DNA from: an uncultured Mediterraneibacter sp. | GTDB lineage: Bacteria > Bacillota > Clostridia > Lachnospirales > Lachnospiraceae | Length of the DNA: 43,194 bases | Assembly (NCBI GenBank): GCA_944377745.1 | Contig: CALWFV010000028.1 | Coordinates: forward strand, 1 to 43,194 | Direction of reading: 5' to 3' | In this document: piece after piece, positions 1-43,194 of the stretch | Layout: every line of letters starts with the position of its first letter | Numbering within the stretch: the stretch's first letter is position 1 | The notes under the pieces: generated by a model | What the model was told of the DNA's origin: nothing | Database searches by the model: none | The model's input: only the letters and a program-made list of their open reading frames with translations | Translations under genes and position numbers: made by a program

Positions 1-240
1 AGCTCTTGATGGGGATTTTTCCAGAGCAAGATCCACCCCGTAATACACTATCGTGTTTTCCTGTGTAGGGCTCTTGCTTGGGATTTCGATTCCCCATACC
101 CTCGATGATCTGCCGATTTGGCAGATATTGGCGTCCACTGGAAAGTGGGACGCAGCACAAAAGGTAGATTCCGGCAGGACTGCCGGTTCTCCCATTTGTG
201 ATGTTACTGAAGTAACAGAAAAGAGAAGAAAGGAGGAGCC
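1..240 (+). other. Hairpin-rich oriT-like region upstream of mobC
   Basis: No convincing gene is seen here. Four short inverted repeats follow one another: ATCTGCC-N5-GGCAGAT (108-126), GCGTCCAC-N6-GTGGGACGC (131-153, one bulge), CCGGCAG-GA-CTGCCGG (171-186) and TGTTACT-GA-AGTAACA (202-217). An imperfect direct repeat, GCTCTTG followed by GGGATTT (15 of 17 positions shared), lies at 2-18 and 70-86. Stacked inverted repeats directly upstream of a MobC gene are the usual setting of a transfer origin. The nick site itself is not identified. Confidence 0.45.
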
Positions 241-627
241 ATGAGAAAAAAGAGATTAGAACGGGAACTGAACCATCCGCATTTTGTCGGAGTCCGGCTT
301 TCGGATATTGAGCTGGAACTTCTGGACAGGAAGGCAGAGATTCTGGGGGTGTCCAGATCCGAATGCCTGCGGAAATTGCTGGTGGAAAAGGAAATCGTGC
401 ATCGGGTAGAAGTGGTCGCCGATATGGAAGAACTCCGAAGGTTGGTAGGCGAGTATGGAAAGATTGGTGTGAACCTGAATCAGATCGCACGGTACTTCAA
501 TACGGGCGGGGAACGTTCGCTGGCAATGGAGGATGAAATCCGTCACTGCATTGCGGAATTGTTTTCACTCAGGGAAGAAGTGTTGAAAATGGCAGGGGAT
601 TTTGAACGGGATTATCGGGGCAGTTAA
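241..627 (+). CDS. mobC: MobC-family relaxosome accessory protein
   Basis: This 128-residue protein has the features of MobC proteins, which bind oriT and help the relaxase nick DNA during conjugative mobilisation. An N-terminal ribbon-helix-helix-like stretch (about residues 14-50, FVGVRLSDIELELLDRKA) precedes the family signature GVNLNQIARYFN near residues 76-87. AAGGAGG lies 5-6 bases before the ATG at 241. The protein follows the hairpin-rich putative transfer origin, the normal arrangement. In related elements a relaxase gene normally follows or overlaps mobC; here a 200-base gap with direct repeats follows instead, so MobC looks orphaned within the visible part. Family assignment is firm; function in this copy is inferred. 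Confidence 0.85.
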   Translation: MRKKRLERELNHPHFVGVRLSDIELELLDRKAEILGVSRSECLRKLLVEKEIVHRVEVVADMEELRRLVGEYGKIGVNLNQIARYFNTGGERSLAMEDEIRHCIAELFSLREEVLKMAGDFERDYRGS

Positions 628-649
628 AGTAGTCCAGATGAATTGTTCC

Positions 650-783
650 AAAATGATACCGAAACACGACCAAACAGCGTTTTCTGCCGTCAGACAGGAT
701 AAATCCTAGGCAAATATATTTAAGGTCAAAAAAGCCTGCCGTAAAGGGCAAAAAATGCAAAAAATGATACCGAAACATGACCA
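650..783 (+). repeat. Pair of 23-bp direct repeats between mobC and the replication genes
   Basis: A 23-base sequence beginning AAAATGATACCGAAAC occurs at 650-672 and again at 761-783, with a single difference (C versus T at position 18). The 88 bases between the copies are A-rich and have no gene. This is where a relaxase gene would be expected. The copies could be binding sites for the element's initiator or scars of a deletion; the sequence alone does not decide. Confidence 0.6.
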
Positions 784-837
784 TATTTCGCTGTCCTGTG
801 CCGGACACTGGCAGGATGGCAGAGAGGAGGAATGTCT

Positions 838-1047
838 GTGCCGAGAATGAGCAAGAAAAGAAAACAGGAATTGGTCTTTTTTCTCAATGAAAGAAGGCGC
901 ATCGCCCACAATGACATCTGCCGGAAATGCGTCGGAGACTGCAAGCAGAGTTTTCGGACTGTGATTGTCTGTTGCCCCTGTTATGAATCCAAGCGAAGCC
1001 GCCGGCGGAAAATCAGACAGAAACAAAAGGATGGATGTGAAGAATAG
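838..1047 (+). CDS. Small cysteine-rich basic protein of the integrative element
   Basis: About 69 residues, rich in Lys/Arg with Cys pairs (CRKCVGDC, later VCCPCY) that could bind a metal ion. It resembles small uncharacterised proteins that I recall sitting just upstream of the initiator gene in Tn1549-like elements; this is from memory, not a search. The start is uncertain: AGGAGG at 825-830 is only one base from ATG 832, but seven bases from an in-frame GTG at 838; ATG 847 is sixteen bases away. The gene overlaps the long open frame of the next gene and ends eight bases before its likely ATG, which suggests translational coupling. Function unknown. Confidence 0.6.
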   Translation: MPRMSKKRKQELVFFLNERRRIAHNDICRKCVGDCKQSFRTVIVCCPCYESKRSRRRKIRQKQKDGCEE

Positions 1048-1054
1048 AAACCAG

Positions 1055-1777
1055 ATGGAATATTTGACAGAGCGTACCCTGATCAGGGATTTCATTCCTT
1101 ACCCACGGTTTCTGTTGGATATGAACCTGACTCAGACAGCCAGGATTTTGTATGCCCTGTTGCTGGATCGGTCCAAGATTTCAAGGAATAACGGATGGAA
1201 GAATGAAAAAGGGTATATTTACGTGATTTACCCAATCATGGATTTGGCACAAGTGTTGGTAAAGAGTCATATGACCATTAAGAAAGCTTTGAATGAACTG
1301 GAAGATGCCGGACTTTTAGAAAGACAAAAGCAGGGATTTTCAAAGCCCAATCTGCTGTATGTCAGAATCCCGGCAGAGGGAAAGAAAAGTGTCCCTGTGA
1401 AGGAAAGAAAACTATCCCCCATAGGGAAAGAAAAAGATACTAATGAGGGAAAGAAAAGTGTCCCTGTGAGGGATAGAAAAGTATCCCCTAATAAAATGAG
1501 TAATAGTCAAATGATATATAGTCAAATAAATAAAGAGAGAGAAGCGCACTCTGCCTATGGCAAATATCACAATGTGTTTCTCTCCGAAACAGAATATGGA
1601 GAATTGAAACAGGAGATCCGGGAATTAGACAGGCTGATCGAGGAACTGTCCAGTTATATGCGTTCCAGTGGAAAGCAATATGCTGATCATGCTGTTACCT
1701 TGAGAAGATGGGCAGAACGGTCAGCCCCGGTAAAAAACATTCCGGATTATACCTGCAGTGAGGAGGAAAGTCTATGA
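1055..1777 (+). CDS. repA: RepA_N-type replication initiator
   Basis: The N-terminal part (about residues 10-110 from ATG 1055) matches the RepA N-terminal winged-helix domain: FIPYPRFLLDMNLTQTARIL, LYALLLDR, then VKSHMTIKKALNELEDAGLL as recognition-helix region. Such proteins start replication of theta plasmids and of the circular form of integrative elements. A charged linker follows with a 23-residue unit repeated (EGKKSVPVKERKLSP and EGKKSVPVRDRKVSP), then a short C-terminal domain. The frame is open from TTG 965, and ATG 1031 is also possible, but AAAAGG touches 1031 directly; 1055 fits coupling to the small gene ending at 1047. The stop overlaps the next start (ATGA at 1774-1777). Confidence 0.8.
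   Translation: MEYLTERTLIRDFIPYPRFLLDMNLTQTARILYALLLDRSKISRNNGWKNEKGYIYVIYPIMDLAQVLVKSHMTIKKALNELEDAGLLERQKQGFSKPNLLYVRIPAEGKKSVPVKERKLSPIGKEKDTNEGKKSVPVRDRKVSPNKMSNSQMIYSQINKEREAHSAYGKYHNVFLSETEYGELKQEIRELDRLIEELSSYMRSSGKQYADHAVTLRRWAERSAPVKNIPDYTCSEEESL
1376..1488 (+). repeat. Imperfect 44-bp direct repeat inside repA
   Basis: The segment 1376-1419 (starting GAGGGAAAGAAAAGTGTCCC) recurs at 1445-1488, exactly 69 bases (23 codons) later, with a weaker third fragment (ATAGGGAAAGAAAAAG) between them. In RepA_N plasmids the origin is known to lie inside the rep coding sequence between the two protein domains, so these repeats are the natural candidate for the initiator binding sites of this element. 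The repeat itself is directly seen; the origin role is inference. Confidence 0.65.
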
Positions 1778-2628
1778 ACAAGATGGTAGAAGAAACAGTA
1801 AAGAACATGATGCAGCCGGGAGAAAGAACCAGGGAGGATTACATCGGAGAAGACGGGCTTCTGTATTGTGGACAATGCCATGAAACGAAGGAGGCTTATT
1901 TCGATCAGGAAAAAGTCGGAGTTTTGGGAATAAAAAAACATCCGCGTGAATGTGAGTGCCAGAGGCAAAAGAGAAAAGAAGAGGAACAGTACCGAGAACA
2001 GCAGCGCCATGAAGGTGTAGTCAGAGAATTGAAGGAACATTGTTTCTCGGATAGATCCATGAAGGAATGGACATTTAAGAATGATAAGGGGCTTTCCGGA
2101 AATACCGTGCTTGCAAAGCTTTATGTGAAAGACTGGGAAACAATGAAGGCGGAAAATACAGGCTGCCTCTTCTGGGGAGCAGTGGGAACCGGGAAAAGCT
2201 TTCTGGCGGGCTGTATTGCCAATGCACTGTTGGAACAGGAGATAGCGGTCCGTATGAATAATTTCGCGGAAGTGCTGAATGATCTTTCTGCTAATTTTTC
2301 AGAGAAGAATACATACATAAAAAATCTGTGCAGAGTACCACTGCTGATTCTGGATGATTTTGGAATGGAGCGGGGGACAGAGTACGGACTGGAACAGATC
2401 TATGCGGTGATCGATGGCAGATATCGGAGTGGGAAGCCCCTGATTGCGACGACCAATCTGACACTGCAGGAGTTAAAGAATCCGCAGGATACAGCGCATG
2501 CCAGGATTTATGACCGGCTGCTGGAGATGTGCGTGCCGGTTCAGTTTAAAGGGGAGAGTTTTCGAAAACGTACGGCTCAGGAAAAGCTGGGGCGGATGCA
2601 GAAAAGAATAAAGGAGGAGATGAGGTAA
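1774..2628 (+). CDS. DnaC-like ATPase (helicase loader type)
   Basis: A 284-residue AAA+ protein of the DnaC/IstB-like group. Helicase loaders of this kind place the replicative helicase on the origin opened by RepA. The N-terminal third has a likely zinc site (YCGQC near residue 30 and ECECQ near 63). Walker A is GAVGTGKSF (about residues 134-142) and Walker B LLILDDFG (about 190-197); the sensor region has ATTNLTL and an Arg-rich C-terminal end. AGGAGG at 1761-1766 lies seven bases before the ATG, and the start overlaps the repA stop by four bases, so the two are translationally coupled. The same pair is found together in many Firmicute integrative elements. Confidence 0.85.
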   Translation: MNKMVEETVKNMMQPGERTREDYIGEDGLLYCGQCHETKEAYFDQEKVGVLGIKKHPRECECQRQKRKEEEQYREQQRHEGVVRELKEHCFSDRSMKEWTFKNDKGLSGNTVLAKLYVKDWETMKAENTGCLFWGAVGTGKSFLAGCIANALLEQEIAVRMNNFAEVLNDLSANFSEKNTYIKNLCRVPLLILDDFGMERGTEYGLEQIYAVIDGRYRSGKPLIATTNLTLQELKNPQDTAHARIYDRLLEMCVPVQFKGESFRKRTAQEKLGRMQKRIKEEMR

Positions 2629-2823
2629 ATGAGACAGACAAAAGAAAGAGAGAGCAACTGCCGTCTGGCAGTAGATATTGAAGGTCTGGCTGCTATGCTT
2701 TCCTGCGGACAGATGACTGCAAGGAAGATCGGGGAAGACGCCGGAGCTCGGATCACCATCGGCCGCCGGGTATTGTACTCGGTCCAGAAGGTGGAAAAAT
2801 ATCTGGAAGCAATAGCGGAATAG
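2629..2823 (+). CDS. xis: Excisionase-like small HTH protein
   Basis: A 64-residue protein with a MerR/excisionase-type winged helix (VDIEGLAAMLSCGQMTARKI, then RITIGRRVLYSVQKVEKYLE). It has the size and position of Tn916 Xis (67 residues) one gene before the integrase. Excisionases bend DNA at the element ends and bias the integrase toward excision. The ATG follows the preceding stop codon without a gap, with AGGAGG at 2613-2618. The sequence is divergent from Tn916 Xis, so the call rests on fold pattern, size and position. Confidence 0.75.
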   Translation: MRQTKERESNCRLAVDIEGLAAMLSCGQMTARKIGEDAGARITIGRRVLYSVQKVEKYLEAIAE

Positions 2824-2904
2824 AGGAACACGGATGTGCGTGGGGATGGTTTTGTGCTATACTTTTCATAGACAGGACAAGACCATTCTCCACAACAGGG
2901 AGGT

Positions 2905-3048
2905 GTGAGTATTACAGAAGCAACAGTTCAGCACGCGCCATTCGCAAAACCGCACTACGTGCTAATGATGGCTGCCGCCATTGTTTTGCTCATTCATAGG
3001 CGCTCATCACATCTGGATGTCAGTCACCGGATTTTTATGCAAGCATAA
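2905..3048 (+). CDS. Possible 47-residue membrane-type small protein
   Basis: An open frame from GTG 2905 encodes 47 residues with one hydrophobic stretch (YVLMMAAAIVLLIH, residues 18-31) and a basic, His-rich tail. GGGAGG at 2898-2903 is very close to the GTG, which weakens the case; ATG 2965 inside the frame has no ribosome binding site. An extended -10 element (TGCTATACT, 2855-2863) lies upstream, so the region is probably transcribed. The frame ends within the hairpin before the integrase, which could make it a leader peptide. Weak candidate. Confidence 0.3.
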   Translation: MSITEATVQHAPFAKPHYVLMMAAAIVLLIHRRSSHLDVSHRIFMQA

Positions 3049-3053
3049 ATCCG
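3028..3053 (+). promoter_or_regulatory. Hairpin in the integrase leader
   Basis: CGGATTT-TT-ATGC pairs with GCATAAATCCG around an AA loop, giving an 11-bp stem with a two-base bulge, 47 bases before the integrase start. There is no T tract after it, so it is not a normal terminator. It may influence integrase expression. The rest of 2824-3099 holds the extended -10 element, the possible small gene and no other recognisable feature. Confidence 0.35.
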
Positions 3054-3099
3054 TCTCCTGACACCAGACGGCTGAACTGTTCCAGAAAGGAATGGTTTT

Positions 3100-4311
3100 G
3101 TGGCAAGAAAAGACAATAGAGGAAGAAATCTGAGGACCGGGGAATCCCAGCGCAAGGATGGACTCTATATGTACCGGTACAAAGATGAACGGACTGGCAG
3201 ACGCCTGGCCGTTTACTCTCCGGATTTGGCTGAACTCAGGAAAAAAGAAAAAGAGATTGAGAAAGACCAGAGCGAAGGAATTCTGACCGATACCCAATGC
3301 AAGAACATGACTCTCAATGACCTGTTTGAGATCCACATGGATACCAGAAAGCTGGCGGAGAGTACACAGGCCAATTACAGAAGGATGTGGAACAGTCTTG
3401 TGAGGAATGAACTCGGACAGATGAAAGTGGTACAGGTAAGACCATCTCATGTACGCCTGTTTTATTCCCGGCTGAGCAAACAGAAATATTCCCACAGTAC
3501 CATCAAGTTTCTCCATAATATGATCTTACCGAGCTTTGAGGTGGCTGTAGATGATGATATCATCCGGAAGAATCCGGCCAAGAGAACGCTGGGAGACTAT
3601 GGAGAACCGGAAAAGAAACGCACCGCCCTGTCCTTTGAGCAACAGAAAAATCTGCTGAACTATGTAAAGAACAGTGAGGTATTCCATATCTATCTGCCAC
3701 TTTTGCAGGTGATGATTGGAACTGGGCTCCGCTGTGGGGAGCTGATCGGACTCACCTGGAAGGACGTGGATCTGAAGACCCGGACTGTATACGTGAATCA
3801 TCAGCTGATCTATAAGAACTATGGAGACGGGTGTGATTTTCATGTGACCATGCCGAAGACAGAAGCCGGGATCCGGGAGATTCCAATGAGTAAAATGGTG
3901 GCAAAAGCCTTTGAGACCCAGAGACGGCTGAATTTTCAGATGGGGATTCCCAGGGATGTGAAGATCGAAGGGCTTTCGAATTTCGTATTCATGAGCAGGA
4001 GCGGACGCCCTATGATGCCGACTACCGTGAACTTTATTCTCCGGGATATTGTGAAGGCGTATAATGAGGAAGAAAATGAGCGGGCAAAGCGGGAGAGGAG
4101 AAAGCCAGAAGAGCTACCGCACATCTCCGCCCACATTCTCAGACATACAGCCTGTACCAGAATGGCAGAGACGGATCTGGATATGAAGGTCGTTCAGTAT
4201 GTGATGGGACATGCGAACATCAGTGTCACGATGGAAGTTTATAACCATATCACAGACCGCTCCAGGATTGAACGAGAGATCGCAAAGATGGATCTAGTAC
4301 AGATTATGTGA
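3100..4311 (+). CDS. int: Tn916-type tyrosine integrase
   Basis: A 403-residue tyrosine recombinase that inserts and excises the element. The N-terminus (DNRGRNLRTGESQRKDG) is the arm-DNA-binding domain of Tn916 integrase almost word for word. A SAM-like core-binding domain (about 66-165) follows, then the catalytic domain with Arg211 (GTGLRCGE), His345-x-x-Arg348 (HILRHT), His371 (MGHANI) and the nucleophile Tyr381 (MEVYNHI); Lys253 is the probable beta-hairpin lysine. All key residues are present, so it should be active. The start is GTG 3100, with AGAAAGG about nine bases upstream; ATG 3092 is out of frame. It is the last gene of the element. Confidence 0.95.
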   Translation: MARKDNRGRNLRTGESQRKDGLYMYRYKDERTGRRLAVYSPDLAELRKKEKEIEKDQSEGILTDTQCKNMTLNDLFEIHMDTRKLAESTQANYRRMWNSLVRNELGQMKVVQVRPSHVRLFYSRLSKQKYSHSTIKFLHNMILPSFEVAVDDDIIRKNPAKRTLGDYGEPEKKRTALSFEQQKNLLNYVKNSEVFHIYLPLLQVMIGTGLRCGELIGLTWKDVDLKTRTVYVNHQLIYKNYGDGCDFHVTMPKTEAGIREIPMSKMVAKAFETQRRLNFQMGIPRDVKIEGLSNFVFMSRSGRPMMPTTVNFILRDIVKAYNEEENERAKRERRKPEELPHISAHILRHTACTRMAETDLDMKVVQYVMGHANISVTMEVYNHITDRSRIEREIAKMDLVQIM

Positions 4312-4393
4312 TGAGGATTTTTGTCTCGGCATAGGATTTTTTAAGGGTATAATGGTGAAAAACATGAAAAAAAACGGATTTTTCTGCTTTTGA

Positions 4394-4494
4394 TGGTGTA
4401 GTAAATTACCTCAGATTTCCTTGAATTTACAGGGGATTTTGGAGGTCCCCGATTCTGAAATTGGTGTAGAAATGGTGTAAAAATGGTGTAGTAA
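4394..4494 (+). repeat. TGGTGTA repeats downstream of the integrase, three at 11-bp spacing
   Basis: TGGTGTA occurs at 4394-4400, 4462-4468, 4473-4479 and 4484-4490. The last three are spaced exactly 11 bases apart, so they face the same side of the helix, and the first and last share TGGTGTAGTAA. The position, within 200 bases of the integrase stop and before the presumed element end, matches the arm-type (DR2) integrase sites of Tn916. They are probably bound by the N-terminal domain of the integrase. Confidence 0.6.
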
Positions 4495-4497
4495 GCC

Positions 4498-4512
4498 ATT
4501 TTTTGAAAAAAT
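4498..4512. other. A/T palindrome at the presumed right end of the element
   Basis: ATTTTTT-G-AAAAAAT is a perfect inverted repeat next to the integrase-site repeats. Tn916-family elements prefer T-run/A-run targets, so this is a reasonable place for the junction between element and chromosome. The exact crossover cannot be fixed because the left end is not visible. The remaining 4312-4587 stretch is A/T-rich, with an inverted pair TTGGGAAA (4517-4524) and TTTTCCCAA (about 4563-4571) that may act as a weak terminator, and no gene. Confidence 0.35.
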
Positions 4513-4587
4513 CGAAAATTGGGAAAGCCCGAAAAAGCCCGTAAAATCAAGCTTTTTTGAGGTTTTCCCAAAAAAATATTAAAAAAA

Positions 4588-4614
4588 TTAGCACTCACCT
4601 CTTGACAGTGCTAA
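4588..4614 (+). promoter_or_regulatory. CIRCE element (HrcA operator)
   Basis: TTAGCACTC-N9-CAGTGCTAA matches the CIRCE consensus TTAGCACTC-N9-GAGTGCTAA at 17 of 18 arm positions, with the canonical nine-base spacer. The right arm overlaps the -35 box, so HrcA binding would block transcription of the heat-shock gene that follows. A partial extra right-arm copy, AAGTGCTA, lies at 4620-4627 just before the -10 box. Confidence 0.9.
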
Positions 4615-4631
4615 CAATCAAGTGCTATAGT
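4602..4631 (+). promoter_or_regulatory. Promoter of the small heat-shock gene
   Basis: TTGACA at 4602-4607 and TATAGT at 4626-4631, with an 18-base spacer. The -35 box is embedded in the CIRCE element. The start of transcription would be near 4638, leaving a leader of about 190 bases before the gene. Confidence 0.85.
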
Positions 4632-4637
4632 ACAACT

Positions 4638-4826
4638 AGAACAAAGGAAAAGGAATAAAAAGAACAGAACCGACGGATTCTAATACGAAAGCTGTTCTGA
4701 CAAAGTTCCGGATCCTGTGGTTCCCTGAAACCAACATCTGCGACAAAGTCGAGGGTGCTGATAAGGCTGTGTAAGCAGCCCATAGATCAATTCAGAGAAT
4801 ATAATTTTTGGAAGGAGAAATGACTT
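4638..4826 (+). promoter_or_regulatory. Structured 5' leader of the small heat-shock gene
   Basis: The untranslated leader is long for a heat-shock gene and can form several stems: AGAACAG (4661-4667) with CTGTTCT (4692-4698), CGAC-AAA-GTCG (4741-4751), and GGCTG-N6-CAGCC (4765-4780). The A/T-rich segment just before AAGGAG may pair weakly. It could serve mRNA stability or temperature sensing. It does not match a riboswitch class I know. Confidence 0.35.
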
Positions 4827-5288
4827 ATGTTAATGCCTAGTATTTTTGGAGAGAATTTATTTGATGATGACTGGATGGATTTCCCGTTTGACAGATTTGA
4901 CAGAGAGTTCTGGGGAAAGAAAAATCCGCTGTACGGTAAGAATGCAAAGAACATGATGAAGACAGATATCCGTGAGCATGATGCGGGATATGAACTTGAT
5001 ATCGACCTTCCGGGATTTAAGAAAGATGAGATAAATGTAGAACTTGAAAACGGTTACCTGACGATTTCTGCTACAAAAGGTCTTGATAAAGACGAGCAGG
5101 ATAAGAAAGGTAAATACATCCGTAAAGAGCGCTATGCAGGAGCAATGCAGAGAAGCTTCTATGTAGGTGAGGATATCACACATGAAGATATTAAAGCGAA
5201 ATATGAGGACGGTATCCTTAAACTGAGTATCCCGAAGAAGGATCAGCAGGTTGTTGAGACAAAGAAACATATCGCGATCGAAGGATGA
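4827..5288 (+). CDS. hsp20: Hsp20-family small heat-shock protein
   Basis: A 153-residue alpha-crystallin-type chaperone that holds unfolding proteins in the cytoplasm until ATP-dependent chaperones refold them. The N-terminal arm is acidic and aromatic (residues 1-40, DDDWMDFPFDRFDREFWG). The alpha-crystallin domain spans about 43-145: DIREHDAGYELDIDLPG, the signature GYLTISA, RKERYAGAMQRSF, and the conserved GILKLSIPK near residues 131-139. A short polar tail follows. GGAAGGAG ends eight bases before ATG 4827. It stands alone, between the CIRCE-controlled promoter and a strong terminator, so it is probably induced on heat or protein-folding stress through HrcA. Confidence 0.93.
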   Translation: MLMPSIFGENLFDDDWMDFPFDRFDREFWGKKNPLYGKNAKNMMKTDIREHDAGYELDIDLPGFKKDEINVELENGYLTISATKGLDKDEQDKKGKYIRKERYAGAMQRSFYVGEDITHEDIKAKYEDGILKLSIPKKDQQVVETKKHIAIEG

Positions 5289-5308
5289 TCTAAATATAGA
5301 TAAGCAGG

Positions 5309-5345
5309 AAGGACCCGGCGCCGGAAGGCGACGGGTCCTTTTTGC
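5309..5345 (+). terminator. Rho-independent terminator after hsp20
   Basis: AAGGACCCG-GCGCC pairs across a short loop with GGCG-A-CGGGTCCTT, followed by a T run. It is a strong G/C-rich stem twenty bases after the hsp20 stop. Confidence 0.9.
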
Positions 5346-5388
5346 AATCGTCCTTTTTCTTCAAAAGTATTCCATCTTTTTTTATTTC

Positions 5389-5397
5389 TGATATAAT
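5389..5397 (+). promoter_or_regulatory. Extended -10 promoter before the MATE gene
   Basis: TG-A-TATAAT at 5389-5397 is a perfect extended -10 element; no good -35 box is seen at the usual distance. It would give a leader of about 105 bases, G/C-rich with inverted CCGC/GCGG motifs. Confidence 0.5.
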
Positions 5398-5510
5398 GTT
5401 CTGCGGTATGAGAGTGACAGTTCGCAGCTATGCTGCGGGCTGACCGCGGTATCGCGGCGGGCGGGGGACGTTCTTTCCTGCCTGATCGAGAAAAGAGAGG
5501 GTACTTAAAG

Positions 5511-6884
5511 ATGAAAAAGACAAATGATTTCGGCAGGGATTCTATCCCCCTGCTTGTGTTAAAAACTTCTGTTCCGTTCATGTTTGCGCAGTTCGTGAAC
5601 GTGCTGTACAGCATTGTGGACCGGATCTATGTGGGAAATATCCCGGTCACCGGGGCGGATGCCCTGGCGGGAGTGGGCGTCTGCGCGCCTATCGTTACCC
5701 TTTTATCTTCTTTTGGCACGCTGTTTGGAGTGGGAGGATCCGTCCTTTTCTCTGTCCGGCTGGGCGCCGGGGATGAGAAGGGAGCGAAGCGGATCCTTGC
5801 CAACAGCTTTACCATGATGATTCTGACGGCTGTGGCTCTGACCGTGGTCTTTCTTCTGACGAAGGATCAGCTTCTGAACTGGTTCGGCGCCAGTGAGATC
5901 ACCTTCCCCTATGCAAATACTTATATGACGATCTATACGGCGGGGACGGTCTTTGCGCTGATCTCCATGGGAATGAACTTCTTTATCACCGCCCAGGGTT
6001 TCCCCATGCTCGGGATGACGACCACGCTCATCGGCGCGGTGATCAACATTGTACTGGATCCGGTGTTCATTTTCCTTTTTGACATGGATGTGGCGGGTGC
6101 TGCTCTCGCTACTGTGATCGCGCAGATGTCTTCCTGTGCTTTCGTGCTGCTGACGTTGAGGAGAAAGAAGATGCGGGTTCCCCTGGGGGTGGTGAAGCCG
6201 GAAGCTTCGGTTGGAAAACAGATCGCGAAGATCGGGTTTTCGCCGTTCATGATCTCGGCGACGGACAGTATCATCATCATTGCGCTGAACGCGGTGCTCC
6301 AGTTTTATGGCGGGCCGGAAAACGGGGATGCGCTGGTGACCGCCGCTACCATTGTGCAGAGTTATATGCTCCTGATCACGTCGCCCATGCTGGGGATCAC
6401 AAGCGGCTCTCAGCCTCTGATCAGCTATAACTACGGGGCGAACCGCCCGGACCGGATCCGGAAGACCTTTTTCTGGGTGTTCATGCTGTGTTTCTGCTTC
6501 ACAGCGACGATGTTCCTGATCTCCAGGATCATGCCCCAGTATTTTGTCCGCATCTTTACGGATAATCCGGAGTACGGGGAACTGGCAGTCTGGGGGATCC
6601 GGACCTTTACGCTGATGATCGTTCCCTTAAGTTTCCAGTATGTGATCGTGGACGGGCTCACTGCCCTGGGAATGACCAGAATTGCTCTGACGATGTCCAT
6701 GATCCGCAAGTCTCTGTACTTTGGGCTGACCTGTGTGCTGCCCCTGATCTTTGCGGCGAAGAATGCGTTCTATGCGGAGCCTCTGGCGGACGGGACGGCG
6801 GCGGCCCTGTCCTGTGTGATATTCTTCTTCATTTACCGGAAATACTTAAGAGGCGAGGGCAGGCTCAAGGACATAAAAATATAG
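5511..6884 (+). CDS. MATE-family multidrug/metabolite exporter
   Basis: A 457-residue integral membrane protein with about twelve membrane segments in two homologous halves, the layout of MATE exporters (NorM/MepA/DinF group), which expel cationic drugs or metabolites using a sodium or proton gradient. Family features seen: the first-helix segment LKTSVPFMFAQFVNVLYSIVD, RIYVGNI, then VGVCAPIV and the LFGVGGSVLFSVRLG loop in the first half, and SPMLGITSGSQPLISYNYG in the second half. The frame is open from ATG 5430, but the first 27 codons have no membrane character and no ribosome site; ATG 5511, ten bases after GAGG, gives the normal MATE N-terminus. The substrate cannot be inferred. The gene has its own promoter and is not clearly in an operon. 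Confidence 0.9.
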   Translation: MKKTNDFGRDSIPLLVLKTSVPFMFAQFVNVLYSIVDRIYVGNIPVTGADALAGVGVCAPIVTLLSSFGTLFGVGGSVLFSVRLGAGDEKGAKRILANSFTMMILTAVALTVVFLLTKDQLLNWFGASEITFPYANTYMTIYTAGTVFALISMGMNFFITAQGFPMLGMTTTLIGAVINIVLDPVFIFLFDMDVAGAALATVIAQMSSCAFVLLTLRRKKMRVPLGVVKPEASVGKQIAKIGFSPFMISATDSIIIIALNAVLQFYGGPENGDALVTAATIVQSYMLLITSPMLGITSGSQPLISYNYGANRPDRIRKTFFWVFMLCFCFTATMFLISRIMPQYFVRIFTDNPEYGELAVWGIRTFTLMIVPLSFQYVIVDGLTALGMTRIALTMSMIRKSLYFGLTCVLPLIFAAKNAFYAEPLADGTAAALSCVIFFFIYRKYLRGEGRLKDIKI

Positions 6885-6907
6885 GAAACGCAGAGAAGCT
6901 GAAGGAT

Positions 6908-6950
6908 CCGGTCCGGGTTAGGGTTCACGACTGACCGCTGCCCGGATCGG
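6908..6950 (+). terminator. Possible terminator hairpin after the MATE gene
   Basis: CCGGTCCGGG (6908-6917) pairs with CCCGGATCGG (6941-6950) over a 23-base loop. The stem is strong but has no T run after it, so it is a weak terminator candidate. Confidence 0.35.
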
Positions 6951-6956
6951 GAGAGG

Positions 6957-6985
6957 TTGCAGGAACCCTGTAAACTATTTATAAT
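6957..6985 (+). promoter_or_regulatory. Promoter of the HAD phosphatase gene
   Basis: TTGCAG (6957-6962), a 17-base spacer and a perfect TATAAT (6980-6985), placing the transcription start about 35 bases before the gene. Confidence 0.75.
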
Positions 6986-7026
6986 GGGAATGTCACGGAA
7001 AAGTTTTTTGTTTGAGGAGACACACT

Positions 7027-7905
7027 ATGATAAAAGTGATAGCGAGTGATATGGACGGCACGCTTCTGGGGGATGATCATAAGATCGCTCCGGAGACGCT
7101 TTCTGCTGTGAAAGAGGCATGCGATGCCGGAATCCGTTTTATGATATGTACGGGAAGAAATTTCCCCGGAGCCATGAATGAACTGGAGGGCGCGGATCTG
7201 ACCTGTGACTATATCGTAGGGAGCGGCGCGGAGGTCCGGGATCCGCAGCAGCGGGTGGTAAGGACCACGTCCATCAGCATGGAGCTGTGCAGGGAAATCT
7301 ACGAGGCGGTCCGCAAGTATCCGATCTCCGTCACATTTTGCACGGACGGGGACGACTACCGGATCGGAACTGCGGAGGAAGTGGAGGAGAGCATTGTACG
7401 GCAGATTCAGATGTTCCACCTGAACCTGTGCCGGGATGAGCTGAAGGACACAGAGATCTATCAGCGAATGAAGCGGACCACGAGAAATGTGCCGGATCTT
7501 GATGAGCTTGAGAAGGCGGGAGTCCCTGTGTACAAGATCTTCCTGTTCTCCGTGGATGTGGAGATGCTGGATCAGATCAAAAAGGAACTGGAGCAGAACG
7601 ACGGCATCGCCGTGGCGTCTTCTTTTGAGACGAACCTGGAGATCACGGATGTGAAGGCGCAGAAGGGGCCGGTGCTCAAAGAGTATATCGAGTCGCTGGG
7701 GTACACCATGGATGAGGTCATGGCGCTGGGGGACAGCCTCAATGACTACTCTATGCTGTCCATGGATTTCGGCGCGACTGTGGCGATGGAGAACGCGGTG
7801 CCGGAGATCCGGAGAGTGGCAAAATATACGACAAAGTCCAATGGGGAATTCGGGGTCGCGTATGCGATCCGGGAACTTCTGAAATTACAGGGAGCGGTGA
7901 GATAA
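7027..7905 (+). CDS. Cof-type HAD-superfamily sugar/metabolite phosphatase
   Basis: A 292-residue cytoplasmic phosphatase of the HAD IIB (Cof) group. Motif I is SDMDGTLL with nucleophile Asp8 and acid/base Asp10, motif II is MICTGRN (Thr near residue 41), the motif III lysine lies in DVKAQKGPVLKEY, and motif IV is ALGDSLNDYSML. A C2-type cap occupies the middle. Such enzymes dephosphorylate sugar phosphates, nucleotides or flavin precursors, with broad specificity; the substrate is not predictable. The frame opens at TTG 7012, but GAGGAG at 7014-7019 sits seven bases before ATG 7027, which is the real start. The next gene follows after 77 bases and may be cotranscribed. Confidence 0.9.
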   Translation: MIKVIASDMDGTLLGDDHKIAPETLSAVKEACDAGIRFMICTGRNFPGAMNELEGADLTCDYIVGSGAEVRDPQQRVVRTTSISMELCREIYEAVRKYPISVTFCTDGDDYRIGTAEEVEESIVRQIQMFHLNLCRDELKDTEIYQRMKRTTRNVPDLDELEKAGVPVYKIFLFSVDVEMLDQIKKELEQNDGIAVASSFETNLEITDVKAQKGPVLKEYIESLGYTMDEVMALGDSLNDYSMLSMDFGATVAMENAVPEIRRVAKYTTKSNGEFGVAYAIRELLKLQGAVR

Positions 7906-7982
7906 GACGGATGAGATGATCCGGATGAGATAAGCCGGGCGAAATGAGCCGGAAGTCTATTATTATACTGGGAGGCGGAAAG

Positions 7983-8654
7983 ATGGGATATACGTATGTG
8001 ATGTCTGACATACACGGGATGGCGCATCTGCTGAAGGCGATGCTTAAAAAGATACGGTTCTCAGGGGAGGACCGGCTGTATATCCTCGGGGATATGATCG
8101 ACCGGGGACCGGACCCGGCGGGAGTCATGGATCTTGTGGCGGCCCATGAGAATATCACGGCGCTGCGCGGGAATCACGAGGATACGTTTGCCCAGTGGTA
8201 CGAGAGCACGCCTCCGGAGGAGCGGACAGGATATTTCTATAATACCTGGGATGTCCTCCAAAACGATCCGGTAAAGCGGGAAAGGATCCCAGAATATGTA
8301 TCGTGGATGAAACGGCTTCCTTTATATAAGAAAGTAAAGATGGATGGCAGCTGTTATCTCATGGCACATGCCTCCACGGAGGAGAGCATGCGGATGTGGA
8401 AGCGGAAAGACAATTTCCTCTGGGACACCTCATTTATTGAGCGGGGGACCGGAGTACCTGCATATATCTCCATCGTGGGACATGTCCCCACGTTTATCCT
8501 GCGGGGATATCCTGATGAGCCGGCGACGATCTGGCGCAGCCCCAACGGAAGGATCATCGACGTGGACTGCGGCGCGGCGTTCCCTTCCAGGGGAGGACGT
8601 CTGGGCTGTCTCTGTCTGGAGACCGGGGAAGAGTTTTACCAGATGGAGGCATGA
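7983..8654 (+). CDS. PPP-family metallophosphoesterase (ApaH/PrpA-like)
   Basis: A 223-residue calcineurin-like phosphoesterase. The two-metal motifs appear in order: SDIHG (residues 7-11), ILGDMIDRGPD, ALRGNHED, then single metal histidines in LMAHAS and SIVGHVP. This set is shared by bacterial serine/threonine protein phosphatases of the PrpA type and by diadenosine tetraphosphate hydrolases, and the sequence does not separate the two. The frame opens at ATG 7944, but GGAGG at 7971-7975 lies seven bases before ATG 7983, which also gives the compact family N-terminus. It follows the HAD phosphatase and precedes the LRR/VWA/MoxR genes in the same direction, possibly one transcript. Confidence 0.9.
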   Translation: MGYTYVMSDIHGMAHLLKAMLKKIRFSGEDRLYILGDMIDRGPDPAGVMDLVAAHENITALRGNHEDTFAQWYESTPPEERTGYFYNTWDVLQNDPVKRERIPEYVSWMKRLPLYKKVKMDGSCYLMAHASTEESMRMWKRKDNFLWDTSFIERGTGVPAYISIVGHVPTFILRGYPDEPATIWRSPNGRIIDVDCGAAFPSRGGRLGCLCLETGEEFYQMEA

Positions 8655-8740
8655 GGCTCGCCGCTGATACAGATTTGCTACACAATATCTGCGTGCTCAA
8701 TGTCTGCGGAGGCGGGAGCTGTGACCGGAAAGGAGAACAG

Positions 8741-9700
8741 ATGAAGATATACTACAGGGCGGGCGCGGATCGGACGGCGGAGATTCTGCGCTGTTTCGGA
8801 ACGGATCAGGAAGTGGTGCTTCCGGAGCGGATCGGGGAGAATACAGTGACGTCTGTGGCGGCCTATGCGTTTTCGGACCGGAAGACAGATGAGGAAGAGG
8901 ATGCTCTTGTGTACGAGACAGAGGACCACCGCATGTTCCGGGAGGGAGAGAGACTTCTCGCCGGGGAGGCGGTGGAGAGCGTGATCTTTCCGGATACGGT
9001 GGAGCGGATCGGCAGATATATCTTCTACGGCTGCAGGAATCTGAGGAAACTTGGGTTCTCGGACCGGCTGAAGGATATCGGGAGCGGCGCCTTCACCGGC
9101 TGCAGAAGTCTCTTCTGTCTGGATGTCAGGCTCACAGGGGGCAGGAAGACCTGCGTGAAGGAGATCCTGGGTGAGCTCTGGCAGAGGATCGACGTGACCT
9201 TCTATAGAGAAGGAAAGAAGGAGGCGTACCTTGTCTTCCCGGAGCACTACGAGGAGGCAGTGGAGAACACGCCGGCAAGGATCCTTTTCACCCAGCATCA
9301 CGGCTCGGGAAACAACTACCGGCAGTGCTTTTATGACAGGGAGACAGATTTCAGGAAATATGATTCGCTGTTCCCGGTGGCGAAGGCGCAGGAGAAGATC
9401 AGTGTGCTCGCGGATCTGGTCTTCGGCAGACTTCAGTATCCGGCGGATCTGACCCGGGAGGCGGAAGACGGATACGAGCAGTTTATCCGGGAACATGAGA
9501 AAGAGATCCTGGACTATCTGGTGGAGACCGGCGATATGGAAAAACTGAGAGAGATATCCGCCCGGGCTCTCTGGGAGAGGGAGGCGCTGGAGGCTGCCAT
9601 CGACCGTGCCTCTGAGAAAAGGCAGGGCGAGGCCCTGAGTTTCCTGATGAATGAGAAACACAGGTTTTTCCCCGGAGTGCGGAAAAAGTATGAACTGTAG
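8741..9700 (+). CDS. BspA-type leucine-rich-repeat protein without signal peptide
   Basis: 319 residues. The first half carries BspA-like (LRR_5) repeats: VVLPERIGENTVTSVAAYAF, VESVIFPDTVERIGRYIFYG, CRNLRKLGFSDRLKDIGSGA, FTGCRSLFCLDV. The second half is charged and helical. It has no signal peptide, membrane segment or sortase motif, so unlike most BspA proteins it should stay in the cytoplasm and probably acts as a binding scaffold. AAGGAG lies six bases before ATG 8741; the longer frame from 8651 overlaps the previous stop and lacks a ribosome site. The stop is nine bases from the next start, so it is clearly cotranscribed with the VWA-like gene and probably works with it and the MoxR-like ATPase. 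Precise function unknown. Confidence 0.8.
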   Translation: MKIYYRAGADRTAEILRCFGTDQEVVLPERIGENTVTSVAAYAFSDRKTDEEEDALVYETEDHRMFREGERLLAGEAVESVIFPDTVERIGRYIFYGCRNLRKLGFSDRLKDIGSGAFTGCRSLFCLDVRLTGGRKTCVKEILGELWQRIDVTFYREGKKEAYLVFPEHYEEAVENTPARILFTQHHGSGNNYRQCFYDRETDFRKYDSLFPVAKAQEKISVLADLVFGRLQYPADLTREAEDGYEQFIREHEKEILDYLVETGDMEKLREISARALWEREALEAAIDRASEKRQGEALSFLMNEKHRFFPGVRKKYEL

Positions 9701-9709
9701 GAGAAGAGG

Positions 9710-11056
9710 ATGGAGCCATCTAAGAGAGACAGAGTGGAAAAGTCAATAGAGGAGAGCAGGGAAGCCGCGGAGGGCGCGGCGGAGAGGCTGAAGTCCATCG
9801 GGGCGCAGATCCTTGCCGCGGCGAGGGATGAACTGTATTTTTCCATGCGGTTCATGGACGTGGCGCTGAGCAGCTTTGTGTATGAGATGGACGCTGCGGT
9901 GCACCCTTTCGGGACGGACGGCAGGCGGATCTGTTTCCATCCTCAGGAGCTGGGAGGACTTCTGAGAGAGAACCGGATTCTCGTGAACCGGGGGTATCTC
10001 CACATGGTATTCCACTGTGTGTTCCGCCATCTGCAGAAACAGGGGGCGGACGGGAGGTACTGGGATCTGAGCTGTGATATCGCGGCGGAGCATCTCATCG
10101 ACGGATGCGACCTGCGGCCGGTGCGGTTTTCCAGAAGTCTTCTGAGAAGGGAGACATACCGGAAACTGGAGGCTGCCGAGAAGGTGCTCAATGCGGAAAG
10201 GATCTGCCGGCGGCTGAAGGAATGGGAACTTTCGGAGAAGGAACTGGCGGCGCTGGAAGCGGAATTTTACGTGGACGACCACCGGTACTGGGAGAACCAT
10301 ATGCCGGATAAAAAGCCGGACCCGGATCTGAACCGGAAGTGGAAAGAGATCGACGAGAAGATGGAGACGGATCTGGAGACGTTTTCAAAAGAGGCGTCGG
10401 AGCAGAGCGGAGACCTTCTGGGTGAGCTGAAGGTGGAAAACCGGGAGAAGCATGATTACCGGGAGTTCCTGCGGAAGTTTGCCGTGTTCCGGGAGGAGAT
10501 GGGCGTGGATCCGGACACTTTTGACTATGGATTTTATTCCTACGGGCTTTCTCTTTACGGGAACATGCCCCTGATCGAACCTCAGGAGACCCGGGAGGTT
10601 AAGAAGATCACGGATTTCGTGGTGGTGATCGACACGTCCATGTCCTGCTCGGGAGAACTGGTCCGCCGGTTCCTGGAGGAGACCTACAGCGTCCTGGCGG
10701 AGAGCGGAAGTTTCTTCCGGAAGGTGAACATCCATATCATCCAGTGCGATGAGAAGGTGCATGCGGATGTGAAGATCACCTGCCGGGAGGAACTGGAGGA
10801 ATATATGGAGCATTTCAGCCTGTACGGGGAGGGCGGCACGGATTTCCGCCCGGCTTTTGTCCGGGTGGATGAGCTGGTCCGGGCAGGAGAGTTTGACGAC
10901 CTGAAGGGGCTGATCTATTTTACCGATGGCTACGGGATCTATCCGCAGCGGATGCCGGCTTACCGCACGGCGTTCGTGTTCCTGGAGGAGGATTACCGGG
11001 ATGCGGAGGTGCCGTCCTGGGCGATCAGGCTGATCCTCCGGGAGGAGGACCTGTGA
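9710..11056 (+). CDS. VWA-like protein with DUF2201-type metallopeptidase domain
   Basis: 448 residues. The N-terminal half looks like the putative metallopeptidase domain of the DUF2201 family: His98, His102 and His107 in HMVFHCVFRHL, followed by YWDLSCDIAAEHLID. The C-terminal part is a VWA-like domain: DFVVVIDTSMSCSGE supplies the MIDAS DxSxS with Asp308, with the Thr of GGTDFRP and the Asp of IYFTDGYG downstream. VWA proteins of this kind partner with MoxR-type AAA ATPases, which fits the next gene. The stop-to-start distance from the LRR gene is nine bases with AGGA before the ATG. Substrates of these pairs are mostly unknown; chaperone-like or cofactor-insertion roles are known for relatives such as RavA-ViaA and CoxD-CoxE. 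Cytoplasmic. Confidence 0.85.
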   Translation: MEPSKRDRVEKSIEESREAAEGAAERLKSIGAQILAAARDELYFSMRFMDVALSSFVYEMDAAVHPFGTDGRRICFHPQELGGLLRENRILVNRGYLHMVFHCVFRHLQKQGADGRYWDLSCDIAAEHLIDGCDLRPVRFSRSLLRRETYRKLEAAEKVLNAERICRRLKEWELSEKELAALEAEFYVDDHRYWENHMPDKKPDPDLNRKWKEIDEKMETDLETFSKEASEQSGDLLGELKVENREKHDYREFLRKFAVFREEMGVDPDTFDYGFYSYGLSLYGNMPLIEPQETREVKKITDFVVVIDTSMSCSGELVRRFLEETYSVLAESGSFFRKVNIHIIQCDEKVHADVKITCREELEEYMEHFSLYGEGGTDFRPAFVRVDELVRAGEFDDLKGLIYFTDGYGIYPQRMPAYRTAFVFLEEDYRDAEVPSWAIRLILREEDL

Positions 11057-11199
11057 GCGGTCGGAGCGGTTGAAAGCTGACAGGCAGATCCCGGACAGAA
11101 CAGATCCGGTTCGGGCAAACTCGGTCCGGACATAAGCTGGCTGAAATTCGGCCCGGTTGAAATATATTTGGAAATAACGAGTCAAAAAGGAGAAGACGG

Positions 11200-12711
11200 T
11201 TGGATATAAAGCGCGCAAAACAGGAGATCAAGAATACCATCGAGGCATATCTCGCAAAGGATGCATTCGGAGAATACCGGATCCCGTCGATCCGGCAGCG
11301 ACCGGTGCTCCTGATGGGACCGCCGGGGATCGGAAAGACGCAGATCATGGAGCAGATCTCAAAGGAGATGGAGATCGCTCTTGTGGCATACACCATCACC
11401 CATCACACGAGACAGAGCGCAGTGGGTCTTCCATTTATTCAGGAGAAGACTTACGGAGGGCAGACATTCTCTGTGACGGAGTACACCATGAGCGAGATCA
11501 TCGCCTCAGTCTATGAGAAGATGGAGCAGACCGGCATCCGGGAGGGGATCCTCTTTCTGGATGAGATCAACTGTGTTTCCGAGACGCTGGCGCCCACCAT
11601 GCTCCAGTTCCTTCAGGGGAAGACATTCGGAAACCAGAAGCTGCCCGAGGGGTGGATCATCGTGGCCGCGGGCAATCCGCCGGAGTATAACAAATCCGTC
11701 AGGGAGTTTGATGTGGTGACCCTGGACCGGCTGAAACGGATCGATGTGGAACCGGACTTCCCGGCGTGGAAGGAATATGCCTACAGGCAGGGGATCCACC
11801 CGGCCGTGATCTCCTATCTGGAGCTGAGAAAAGAGAATTTCTGCCGGATCGAGAACACGGTGGATGGAAAGCGGTTTGCTACGGCAAGGGGATGGGAGGA
11901 CCTGTCCCAGCTGATCCAGGTCTATGAGGATCTGGGGAAGACGGTGGACCGGGACGTGGTGTACCAGTATATCCAGCACCGCACCGCGGCAAAAGACTTT
12001 GCAAACTATCTGGAACTCTACTATAAATATAAGCAGGACTATCAGGTGGAGGATATCCTGAACGGGCAGTGGAGCAAAACTGCTGTGGAGAAGGTGAAGG
12101 CGGCGCCCTTTGACGAGCATCTGAGTGTCATCAGCCTGCTGAACGGAAGGCTGTCCGAGCTGTTTACCGAGTGTTACCGGATGGACTCCTGTGTGTCCAA
12201 GCTGTATGAGTATCTGATCTGTTACCGGGAAAATCAGAGCACCATGCTGATGGATGACGTGCGCAGGCTGGCGGAAGCGGATCTGGAGGAGCAGAGGAAG
12301 GCGGAACTTCTGCCCCGGGAGCAGGAGCGGACCATGCTCCGGGTGATAGAACTGCTGGAGAAATTCTCCCGTGAACTGAAAGGGGAGATCTTTATCGGGG
12401 ACAGCGCCTTTGACGAGGTGCGGGCAATGTTCGCCCGGGAGACCGACGAGCTGGAAAAGATGACGTCCCACGTCTCAGAGGTTCTTGAGAACGTTTTCCG
12501 TTTCCTGGAGGAGGCTTTCGGGGAGAGCCAGGAGATGGTGGCTTTCGTGACCGAGCTGAACGCCAACTATTACAGCACCTGGTTTATCAAAGAGAACGGC
12601 TGCGACCTGTATTACCGTTACAATAAGGGACTGCTATTTGACGAGCGGCAGCAGGATATCCTGCGTCAGATGGACGAGGCAGAGGAAATGCTGAACACAG
12701 GAATCCGATGA
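11200..12711 (+). CDS. MoxR-like AAA+ ATPase
   Basis: 503 residues. The AAA core is N-terminal: Walker A GPPGIGKT (residues 40-47), a sensor and pore-loop region with TRQSAVGLPFI, Walker B LFLDEIN with Asp121-Glu122, sensor 1 in IIVAAGNPPEYN, and the arginine-finger region TLDRLKRIDVEPDF. The C-terminal 230 residues are helical and lack a known domain. AAGGAG at 11187-11192 lies seven bases before a TTG start at 11200; no ATG is near, so TTG is the probable start. The 143-base gap after the VWA gene has no gene and only C/G-rich short repeats. The ATPase should drive remodelling of a client protein recognised by the VWA partner. Confidence 0.88.
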   Translation: MDIKRAKQEIKNTIEAYLAKDAFGEYRIPSIRQRPVLLMGPPGIGKTQIMEQISKEMEIALVAYTITHHTRQSAVGLPFIQEKTYGGQTFSVTEYTMSEIIASVYEKMEQTGIREGILFLDEINCVSETLAPTMLQFLQGKTFGNQKLPEGWIIVAAGNPPEYNKSVREFDVVTLDRLKRIDVEPDFPAWKEYAYRQGIHPAVISYLELRKENFCRIENTVDGKRFATARGWEDLSQLIQVYEDLGKTVDRDVVYQYIQHRTAAKDFANYLELYYKYKQDYQVEDILNGQWSKTAVEKVKAAPFDEHLSVISLLNGRLSELFTECYRMDSCVSKLYEYLICYRENQSTMLMDDVRRLAEADLEEQRKAELLPREQERTMLRVIELLEKFSRELKGEIFIGDSAFDEVRAMFARETDELEKMTSHVSEVLENVFRFLEEAFGESQEMVAFVTELNANYYSTWFIKENGCDLYYRYNKGLLFDERQQDILRQMDEAEEMLNTGIR

Positions 12712-12777
12712 CAGCGAATACAGGGATCCGGTGACACTTACTTTTTTTCCAGGGGATTCTATGCTAAAATAATACCG

Positions 12778-12804
12778 TTGACACATAAGTATTACAGATA
12801 TGAT
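12778..12804 (+). promoter_or_regulatory. Possible promoter of the LUD-domain gene
   Basis: TTGACA at 12778-12783 is perfect, but the best -10 match, TATGAT at 12799-12804, is only 15 bases away. The promoter position is plausible and the spacing is not ideal. Confidence 0.4.
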
Positions 12805-12839
12805 GAGAAAATGTCTGACTATGGAAAGAAGGAAAGAAC

Positions 12840-13475
12840 ATGGATGTAAGGAAAATGAGAAATGAAGCTCTCGGGAAACGCGTGGTAAAAGCCCTGGAAT
12901 CCAGAAACATGGAGGCCTATTATGCAAAGACGAAAGAAGAGGCGGTAAAAAAGGCGCTGGAGCTGATCCCGGAGGGCAGTACCATCAATATGGGCGGTTC
13001 CGCTTCTGTCAGGGAAGTGGGACTGATCGACGCGGTCTGTTCCGGAAACTATGTGTTCTATGACAGGGATAAAGCCGAGACTCCGGAAGAAAAGCAGGAG
13101 ATCGCTCTGAAGGCGTTTACCTGCGACTGGTTCCTTGGCAGCGTCAACGCCATGAGCGAGGACGGTGTGTTTGTCAATATCGACGGAAACGCCAACCGGG
13201 TGGCTGCTTACGCTTTCGGACCGAAGAACGTTCTGCTCATCGTCGGGATGAACAAGATTGTGAAGACGGAAGAGGACGCCATGCACCGGGCAAGGAACGA
13301 GGCTGCTCCGATCAACACGCAGAGATTCGGGATCGACACGCCGTGCGTAAAGAACGGGAGCTGCTTTGACTGCAAGAGCCCGGACTGCATCTGCTGTCAG
13401 ATCATGATCACCAGGTTCAGCAGGATCCCGAAGCGGTTCAAGATCATCCTTGTGGATGAGGAGCTTGGCTTTTAA
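12840..13475 (+). CDS. LUD-domain (LutC/YkgG-like) protein
   Basis: A 211-residue single-domain LUD protein. Conserved segments include VVKALESRNMEAYYAKTKEE, the glycine-rich GSTINMGGSASVREVGL, and the CDWFLGSVNAMSEDG and NRVAAYAFGPKNVLLIVGMNK stretches typical of the family. LutC/LutB relatives take part in lactate oxidation with iron-sulfur partners, but no lutA or lutB gene is nearby and stand-alone Firmicute copies have no assigned role. The C-terminus has a Cys-rich segment (CVKNGSCFDCKSPDCICCQ) that could bind a metal or cluster. The purine-rich GAAGGAAAG lies four to nine bases before ATG 12840. It is likely a single-gene transcript or cotranscribed with the following sortase gene. Confidence 0.85.
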   Translation: MDVRKMRNEALGKRVVKALESRNMEAYYAKTKEEAVKKALELIPEGSTINMGGSASVREVGLIDAVCSGNYVFYDRDKAETPEEKQEIALKAFTCDWFLGSVNAMSEDGVFVNIDGNANRVAAYAFGPKNVLLIVGMNKIVKTEEDAMHRARNEAAPINTQRFGIDTPCVKNGSCFDCKSPDCICCQIMITRFSRIPKRFKIILVDEELGF

Positions 13476-13516
13476 GGTCCGGACTATAATTGAGAAAAAT
13501 TGGAAGGAAAAGAAGA

Positions 13517-14407
13517 ATGGACAGAGAAGAAAAGAAGACTGTGGAGAAGAAAAGAATCCGGCACGCGCGCCGCAGGAAAAGGATAAAGAGGGCGAGGAAC
13601 AGCGAAAATCATCTGCAGAATAACATTGCCGGCGAAAAGGAAAAGGCTGGAGCGAAACAGCGTCAGAGGAGGAATGCGTTTAACATTGGATCCACTGCGG
13701 TGTTGATTGCTGCGGTCTGCGTGTTTGTGTTTGCGCTGTATCAGCTTGTCATGATATTGTTTCCCTATTATTTTGGAGGAAAAGAGTATGATGAACTTAA
13801 AGATCTTGCTATCACGGCAGACGAGGATGGAGAAGGGTTCAGCGTCAACTTTGACGAGCTTCTGAAAGAAAACCAGGATACGGTTGCGTGGATTCGGTTC
13901 GACGAACCGTCCATCATAAGCTACCCGGTCGTGAAAAGCACGGACAATGAAGATTACCTGACAAAGACATTTTCAGATAATGACAACAAACTTGGGGCGA
14001 TCTTCATGGATATGCGGAACAACCCGGATTTTCTGGATATGAACACTTTTATCTACGGTCACAATATGAAGCTCGGGGGAGAGATGTTCTCCCAGCTTAC
14101 AGAATATGAGAACGAAGAGTTTTGTGAGGAGCATCCGTATTTCTATATTTATACGCCGGACGGCAAGGTCAGGACGTACACCATTTTTTCGGCAGGCGTC
14201 GTGAAGGATACTGCCGAGAACTATGAAATCTCCTATCAGACAGATGAGGATTTTGAAAATTATATCAATACATGCAGAGAATCGTCGAATTATACAGTGG
14301 ATGTGGAAGTGAACGCGCAGTCAAAGATCGTCAGTCTGTCCACCTGCACCAATGTGCAGGATGATGAGCGTTTCCTTGTACAGGGCGTTCTGACAGCGGA
14401 GGACTGA
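13517..14407 (+). CDS. srtB: Class B sortase
   Basis: 296 residues. A very basic cytoplasmic N-terminus (about 50 residues, many Lys/Arg) precedes one membrane helix (about 56-82, VLIAAVCVFVFALYQLVMIL) and the extracellular sortase domain. Catalytic residues are His182 (IYGHNM), Cys277 (SLSTCTN) and Arg285 (DDERFLV). The helix-rich insertion before the last strands is typical of class B enzymes, which anchor haem-uptake proteins or build pili by transpeptidation to the cell wall. The frame opens at TTG 13490; GGAAGG at 13502-13507, nine bases before ATG 13517, favours the latter. No sortase substrate is encoded in the window, so this may be a housekeeping copy. Confidence 0.9.
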   Translation: MDREEKKTVEKKRIRHARRRKRIKRARNSENHLQNNIAGEKEKAGAKQRQRRNAFNIGSTAVLIAAVCVFVFALYQLVMILFPYYFGGKEYDELKDLAITADEDGEGFSVNFDELLKENQDTVAWIRFDEPSIISYPVVKSTDNEDYLTKTFSDNDNKLGAIFMDMRNNPDFLDMNTFIYGHNMKLGGEMFSQLTEYENEEFCEEHPYFYIYTPDGKVRTYTIFSAGVVKDTAENYEISYQTDEDFENYINTCRESSNYTVDVEVNAQSKIVSLSTCTNVQDDERFLVQGVLTAED

Positions 14408-14426
14408 CCGGAAAGGAGCTGGAACT

Positions 14427-14615
14427 ATGGCAGACAGATTTGACGTCGGGGATGTCATCAGGATGAAGAAACCCCATCCCTGCGGGAGCCATGAGTGGGA
14501 AGTGCTCCGTGTGGGAGCGGACTTTCGGCTCAAGTGCATGGGCTGCGGACACCAGATCATGGTGCCTAGGAAACTGGTTGAAAAAAATACGAGGCAGATC
14601 ACAAAAAAAGCTTGA
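14427..14615 (+). CDS. DUF951-family small zinc-ribbon-like protein
   Basis: 62 residues matching DUF951: DVGDVIRMKKPHPCGSHEWE, VLRVGADFRLKCMGCGHQIM, VPRKLVEKN. The Cys residues (PCG and KCMGC) could bind zinc, and the fold is probably a small beta-barrel. Members of this family commonly sit just upstream of rpsF in Firmicutes, as here. Function is unknown. AAGGAG lies eight bases before ATG 14427, twenty bases after the sortase stop, so it may be cotranscribed with srtB. Confidence 0.9.
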   Translation: MADRFDVGDVIRMKKPHPCGSHEWEVLRVGADFRLKCMGCGHQIMVPRKLVEKNTRQITKKA

Positions 14616-14640
14616 AATCCGGCGAACCTTATGTTATCAT
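14612..14640 (+). promoter_or_regulatory. Promoter of the rpsF-ssb-rpsR operon
   Basis: TTGAAA (14612-14617), a 17-base spacer ending in TG-T, and TATCAT (14635-14640). The -35 box overlaps the last bases of the DUF951 gene. The transcript would start near 14647. Confidence 0.8.
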
Positions 14641-14646
14641 GAATAA

Positions 14647-14739
14647 CCGTGACATACTGTTGGATTTATCCCGCGGTGATCAAAATTCCTTGCTCCCGGA
14701 AGGAAGCCGGGGGCCAGAGACCATAAGGAGGTGCAGAGC
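14647..14739 (+). promoter_or_regulatory. Candidate S6:S18 ribosomal protein leader
   Basis: The leader contains a stable hairpin, CTCCCGG (14693-14699), loop AAGGAAG, CCGGGGG (14707-14713), shortly before the rpsF ribosome site. Many bacterial rpsF operons carry a leader bound by the S6:S18 complex for feedback control, with a conserved C/G-rich stem and bulge. Position and stem agree; the detailed motif was not verified. Confidence 0.5.
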
Positions 14740-15027
14740 ATGAACAAGTATGAATTAGCTGTTGTTGTAAGCGCAAAACTCGAAGACGAAGCGAGAGCGG
14801 ATGTAATCGAGAAAGTAAAAGCACTTGTTACACGTTTCGGCGGCAACGTGACAGACGTGGATGAGTGGGGCAAGAGAAGATTCGCTTACGAGATCCAGAA
14901 GATGAAAGAAGGATATTACTACTTTGTTCACTTCGAGGCTGATGCTACAGTTCCGGGAGAAGTGGAACAGCGTATCCGCATTATGGACAACGTACTCAGA
15001 TATTTATGCGTGAAACAGGAAGCATAA
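14740..15027 (+). CDS. rpsF: 30S ribosomal protein S6
   Basis: 95 residues, the standard length of bacterial S6. The sequence starts MNKYELAVVVSAKLEDEARA and contains the conserved DEWGKRRFAYEIQKMKEGYYY segment (about residues 43-63) and RIMDNVLRYLCV at the end. S6 binds 16S rRNA in the small-subunit platform together with S18. AAGGAGG at 14725-14731 is eight bases before ATG 14740; a GTG at 14731 in the same frame overlaps the ribosome site and is not used. It is the first gene of the rpsF-ssb-rpsR operon, with ssb starting 16 bases after its stop. Confidence 0.97.
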   Translation: MNKYELAVVVSAKLEDEARADVIEKVKALVTRFGGNVTDVDEWGKRRFAYEIQKMKEGYYYFVHFEADATVPGEVEQRIRIMDNVLRYLCVKQEA

Positions 15028-15043
15028 GCGGAAAGAGGTATAT

Positions 15044-15493
15044 ATGAATAAAGCGATTTTAGTAGGACGGTTGACAAGAGATCCGGAAGTCAGATATTCA
15101 CAGGGTGAAAACGCGACGGCAGTTGCAAGATATACAGTTGCCGTTGACCGCAGGTTCAAGAGAGATGGAGAGCCGACAGCGGACTTTATCCCGTGCGTTG
15201 TATTCGGACGCTCCGCGGAGTTCGCGGAGAAGTATTTCCGTCAGGGAATGCGGGTTTCCATTTCCGGTCGTATCCAGACCGGAAGCTACACGAACAAGGA
15301 CGGCGTGAAGGTATACACGACGGAAGTGATCGTGGAGGAACAGGAGTTTGCAGAGAGCAGAGCGGAGAGTGAAGCGAACAGAGCTTCCTATAACCGTCAG
15401 CAGGCGGCTCCGGCACCGTCACCGAGCGTTGACGCAGGCGACGGATTCATGAATATTCCTGATGGCATTGATGAGGAGTTACCGTTTAACTGA
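15044..15493 (+). CDS. ssb: Single-stranded DNA-binding protein
   Basis: 149 residues. The OB fold covers about 1-105: MNKAILVGRLTRDPEVRYS, ARYTVAVDRRFKRDGEPTAD, FIPCVVFGRSAEFAEKYF, RVSISGRIQTGSYTNKDGVK, VYTTEVIVEEQEF. A flexible Gln/Pro-rich linker ends in the acidic tip IDEELPFN, the partner-binding tail of SSB proteins. It coats single-stranded DNA during replication and repair as a tetramer. The gene sits between rpsF and rpsR in the classic Firmicute order, with GAAAGAGG before the ATG. Confidence 0.97.
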   Translation: MNKAILVGRLTRDPEVRYSQGENATAVARYTVAVDRRFKRDGEPTADFIPCVVFGRSAEFAEKYFRQGMRVSISGRIQTGSYTNKDGVKVYTTEVIVEEQEFAESRAESEANRASYNRQQAAPAPSPSVDAGDGFMNIPDGIDEELPFN

Positions 15494-15550
15494 TCGAAAG
15501 CACTTGATGAGCACCAGCTGAAGGCGCAGTGCGAATTTAGTGCGAGATCG

Positions 15551-15593
15551 TTCATTTTCTTTAACGAGGTATTTTTGAGTTTAGGAAAATGAA
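15551..15593 (+). other. Hairpin between ssb and rpsR
   Basis: TTCATTTTC (15551-15559) pairs with GAAAATGAA (15585-15593) over a 25-base loop, 33 bases before rpsR. There is no T run, so it is not a terminator. It may stabilise the transcript or tune rpsR expression. Confidence 0.4.
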
Positions 15594-15626
15594 CTTCATT
15601 CATTATGAAGAAAGGAGAACACCATC

Positions 15627-15893
15627 ATGGCTTACGAAAAGGGAAGCAGACCGGAGGGCGGCTTCAAGAGAAGAGGCCCGGCGCGCAGAAGGAAAAAAGT
15701 GTGCGTATTCTGCGGTAAAGAGAATAACGAGATCGATTACAAAGACGTGGCAAAATTAAAGAAATATGTTTCTGAGAGAGGAAAGATCCTCCCGAGAAGA
15801 ATCACAGGAAACTGTGCAAAGCATCAGAGAGCGCTCACAGTAGCGATCAAGAGAGCAAGACATATTTCTCTTATGCCGTATGTTCAGGACTGA
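15627..15893 (+). CDS. rpsR: 30S ribosomal protein S18
   Basis: 88 residues. Conserved S18 segments are seen: [56 protein letters not shown]. This form has three cysteines in zinc-ribbon-like positions (CVFC and NC), as in zinc-binding S18. It binds 16S rRNA as a partner of S6. GAAAGGAG lies about nine bases before ATG 15627. It is the last gene of its operon, closed by a strong terminator. Confidence 0.97.
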
Positions 15894-15908
15894 TCAGAAA
15901 TATGAGAA

Positions 15909-15941
15909 GGGCTTTCGGAATATTCCGGAAGCTCTTTTTTT
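15909..15941 (+). terminator. Terminator of the rpsF-ssb-rpsR operon
   Basis: GGGCTTTCGGAA and TTCCGGAAGCTC form a 12-bp stem with a TA loop, followed by a run of seven T. Confidence 0.95.
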
Positions 15942-15952
15942 CTGTTATATTA

Positions 15953-15980
15953 TTGACATATGTTCATAATGGAGTATACT
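15953..15980 (+). promoter_or_regulatory. Promoter of the DUF134 gene with internal palindrome
   Basis: TTGACA (15953-15958), a 16-base spacer and TATACT (15975-15980). Within the spacer TATG-TT-CATA (15959-15968) is a small palindrome well placed to be an operator, perhaps for the DUF134 protein itself. The promoter is clear; the operator role is a guess. Confidence 0.7.
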
Positions 15981-16029
15981 GAAATCAGAGTTTCCGTAAC
16001 CCGACAATGCAGGAGAAAGGAGAGATATC

Positions 16030-16434
16030 ATGGCGAGACCACAGAAGCAGAGATGTATCTGTTCTTTGCCCCGGGTCACCGGATTTTCCCCGCAGGGGGA
16101 GAGCGCAGAGGGCAGCGTAAACCTTACATACGATGAATATGAAGTGATCCGTCTTCTGGATCTTCTTCAGATGACCCAGGAAGAATGCGCAAAGCGCATG
16201 GATATCTCCCGTCCCACCGTGACCCGGATCTACAATGAGGCGCGGAGAAAGATGGCGGACATGCTCATTAACGGAAAGGAACTCACGATCGGCGGGGGAG
16301 ACGTTGTCGTCTGTACAGGGTTGAAGCCGGAGTGTGCGAATGAAGAGCATTGCTGCCAGAAGAATAAAGAACTGCTGAGAGGGCGGCGGAAATCAGGAGA
16401 AACCGGAGCGCCGCAGGAAATGCTGCGGTGCTGA
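16030..16434 (+). CDS. DUF134-family putative DNA-binding regulator
   Basis: 134 residues matching DUF134: the N-terminal MARPQKQRCICSLPRVTGFS has the typical R-x-Cys pattern, followed by a sigma-70 region 4-like helix-turn-helix (VNLTYDEYEVIRLLDLLQMT, QEECAKRMDISRPTVTRIYN, ARRKMADMLINGK). A Cys-rich tail (CTGLKPECANEEHCC) suggests redox or metal sensing. Family members are often found beside iron-sulfur or molybdenum cofactor genes. Here the next gene, 35 bases on, is a sulfur/iron-sulfur oxidoreductase, so this protein probably regulates it. AGGAGAAAGGAGAG lies before ATG 16030. The regulatory role is inferred, not shown. Confidence 0.85.
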   Translation: MARPQKQRCICSLPRVTGFSPQGESAEGSVNLTYDEYEVIRLLDLLQMTQEECAKRMDISRPTVTRIYNEARRKMADMLINGKELTIGGGDVVVCTGLKPECANEEHCCQKNKELLRGRRKSGETGAPQEMLRC

Positions 16435-16469
16435 GCAGATGCAGAGAGGGAAAGAAAAGAGGTAGAACG

Positions 16470-19052
16470 ATGAAGGTATTGATCATTGGCGGAGTAGCCG
16501 CCGGAACAAAGACTGCCGCGAAACTGAAAAGAGAGGACAGAAGCGCGGAAGTTACCGTAATCACGAAAGACCAGGACATCTCCTATGCGGGGTGCGGACT
16601 TCCTTACTATGTGGGAGGACTGATCGGGAGCAGGGACGAGCTGATCGTGAACACGCCCCAGAAATATTCCGGGCTGACCGGTGTGGAAGTGAGGACCGGG
16701 AAGGAAGCTGTCGCGCTGGACGCGGAGAAGAAGGCTGTCACGGTGCGGGATACTGTTACCGGGACTGAAGAGGTCTGTCCCTACGACAAACTTGTGATCG
16801 CTGTGGGAGCGTCCCCGGCGGAACTGCCGATCGAGGGAAAGGAGCTTCCGGGCGTATTTAAAATGCGTACGCCGGACGACGCGGAGGGGATCCGTACATA
16901 CGCCGACGCAAACAATGTGAAAAAAGCGGTCGTGATCGGAGCCGGATTCATCGGCCTTGAGGCTGCTGAGAACCTGCAGGCAAAGGGAATCAATGTGACG
17001 GTCATCGATTTCGCGCCCCAGATTCTTCCGAACATCCTGGATCCGGAGATGGCAGCATACGCGAAGAAGCATCTGATCAACGCGGGAATCCGCGTCCTGA
17101 CCGGAACCAGCGCACAGCAGGTGCTGGGAACAGACAGAGTGACCGGAGTGAAGACTTCAGCAGGGACGCTGCCCTGTGAACTGCTCATCATGGCGGCGGG
17201 GATCCGTCCGAATACGGAGTTCCTGAAAGATACCGGGATCGAGATGTTCAAGGGAACGATCCTTGTGGATGAGACCATGAAGATAAGCCTGGATGATGTG
17301 TATGCGGCTGGAGACTGCGTGATGGTGACGAACCGGATCACGGGAGCGCGCCAGTGGTCGCCCATGGGTTCTTCTGCAAATATGGAAGGCCGTACGCTTG
17401 CCCAGGTGCTGACAGGCGCGCGGAAGACCTACCCGGGTGTGCTGGGAACCGGCGTGGTCAAGCTGCCGGGACTGAACATCGGCCGGACCGGTCTGACGGA
17501 AGCCCAGGCAAAGGAAGCCGGATACGACGTGGTGACTGTGCTTGCTCCCACGGACGACAAGGCTCATTACTATCCGGACGCATCTTTCTTTATCACGAAG
17601 CTGATTGCGGACCGGGCGACGAGAAAACTTCTGGGAGTCCAGGTGTTCGGACCGGGCGCCGTGGACAAGATGGTGGATATCGCGGTCATGGGCATCAACA
17701 TGGGCGCTGTGCTGGAAGATTTTGAGAATGCGGATTTTGCTTACGCTCCGCCGTTCTCGACGGCGATCCATCCGTTTGTGCAGGCGGTCTATGTGCTGAT
17801 GAACAAGATCGACGGAGAGCTGGTCAGCATGACGCCGGCGGAATACGCGGCAGGAGCTGCGGAGGACTACAAGGTCGTGGACGTGGCGCCGGAGCCGAAG
17901 ATCCGGGGAGCTCATTTTGTGAACCTGGCACAGGTGAGCGGAGAGATCGAAGGGCTCGGCAAGGATGAGAAACTTCTTCTCGTCTGCGCGAAAGGAAAGA
18001 GAGCGTACTTCCTGCAGAACAGGATGCGCTATTACGGATATAAGAACACAGTTGTCCTGGAAGGCGCAACCTTCTTTAATGATGTGAAGGTGAAAAACGC
18101 AGAGGGCGCTGTCTCGAAAGAGGAGGAGACCAGAGTGAAGGCGCTGGGATTCCTGAAGGACAAGAGAACGCCGGATAAGTTCAACGGGCGTGTGATCACC
18201 CGGAACGGAAAGATCACATCAGAGGAGACGAGAGCGATCGCGGAGGCCGCGGAGAAGTTCGGAAGCGGCGAGGTGACCATGACCTCCCGTCTGACTGTGG
18301 AGATCCAGGGTGTGCCCTTTGACAATATCGAGCCTCTCAGAGAATATCTGATGCAGGCAGGTCTGGAGACCGGCGGCACAGGATCGAAAGTCCGCCCGGT
18401 AGTATCTTGTAAGGGAACTACATGCCAGTACGGACTGATCGATACCTTTGCGCTGTCTGAGGAGATTCACGAGTGGTTCTATCACGGATACCGTGAGGTG
18501 AAACTGCCCCACAAGTTCAAGATCGCGGTGGGCGGCTGTCCGAACAACTGTGTGAAGCCGGATCTGAACGATCTGGGTATTATCGGGCAGAGGGTGCCCC
18601 AGATCGATCTGGAGAAATGCCGCGGCTGCAAAGTATGTCAGGTGGAGAACAACTGTCCGATCAAGGTGGCGAAGATGGTTGACGGCAAGATCACTATCGA
18701 CGAGAATGCCTGCAACCACTGCGGACGCTGCGTAGGCAAATGCCCGTTCCACGCGGTGGAGGACTATACCAACGGATACCGGATCTACATCGGCGGACGC
18801 TGGGGCAAGAAAGTGGCCCAGGGCAGATATCTGGACAAAGTCTTTACAGATAAGGAAGAAGTTCTCTCTATCGTGGAGAAAGCCATCCTTCTGTTCCGTG
18901 AACAGGGGATCACAGGCGAGCGTTTCGCAGATACCGTCGCACGGCTCGGCTTCGAGAATGTACAGGAGCAGCTCCTTGCGAATGATCTGCTGGTGAGAAA
19001 AGAAGAGAACATTAAAGCGCAGAAGCATCTGACTGGCGGGGCGACCTGCTGA
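16470..19052 (+). CDS. Multidomain CoA-disulfide reductase / rhodanese / siroheme reductase-half / ferredoxin fusion
   Basis: 860 residues with four units in order. (1) A CoA-disulfide-reductase-type FAD/NAD(P)H module (1-450) with redox Cys42 (YAGCGLPYY) and a second nucleotide site VVIGAGFIGLE. (2) A rhodanese domain (about 465-540) with active-site Cys506 (LLVCAKGKRAY). (3) A nitrite/sulfite-reductase-like half (about 572-708) with the [4Fe-4S]-siroheme pattern Cys647, Cys652, Cys690, Cys694. (4) A two-[4Fe-4S] ferredoxin (Cys717/720/723/729 and 748/751/754/758) and a helical tail. All cofactor residues are present. It probably moves electrons from NAD(P)H to sulfane sulfur or sulfite. GAGG lies seven bases before ATG 16470; an upstream frame from 16428 overlaps the DUF134 gene and is not used. 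Confidence 0.85.
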   Translation: MKVLIIGGVAAGTKTAAKLKREDRSAEVTVITKDQDISYAGCGLPYYVGGLIGSRDELIVNTPQKYSGLTGVEVRTGKEAVALDAEKKAVTVRDTVTGTEEVCPYDKLVIAVGASPAELPIEGKELPGVFKMRTPDDAEGIRTYADANNVKKAVVIGAGFIGLEAAENLQAKGINVTVIDFAPQILPNILDPEMAAYAKKHLINAGIRVLTGTSAQQVLGTDRVTGVKTSAGTLPCELLIMAAGIRPNTEFLKDTGIEMFKGTILVDETMKISLDDVYAAGDCVMVTNRITGARQWSPMGSSANMEGRTLAQVLTGARKTYPGVLGTGVVKLPGLNIGRTGLTEAQAKEAGYDVVTVLAPTDDKAHYYPDASFFITKLIADRATRKLLGVQVFGPGAVDKMVDIAVMGINMGAVLEDFENADFAYAPPFSTAIHPFVQAVYVLMNKIDGELVSMTPAEYAAGAAEDYKVVDVAPEPKIRGAHFVNLAQVSGEIEGLGKDEKLLLVCAKGKRAYFLQNRMRYYGYKNTVVLEGATFFNDVKVKNAEGAVSKEEETRVKALGFLKDKRTPDKFNGRVITRNGKITSEETRAIAEAAEKFGSGEVTMTSRLTVEIQGVPFDNIEPLREYLMQAGLETGGTGSKVRPVVSCKGTTCQYGLIDTFALSEEIHEWFYHGYREVKLPHKFKIAVGGCPNNCVKPDLNDLGIIGQRVPQIDLEKCRGCKVCQVENNCPIKVAKMVDGKITIDENACNHCGRCVGKCPFHAVEDYTNGYRIYIGGRWGKKVAQGRYLDKVFTDKEEVLSIVEKAILLFREQGITGERFADTVARLGFENVQEQLLANDLLVRKEENIKAQKHLTGGATC

Positions 19053-19135
19053 TCGGATCTGCGGCGTGAGAGCAGACAAAAAAAGGTTTGAGTGCAAAAG
19101 TGCGCAAAAAGCACACGTGAACAGGCGGTAAAAGT

Positions 19136-21154
19136 ATGCTTGGAGGACACATTTTACACGGCGGCGACTATAACCCGGATCAGTGGCTGGATCACCCGGA
19201 GGTCCTGGAAGAGGACGTCAGGCTGATGAAGGAAGCAAATGTCAACTGCGTGAGTCTGGGGATTTTTGCCTGGGCGGCGCTGGAGCCGGAAGAGGGAAAA
19301 TATGACTTTGACTGGATGGAACGTATCATTGACCGTCTCGCGGAAGAGGAGATCCAGGTGGTGCTGGCGACCCCTTCCGGGGCAATGCCCCACTGGCTGA
19401 CTCAGAAATACCCGGAGGCCATGCAGGTCCAGGCGGACGGGAAACGGAACCTTCCGGGGAAACGGCACAACTTCTGCTACACATCCCCGGTGATGAGAAA
19501 AAAGATCCATGCCATAGACAGCGCACTGTCAGAGCGTTTCGGCAGGAAGAAGAATGTGATCCTCTGGCATCTTTCCAATGAGCTGGGCGGGAACTTCGCA
19601 GATTCTTCCTGTCACTGCGAACTGTGCCAGGAGGCGTTCCGGGACTGGCTGAAGGAGAAGTACGGCACACTGGACAATCTGAACCGGGCTTACTGGAGCA
19701 GCTTCTGGAGCCACACTTACTCTGACTGGAGCCAGCTCCACAGTCCGGCTCCCCACGGCGAGACTACGATGACAGCGCTCACCCTGGACTGGAAGCGGTT
19801 CGTGACGCACCAGATGAGCGAGTTCACGAGGGAGGAGATCGCTGCAGTGCGGGAACACTCGGATCTTCCTGTGACGACCAACTTTATGTATTTCTTTAAG
19901 GGGCTGGACTACGGGAAAATGCGGGATGACCTGGATATCATTTCCTGGGACAATTATCCTTTCTGGCATAAGACGAAGGATGAAGTGCCCGCGGCAGTGA
20001 AGGCTGCGGCGAACCACAACATCATGCGTTCCCTGAAAAAGCAGCCCTTCCTTCTGATGGAGAGCACGCCGTCGTCCGTGAGCTGGAGAGGGTTCAACCC
20101 GGTGAAACGTCCGGGAATGCACATGCTCTCCTCCATGCAGGCTATTGCCCACGGATCAGATTCGGTGCAGTACTTCCAGTGGAGAAAGGGAAGAGGAGCA
20201 TTTGAACAATTCCACGGCGCGGTAGTAGGGCACAAGAACGGCAGCAATACCCGGACCTTCCGTCAGGTGACGGAACTGGGTGAGAGGCTGAACCGCCTTT
20301 CCGGGCTCGTTGACGGTACGGTGAACCGCCCGAAAGCCGCGGTGATCTTCGACTGGGAGAACTGGTGGGCGCTGGAGGACGCGTCCGGTCCGAGACAGGA
20401 TATCAGCTATATCGACTGCATCCTGGAACACTATCAGGCGATGTGGGAAGCCGGGATCGATACGGACTTCATCAATATGGAAGACAGTCTGGAAGGATAT
20501 TCTTTTGTCACGGCGCCTCTGAACTATATGTATAAACCGGGGTACGCTGAAAAGGTACGGAAATTCGTGGAAGACGGAGGAATCTTTGCGACCACGTATT
20601 TCAGCGGGATCGCAGACGATACCGACCTGTGCTTTACCGGGCATCATCCTCTCGCGGATGTGCTGGGGATCGAGCAGGAAGAGATCGACGCTCCGTCGGA
20701 AGAGTTTACCAATTCCTTCTGTTACGGCGATAAGAGATATGCTGCCGGGAACCTTCGGGAGCTGATCCATGCGACGGAGGGGACAGAAGTGGTCTCCGTT
20801 TATGAGGAAGACTATGTAAAGGGTGAGCCGGTGGTGACTGCCCATCCCTTTGGAAACGGGAAAGCGTGGTATCTCGCCGCGGCAGCGGGAGAGGACTTCC
20901 TCCGGGTATTCTATAAGGATCGTCTGAGAGAGGCGGGACTTGAAAATGCTCTGGGGGCGGAACTGCCCTACGGAGTGACTGTCACGGAGCGCGTCGGGGA
21001 CGACGGGAAAGAGATCGTCTTTGTCATGAACTTCAGGGATGAAGCAGTGACGGTTCGGACTGCGGGAACGTGGACGGATGCGGAGAGCGGACAGAAATAC
21101 GACGGAGTTCTGGAGATGGAGCCTTTCGGATGCACTGTATTGAAAAGAGACTGA
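19136..21154 (+). CDS. GH42 beta-galactosidase
   Basis: 672 residues, the usual GH42 size. The TIM barrel starts at GGDYNPDQW (residues 9-17). The acid/base is Glu149 (WHLSNELGG) and the nucleophile Glu309 (FLLMESTPSSVSW). The zinc-site cysteines of the family are present: Cys114, Cys159, Cys161, Cys164 (HNFCYTS and SCHCELC). A trimerisation domain (FDWENWWALEDASG, YIDCILEHYQAMWEAGIDTD) and a C-terminal beta domain follow. It hydrolyses terminal beta-galactosides from plant or host glycans and has no signal peptide, so acts on imported oligosaccharides. No sugar transporter adjoins it. AGGCGG lies eight bases before ATG 19136. The 83-base gap before it has no clear promoter. Confidence 0.93.
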   Translation: MLGGHILHGGDYNPDQWLDHPEVLEEDVRLMKEANVNCVSLGIFAWAALEPEEGKYDFDWMERIIDRLAEEEIQVVLATPSGAMPHWLTQKYPEAMQVQADGKRNLPGKRHNFCYTSPVMRKKIHAIDSALSERFGRKKNVILWHLSNELGGNFADSSCHCELCQEAFRDWLKEKYGTLDNLNRAYWSSFWSHTYSDWSQLHSPAPHGETTMTALTLDWKRFVTHQMSEFTREEIAAVREHSDLPVTTNFMYFFKGLDYGKMRDDLDIISWDNYPFWHKTKDEVPAAVKAAANHNIMRSLKKQPFLLMESTPSSVSWRGFNPVKRPGMHMLSSMQAIAHGSDSVQYFQWRKGRGAFEQFHGAVVGHKNGSNTRTFRQVTELGERLNRLSGLVDGTVNRPKAAVIFDWENWWALEDASGPRQDISYIDCILEHYQAMWEAGIDTDFINMEDSLEGYSFVTAPLNYMYKPGYAEKVRKFVEDGGIFATTYFSGIADDTDLCFTGHHPLADVLGIEQEEIDAPSEEFTNSFCYGDKRYAAGNLRELIHATEGTEVVSVYEEDYVKGEPVVTAHPFGNGKAWYLAAAAGEDFLRVFYKDRLREAGLENALGAELPYGVTVTERVGDDGKEIVFVMNFRDEAVTVRTAGTWTDAESGQKYDGVLEMEPFGCTVLKRD

Positions 21155-21205
21155 CATTGAGAAGCAGCTGACAGGAGACAAGAAAAGGCAGAAAGAGAAA
21201 AGGAC

Positions 21206-21236
21206 AGGGGCGGATGCGAGAGCAGACGCCCCTTTT
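21206..21236 (+). terminator. Terminator after the beta-galactosidase gene
   Basis: GGGGCG (with inner TGC-GAGA-GCA) pairs with CGCCCC, followed by TTTT. The stem has a GA/GA internal loop. It is 52 bases past the stop. Confidence 0.75.
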
Positions 21237-21331
21237 AGATACGGAATTCGCTTTAATAAGGGGACGCTTTAATACGATAAAATTTCACAAAACTGCTTTC
21301 TGATTTTTACAGAATTTATAAAAATTTAACA

Positions 21332-21355
21332 AAAAACAGAATGCGCTCTGTTTTT
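21332..21355. terminator. A/T hairpin just before the cstA promoter
   Basis: AAAAACAGA-N6-TCTGTTTTT is a perfect inverted repeat ending in a T run and flanked by A on the other strand. It may be a second, weak bidirectional terminator insulating the cstA promoter at 21359. Confidence 0.4.
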
Positions 21356-21358
21356 CTG

Positions 21359-21386
21359 TTGACTTTGTGTTTTTTTGAGCTATAAT
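21359..21386 (+). promoter_or_regulatory. Promoter of the T-box/cstA transcript
   Basis: TTGACT (21359-21364), a 16-base spacer and TATAAT (21381-21386). Transcription would begin near 21393, just upstream of the T-box stem I. Confidence 0.85.
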
Positions 21387-21392
21387 GAAACA

Positions 21393-21703
21393 CAGGATTG
21401 AATAAGCCAATGCGAAGAACAGGACAGGACTTCTGAAGTCTGAATGTTTTCAGAGAGTTTCCGGTTGGTGTGAGGAAACAGCATGACGAGGGAGCCATCC
21501 CCTGCGAGCAGTCGGGGTGAACCGTATTTTTACAAGTAGCCCGGACCGGAATTCCACCGTTATAAGGAGAACTGTTAATCCGTCGGAGTGTCGGCGGACG
21601 ACGGTACAGAGAGACCGGATGGCATCCGGTAAACAGAAGTGGTAACGCGGAGAAGATAATCTTCGTCTTCTGACAGAGAGATCTGTCGGAGGACTTTTTT
21701 TAT
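21393..21703 (+). promoter_or_regulatory. T-box leader upstream of cstA
   Basis: A tRNA-sensing leader. Stem I has the AGAGAG bulge and apical hairpin GTTTCC-N11-GGAAAC (21457-21479, loop with GGTTGGTGTGA). The T-box sequence AGAAGTGGTAACGCGG (21635-21650) carries the TGGT bulge that pairs with the uncharged tRNA end and fits an A73 tRNA. The terminator is GTCTTCTGACAGA-GAGA-TCTGTCGGAGGAC with a T run (21665-21700). The most likely specifier is GCC (21494-21496), meaning alanine, because it is followed by A and the stem closing bases; this codon reading is tentative. Uncharged tRNA would allow read-through into the transporter gene. The interval 21155-21836 holds no protein gene. Confidence 0.85.
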
Positions 21704-21836
21704 TTTGACAGGAAACTTTCCGCTGAAGCGGCCGCCCTCGGCGCGGGAGTTCCGCAAGAGGAATTCTTTGTTCTTTGGAAAAAGTCCTTCAGACTTATTC
21801 AGTTTTACATAAGCAAAAAAAGGAGAGTAGAGAATT

Positions 21837-23525
21837 ATGAACACACTGGTAATCGTATTGATCGCCGCTGTCTGCCTGATTGCGGCGTATACTCTGTACG
21901 GGCGCTGGCTGGCGAAAAAATGGGGGATCGACCCGAAGGCAAAGACGCCGGCAGTCGTACATAATGACGGGCAGGATTATGTACCTACAGACGGGTGGAC
22001 TGTATTTGCCCATCAGTTTTCATCGATCGCAGGAGCAGGCCCTGTCACCGGAGCAATCCAGGCGGCGGCATTCGGATGGCTCCCGGTCCTTCTCTGGATC
22101 ATCCTCGGAGGTATCTTCTTCGGAGCTGTCACAGACTTCGGAGCGCTGTATGCGAGCGTGAAGAACGACGGAAAATCCATGGGACTTCTGATCGAGAAAT
22201 ATATCGGAAAAACAGGACGTAAGCTGTTCCTCGGCTTCTGCTGGCTGTTCTGTCTGATCGTTATCGCAGCGTTCGCAGATATGGTAGCAGATACATTTAA
22301 CGCTTATGTTGTGACGGACGGAGTACAGACTCTTTCCGAGAATGCGACAGTAAACGGGGCGGCGGGAAGTATCTCCCTGTTCTTCATCCTGTTTGCAGTT
22401 GTATTTGGAGTATCACAGCACAAATTGAAACTGACCGGCTGGAAAGAAATCGTATTCGGTCTGGTATGCACAGTGCTTGCATTTGTATTCGGTATGAATT
22501 TCCCGGTGATCCTCGGGAAAGAGATGTGGGTATACATCGCGTTTATCTATATCTTCCTCGCTGCAGTGCTTCCGATGTGGTTCGTAATGCAGCCGAGAGA
22601 TTTTATGTCAACCTTTATGTTCGTCGGCATGATCGCCGGAGCTGTTCTCGGACTGCTCTTTGCTCATCCGACCATGAACCTTCCGGCATTTACAGGATTC
22701 GAGAATGACAGCCTCGGAACACTGTTCCCGATCCTGTTCGTAACGGTTGCCTGCGGAGCGGTATCCGGTTTCCACAGTCTGGTGTCCTCCGGAACTTCTT
22801 CCAAGACGATCTCAAACGAGAAGGATATGCTGAAAGTAGGATACGGCGCAATGGTTCTGGAAAGCCTTCTGGCGGTTATCGCCCTCTGTGTTGCCGGTGC
22901 GGCCGCAGGCGCGGACGGAACCGCTGCAGTGGGAACACCGTTCCAGATCTTCTCATCCGGCGTCGCAGGATTCCTTGAGATGTTCGGCATCCCGGTATAT
23001 GTTGCGCAGAGCTTCATGACAATGTGTGTTTCCGCTCTTGCATTCACAACACTGGATTCTGTTGCCAGGATCGGACGTATGTCCTTCCAGGAGCTGTTCA
23101 GCGTGGATGATATGGAACATGCGGAAGGATGGAGAAAAGTTCTCTGCAATAAATATTTTTCAACGATCATCACACTGGTATTCGGCTATATCCTGACACA
23201 GGTAGGATACTCCAATATCTGGCCTCTGTTCGGAAGCGCGAACCAGCTCCTGAGCGCCCTTGTGCTGATCACGCTCTGTGTATTCCTGAAAGTGACGGGA
23301 AGAGAGCTGAGAACACTGGTGCCGCCGTTTGTGATCATGCTGATCGTGACATTCACAGCGCTGGTACAGAGATTTATCTCTCTTGTCAACGCGTTCGCAG
23401 CAGGAACAGGCGTCTTCATGGTAGAGGGACTTCAGCTCATCGTAGCTGTCCTGCTGATGATCCTTGGAGTGACGATCGTGGTTACTTCAGGAAAAGAACT
23501 GATCACAAAGAAAGCAGAAAAATAA
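21837..23525 (+). CDS. cstA: CstA-family carbon starvation transporter
   Basis: 562 residues with about 14-16 hydrophobic segments. CstA-type features are present: DGQDYVPTDGWTVFAHQFSS, IAGAGPVTGAIQAA, FGWLPVLLWIILGGIFFGAV, TDFGALYASVKNDGKSMG, and the later GAVSGFHSLVSSGTSSKTI. CstA and BtsT relatives import peptides or pyruvate in the cytoplasmic membrane. This copy is shorter than Escherichia coli CstA (about 700 residues), like other Firmicute forms. It is controlled by the T-box leader, so it is probably made when one amino acid runs short, which fits amino-acid or peptide uptake better than pyruvate. AAGGAG lies eleven bases before ATG 21837, a long but usable spacing. A single-gene transcript. 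Confidence 0.92.
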   Translation: MNTLVIVLIAAVCLIAAYTLYGRWLAKKWGIDPKAKTPAVVHNDGQDYVPTDGWTVFAHQFSSIAGAGPVTGAIQAAAFGWLPVLLWIILGGIFFGAVTDFGALYASVKNDGKSMGLLIEKYIGKTGRKLFLGFCWLFCLIVIAAFADMVADTFNAYVVTDGVQTLSENATVNGAAGSISLFFILFAVVFGVSQHKLKLTGWKEIVFGLVCTVLAFVFGMNFPVILGKEMWVYIAFIYIFLAAVLPMWFVMQPRDFMSTFMFVGMIAGAVLGLLFAHPTMNLPAFTGFENDSLGTLFPILFVTVACGAVSGFHSLVSSGTSSKTISNEKDMLKVGYGAMVLESLLAVIALCVAGAAAGADGTAAVGTPFQIFSSGVAGFLEMFGIPVYVAQSFMTMCVSALAFTTLDSVARIGRMSFQELFSVDDMEHAEGWRKVLCNKYFSTIITLVFGYILTQVGYSNIWPLFGSANQLLSALVLITLCVFLKVTGRELRTLVPPFVIMLIVTFTALVQRFISLVNAFAAGTGVFMVEGLQLIVAVLLMILGVTIVVTSGKELITKKAEK

Positions 23526-23572
23526 TAAGTATCGATCCTGAAAATACAGGAGGATATGAAAAGAAATATATG

Positions 23573-23620
23573 AAAAGAGGCATCCCTCAGGTCATTCAGA
23601 CTTTTGGGATGCCTCTTTTT
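23573..23620. terminator. Bidirectional terminator between cstA and the aminotransferase operon
   Basis: AAAAGAGGCATCCC and GGGATGCCTCTTTTT form a long stem with A on one side and T on the other, so it can stop transcripts from both directions. It serves the cstA gene on the plus strand and the six-gene operon on the minus strand. Confidence 0.92.
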
Positions 23621-23635
23621 AGCTATAAGTCTGCT

Positions 23636-24781
23636 TTAATAATCGAGCGCCTCTGTGTAGATCTCGCGTACTTCGTCCTCAGTAAATACTTTCGGATGAT
23701 TCTGGATGCTGGCGAGAGATACCTTGAAGGTGTTGCCGGTCATCCAGTCCACGTCTTCGGCTTTTACGCCTTCCGCGGAAAGGTTTGTCCTCAGATCGAT
23801 CTTTTCAAGGAACCGGGTCAGCGTATTCACGAAATCCGTTTCATCTGTCCCGCCGAGAAGCTGTGAGATCCTGGCGAATTTTTCCGGCGCCGAGGAGATT
23901 GAGCGGCGGTAGACGACCGGCGCCAGTGCGGCGAGACCTCTTCCGTGGGTGATGTTGAGCAGGCCGCTTGCCGGATGCTCCAGTCCGTGAGGAGCTGTCA
24001 CGCCTACCTGGTTGATGGACATGCCTCCCAGTGTGCTGGCAAATGTGATCCCGCACCAGGCGTCAGCCTCGTCAAGGCCGTTGTATACTGGGATAAGATT
24101 TTCACCGATCAGCCTGATCCCTTCCAGGGCGAAGATCTCTGTGACGGGGGAGCAGGTTCTGCTCAGATATGCTTCCATACAGTGGCAGAGGGCGTCAAAC
24201 CCTACGGACGCCAGCACTTTTTTCGGCATGGTCTTCATCAGTTCCGGATCGATGATGGACGCCTTTGCGATCACGGAATTATCCCGGAGGGATTTTTTGT
24301 CTTTCGTCTCATCGTCTGTGAGGACGGCAAAACAGTTTCCCTCGCTTCCGGTCCCGCATGTGGTGGGAACAAGGATAAGGGGAAGAGCGCCTGTTCCGGT
24401 TTTCTTTCCGTATATATAATCGAAGATCGGTCCTTCATTGCAGGCGGCAAAGGCGATGGCTTTGCTGCAGTCCATGATGCTGCCTCCGCCCAGCCCGACG
24501 ATGACCTGAATGCCTGCTTCCTTTGCAATACCGGCGCCCCGCATGACAGTGGAGGCCAGGGGATTGGGCTTCGCTTCGTCGAATACAGTCACCTCAGCCC
24601 CTGCTTTTTCAAGCAGGGACTTTGCGCGGCCAAGGAGACCGGAACGCTTGGTGCTGTGCCGTCCTGTGACGATCATGACCTTTTTTCCGTAGCGGGCAGC
24701 CTCCTCTCCGAGAACTTCTGTTTTTCCGGGACCGAAGATCAGGTTGACCGGAAGATAGTATTGAAATGAATGTGTCTGCAT
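23636..24781 (-). CDS. Iron-containing alcohol dehydrogenase
   Basis: 381 residues, group III (iron-dependent) alcohol dehydrogenase. Seen: NLIFGPGKTEVLGEEAARYG and VMIVTGRHSTKRSG in the nucleotide domain, the family signature IVGLGGGSIMDCSKAIAFAA, LPLILVPTTCGTGSEGN, and the metal-site region GFDALCHCMEAYLS, HGLEHPAS and ITHGRGLA with the Asp and His ligands. Such enzymes interconvert aldehydes and alcohols with NAD(P)H, and here probably reduce the aldehyde made by the adjacent aminotransferase. The start could be either of two adjacent ATG codons (24784 or 24781); GGAGG lies seven bases before the second. It is the last gene of the operon, 27 bases after the aminotransferase stop. Substrate unknown. 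Confidence 0.9.
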   Translation of the reverse strand: MQTHSFQYYLPVNLIFGPGKTEVLGEEAARYGKKVMIVTGRHSTKRSGLLGRAKSLLEKAGAEVTVFDEAKPNPLASTVMRGAGIAKEAGIQVIVGLGGGSIMDCSKAIAFAACNEGPIFDYIYGKKTGTGALPLILVPTTCGTGSEGNCFAVLTDDETKDKKSLRDNSVIAKASIIDPELMKTMPKKVLASVGFDALCHCMEAYLSRTCSPVTEIFALEGIRLIGENLIPVYNGLDEADAWCGITFASTLGGMSINQVGVTAPHGLEHPASGLLNITHGRGLAALAPVVYRRSISSAPEKFARISQLLGGTDETDFVNTLTRFLEKIDLRTNLSAEGVKAEDVDWMTGNTFKVSLASIQNHPKVFTEDEVREIYTEALDY

Positions 24782-24808
24782 CATTTTTCCTCCATTCTGT
24801 TTCCGGAT

Positions 24809-26026
24809 CTATGCTGTGAGTTCTTCTACGGCTTCCCGGATGATTTCAGCAGCTTTGTCGCAGTGCTCCTCTGTCAGGATCAGCGGCGGCACCATACGGA
24901 TCACACTGCTTCCGATGGCAGTGATGAGCAGCTTCTTCTCGAAGCATTTGTGTTTAACATCCACGGCGTTGACGGTTCCGTCAAATTCTACGCCGACCAG
25001 AAGACCCTGTCCTCTGACTTCTTTGATATGAGGAAGCGTTTTCAGCTTATCCATGAAATAGGCGCCCATCTTCTTTGCATTTCCGGCAAGATCACGGTCC
25101 AGAAGTTCTCCGATCTCTGCGAGAGATGCGGCGCAGGATACCGGGTTGCCTCCGAATGTGGTTCCGTGAGAGCCGGGAGTGAAGGCTTTTGCAACTTCTG
25201 CTGTCGCACAGATCGCGCCGATGGGTATTCCGCCTCCCATGGCCTTTGCCATGGATACGATATCCGGCTTGATTCCGTAGTTCATGTAGGACATGACGGC
25301 GCCGGTCCTGCACCATCCTGTCTGAACCTCATCGAGAAGGAGGAGCATTCCTTTTTCATCGCACAGTTTACGCAGCCCGGACAGGAATTCCTGAGTTGCC
25401 GGATGGACACCGCCTTCGCCCTGTACCGGCTCCACCATGATCGCGATGGTATCGTCTGTCACGGCATTTTTAAATGCTTCCAGGTCGTTGAACTCTGCAT
25501 AGGTAAATCCGGGAACCATGGGCTTGAAGCCGATCTGGCATCCGTTGTCCGGCTGGCCTGTCGCGCTCATGGAACCATAGGAACGGCCGTGGAAGGACTC
25601 TTTTGCAGTGACGATATTGTAGTGGGTCGGACCATATTTTTCCACGCCGTATTTTCTGGCCATTTTGATCATCGCCTCGTTTGCCTCAGTACCGGAGTTC
25701 TGGAAAAAGATCTTATCCATTCCGATGGCGTTGCATATTTTCTCAGCAAGCAGCGCCTGGGGGATCGTATACGGATAGTTGAAGGTGTGCATGATGTCGT
25801 CCACCTGATCCTTTACTGCGGCCACAACTTTCTTGTTGCAGTTTCCGGCGCTGTTTACCGCGATACCTGCGTAGAAATCCAGGTAGGCTTCCCCGTTCTC
25901 GTCGTAGATGTACATATCTTCCGCGCGTTCCGCGAGCATGGGGAAACGCTCATATGTATCGATCATATATTTCTCTACAAGTCCTTTGATGTCTTCCTTT
26001 GTATATCCTGTCTCAGTCAGTTTCAT
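24809..26026 (-). CDS. Class III PLP-dependent aminotransferase
   Basis: 405 residues. The PLP lysine is Lys261 (IVSMAKAMGGG) and the pyridine-binding Asp is Asp232 (LLLLDEVQTGW). FFQNSGTEANEAMIKMAR, AKESFHGRSYGSMSATGQ and VEPVQGEGGVHPA are typical of ArgD, GabT and related enzymes, which transaminate terminal amino groups (acetylornithine, 4-aminobutyrate, beta-alanine, taurine and others). The substrate cannot be fixed from sequence, but its place between an amino-acid importer and an alcohol dehydrogenase, without arginine genes, favours catabolism of an omega-amino compound. A longer frame from 26041 has its first codons inside the ribosome site (GGAGGAG); ATG 26026 lies six bases after it. 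Confidence 0.92.
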   Translation of the reverse strand: MKLTETGYTKEDIKGLVEKYMIDTYERFPMLAERAEDMYIYDENGEAYLDFYAGIAVNSAGNCNKKVVAAVKDQVDDIMHTFNYPYTIPQALLAEKICNAIGMDKIFFQNSGTEANEAMIKMARKYGVEKYGPTHYNIVTAKESFHGRSYGSMSATGQPDNGCQIGFKPMVPGFTYAEFNDLEAFKNAVTDDTIAIMVEPVQGEGGVHPATQEFLSGLRKLCDEKGMLLLLDEVQTGWCRTGAVMSYMNYGIKPDIVSMAKAMGGGIPIGAICATAEVAKAFTPGSHGTTFGGNPVSCAASLAEIGELLDRDLAGNAKKMGAYFMDKLKTLPHIKEVRGQGLLVGVEFDGTVNAVDVKHKCFEKKLLITAIGSSVIRMVPPLILTEEHCDKAAEIIREAVEELTA

Positions 26027-26047
26027 GTTCTTCTCCTCCATTCGTTT

Positions 26048-26677
26048 CTACAGCAGTCCTTTGATCTGCAGATAATCTTTTATTACTTTTACGCAGTTGT
26101 CGATCCCGACCCGTTCGCTGTTGAGCGTCATGTCGTAGTTTACCGGGTTGGTCCAGTAGTTTCCATGCGTATAGTATGCGTAGTAGTCCGCACGGTATTT
26201 GTCCGTGTGAGCGATCGTCGCGTTGGCGACCTCCTCGGTAACGCCCATGTTGGCGATGGTCCGCTCCACGCAGAATGCCCGGGGAGCCTCCACGTAGACG
26301 CTGACCACGTTGGGGCGCCCTCTCAAGACCCAGTCGGCACATTTTCCGACGATCACACAGGATTCGGTATCAGCCAGATTTTCAATGATCTGTTTCTCGT
26401 ACTCAAACAGCGTGTCGTCTGAGACAAACTTTTCATTTCTGGCAATGTAATGCTTTGCACGGGGCAGCCCTTTCAGAAAACTGGAGAACCCTCCGTGGGT
26501 CCGGATCTTTTCGTTTACTTCCTCAAACAGCTGTTCATCCAGCCCGCTCAGCTGGCTGGCAAGGGTGAGGATCCGGTTTTCATAACAGTGGATCCCCAAC
26601 TCCTTTGCCAGTTTCGACGCGATCTCTTTCCCGCCGGTGCCGAACCCTCTTGCGAATGTCACGACATAATTTTTCAT
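26048..26677 (-). CDS. Cytidylate kinase-like P-loop protein
   Basis: 209 residues of the cytidylate-kinase-like family found in many Firmicutes, distinct from housekeeping Cmk. The P-loop region is FARGFGTGGKEIASKLAKEL (about residues 8-27), a relaxed Walker A. Further segments are CVIVGKCADWVLRGRPNVVS, YVEAPRAFCVERTI, and a C-terminal DMTLNSERVGIDNCVKVIKD that matches the end of Cmk proteins. It is a probable nucleotide-binding kinase or regulator of unknown substrate. GAGGAGG is seven bases before ATG 26677. It lies between the ABC transporter ATPase and the aminotransferase in the same operon, an unusual companion that suggests a role linked to the transported compound. Confidence 0.85.
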   Translation of the reverse strand: MKNYVVTFARGFGTGGKEIASKLAKELGIHCYENRILTLASQLSGLDEQLFEEVNEKIRTHGGFSSFLKGLPRAKHYIARNEKFVSDDTLFEYEKQIIENLADTESCVIVGKCADWVLRGRPNVVSVYVEAPRAFCVERTIANMGVTEEVANATIAHTDKYRADYYAYYTHGNYWTNPVNYDMTLNSERVGIDNCVKVIKDYLQIKGLL

Positions 26678-26706
26678 CTGTCATCCTCCTCACGTGCAGA
26701 CAATGG

Positions 26707-27447
26707 TCATCCGGCCAGGTATCTGCTCAGAAATTCTCTTGTCCTCGGATTCTTCGGAGCGGTGAACAGGACGTCCGGGGACGCGTCCTCCGCTACATAG
26801 CCTTTATCCATGAAGATCGTTCTCGTTGACACGTCTCTGGCGAAAGCCATCTCATGTGTCACGATGATCATGGTAAGACCGGTCTCAGCCAGCTCCTTCA
26901 TGACTTCCAGTACCTCCCCGACCATTTCAGGGTCCAGGGCGCTGGTGGGCTCGTCGAAGAGAAGAACCTCGGGGTTCATGCAGAGCGCACGTGCGATGGC
27001 GACTCTCTGCTTCTGACCTCCTGAGAGCTGCGCCGGTCTGGCGTTGATGTAGGGCGCCATCCCTACTTTTTTCAGATGGGTGATGGCACGGTCAAAGGCA
27101 TCTTTTTTTGAGAGATGAAGAACCTTCCGTGTGCAGCACATGCAGTTTTCCAGTACGGTCATATTGTTGAACAGGTTGAAGGACTGGAAGACCATGCCCA
27201 CTTTTGCGCGGTACTTGTTGATCTCTCTCTGGACGTCTCTGATCTCTTTTCCGTGATAGAGGATCCGTCCGCTTGTCTGATGCTCCAGCCGGTTGATGCA
27301 CCGGAGCAGGGTGGATTTCCCTGAACCGGATGAACCGACGATGCAGATCACTTCTCCTTTATCTACGGATATATCTATTTTCCTGAGCACCTCGTGGTCT
27401 CCAAAGGATTTGCTCAGGTTTTCAATGCTGATGATATTCTCTGCCAT
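26707..27447 (-). CDS. Polar amino-acid ABC transporter ATP-binding protein (GlnQ type)
   Basis: 246 residues. Walker [10 protein letters not shown] (about 38-46), Q-loop in [10 protein letters not shown], signature [15 protein letters not shown], Walker [11 protein letters not shown], and H-loop IVTHEMAF. This is the GlnQ/HisP-type ATPase of polar amino-acid importers. The frame opens at ATG 27480, but the N-terminal extension lacks a ribosome site; ATG 27447 ([11 protein letters not shown]) is the family start, with AAAGGAG about eleven bases before. It powers the permease encoded 42 bases upstream. The complex imports an amino acid or a similar amine. Confidence 0.94.
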
Positions 27448-27489
27448 AGTTGCCGTTTCTCCTTTCTGATCACAGTACATACCTGATCT

Positions 27490-28251
27490 CTACTGAGCCT
27501 CCATGTACTCCACTGCAAGAACATAGTCCTTCTTTCCTTCCATCTTCTTCTCGATCAGGCTGAAAAGCCTGCTGAATACAAAGCAGAGCACAAAGTAGAT
27601 CACTGCGATGACGAGATATGCTTCGTAGTATTTATAGTAATTGGCTCCTGCTGTCTTGGCAGCCATGAAAAGTTCCTGTACTGCGATAACGTTCAGCACG
27701 GAGGTCATTTTCAGGTTTGTGAGGAACGTGTTTGCCATTTCAGGGAGTATGTTTCGGAATGCCTGCGGAAGCACGATAAAAAGCATTGTCTTCAGAGGAG
27801 ACATTCCCATTGCCAGAGCGCCTTCCCTCTGGCCTGTATCGATGGAATTGATTCCGGCCCGGACCGTCTCAGCCATGTAGGCTCCTGTGTTGAGGACCGT
27901 TACCAGGATGCCGGCGGCGACGGAAGAAAGTTCCACGCCCGACTGGCGGAGTCCGTAGTAGACGATCATTGCCTGCACGATCATGGGAGTTCCCCTGAAG
28001 ATCTCCACATAGATCCGGCATATTGCCTTGATAAGTTTAAAGACAGCGCTCTTTATGATATTATCTTCTTTTCTGATCCTGATATCCTGGATCAGCCCGA
28101 CCACATATCCGAGTATAAACCCGAGAATGGTCCCGCTGATGGCTATGTACAGTGTCAGGATCGTTCCCTGGATGAACATGTTCGAGTATTTTTCGGCGAG
28201 AAAGATCACCCATTCCAATGAATTTGTCGGCTCAGTAATGTTAAACAGCAT
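27490..28251 (-). CDS. Polar amino-acid ABC transporter permease
   Basis: 253 residues with about five membrane helices. The His/Glu/Gln/Arg permease features are clear: IQGTILTLYIAISGTILGFI at the start, YVEIFRGTPMIVQAMIVYYG, and the EAA loop region EGALAMGMSPLKTMLFIVLP QAFRNILPE. The single permease would form a homodimer with two ATPase copies. GGGAGG is eight bases before ATG 28251, and the gene lies 39 bases after the binding-protein stop. Specificity is set mainly by the binding protein. Confidence 0.93.
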   Translation of the reverse strand: MLFNITEPTNSLEWVIFLAEKYSNMFIQGTILTLYIAISGTILGFILGYVVGLIQDIRIRKEDNIIKSAVFKLIKAICRIYVEIFRGTPMIVQAMIVYYGLRQSGVELSSVAAGILVTVLNTGAYMAETVRAGINSIDTGQREGALAMGMSPLKTMLFIVLPQAFRNILPEMANTFLTNLKMTSVLNVIAVQELFMAAKTAGANYYKYYEAYLVIAVIYFVLCFVFSRLFSLIEKKMEGKKDYVLAVEYMEAQ

Positions 28252-28290
28252 GCAGAATACCTCCCTTTTTTATCCTGTCTTTATCCCATA

Positions 28291-29181
28291 TTATTCTGAC
28301 GCCGGCTGCAGTTTGATCACCTGATCCATCAGTTCGTCCATGGCGGCTTTGTCGTTCCATCCGATGGCATCCATGGCATCCTGGATTTTGTCTCTCAGGG
28401 CTGTGTCGTCTTTTCTCGTGGCGATACATACATTTACCATCTCATCGTCTCCTGTAAAGGTATCGGAGGGATCCAGAGTGATCACCTTCAGATCATCGTT
28501 TGTCAGTGCTGCTGACTCTGCTGTCGGAAGATCAACTACGCACACATCCGCGACGCCGTTGGAGATAGCCATAAAGCATTCGGAGGTTGTCTCGTAGTTT
28601 CCGGCCTGTACACCGCCTTCGATCTGATCCAGAAGCGGAACCCATCCGGTTCCCAGCTGTGTCGTGAGCTTACATCCGGTTCCGGCAAGATCGGAAAGTT
28701 TTGTCACATTCTCATAAGCCCCGCCCTTCTTTACAACGATGCAGTTATCTCTATAGTAATATGGCTCGGTAAAGGAGTAGGAGATCTCACGTTCAGCTGT
28801 CCTTCCCATACCGGCTATGATCGCGTCATAATCTCCTGCGTCCAGGGAAGTTCCGATGGAACTCCAGTCAACTTTGTGGACTTCCAGTTCCATGCCCATT
28901 TCGTCGGCAAGTTTCTGTGCTACAGCCACATCGTAACCGTAGGCGTAAAAATCGGATCCGTAGATCGGCACCGCCTTAGAGCCGTCTGCCAGATCTTCTG
29001 TCTCCTGTGTCCAGTTGAACGGAACATAGTTGCATTCCATTCCGACGCGGAGAACTTTATCGCTGTCTGCGGATGACGCAGAAGCTGTATCAGTGCTGTC
29101 TGATCCGCATCCCGCCGCCATCGCCATTGTCATTAAGGCCGTCATACATACTGCCGCTGCCCGTCTATATCTTTTTTTCAT
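28291..29181 (-). CDS. Amino-acid ABC transporter substrate-binding lipoprotein
   Basis: 296 residues. A lipoprotein signal peptide (MKKRYRRAAAVCMTALMTMA then MAAGC, lipobox AAG-Cys25) anchors the protein outside the membrane. The SBP_bac_3 domain follows: LRVGMECNYVPFNWTQ, GYDVAVAQKLADEMGMELEV, DYDAIIAGMGRTAEREISYS FTEPYY, and later GVADVCVVDLPTAES. This cluster binds polar amino acids; the exact ligand is not predictable. GAAGGAGG is eight bases before ATG 29181. It is the first gene of the six-gene operon and sits behind a structured leader of about 230 bases. Confidence 0.93.
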   Translation of the reverse strand: MKKRYRRAAAVCMTALMTMAMAAGCGSDSTDTASASSADSDKVLRVGMECNYVPFNWTQETEDLADGSKAVPIYGSDFYAYGYDVAVAQKLADEMGMELEVHKVDWSSIGTSLDAGDYDAIIAGMGRTAEREISYSFTEPYYYRDNCIVVKKGGAYENVTKLSDLAGTGCKLTTQLGTGWVPLLDQIEGGVQAGNYETTSECFMAISNGVADVCVVDLPTAESAALTNDDLKVITLDPSDTFTGDDEMVNVCIATRKDDTALRDKIQDAMDAIGWNDKAAMDELMDQVIKLQPASE

Positions 29182-29202
29182 AATAAATTCCTCCTTCTGA
29201 CA

Positions 29203-29412
29203 ATGGAAAAGGCGCTCATCCCGTCTGAGTGGAATGAACGCCTTTGTCCATCTATGTTTAAATATCTTGTTTTATGATCAAACTTAATCGAATCCTGCCT
29301 TCTGCACGTCTGCAGTCCGGCGGAAGAGCAGAGGATATAACAGAAACGGCGTCCATTCCTTTCGAAATGAACGCCGTTGTTCCATGCTGTCATATGCCTG
29401 TTCGATTAAGTT
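29203..29412 (-). promoter_or_regulatory. Structured leader RNA of the amino-acid operon (candidate riboswitch)
   Basis: On the minus strand the transcript begins with AACTTAATCGAA (29412-29401), which pairs perfectly with TTCGATTAAGTT (29292-29281) to close a domain. Inside are an 8-bp stem (29394-29387 with 29343-29336), a 12-bp hairpin H1 (29377-29346, ACGGCGTTCATT with AATGGACGCCGT), and a hairpin CTGCA-GACG-TGCAG (29315-29302) extended by 29334-29328 with 29298-29294. A second hairpin H2 (29250-29203) repeats GGCGTTCATT and ends about ten bases before the ribosome site. This layout looks like an aptamer plus expression platform. It does not match a class I recognise. The rest of 29182-29668 holds two promoters and an operator-like palindrome. 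Confidence 0.6.
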
Positions 29413-29418
29413 GACTCG

Positions 29419-29448
29419 ATTATATATAAAATCACGTGGGATTGTCAA
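29419..29448 (-). promoter_or_regulatory. Promoter of the amino-acid operon
   Basis: On the minus strand TTGACA (29448-29443), an 18-base spacer and TATAAT (29424-29419). The predicted transcript start, about 29412, falls at the first base of the leader's closing stem. Confidence 0.88.
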
Positions 29449-29568
29449 CGTGATTTCTGCATATCATTTTTTGAAAATTTTCGAAAAATTTATGCATTTT
29501 TGCAGAATATTGTTAATTTGGAAAAGTTTTCTGCATAAAATCAGAGTCGGAACCTTCGTGAACAACGG

Positions 29569-29588
29569 TTATCACAATCCTGTGATAA
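29569..29588 (+). promoter_or_regulatory. Inverted repeat upstream of the two-component genes
   Basis: TTATCACA-N4-TGTGATAA is a perfect 8-bp inverted repeat. Its core, TCACA-N4-TGTGA, recurs at 31331-31344 before the ABC transporter genes. It resembles the TNACA-N4-TGT type of site reported for BceR-like regulators, so it is probably bound by the response regulator encoded 80 bases downstream. A TATAAT box lies at 29625-29630. Confidence 0.6.
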
Positions 29589-29668
29589 TCTTCCTGCTAC
29601 CATTTATTTACGTGGTTCCCGTGTTATAATGTCAGATGAAAAACGCGCTGAAATGAAAGGAAGTAAAA

Positions 29669-30340
29669 ATGTTGAAGATACTGGTAGTGGAAGATGACTG
29701 GGAAATGAACCGGAGTATCTGTTATATCCTGGAAGAAAACGGATATGAGACTGTCCCCGCCCACTCCATCGTAGAGGCGCAGAAGGTGTATGAGGATGGG
29801 AAGGCGGATCTGGTCCTCCTGGATGTGAACCTTCCGGACGGGGAGGGCTTCGGATTCTGCGAGTGGCTCCGGGAGCGCTCCCGGGTGCCGGTGCTGTTCC
29901 TGACGGCAAGAGATCTGGAAGAGGATGCGCTGAGAGGATACGAGCTGGGAGCGGAGGACTACGTGACAAAGCCTTTTTCTATGAAGATTCTTCTGAAAAA
30001 GATCGACGTGATCCTGAAGCGCAGCAGAGAGGATCAGGGACAGATCTTTGACGACGGATTTTTACGGATAGACCTGATAAGGGCAAGAGCGGAGGCGGGA
30101 GGAAAGGACTGTCAGGTGACGCCTACTGAGTTCCGGCTCCTACGGGAGTTTTTGGCACACAGGGGACAGCTTCTCACATACGATGTGCTTCTGGAAAGGC
30201 TGTGGGACGAGGGAAACCAGTTTGTGGACCGGCATGCCCTGGCGGTGAACATCAACCGGCTCCGGGGAAAGATCGAGGATGAAGATCACAGATATATTTC
30301 GAATGTTTACGGGATGGGATATCAATGGTTTGGACAGTGA
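29669..30340 (+). CDS. OmpR/PhoB-type response regulator
   Basis: 223 residues. Receiver domain (1-118): acidic VVEDD, phosphorylation site Asp52 (LVLLDVNLPDGEG), FLTARD, and VTKPF. The C-terminal winged helix (about 125-222) has VTPTEFRLLREFLAHRGQLL, LLERLWDEGNQFVDRHALAV, NINRLRGKIEDED and YISNVYGMGYQW. It binds DNA as a dimer after phosphorylation by the kinase encoded next, whose ATG lies inside its last codons. AAAGGAAG precedes ATG 29669. The adjacent ABC transporter genes and the shared TCACA-N4-TGTGA boxes suggest control of that transporter. Confidence 0.95.
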   Translation: MLKILVVEDDWEMNRSICYILEENGYETVPAHSIVEAQKVYEDGKADLVLLDVNLPDGEGFGFCEWLRERSRVPVLFLTARDLEEDALRGYELGAEDYVTKPFSMKILLKKIDVILKRSREDQGQIFDDGFLRIDLIRARAEAGGKDCQVTPTEFRLLREFLAHRGQLLTYDVLLERLWDEGNQFVDRHALAVNINRLRGKIEDEDHRYISNVYGMGYQWFGQ

Positions 30341-31266
30341 GCATTGCCCTGTGTGCCGCGGCTGTTGCCGCGGCCATGTCATATAAGATGTGGAGACTGA
30401 AGAAAGATATATATGATTTTGCGGATTCTTTTGAGAGGAACCTGGACGCGGTCATTGAGGGGCGCAGACCGGATCCGGATGGGGAGACGGAGGATACGCT
30501 TTCAGGGAGAGTCAATGAAAAACTTCACAGAGCGGAACATATCCTGGAGCAGAAAAGCAGTGAGATCCGGGAAAGCCGGCAGCAGATGAAAGAACTGATC
30601 TCTGATATCTCCCATCAGACAAAGACTCCCATCTCCAATCAGAAGCTGTACCTGGAGATCCTGAAGAGCCGGAAATTTTCGGAGGAAGATCAGGAACTCC
30701 TGGACAGGCTGGAACACCAGACGGATAAGCTGGAGTTTCTGTTTCAGAGTATGGTAAAGATGTCCAGGCTGGAGACCGGAGTGATCCAGATCCAGAAGAA
30801 GGAACAGGATCTGATGAAGACCATCGGGAGCGCGGTATCCGGGATCGTCTCCGGGGCGGAAGCGAAAAATCTTCTTCTCTCCGTGGAAATGGAAGAGGGA
30901 GGAGGGGAAGGAAACGGACAGATCATTCTGTCCCATGACAGGAAATGGACGGAGGAGGCTGTTCACAATCTCCTGGACAATGCGGTGAAATATACCGGAC
31001 CGGGTGGAAGCATCGCGATCCGTGTGGTCCGGGGAGAAATTTTTACGGAGATCCATGTCAGCGACAGCGGAAAAGGGATCGCTCTGGAGCGACAGGCGCA
31101 GATTTTTACAAGATTTTACAGGGAGCCGGAGGTACATGACCAGGAAGGCGTGGGGATCGGACTGTATCTTACCCGGAAGATCGCGGAACTTCAGGGCGGC
31201 TATGTCCAGGTGCGCTCCGAGCCGGGAAAGGGATCGGATTTCTGTATTTATCTGCCGAACGGGTAA
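30325..31266 (+). CDS. Sensor histidine kinase with a minimal sensor region
   Basis: 313 residues. One N-terminal membrane helix (about 2-19) is followed directly by a coiled-coil-like stretch (about 60-90) and the HisKA domain with His97 (DISHQTKTPISN). ATP-binding boxes: LLDNAVKY (N), DSGKGIALE (G1), IFTRFYR (F), and GVGIGLYLTRKI (G2). No extracellular sensor domain exists, so the signal probably comes from the membrane or the adjacent transporter, as in Bce-type systems. The start overlaps the response-regulator gene by 16 bases, implying coupled translation. Confidence 0.93.
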   Translation: MVWTVSIALCAAAVAAAMSYKMWRLKKDIYDFADSFERNLDAVIEGRRPDPDGETEDTLSGRVNEKLHRAEHILEQKSSEIRESRQQMKELISDISHQTKTPISNQKLYLEILKSRKFSEEDQELLDRLEHQTDKLEFLFQSMVKMSRLETGVIQIQKKEQDLMKTIGSAVSGIVSGAEAKNLLLSVEMEEGGGEGNGQIILSHDRKWTEEAVHNLLDNAVKYTGPGGSIAIRVVRGEIFTEIHVSDSGKGIALERQAQIFTRFYREPEVHDQEGVGIGLYLTRKIAELQGGYVQVRSEPGKGSDFCIYLPNG

Positions 31267-31330
31267 GGACTTCGGGAAGAATATCATGGGGAGAACATCA
31301 TAGGAAGAGCATCTGAAAAGAAGGGGATCC

Positions 31331-31344
31331 TCACAGTTTTGTGA
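31331..31344 (+). promoter_or_regulatory. TCACA-N4-TGTGA box upstream of the ABC transporter genes
   Basis: TCACA-GTTT-TGTGA matches the core of the palindrome before the response-regulator gene. Partial copies follow (TTTGTGA near 31365, TCACAAA near 31393). It lies 69 bases before the ATPase start and probably binds the adjacent response regulator, inducing the transporter. Confidence 0.6.
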
Positions 31345-31412
31345 TTCTTCCGGATTGAGACAGGTTTGTGATTTTTACAGATTATGATGGAATCACAAAG
31401 GAGGAAGCAGAT

Positions 31413-32132
31413 ATGAATGATGAGATCGTAAGGACAGAAAAACTGAAAAAATATTACCGGCTGGGGGAGAACACGGTGAAGGCGCTGGACGGGGTGGACT
31501 TTTCCGTGAAGGAAAGAGAGTTCGTCTCGATCATAGGAAGATCCGGAAGCGGGAAGAGTACCCTTCTGCATATGATCGGAGGTCTTGACGTCCCCACATC
31601 CGGTGAGGTCTATGTCGGGGGAAAGCGTCTTTCCGGGATGAAGAGGGATCAGCTCGCAGTATTCCGGAGAAGAAAGGTGGGATTCATCTTCCAGAGCTAT
31701 AACCTGGTTCCGGACCTGAATGTGTATGAGAACGTGGTCCTGCCTGTGGAGCTGGACGGGAAGCGGGCGGACCGGCGTTTCGTCAGTGAGATTCTGGAGC
31801 TGCTCCGGCTGGAGGAGAAAAGGGAGGCTTTACCGGGAACCCTCTCCGGAGGACAGCAGCAGAGGGTTGCTATCGCCCGTGCCGTCGCCTCAAAACCGAG
31901 CCTGATCCTCGCCGACGAGCCTACGGGGAACCTGGATACGGCTTCCGGACACGACGTCATGGGACTGCTGAAGGTAGCGGCGAAACATTTCCAGCAGACG
32001 GTGATCCTGATCACTCACGACAATGACATTGCCCAGATGGCGGACCGGATCGTGCATATCGAGGACGGCAGGATCGTGGAGAGCGGCGTGGAGAGATCCG
32101 GAAAGGCGGGTGGTTTCTATGCTGGCAAATAA
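31413..32132 (+). CDS. ABC transporter ATP-binding protein (MacB/BceA type)
   Basis: 239 residues. Walker [11 protein letters not shown]-loop [13 protein letters not shown], signature [15 protein letters not shown], Walker [13 protein letters not shown], and H-loop ILITHDND. The EPTGNLD form is typical of the MacB/LolD/BceA group that pairs with FtsX-like permeases. AAAGGAGG ends eight bases before ATG 31413; the frame opens earlier at GTG 31368, without a ribosome site. It overlaps the permease gene by 14 bases. Its role is likely removal or sensing of an antimicrobial peptide or lipid-bound molecule. Confidence 0.93.
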
Positions 32133-34722
32133 TAACAGAAAGGTCATTGACCGGATGGCAAAGAGTGCGGTGAAAAATCAGAAAGGGAAAAATCTGATCC
32201 TGTTCTTTTCTGTGGTGCTGGCGTCTTTTATGCTGTTTTCCATCTTTACGGTGGGGATCACTTATTTTAAGATGAACCGGCTTCAGAACATCCGGCTGAA
32301 CGGCGGGGTATACGATGCCGTTATGTATGGGATCACGGAGGAACAGCTGGAAAAATGTGAAGCGGATCCGGATATCGATCGGGCCGGGATCATCGCCATG
32401 TCGGGATATATTGAATCCACAGAGGGGGACGATACAGTGGACGCCTCCTGTATCTGGGCGGATCCGGTCTCCTGGGACGAGATCATGGCGCCGGCGCGGG
32501 ACTGGGTGAAGGGAGAGTACCCTCAGAGTGAGAACGAGGTTATGGTGACAGCGGAAGGTCTGGAGAAAGCAGGGCTGAAAGGACTTACTGTGGGGGATTC
32601 TTTTTCGGCGGGATACCGGGACGGCGAAGGCCGGCTGATCCAGAAGGAGTTTACCATATCCGGCATGTGGGACGGATATGGAACGAAGAGTGCGTTCTAT
32701 GTGTCAGAAGAGTTTTACAGACAGTCAGGATATGACATTTCCGAGGTGAGGTGCGGAAGATACCAGATGGATTTCGGGAAATGGATCATGACGGAAAAAG
32801 AGCAGGAGGCATTTATCGAGAGCATGGACCTGGGAAAGCAGCAGGCAATCTATTTCACAGGGGATATGGGGTACTCTCTCCCGATCTTTCTGGGATTGTG
32901 TGGTCTGATCTGTGTTACCTGCCTTTGCGCCTGCCTTGTGATCTATAATATCCTGTACCTGTCTGTGGCGGGAAATGTGCGGTATTACGGGCTGCTTCAG
33001 ACAGTGGGGATGACAGGAAGGCAGATCCGCCGTCTGACCGGCAGACAGATGCTTTTTCTCGGCGGAGCCGGGATCCTGACCGGGATCCTTGCGGGATGCG
33101 GAGTTTCCTTTTTCCTGTTCCCGTCGGTGATCCGGTTCCTGGGAATCCGTTCCGGGACGGCGGGAGAGATCCGCATCACGCTGAATCCGGCGGTGCTTCT
33201 CCTGACAGTGCTTCTGACCGGGGCAACGGTCTGGATCAGCAGCAGAAAACCGGCTAAGATGGCTTCGATCGTGTCTCCTGTGGAGGCGGCAGGCTATCGG
33301 CCGGGATACGGGAAGAAAGGAACCCGGAGGACCCACAGGGGAAAACTTCTGACCGGGATGGCGCTGGATCAGATCCGGAAGGACAAAAGGAAATCCGCGG
33401 TCATCATGGTCTCTCTGGCGGCCGGGATGTCTGTGTTCCTGTGCCTGAGCACGCTGATCGAGAGCCAGGGAGCCAGGACCATCGTGATGAACCATATGGA
33501 CAGCGATATGACCATTAAAAATGATACGCTGAAAAAGGAAGATCCGAAGGAGAGGGAAGATCTTCTGACGGATGATTTCCTGAAACGCCTCAGAGCAGTC
33601 GAAGGGGTGGAGAAAGTGTATCCTCTCCTTTACGGTCAGATCACGGTGCCCTGGGAACCGGAGTTTTCGGACCGTTGGATGCGGGAATTTTATGCGAAGT
33701 GGATGTATACTCCCTATGAGGATGACGTGGAAGAATATAAGGAGCATCCGGAGAATTTCGCGTCTGTCATGATCGGGATTACGGAAGAGGAGTTCCCATA
33801 TCTCCAGGAGACCATGGGGATCGAGATCGACAGGGAAGATTTCCTTTCAGGTAAGACCTGTGTGCTGTACCGGAATGATCTGGAACTGGAACAGAGCGAT
33901 GTTGTCGGAAAGGAGATCACCTGCGGCAGATATGAGGATGCTTCCGGAACGGGAGCTGCGGGCGCCGATACAGAAGTAGCAGGAGCCGGTACTGGCGGTG
34001 AGGCGGAAGGCGCGGACGGAGCAGAACAGGAGGACGGACTCTGCACGTTCCGTATCGCGGGGATGACGGATGAAGGATACTATACCGGGCCGGTGCTCGG
34101 CTGTCCTCCGACTGTCATAGTAAGTGATACTGTGATCAAAGAATTCCTCGGGGATCCCTGCGTCTGGAAAGCCCAGGTAATGTATGAAGAGGAGTATGAT
34201 GAGACGACAGAGAATGCTGTCAAAGAGCTGATCGGGAACAGTGAGGGCGCACAGGGATTTTCGTGGGAATCGAAGCTTGAATCTATGCAGGAAGTAGAGC
34301 GGGCCCAGGGAAATATGAAAGAAGTTGGCATGGGCATCGCGCTGATCCTTGCGCTGATCGGCATCCTGAACTATGTGAACACTGTGACCGGAAATATCCA
34401 GAGCCGGCAGAGAGAGCTGGCTGTTCTGGAGAGCGTAGGGATGACTGACCGGCAGAGGAACCGGCTGCTGGTGACGGAAGGTCTGTTCTTTGCGGCGGGC
34501 TCCCTTCTGATCACGGCGACTGCAGGGCTTGGAGTCACCTACGTAATCTTTCAGTCCATGAATTATATGCAGGCTCCATTTACAGTACCGGTCGTGCCTG
34601 TGGCAGGGATGAGCCTTTTTATCCTGGCGGTTTGCACCGGGATTCCGGTGATCGCGGGAGCAAGGATGATACGAAAGGGGAGCGTTATGGAGAGAGTGAG
34701 AGGATCCCTTAGTCAGTTATAA
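32119..34722 (+). CDS. FtsX-like ABC transporter permease
   Basis: 867 residues with eight membrane helices in two sets: one near residues 20-42, three near 255-390 (LGLCGLICVTCLCACLVIYN, MLFLGGAGILTGILAGC, LNPAVLLLTVLLTGATVWI), one near 430-445, and three in the last 140 residues. Both extracellular domains are large. The layout is that of MacB/LolCE-like permeases rather than the ten-helix BceB. An Ala/Gly/Glu-rich low-complexity segment (about residues 610-640, GTGAAGADTEVAGAGTGG) is inserted in the second extracellular domain. The start overlaps the ATPase gene. The longer frame from 32023 would overlap it by 110 bases and is rejected. Substrate unknown. Confidence 0.9.
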   Translation: MLANNNRKVIDRMAKSAVKNQKGKNLILFFSVVLASFMLFSIFTVGITYFKMNRLQNIRLNGGVYDAVMYGITEEQLEKCEADPDIDRAGIIAMSGYIESTEGDDTVDASCIWADPVSWDEIMAPARDWVKGEYPQSENEVMVTAEGLEKAGLKGLTVGDSFSAGYRDGEGRLIQKEFTISGMWDGYGTKSAFYVSEEFYRQSGYDISEVRCGRYQMDFGKWIMTEKEQEAFIESMDLGKQQAIYFTGDMGYSLPIFLGLCGLICVTCLCACLVIYNILYLSVAGNVRYYGLLQTVGMTGRQIRRLTGRQMLFLGGAGILTGILAGCGVSFFLFPSVIRFLGIRSGTAGEIRITLNPAVLLLTVLLTGATVWISSRKPAKMASIVSPVEAAGYRPGYGKKGTRRTHRGKLLTGMALDQIRKDKRKSAVIMVSLAAGMSVFLCLSTLIESQGARTIVMNHMDSDMTIKNDTLKKEDPKEREDLLTDDFLKRLRAVEGVEKVYPLLYGQITVPWEPEFSDRWMREFYAKWMYTPYEDDVEEYKEHPENFASVMIGITEEEFPYLQETMGIEIDREDFLSGKTCVLYRNDLELEQSDVVGKEITCGRYEDASGTGAAGADTEVAGAGTGGEAEGADGAEQEDGLCTFRIAGMTDEGYYTGPVLGCPPTVIVSDTVIKEFLGDPCVWKAQVMYEEEYDETTENAVKELIGNSEGAQGFSWESKLESMQEVERAQGNMKEVGMGIALILALIGILNYVNTVTGNIQSRQRELAVLESVGMTDRQRNRLLVTEGLFFAAGSLLITATAGLGVTYVIFQSMNYMQAPFTVPVVPVAGMSLFILAVCTGIPVIAGARMIRKGSVMERVRGSLSQL

Positions 34723-34911
34723 AAAAATATTTGTTTGGTACTTGACAAAAAGCGACGGGCGAGAAGAGAAAGACAGCCTGTATACAATATTGGGAAAGCT
34801 TCTGAAGGAATGGAACAGTGGAGAAAAATGCAGGAAAAAAGCCTAAAATAGTATCCGGTTGCCGCGGAGAAAATCTTCGGCATCTTTTGGCGAATTTTTT
34901 GGAGGGACAAC

Positions 34912-35646
34912 ATGAAAAGAAGTATTTTTTACAGGATCCTGTTCTATGTCACAGGACTTCTGGTTCTGGCCCTTGGTCTGACTTTGAATACGAAAACCGG
35001 ACTGGGGGTTTCACCGATCATCTCGGTGGCATACAGCATCTCAGAGATATTTGATCATAATTTCGGAAATATGACTCTGGCGCTTTACTGCGTCTTTGTC
35101 GTGATCGAGATGGTGCTCCATCTGATCCGTGAGCGCAGATACAGAGGTCAAGGAGGCGGAGCGCTTGCGAATGCGAGGAAGAAAGACCTGAAGCTGATCC
35201 TTCTGATGGATTTCCTTCAGATCCCTCTGAGCATTGTGTTTACCCGTTTCCTGAATGTATTTTCCGCGGTGATCCCCACTCTCTACTCAGACGGACCTGC
35301 TGCTCCGGGGGAACTGGCTGTGCGTGTGGTTTTTCTGATCATTGCCATCATCCTGACCGGGATTGGCGCCGCCATGTCGCTGAATATGCGGATCGTGCCC
35401 AACCCCGGTGACGGTATCGTGCAGGCAATCGCAGATACGATCCATAAAAGTGTGGGATTTACGAAAAACTGCTTTGACCTGACGAATATCACGATCACCA
35501 TCGTCCTGAGCTTTGTGTTCGCAGGGCATCTTGTGGGCATCGGTGTGGGAACCATTCTTGCCATGATCGGCGTGGGACGTACGATCGCCGTGTTCAACCA
35601 CTTTACATATGCGAAGATGAAGGAACTGTCAGGGGTGGAAGAGTAA
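34912..35646 (+). CDS. YczE/YitT-like membrane protein
   Basis: 244 residues with about five or six membrane helices. The start (KRSIFYRILFYVTGLLVLAL, GLTLNTKTGLGVSPIIS) is typical of the YczE/DUF6198 family, with further family segments LNMRIVPNPGDGIVQAIAD and GVGTILAMIGVGRTIAVFN. Function is not established in general; YczE of Bacillus is linked to lipopeptide production. GGAGGG lies six to seven bases before ATG 34912. The preceding 189 bases hold TTGACA at 34742-34747 but no matching -10 box, and no other feature. It may be cotranscribed with the ABC permease gene. Confidence 0.8.
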   Translation: MKRSIFYRILFYVTGLLVLALGLTLNTKTGLGVSPIISVAYSISEIFDHNFGNMTLALYCVFVVIEMVLHLIRERRYRGQGGGALANARKKDLKLILLMDFLQIPLSIVFTRFLNVFSAVIPTLYSDGPAAPGELAVRVVFLIIAIILTGIGAAMSLNMRIVPNPGDGIVQAIADTIHKSVGFTKNCFDLTNITITIVLSFVFAGHLVGIGVGTILAMIGVGRTIAVFNHFTYAKMKELSGVEE

Positions 35647-35727
35647 GAGAAAGCCTGCAGAAATTTACAGTTCACACTCGACTGCCGAAGTGGCCAGGTA
35701 AAGCGCTTCACTTTGTTTTTCTGGCAT

Positions 35728-35808
35728 GTACATCCAGAATATGCTAATATTTAAAAGGAGAAAACATCTGGCAGACACCTGAAATGTGGAGCCAGACACT
35801 GGATGTAC
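35728..35808 (+). promoter_or_regulatory. Inverted repeats upstream of the AraC-family gene
   Basis: GTACATCCAG (35728-35737) is matched by CTGGATGTAC (35799-35808), a perfect 10-bp inverted repeat 61 bases apart. Closer copies are TCTGG-N9-CCAGA (35720-35738) and CCAG-ACA-CTGG (35792-35802). They may be operators for autoregulation. The A/T-rich TATGCTAATATT between them could hold a promoter. Confidence 0.4.
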
Positions 35809-35832
35809 TCCGAACAGAAAAGAGGTAGACTT

Positions 35833-36630
35833 ATGAGTTACAAATATGAGTGGCTTCTTATAGAGGCGAATGATGATATTGATGAAATCGAGCATCGGGA
35901 GCCAACAGAAGAATTCTTGTTCTACAGAGCAGTGGCAAGCGGGGATATCGATAAGGTAAGATTAAATTGCGAGCAGGGGAGGTTTGTGGCAGAAGAAGGA
36001 GTAGGAGTTCTCTCGAGAGATCCGGTTACAAACCTGAAATACCATTTTGTGATCACAACTGCGATGATCACACGGCTGTGCAGGCAGAACGGAATGGAAC
36101 TGGAACAGGCGTTCCGGCTGAGTGATTTCTATATCCAGAAACTGGATGACCTTCACACTGAAAAGGAAGTCCGGGAGCTGCACGACGTAATGGTCATGGA
36201 TTATACAGAAAAAATGCGAAAATATTACCGCAGTGATACGAACTCGAAACATATTAATGCGTGTAAAGAATATATTTATTCACATATAAAAGAACGGATC
36301 ACGATCGAGGATCTGGCTGATGCGCTTGGAGTATCGCCCAGTTATTTGTCACGCCTGTTCAAAAAAGAAACTGGCGTATCCGTAAGCGCGTACATACGGG
36401 CGCAGAAGATTGATATGGCGAAAAATCTGCTTCGGTTCAGCGACTCTTCCATGATAGATATCGCCAACCGCCTCTCTTTTTCTTCACAGAGCCATTTTAT
36501 ACAGCAGTTTCGGGATGTGGTTGGAATAACCCCGAAGAAATACCGTGACAAGTACTATATGGTACAGTGGGATATTGAGCCGCCTGTCAAATATTTGAAA
36601 GACACAGAAGCAGGCGATTCGGATAAATAA
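35833..36630 (+). CDS. AraC-family transcriptional regulator
   Basis: 265 residues. The C-terminal domain (about 145-245) has the two helix-turn-helix motifs: RITIEDLADALGVSPSYLSR (first) and MIDIANRLSFSSQSHFIQQF then FRDVVGITPKKYRDKY (second). The N-terminal 140 residues have no cupin signature; they are acidic and helical (YKYEWLLIEANDDIDEIE) and resemble the helical sensing part of Lachnospiraceae AraC proteins. It probably senses a sugar and controls the GH94 and sugar-transport genes beyond. AGAGG lies seven bases before ATG 35833. It is convergent with the phosphorylase operon, so its own promoter is separate. Confidence 0.88.
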   Translation: MSYKYEWLLIEANDDIDEIEHREPTEEFLFYRAVASGDIDKVRLNCEQGRFVAEEGVGVLSRDPVTNLKYHFVITTAMITRLCRQNGMELEQAFRLSDFYIQKLDDLHTEKEVRELHDVMVMDYTEKMRKYYRSDTNSKHINACKEYIYSHIKERITIEDLADALGVSPSYLSRLFKKETGVSVSAYIRAQKIDMAKNLLRFSDSSMIDIANRLSFSSQSHFIQQFRDVVGITPKKYRDKYYMVQWDIEPPVKYLKDTEAGDSDK

Positions 36631-36644
36631 TATTTCTGAAAAAG

Positions 36645-36684
36645 AACACGGGATACAGTCAGTGTTTTGACCGTATCCCGTGTT
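36645..36684. terminator. Bidirectional terminator between the AraC gene and the GH94 operon
   Basis: AACACGGGATAC (36645-36656) pairs with GTATCCCGTGTT (36673-36684), with A on one flank and T/A on the other. It lies directly after both convergent stop codons. Confidence 0.85.
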
Positions 36685-36686
36685 TA

Positions 36687-39098
36687 TTACATTGTCAGGA
36701 GAATTTCGTTATTCTCTGTGAGCAGTTCTGCAGGTATGTAATTGTCAGGCAGTGCTTTCCCGTTCAGAGTCATACTCCTGCAGCCGGATTCACGGTGATC
36801 TGGATTTTCAACCCGGATGTGGAGATGTTTTCCGCGGAAATCTTTATCCATCTCAAAGGAATCCCAGCTTTCAGGTACTGCCGGCGCGATCCGGATTCCG
36901 CCCAGATCAGGCCGGAGTCCGAGGATTCCTTCCACGCATCCGACCATTATGGTGGAAGCGGTTCCTGTCAGCCAGTGCACGTGGGAGCGGCCGAAATGAC
37001 TGCTGGCCGGTCCTTCTGTAAACTGCCCGTAGCAGTATGGCTCAAGATGGCGGATCTCTGCCCGGTCATTCTGTGCGGCAGGCGCATTTTCCGTAAAATA
37101 TTCAAACGCGCGGTTTCCATGACCCATGAGAGCCTCTGCCAGGATCAGCCAGCCCTGAGACTGAGAGAAAATACCGGCGTTTTCTTTTGTGCCCTGATTG
37201 TAGATCACGGCAAGCGCACCGTCGAATGCGTGCGCATGGTAAGGCGGATCCATCAGGATGGCGCCGTATGCGGTATTCAGTCTCTGATATACATTTTCCA
37301 GGGCGGCGTCTGCCTGTTCTTTGGACGCAAGACCGCTGATGACCGCCCAGCTCTGCGGATTCAGCCACATATTTGCCTCCGGATCTTCCGCTGCGCCGAT
37401 GCGTTCGCCCTTCTCGGTATAGCCGCGGATGAAACGGTCCTCATCCCAGCACAGCTTCTGGATCTTCTGTCCGATTTCTTCCTGTTTCTCCTCAAGATAA
37501 GTAACGTATTCGCTGTCTTGTTTATAGACGGCAAATTTTTTTAATATCGTCATTGCATAATAGAACTGCAGCGCGACAAAGGAGGATTCTCCCTCTGCTC
37601 CGAGGCGGAGGCAGTCATTCCAGTCCGCGTATAATCCGGCAGGCATACCGTGGGGACCCAGATGGTCAAAGGAAAACTGTACGGCGCGCTTCAGATGCTC
37701 GTAAACACTTCCCTCGCCTTTGTTGGCAAAGGGGATGACCTCATCGAGAAACGCGGTATTTCCGGTCTCCGCAATGTATTTGTAAACGGTCGGGAACAGC
37801 CAGAGAGCGTCATCCGCGCGGTAGGCGGGATGACCTGTCTCCTGTACATAGGAGGCGTCGTCCGGCGTGTCTTCATGTCCGGGATCATGGGTGAATTTTA
37901 CAAGCGGAAGACCGCCGCCGTTATCGACCTGCGCCGAGAGCATGAAGCGGATCTTCTCACATGCCATTTCAGGGGCGAGGTGGATGATTCCCTGAATATC
38001 CTGTACGGTATCCCGGTAGCCGTAGCCGTTTCGCAGTCCGCAGTAAATGAAGGATGCCGCTCTTGACCAGACAAATGTGATGAAGCAGTTGTAGGCATTC
38101 CATGTGTTGATCATAGTATTGAAGGCAGGATCCGGAGTACTGATCTTCAGATGATCCAGCTTTGCATACCAGTCTGCTTTCAGCGCATTGATTTCCTGTC
38201 TGACCTGTCCGGCAGGATCGGCGTAGGAGTTTATAATGGCTTCCGCTTCCGCAGAGGGCTTCATACCGAGAAGGAAGAGTACGGTTCCGGACTCGCCGGG
38301 AGCCAGCGTGACCGTACAGGAGAGAGCACCGCAGGAGTTCTCATTGTAGCTGGTCACATTTCCAAGATCAGCGGAGATCACGCCCTGCGGATTGCCGTAT
38401 CCGTGGTATTTCCCGAGAAAAGCATCCTTATCTCCGCAGTAGGAGGAGACTTCTGCACCCGCAAGACCGAAGAAGCGCTCGGTTACCTTTTTATCGTCTA
38501 CTTCTTCATCCTCTCTCAGTGCATCGAGGTTGCCGTGGACCTGCTGGATGATCCGGTTCTTCTCAAATAGCGTGCGGGTGATGAACAGGGAATACTGGAG
38601 ATTTACCTGATCCTGTTCATAATTGCTGTGGTTTGTGAATTCTGCGTATCCTGTAAGGGTAAGCTGTCGTGTGCGGTCCGATTTATTGGTCACGGAAAGT
38701 GCCCATACTTCATAGGATTTTCCAAGCGGAACATAGTAGTCCGCTTCAGAGTGTATGCCGTTGTAGTCTGCGAGCATTCTTGTATAGCCCATGCCATGGC
38801 AGCATCTGCTCTGATATTCTTCTGTATCCTTTCCCACCGGCTGCCATGAGGCGGACCAGTAATCGCCGGATGCATTGTCCCGGATATAAATATAGCGCCC
38901 CGGCTGGTCAAACTGGTTGAAGATGTATCGGAGGATACGTCCGTTTGCACCTGATCTGGCAAAACTGTATCCGCCTGCATTGTTTGAGATGATCGCTCCG
39001 TACTCCGGTGATCCCAGATAATTTACCCAGGGGGAGGGAGTATCCGGACGGTCAATCACATATTCCCGTTCTTTCTCGTCAAAATATCCATATTTCAT
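36687..39098 (-). CDS. GH94 disaccharide phosphorylase (cellobiose/chitobiose phosphorylase type)
   Basis: 803 residues, the size of cellobiose and chitobiose phosphorylases. The N-terminus MKYGYFDEKEREYVIDRPDT and PWVNYLGSPEYGAIISNNAG GYSF match cellobiose phosphorylase. The catalytic region is LYADWNDCLRLG (Asp492 and Asp495), and the (alpha/alpha)6 barrel ends GRSHVHWLTGTAST. It cleaves a beta-linked disaccharide with phosphate, giving a sugar 1-phosphate in the cytoplasm. The GLYADWNDCLRLG form with GESSFVALQFYY is closer, from memory, to chitobiose-type than to cellulose-type members, so substrate is unsure. No signal peptide. AGGA lies eight bases before ATG 39098. The gene is 28 bases after the larger GH94 gene in one operon. 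Confidence 0.9.
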   Translation of the reverse strand: MKYGYFDEKEREYVIDRPDTPSPWVNYLGSPEYGAIISNNAGGYSFARSGANGRILRYIFNQFDQPGRYIYIRDNASGDYWSASWQPVGKDTEEYQSRCCHGMGYTRMLADYNGIHSEADYYVPLGKSYEVWALSVTNKSDRTRQLTLTGYAEFTNHSNYEQDQVNLQYSLFITRTLFEKNRIIQQVHGNLDALREDEEVDDKKVTERFFGLAGAEVSSYCGDKDAFLGKYHGYGNPQGVISADLGNVTSYNENSCGALSCTVTLAPGESGTVLFLLGMKPSAEAEAIINSYADPAGQVRQEINALKADWYAKLDHLKISTPDPAFNTMINTWNAYNCFITFVWSRAASFIYCGLRNGYGYRDTVQDIQGIIHLAPEMACEKIRFMLSAQVDNGGGLPLVKFTHDPGHEDTPDDASYVQETGHPAYRADDALWLFPTVYKYIAETGNTAFLDEVIPFANKGEGSVYEHLKRAVQFSFDHLGPHGMPAGLYADWNDCLRLGAEGESSFVALQFYYAMTILKKFAVYKQDSEYVTYLEEKQEEIGQKIQKLCWDEDRFIRGYTEKGERIGAAEDPEANMWLNPQSWAVISGLASKEQADAALENVYQRLNTAYGAILMDPPYHAHAFDGALAVIYNQGTKENAGIFSQSQGWLILAEALMGHGNRAFEYFTENAPAAQNDRAEIRHLEPYCYGQFTEGPASSHFGRSHVHWLTGTASTIMVGCVEGILGLRPDLGGIRIAPAVPESWDSFEMDKDFRGKHLHIRVENPDHRESGCRSMTLNGKALPDNYIPAELLTENNEILLTM

Positions 39099-39126
39099 AA
39101 GCTTATTCCTGTCCTTTCAGTTGGTT

Positions 39127-41826
39127 TTAAATGAGTTTTACAATTACGCGGTGACAATCATCCGAAAGCGTATCCAGTATTCTGCGAGTGATAATAACGT
39201 GTCCGAGGTCGTCCGTCGGAAGTTGCTGTCCTTCGCAGACAGCCGAGAATACTGTGTATGTTCCGCTGTCTTTCAGGTCCGGATTTTCATAGATGATTTC
39301 AAGGTTCTTCCCGGCGAAAACAAGGCTGACAGACGCTTCCCCCTGCTCGTCGAACTGCTCGGCCATAAGCTGGGGGGCAAGGATGAGATCGCCTGCCTGT
39401 CCCCGGACGCCGAAGACCTGGGTGATCATGGTCATCATGAACCAGCTTGCGGCTCCTGTCAGATAGTGGTACATTCCGCGGCCGTCGGAGCGGAAATATT
39501 CCGGTATACCAGGATAGATGCGGCTGGTGTCAAAATCCAGAGCGGTATCTGCCAGTGTTTTCAGTGCTTTCCATCCTTCCTTCGCAAAACCGCGGCGGTA
39601 CAGTGCATTGGCATACATCACTGTCATATGTGAGAATACGGCTCCATTTTCTTTTTCGCCGTATGCAAAGCCGAACATACGCCCCATGTCGAATTTGAGT
39701 TCATGGAAATCCGTGTTCAGCCTGTAACCGCCGATTTCTTTCCGGTAGAGATAGTGGTCTGCGCTGTTTACGATTCTGCGTATCTGCTGTTCGGAAGCGA
39801 CGTTTCCCATAATGGAGAAGACCTGTCCTGTAAGCATCATGCGAACTTCATTAGGGAAAAATCCTTCCACTGCACGGCCATGATCATCGTAATAGCTGTT
39901 AAACCACCCTTCATCCGTTCCTCCGTCGATCCATTCGTGATTCTGGAGATGTCCTGTGAGCCAGTCGGCTTTGCGCTCCAGATTTTCCGCCAGCTCGGAT
40001 AGGCGGACGGCAATGCGTCTGCCGCTGATCCGGTGCCGGCAGCGTTGGGTATAACTTGCGAGTAATTTCTTTTTTGCCTCTATGTTCTCAAATAATCCGG
40101 TATCGTCATTGAGCAGGATCTGCAGTTCTTCGATCAGTTCTGCTTCGGCTCCGGGAGAGCGGCTTTCGAGAAGCTGGATCATTGAGGCAAGCTCACGGAG
40201 ATTTCCTGCATAGGCGCAGGTAAAAGCGACGCTTTCCCCGTGTTCGGGAGCCATATCCAGAGCATCGTTCCAGTCAGCTCCCCGCAGGCGGTAAATGTTA
40301 TGATCACCGACCTCGTAAAAGGCAGTCAGCTGCTGGATCAGAAGATGTTCTAATATGGTTCCGGTATAAATATCATTGCCCTCTGTGCGAAGCAGGCTGC
40401 CCTGTCCGGCGTCCCACAGGGCATCGATCTGTGTTCCTCTGTCTGCTTGGGCGTCTTTAAAATAAGAAGCCGGCCTGTTCAGAATATCGATATCCCCGGT
40501 CTGGTCAATATAGAGTTTTGTAGTCATCTGCGGCCAGAGAGCATGATCCATCCATACCCGTGCGATTCCGTTGCGGTCTGCGATGAAATTGCCGTCTCCG
40601 TCTCCGATGATCGTTGCGTTGGTTCCGTCGATCCGCACTCCGCCGAAGTTTTTCTCTATCATCTGTCCCACTCCGCATGGATCCATGAGAAGGAGAGATA
40701 GACAGTCCTGCCAGAGATCCCGCCATCCCCGTCCGCCTCTTCCGTAATCGTGATGGGGCAGAAAAGAACATCCGAACAGACGCCGGAGGAACGGCTGGAA
40801 ACAGATCCATTTCATCAGACGGTCAAAATCGGCGTCTCCGGTATGAAATCCCGTGTTGACTTTCTCTTTCCACCATGATTTCGTTGCTTCAAGGGCATTG
40901 CGGACCTTATCCGGAGTATTGTATTTTTCAAAAATACGGCTAATGTCCTCTTCGTTGTCTTCCACTCCGAGGAGCAGAATATATTCTGCCTCTTCACCGG
41001 AGGAAAGCCGGATCCCGGGAAAACGGAAAGCTCCCATCGCTTCTTTGCCGGCGGCTGTGGATCCTGCCGGGATACCGGGGCGGTTTTCATGGACGGCGCG
41101 CGGGTGTGTGTAGGTGCCTCCTTCTCCAAGAAAGTCCTCTACAGTGGGATAGAAACTTTCCGGAGCCTGGCCGCTGCCGCTGCAACCGCATACATAATAA
41201 ATCTTTGTGTTGGGACGATGTCCCCGCTCGTCGAAAGACATTGTCGGTCGGACGAAGACTCCGTTGGAATCTGTCCGGATGCGGTGGAGCATGGAAGTTA
41301 CATTTCTGTGATCCCTTATATTATCAGCGCTCCGACCGTAGATCGGAATTGCGGCGTAAGGGATCAGGTCCTTTGTTTTGTCTGACTGGTTACGGACAGT
41401 AACGTGTATGATTTCTACATTATCATTTACAGGAATAAAGGAAGTGATCTGTGTCTCAAGGGAAAGGGTGGAAGAGATCCTTTCCAGCGTATGCCACATG
41501 AATCCTGCGGTAATTTTGCTTTGATCCTGAAGGTCTGTAAATTTTACCGCTTCCTGCTCCGCAGACGCGCCTGACGCGGAGAAAACCCCTTCTTTTTCAC
41601 ATACAAGCCAGAAATTTCTGACAGAACGGTTATTATGAAGATTTTCCGCACTGACAGGTTCTAACAGGAAAGTCTCCTGGTCCGTCTTGGAATCGCCGCC
41701 CAGATTCGGAGTAAGAGAACTCTTCAATCCCGTTTCTGACGCCAGCGGAAAATAAAGATAACTTGTATTTTCCGGCTGTTCTATGGAAAAACTGCCGTAC
41801 TCGTCAACAAACTGCAGATGTTTCAT
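39127..41826 (-). CDS. Second, longer GH94-family phosphorylase
   Basis: 899 residues. The first third is a beta-sandwich (MKHLQFVDEYGSFSIEQPEN, TSYLYFPLASETGLKSSLTP NLGGD), the rest an (alpha/alpha)6 barrel with FLPHHDYGRGGRGWRDLWQD and catalytic RGADWNDALDMAPEHGESV (Asp518 region). The C-terminal FRSDGRGMYHYLTGAASWFM corresponds to the phosphate site. It differs strongly from its operon partner and is nearly 100 residues longer, so another linkage or chain length is likely. The product of one could feed the other, though this cannot be shown. No signal peptide, so it is cytoplasmic. AAAGGAG lies eight to nine bases before ATG 41826. It is the first gene of the operon. Confidence 0.88.
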   Translation of the reverse strand: MKHLQFVDEYGSFSIEQPENTSYLYFPLASETGLKSSLTPNLGGDSKTDQETFLLEPVSAENLHNNRSVRNFWLVCEKEGVFSASGASAEQEAVKFTDLQDQSKITAGFMWHTLERISSTLSLETQITSFIPVNDNVEIIHVTVRNQSDKTKDLIPYAAIPIYGRSADNIRDHRNVTSMLHRIRTDSNGVFVRPTMSFDERGHRPNTKIYYVCGCSGSGQAPESFYPTVEDFLGEGGTYTHPRAVHENRPGIPAGSTAAGKEAMGAFRFPGIRLSSGEEAEYILLLGVEDNEEDISRIFEKYNTPDKVRNALEATKSWWKEKVNTGFHTGDADFDRLMKWICFQPFLRRLFGCSFLPHHDYGRGGRGWRDLWQDCLSLLLMDPCGVGQMIEKNFGGVRIDGTNATIIGDGDGNFIADRNGIARVWMDHALWPQMTTKLYIDQTGDIDILNRPASYFKDAQADRGTQIDALWDAGQGSLLRTEGNDIYTGTILEHLLIQQLTAFYEVGDHNIYRLRGADWNDALDMAPEHGESVAFTCAYAGNLRELASMIQLLESRSPGAEAELIEELQILLNDDTGLFENIEAKKKLLASYTQRCRHRISGRRIAVRLSELAENLERKADWLTGHLQNHEWIDGGTDEGWFNSYYDDHGRAVEGFFPNEVRMMLTGQVFSIMGNVASEQQIRRIVNSADHYLYRKEIGGYRLNTDFHELKFDMGRMFGFAYGEKENGAVFSHMTVMYANALYRRGFAKEGWKALKTLADTALDFDTSRIYPGIPEYFRSDGRGMYHYLTGAASWFMMTMITQVFGVRGQAGDLILAPQLMAEQFDEQGEASVSLVFAGKNLEIIYENPDLKDSGTYTVFSAVCEGQQLPTDDLGHVIITRRILDTLSDDCHRVIVKLI

Positions 41827-41912
41827 TTTGCGTCTCCTTTCATGATTCAGTATTTATTATTTATGGAAATTATATAAGAATCCTCGTATGGCAAAAATCA
41901 GAAAAAGGGGGG

Positions 41913-41976
41913 AAAATATCAGAATCATGACATAAAATCAAAACGTGCCGAAAACGGGTCATGAATCTGATATTTT
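41913..41976. promoter_or_regulatory. 18-bp inverted repeat in the divergent promoter region
   Basis: AAAATATCAGAATCATGA (41913-41930) and TCATGAATCTGATATTTT (41959-41976) are inverted copies with one mismatch, 28 bases apart. They sit between the minus-strand GH94 operon (TATAAT at 41874-41869, minus strand) and the plus-strand binding-protein gene (TATAAT at 42014-42019). They are probably binding sites of a regulator controlling both directions, for example the AraC-family protein. The rest of 41827-42079 is A/T-rich with no gene. Confidence 0.65.
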
Positions 41977-42079
41977 TTTGAAATTTATAATATATTGAGC
42001 AACAGGATTGAGCTATAATTTCATCATCGTAATCAGGGCGGGAGCCTTGTAGATAATATAAGACGAGGAGGAATGAACA

Positions 42080-43194
42080 ATGAAAAAGAGAGTATTTGCT
42101 GCATTAATGGCAGCAGTCACTGCGGCAGGACTGCTGGCAGGCTGCGGCAGTTCAGGATCTGATGAAGGATCCGGAACAACAGAGAGCACGGAAGAGGGAA
42201 AGATCATCAACATTTACAGTTGGAATGACGAGTTCCGTACCCGTCTGGAGGCAGTGTATCCGGAAGTTGAAAGCACATCTGACGACGGTACGGTGACAAC
42301 CCTGAAAGACGGCACGGAAATTCACTGGGTCATTAATCCAAATCAGGACGGCGTCTACCAGCAGAAACTCGATGAGGCGCTTATGAATCAGGCGGACGCG
42401 GCTGCAGATGACAAGATCGATATCTTCTTATCTGAGACAGATTATGTCTACAAATATACAGATGCAGAAGCCGATGTAGCCATGCCTCTGACAGATCTCG
42501 GGATCGATCCGGACACGGATCTGGCAGACCAGTATGATTTCACCAAGACGACAGCCTCTGATCGGGAAGAAGTCCAGAGAGGTTCCACATGGCAGTGCTG
42601 CCCGGGAGTTCTCGTATACCGCAGAGATATCGCCAAGGATGTATTCGGAACCGATGATCCGGCGGCTGTGGGTGAAAAAGTGAAAGACTGGGATACTCTG
42701 AAAGCGACGGCTGAGGAGCTGAAGGCAAAAGGATACTATACATTTGCTTCCTATGCGGATACATTCCGTGTATACAGCAACAATATCAGCGAACCGTGGG
42801 TAGAGGACGGAGAGACAACCGTAAAAATAGATCCGCTGATCATGGACTGGGTAGAAAATTCCAAAGAATGGCTTGACGCCGGATATCTGGATAAGACTGT
42901 AAAAGGACAGTTTAACGATGACTGGAACAAGGCGATGGGATCTTCTTCAAAGGTGTTCGCTTTCCTGCTTCCGCCGTGGGGCATTGACTTTACCCTGAAT
43001 CCGAACTGGGACGGAGATGACGGCGCATGGGCGGTTACAAATCCTCCGCAGGAATATAACTGGGGCGGTTCTTATATCCATGCGGCAACGGGCACGGATA
43101 ATCCGGAACATGTAAAGGATATCATCCTGGCAATGACAGCGGAAAAAGATACACTGCTGAAGATCTCACAGGATTATCTCGACTTTACAAATAC
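42080..43194 (+). CDS. Carbohydrate ABC transporter substrate-binding lipoprotein (3' end beyond the window)
   Basis: 371 codons are visible and the frame is open at the window edge. A lipoprotein signal peptide (MKKRVFAALMAAVTAAGLLA, lipobox LLAG-Cys22) is followed by a Ser/Gly/Glu-rich linker and a family 1 sugar-binding domain: IINIYSWNDEFRTRLEAVYP, FLSETDYVYKYTDAEADVAM, TWQCCPGVLVYRRDIAKDVF, SKVFAFLLPPWGIDFTLNPN, WGGSYIHAATGTDNPEHVKD. It should capture an oligosaccharide for the permeases that presumably follow. GAGGAGG ends eight bases before ATG 42080. It is divergent from two GH94 phosphorylases, which suggests that the imported sugar is their substrate. Permease and ATPase genes are not visible. 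Confidence 0.9.
   Translation, partial: MKKRVFAALMAAVTAAGLLAGCGSSGSDEGSGTTESTEEGKIINIYSWNDEFRTRLEAVYPEVESTSDDGTVTTLKDGTEIHWVINPNQDGVYQQKLDEALMNQADAAADDKIDIFLSETDYVYKYTDAEADVAMPLTDLGIDPDTDLADQYDFTKTTASDREEVQRGSTWQCCPGVLVYRRDIAKDVFGTDDPAAVGEKVKDWDTLKATAEELKAKGYYTFASYADTFRVYSNNISEPWVEDGETTVKIDPLIMDWVENSKEWLDAGYLDKTVKGQFNDDWNKAMGSSSKVFAFLLPPWGIDFTLNPNWDGDDGAWAVTNPPQEYNWGGSYIHAATGTDNPEHVKDIILAMTAEKDTLLKISQDYLDFTN

Follow-up and report, generated by a model that had tools for sequence, protein, structure and literature searches.

A leader with two promoter-proximal hexaloop elements before an amino-acid uptake and transamination operon of an uncultured Mediterraneibacter sp.: a predicted tandem ANTAR-type attenuator of a nitrogen regulon

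The stretch of DNA analysed here (the window) comprises 43,194 nucleotides of contig CALWFV010000028.1 (assembly GCA_944377745.1) from an uncultured Mediterraneibacter sp. in the family Lachnospiraceae of the order Lachnospirales. Its minus strand carries a set of genes for amino-acid uptake and transamination, which are presumed from gene order and common strand to be co-transcribed. The gene products, the promoter and the structured leader between promoter and first gene are listed in Table 1. On the plus strand, a T-box leader (RF00230, 98.6 bits, 21406-21673) is found upstream of an ORF for a CstA-like transporter (21837-23525).

Table 1. Features of the leader and of the presumed operon, in coordinates of the window
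Feature	Position	Strand	Support
Promoter: TTGACA 29448-29443, spacer 18 nt, TATAAT 29424-29419	29419..29448	(-)	12/12 consensus bases
Closing stem, left arm, 12 bp	29401..29412	(-)	fold, 7-leader alignment, letters rechecked
H1 mini-hairpin GAAC-[AACGGC]-GTTC, A1/G4 hexaloop 29378-29373	29369..29382	(-)	letters, stem scan
H1 long hairpin, 15 bp, GAAA loop, terminator-like	29345..29378	(-)	fold, terminator scan
Second arm of closed domain, contains CTGCAGACG	29293..29324	(-)	fold, clade-specific
Closing stem, right arm	29281..29292	(-)	97.6% of cells paired in 7 leaders
H2 mini-hairpin GATGGAC-[AAAGGC]-GTTCATT, A1/G4 hexaloop 29245-29240	29233..29252	(-)	letters, stem scan
H2 long hairpin, 15 bp, 8-nt loop	29208..29245	(-)	fold, 7-leader alignment
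First gene: family 3 solute-binding protein, amino-acid ABC transporter	28291..29181	(-)	PF00497, E 6e-24
Rest of presumed operon: permease, ATPase, cytidylate-kinase-like protein, class III aminotransferase (argD subfamily), Fe-alcohol dehydrogenase	23636..28251	(-)	

The leader (29412-29203, minus strand) folds with a minimum free energy of -88.7 kcal/mol, compared with -47.3 ± 4.0 kcal/mol for 200 shuffled sequences (z -10.4), and none of the 200 shuffles folded as well. From the position of the promoter, a transcript start near 29412 is reasonable. A sequence-only reading of this DNA had described a clear minus-strand promoter followed by a perfect 12-bp closing stem, and both are borne out, the stem in the predicted fold and in a check of the letters. 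The second arm of the closed domain and the downstream hairpin H2, also described in that reading, were reproduced in the predicted fold. The inner helix that leads to hairpin H1 is present too; it is predicted as 9 + 3 pairs and not as the 8 pairs given earlier. Pairing and changes on both sides were then counted per helix across seven leaders of the same clade. In total, 95.9% of all helix cells are paired. In the closing stem one pair is changed on both sides and two pairs are broken in L007. The inner helix is paired at 91.9% and 100%, the H1 long hairpin at 100% with three pairs changed on both sides, and H2 at 97.8%, while the second arm, at 85.7% and 88.6%, has the weakest support. By these pair counts over homologous leaders the helices covary, a check that the sequence-only reading had proposed.

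The whole leader occurs as a single copy in the window's genome. Across the genus a long match was found in 6 of 58 genomes, and a seventh genome has a short match only, in the start-codon region. The extra closed domain was seen only in L003-L007 and L013-L018, all from one clade. L029 and L037 have parts of it: L029 keeps the second-arm motif CTGCAGACG, and L037 keeps some of this motif. Scanning the leader with the Rfam 15 covariance models at gathering and relaxed thresholds gave no relevant match (the relaxed scan returned four unrelated weak matches, E 0.7-3.5), in agreement with the earlier statement that it is unlike the lysine, glycine, glutamine, SAM and T-box classes.

H1 and H2 represent two copies of a single element. 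Each has a mini-hairpin with a hexaloop that carries A at position 1 and G at position 4 (A1/G4), and a long hairpin. The hexaloop of such elements mostly reads AANGNN and is bordered by C and G. As RNA, the mini-hairpins read GAAC[AACGGC]GUUC in H1 and AUGGAC[AAAGGC]GUUCAU in H2, and the leader of the genome's own glnA has GAAAC[AAGGGC]GUUUC. The mini-hairpin stem has four pairs in H1 and seven, including a G-U pair, in H2. The long hairpin's 5' arm includes the loop and 3' arm of the mini-hairpin, so that the two folds exclude each other. The leader structure is real and contains mutually exclusive folds. A terminator scan called H1 terminator-like and did not call H2, which is followed on its 3' side by a weak U-tract (TCCATT). 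The ten-base repeat GGCGTTCATT reported in the earlier reading is present at 29375-29366 in H1 and at 29242-29233 in H2. That reading also had the right arm of H1 pair with H2 as an alternative. Such pairing is possible, since both hairpins are copies of one element, but no sign was found that the arms evolved to pair mutually.

Its prediction of a ligand-controlled translational switch stands in part: the leader is structured with mutually exclusive folds, but a ligand-binding riboswitch that controls translation is unsupported. H2 is unpaired with the ribosome site in the predicted folds. The leader fold stops just short of this site, and a fold of 29256-29195 leaves it free over the part that this fold covers. 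The conserved unit is, instead of a ligand-binding domain, a hairpin of about 30-55 nt near the promoter and mostly at nitrogen genes, as described below.

Relatives of the solute-binding protein were found at 70 loci, and at 42 of these we took 49 hairpins by eye. The choice was made by the hairpin base (AAAGGCGY...RCGCCTTT, with variants), and loop variation was allowed. Three near duplicates (L014, L024 and L051) were left out. Another 25 loci were unused, including 18 of a distant group (L064-L081), several without such a hairpin and three with less than 125 nt upstream; a similar hairpin at L059 was left out of the 49. One hairpin is found at 35 of the 42 loci and two are found at L013, L015-L018, L029 and L037. 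All 49 of these eye-picked hairpins have G at loop position 4 and a C-G closing pair, and 48 have A at position 1, while loop positions 3, 5 and 6 are variable. The stem under the hexaloop has at least 3 pairs in 44 hairpins and 2 bp in five.

At many loci, elements of the H1/H2 type occur without the closed domain, which bears on the interpretation of the leader as a metabolite riboswitch with the closing stem and second arm as aptamer and H1/H2 as expression platform, acting on translation or transcription. The strong fold (z -10.4), the nearly complete pairing of the closing stem (97.6%) and the retention of the second-arm motif in L029 and partly in L037 speak for an aptamer. However, the closed domain is restricted to one clade, the elements exist elsewhere without it, its second arm has the lowest pairing of all helices, and no relevant Rfam match was found. 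We consider this explanation unlikely.

An exact hairpin pattern identified 57 places in 48 of the 120 family genomes, compared with 17 in the backwards control (hand tally). Apart from the closing C, the 5' flank played no part in the selection of these sites. The flanks 5' and 3' of the hexaloop nevertheless pair, with a mean stem of 4.46 bp versus 3.23 bp in shuffled flanks (0 of 10,000 as high), and the stem has at least 3 pairs at 54 of the 57 sites. The second pair is AU at 33 sites, GC at 18, GU at 4 and unpaired at the other 2. The covariation score of the mini-hairpin is 0.431, against 0.219 after shuffling and at most 0.196 after sliding. The long hairpin covaries as well, with substitutions compensated between its arms, and the spacing between these arms differs widely among sites. 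U-tracts after the long hairpins vary, and several, H2 among them, are weak. Over the 57 sites no pairing signal was detected between the 5' flank and the terminator tail (z 0.8, compared with z 8.2 for the mini-hairpin), and an extended terminator stem was dropped as the cause of the conserved flank. The idea that the conserved hairpin base is itself the recognised helix was dropped too, since the flank pairs across the hexaloop. A strong promoter ends 8-22 nt before the hexaloop at 29 of the 57 sites, versus 5 of 2850 shuffles. A looser promoter threshold (6.5) was uninformative, as 982 of 1140 shuffles passed, and the stricter one was used.

For 55 of the 57 places a downstream ORF was picked by a ribosome-site rule and scanned (two places had no ORF in the stretch). 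Counted over the best 25 of 34 families, with some proteins matching several, the downstream genes encode glutamine synthetase (14), ammonium transporter (8), class II amidotransferase (GATase_2, 4), P-II (3), circularly permuted ATP-grasp protein (3), ABC ATPase (3), AsnB (2), CTP synthase (2) and solute-binding protein (2). Some of the 57 places are unrelated; for example, L098 and L228 look intragenic. In the family genomes the element is mostly single and promoter-proximal. As the same element lies near the transcript starts of genes for glutamine synthetases, ammonium transporters, P-II and asparagine synthase, the operon in the window would be one member of a nitrogen regulon.

A covariance model, R1, was constructed from 24 seeds that include the flank, among them H1, H2 and the hairpin of the genome's own glnA. 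The four best R1 matches in the window's genome are H1 and the glnA, H2 and GSIII leaders, with E 5e-6 at glnA (a seed) and E 7e-5 at GSIII (not a seed). The leader of an aminotransferase gene gives a weaker match (E 0.03), and some of the weaker matches resemble ordinary 3' terminators. A weak version of the element is seen at a gene for an Lrp/AsnC-type regulator in the same genome (L158; R1 E 5.8, stem 3). R1 matches 86 of 120 family genomes at E <= 0.001 and 54 of 196 genomes in the order at E <= 0.0005. Of 28 model-found sites in other genomes, a set biased by the flank in the R1 seeds, 24 have stems of at least 4 pairs in a scan that requires A1/G4; the exceptions are L254 and L257, which pair badly, L216, whose loop starts with G, and L210, which is mislocated. 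Searching the genus with a related pattern gave hits in 42 of 58 genomes and 1 match in the backwards control; the first pattern tried in the window's genome gave 1 match versus 2 in the backwards control. The sequence-only reading had also raised the case of palindromes scattered at unrelated loci as a mobile repeat. Such palindromes do occur elsewhere, but their distribution is mostly regulon-like. A mobile palindromic repeat is unsupported in the window's genome, where the whole leader occurs once and the four best model matches are those given above.

A single ANTAR match (E 5e-17) is found in the window's genome, in a protein encoded just behind glnA, and the leader of this glnA carries the element. 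The region between the two genes contains, by eye, a long inverted repeat (L114:8830-8910). Among solved structures the protein is nearest to 6wsh/6ww6 (E 2e-8). The latter is EutV with RNA, for which contact residues including Arg168, Met172, Asn173, Arg175 and Arg177 are named in PMC8934654. In our alignment, judged by eye and with EutV numbering shifted by two, only Met172 of these five residues is conserved. In none of the 19 ANTAR proteins aligned with one another (of 30 loci, selected by a regular-expression match) does the receiver domain have Asp where the alignment to EutV places the phosphorylated one; in these proteins the ANTAR domain follows a basic linker.

ANTAR was found in 105 of the 120 family genomes, and element and protein co-occur, with p values that are optimistic because the genomes are related and the assemblies incomplete: R1 matches 84 of 105 genomes with ANTAR versus 2 of 15 without (p = 7e-7), and the exact pattern 48 of 105 versus 0 of 15 (p = 4e-4). 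Among near-complete genomes the counts are 72 of 90 versus 2 of 11 for R1 (p = 8e-5) and 43 of 90 versus 0 of 11 for the exact pattern, and outside the family R1 matches 32 of 110 genomes with ANTAR versus 4 of 64 without (p = 2e-4, hand tally). There are 21 ANTAR-bearing family genomes (of 105) without an R1 match. In the two ANTAR-less genomes with a match, that of G129 resembles a 3' terminator and that of G171 is a GSIII leader with the loop GACGGC. The G171 leader (L246), with G at position 1 of the hexaloop, is possibly a decaying site. The hexaloops of L044 and L216 likewise begin with G.

This co-occurrence also weighs against a plain 5' hairpin whose role would be to stabilise the mRNA or to hold read-through at a constant level, with no trans-acting factor. 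The position of many hairpins right behind a promoter and the weak U-tracts of several, including H2, fit such a role. It would leave unexplained, however, the covarying mini-hairpin with its invariant G4 and near-invariant A1, as well as the nitrogen-gene bias and the association with ANTAR, and we regard it as hardly likely.

In known ANTAR systems, A1 and G4 of the hexaloop are reported to be important for recognition (PMC3369931, PMC8934654). The ANTAR targets studied in detail need two hexaloops, which in eut are joined by a linker of 5-12 nt; a single stem-loop was bound more weakly, and lengthening the linker to 14 nt sharply lowered induction (PMC3369931). EutV bound isolated hexaloops, and one hexaloop was argued from the structure to be the minimal binding unit, while antitermination was said to require contact with each hexaloop (PMC8934654). 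As far as the dual-hexaloop RNAs of EutV, NasR and AmiR are described in the passages cited, the elements found here have in common with them the A1/G4 hexaloop and C-G closing pair, the location of the 3' part of the hairpin inside a terminator-like stem (termination being predicted here), the nitrogen genes and an ANTAR protein encoded in the genome. Closure by A-U and C-G, as in the eutP hairpin, is seen in many of the present elements. The elements differ from those RNAs in having one hexaloop each and in a mini-hairpin that often starts at about the first transcribed bases; a further difference lies in the protein, with its receiver position lacking Asp in the 19 aligned sequences.

It is improbable that the leader is a canonical dual-hexaloop target in which the H1 and H2 mini-hairpins act as P1 and P2, joined by the closing stem. 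Both mini-hairpins do have A1/G4 loops, but they are 116 nt apart, whereas a 14-nt linker already reduces eut induction sharply (PMC3369931). Moreover, 1 of the 57 sites has another hexaloop hairpin in the 45 nt upstream, fewer than in shuffles (137 of 2850), and a promoter ending as close to the hexaloop as at 29 of the sites leaves little room for one. With one hexaloop per element and no second nearby, the element is filed as a single-hexaloop variant outside the dual-hexaloop class that would work like an ANTAR attenuator, binding being predicted. A DNA operator, with the palindrome just past the promoter bound as DNA by a repressor, is highly improbable: the location right after the -10 element at many sites would suit it, but the arm spacing varies widely, arm substitutions are compensated as in RNA helices, and a half-site consensus would need no covarying flank.

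It is more likely that the leader elements are worked by an ANTAR-family RNA-binding protein than that they form a new metabolite riboswitch. We conclude that the leader is probably a tandem ANTAR-type transcription attenuator of a nitrogen regulon, with ANTAR binding and termination as predictions. By default, the long GC-rich hairpin would form in H1 and H2 and, as an intrinsic terminator or pause, would lower read-through into the amino-acid uptake and transamination operon. The glnA-linked ANTAR protein would become active, presumably in nitrogen limitation, and would bind and stabilise the mini-hairpin RC-[AANGNN]-GY, which overlaps the base of the long hairpin. With the long hairpin's 5' arm taken up in this way, no terminator would form and transcription would continue; both the direction of control and the signal are inferred.

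Dual-hairpin hits before P-II, ammonium-transporter and glutamine/glutamate-synthase genes of diverse bacteria have been reported (PMC3369931), and ANTAR control of nitrogen genes as such is therefore not new. Antitermination of nitR/glnA in Clostridium acetobutylicum is mentioned in PMC4676874, where, as proposed here, an antiterminator protein is tied to glutamine synthetase control; the passage in question describes no RNA element of the present kind. The same paper mentions an ANTAR protein near the glutamate-synthase genes of C. thermocellum. A full-text literature search, covering material outside subscription papers and supplements, turned up no account of the element, nor of any nitrogen regulon under ANTAR control in Lachnospiraceae. 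A short RNA motif together with a named candidate protein would make the nitrogen regulon predictable from sequence and testable. If the proposal is true, these are natural single-hexaloop sites, in contrast to the EutV system, in which antitermination is said to need both hexaloops (PMC8934654). Genes of this kind could be overlooked by searches that rely on the dual hairpin.

As a broader and tentative proposal, in which our confidence is slightly less than even, the general nitrogen switch of Lachnospiraceae and their kin may be an ANTAR antiterminator with a single hexaloop, made up of roughly the first bases of the transcript. It would be read by the glnA-linked ANTAR protein, whose degenerate receiver would sense nitrogen without phosphorylation. 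The operon in the window would represent a double version of this switch, and the additional folded domain around it may provide a second input.

Several minor observations were made during the comparison of leaders. At distant homologues of the solute-binding protein from Clostridium, Bacillus and relatives, a lysine riboswitch (RF00168) is located just upstream (L065, L068, L070, L072, L076 and L079), that is, in 6 of 10 sources scanned, the six having been picked for their resemblance. This hints that the substrate is lysine or a relative. The leader in the window was considered as a lysine riboswitch and rejected, since RF00168 is absent here, the fold is unrelated and the riboswitch occurs only at the distant homologues. 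By eye, the element also seems to be duplicated in tandem in the leaders of L103 and L109. In many relatives the gene preceding that for the solute-binding protein ends like what we take to be a PucR/CdaR-type regulator. Many upstream regions of relatives (L019-L063) also contain, by eye, TGTGCAAAATG-like motifs repeated before the promoter.
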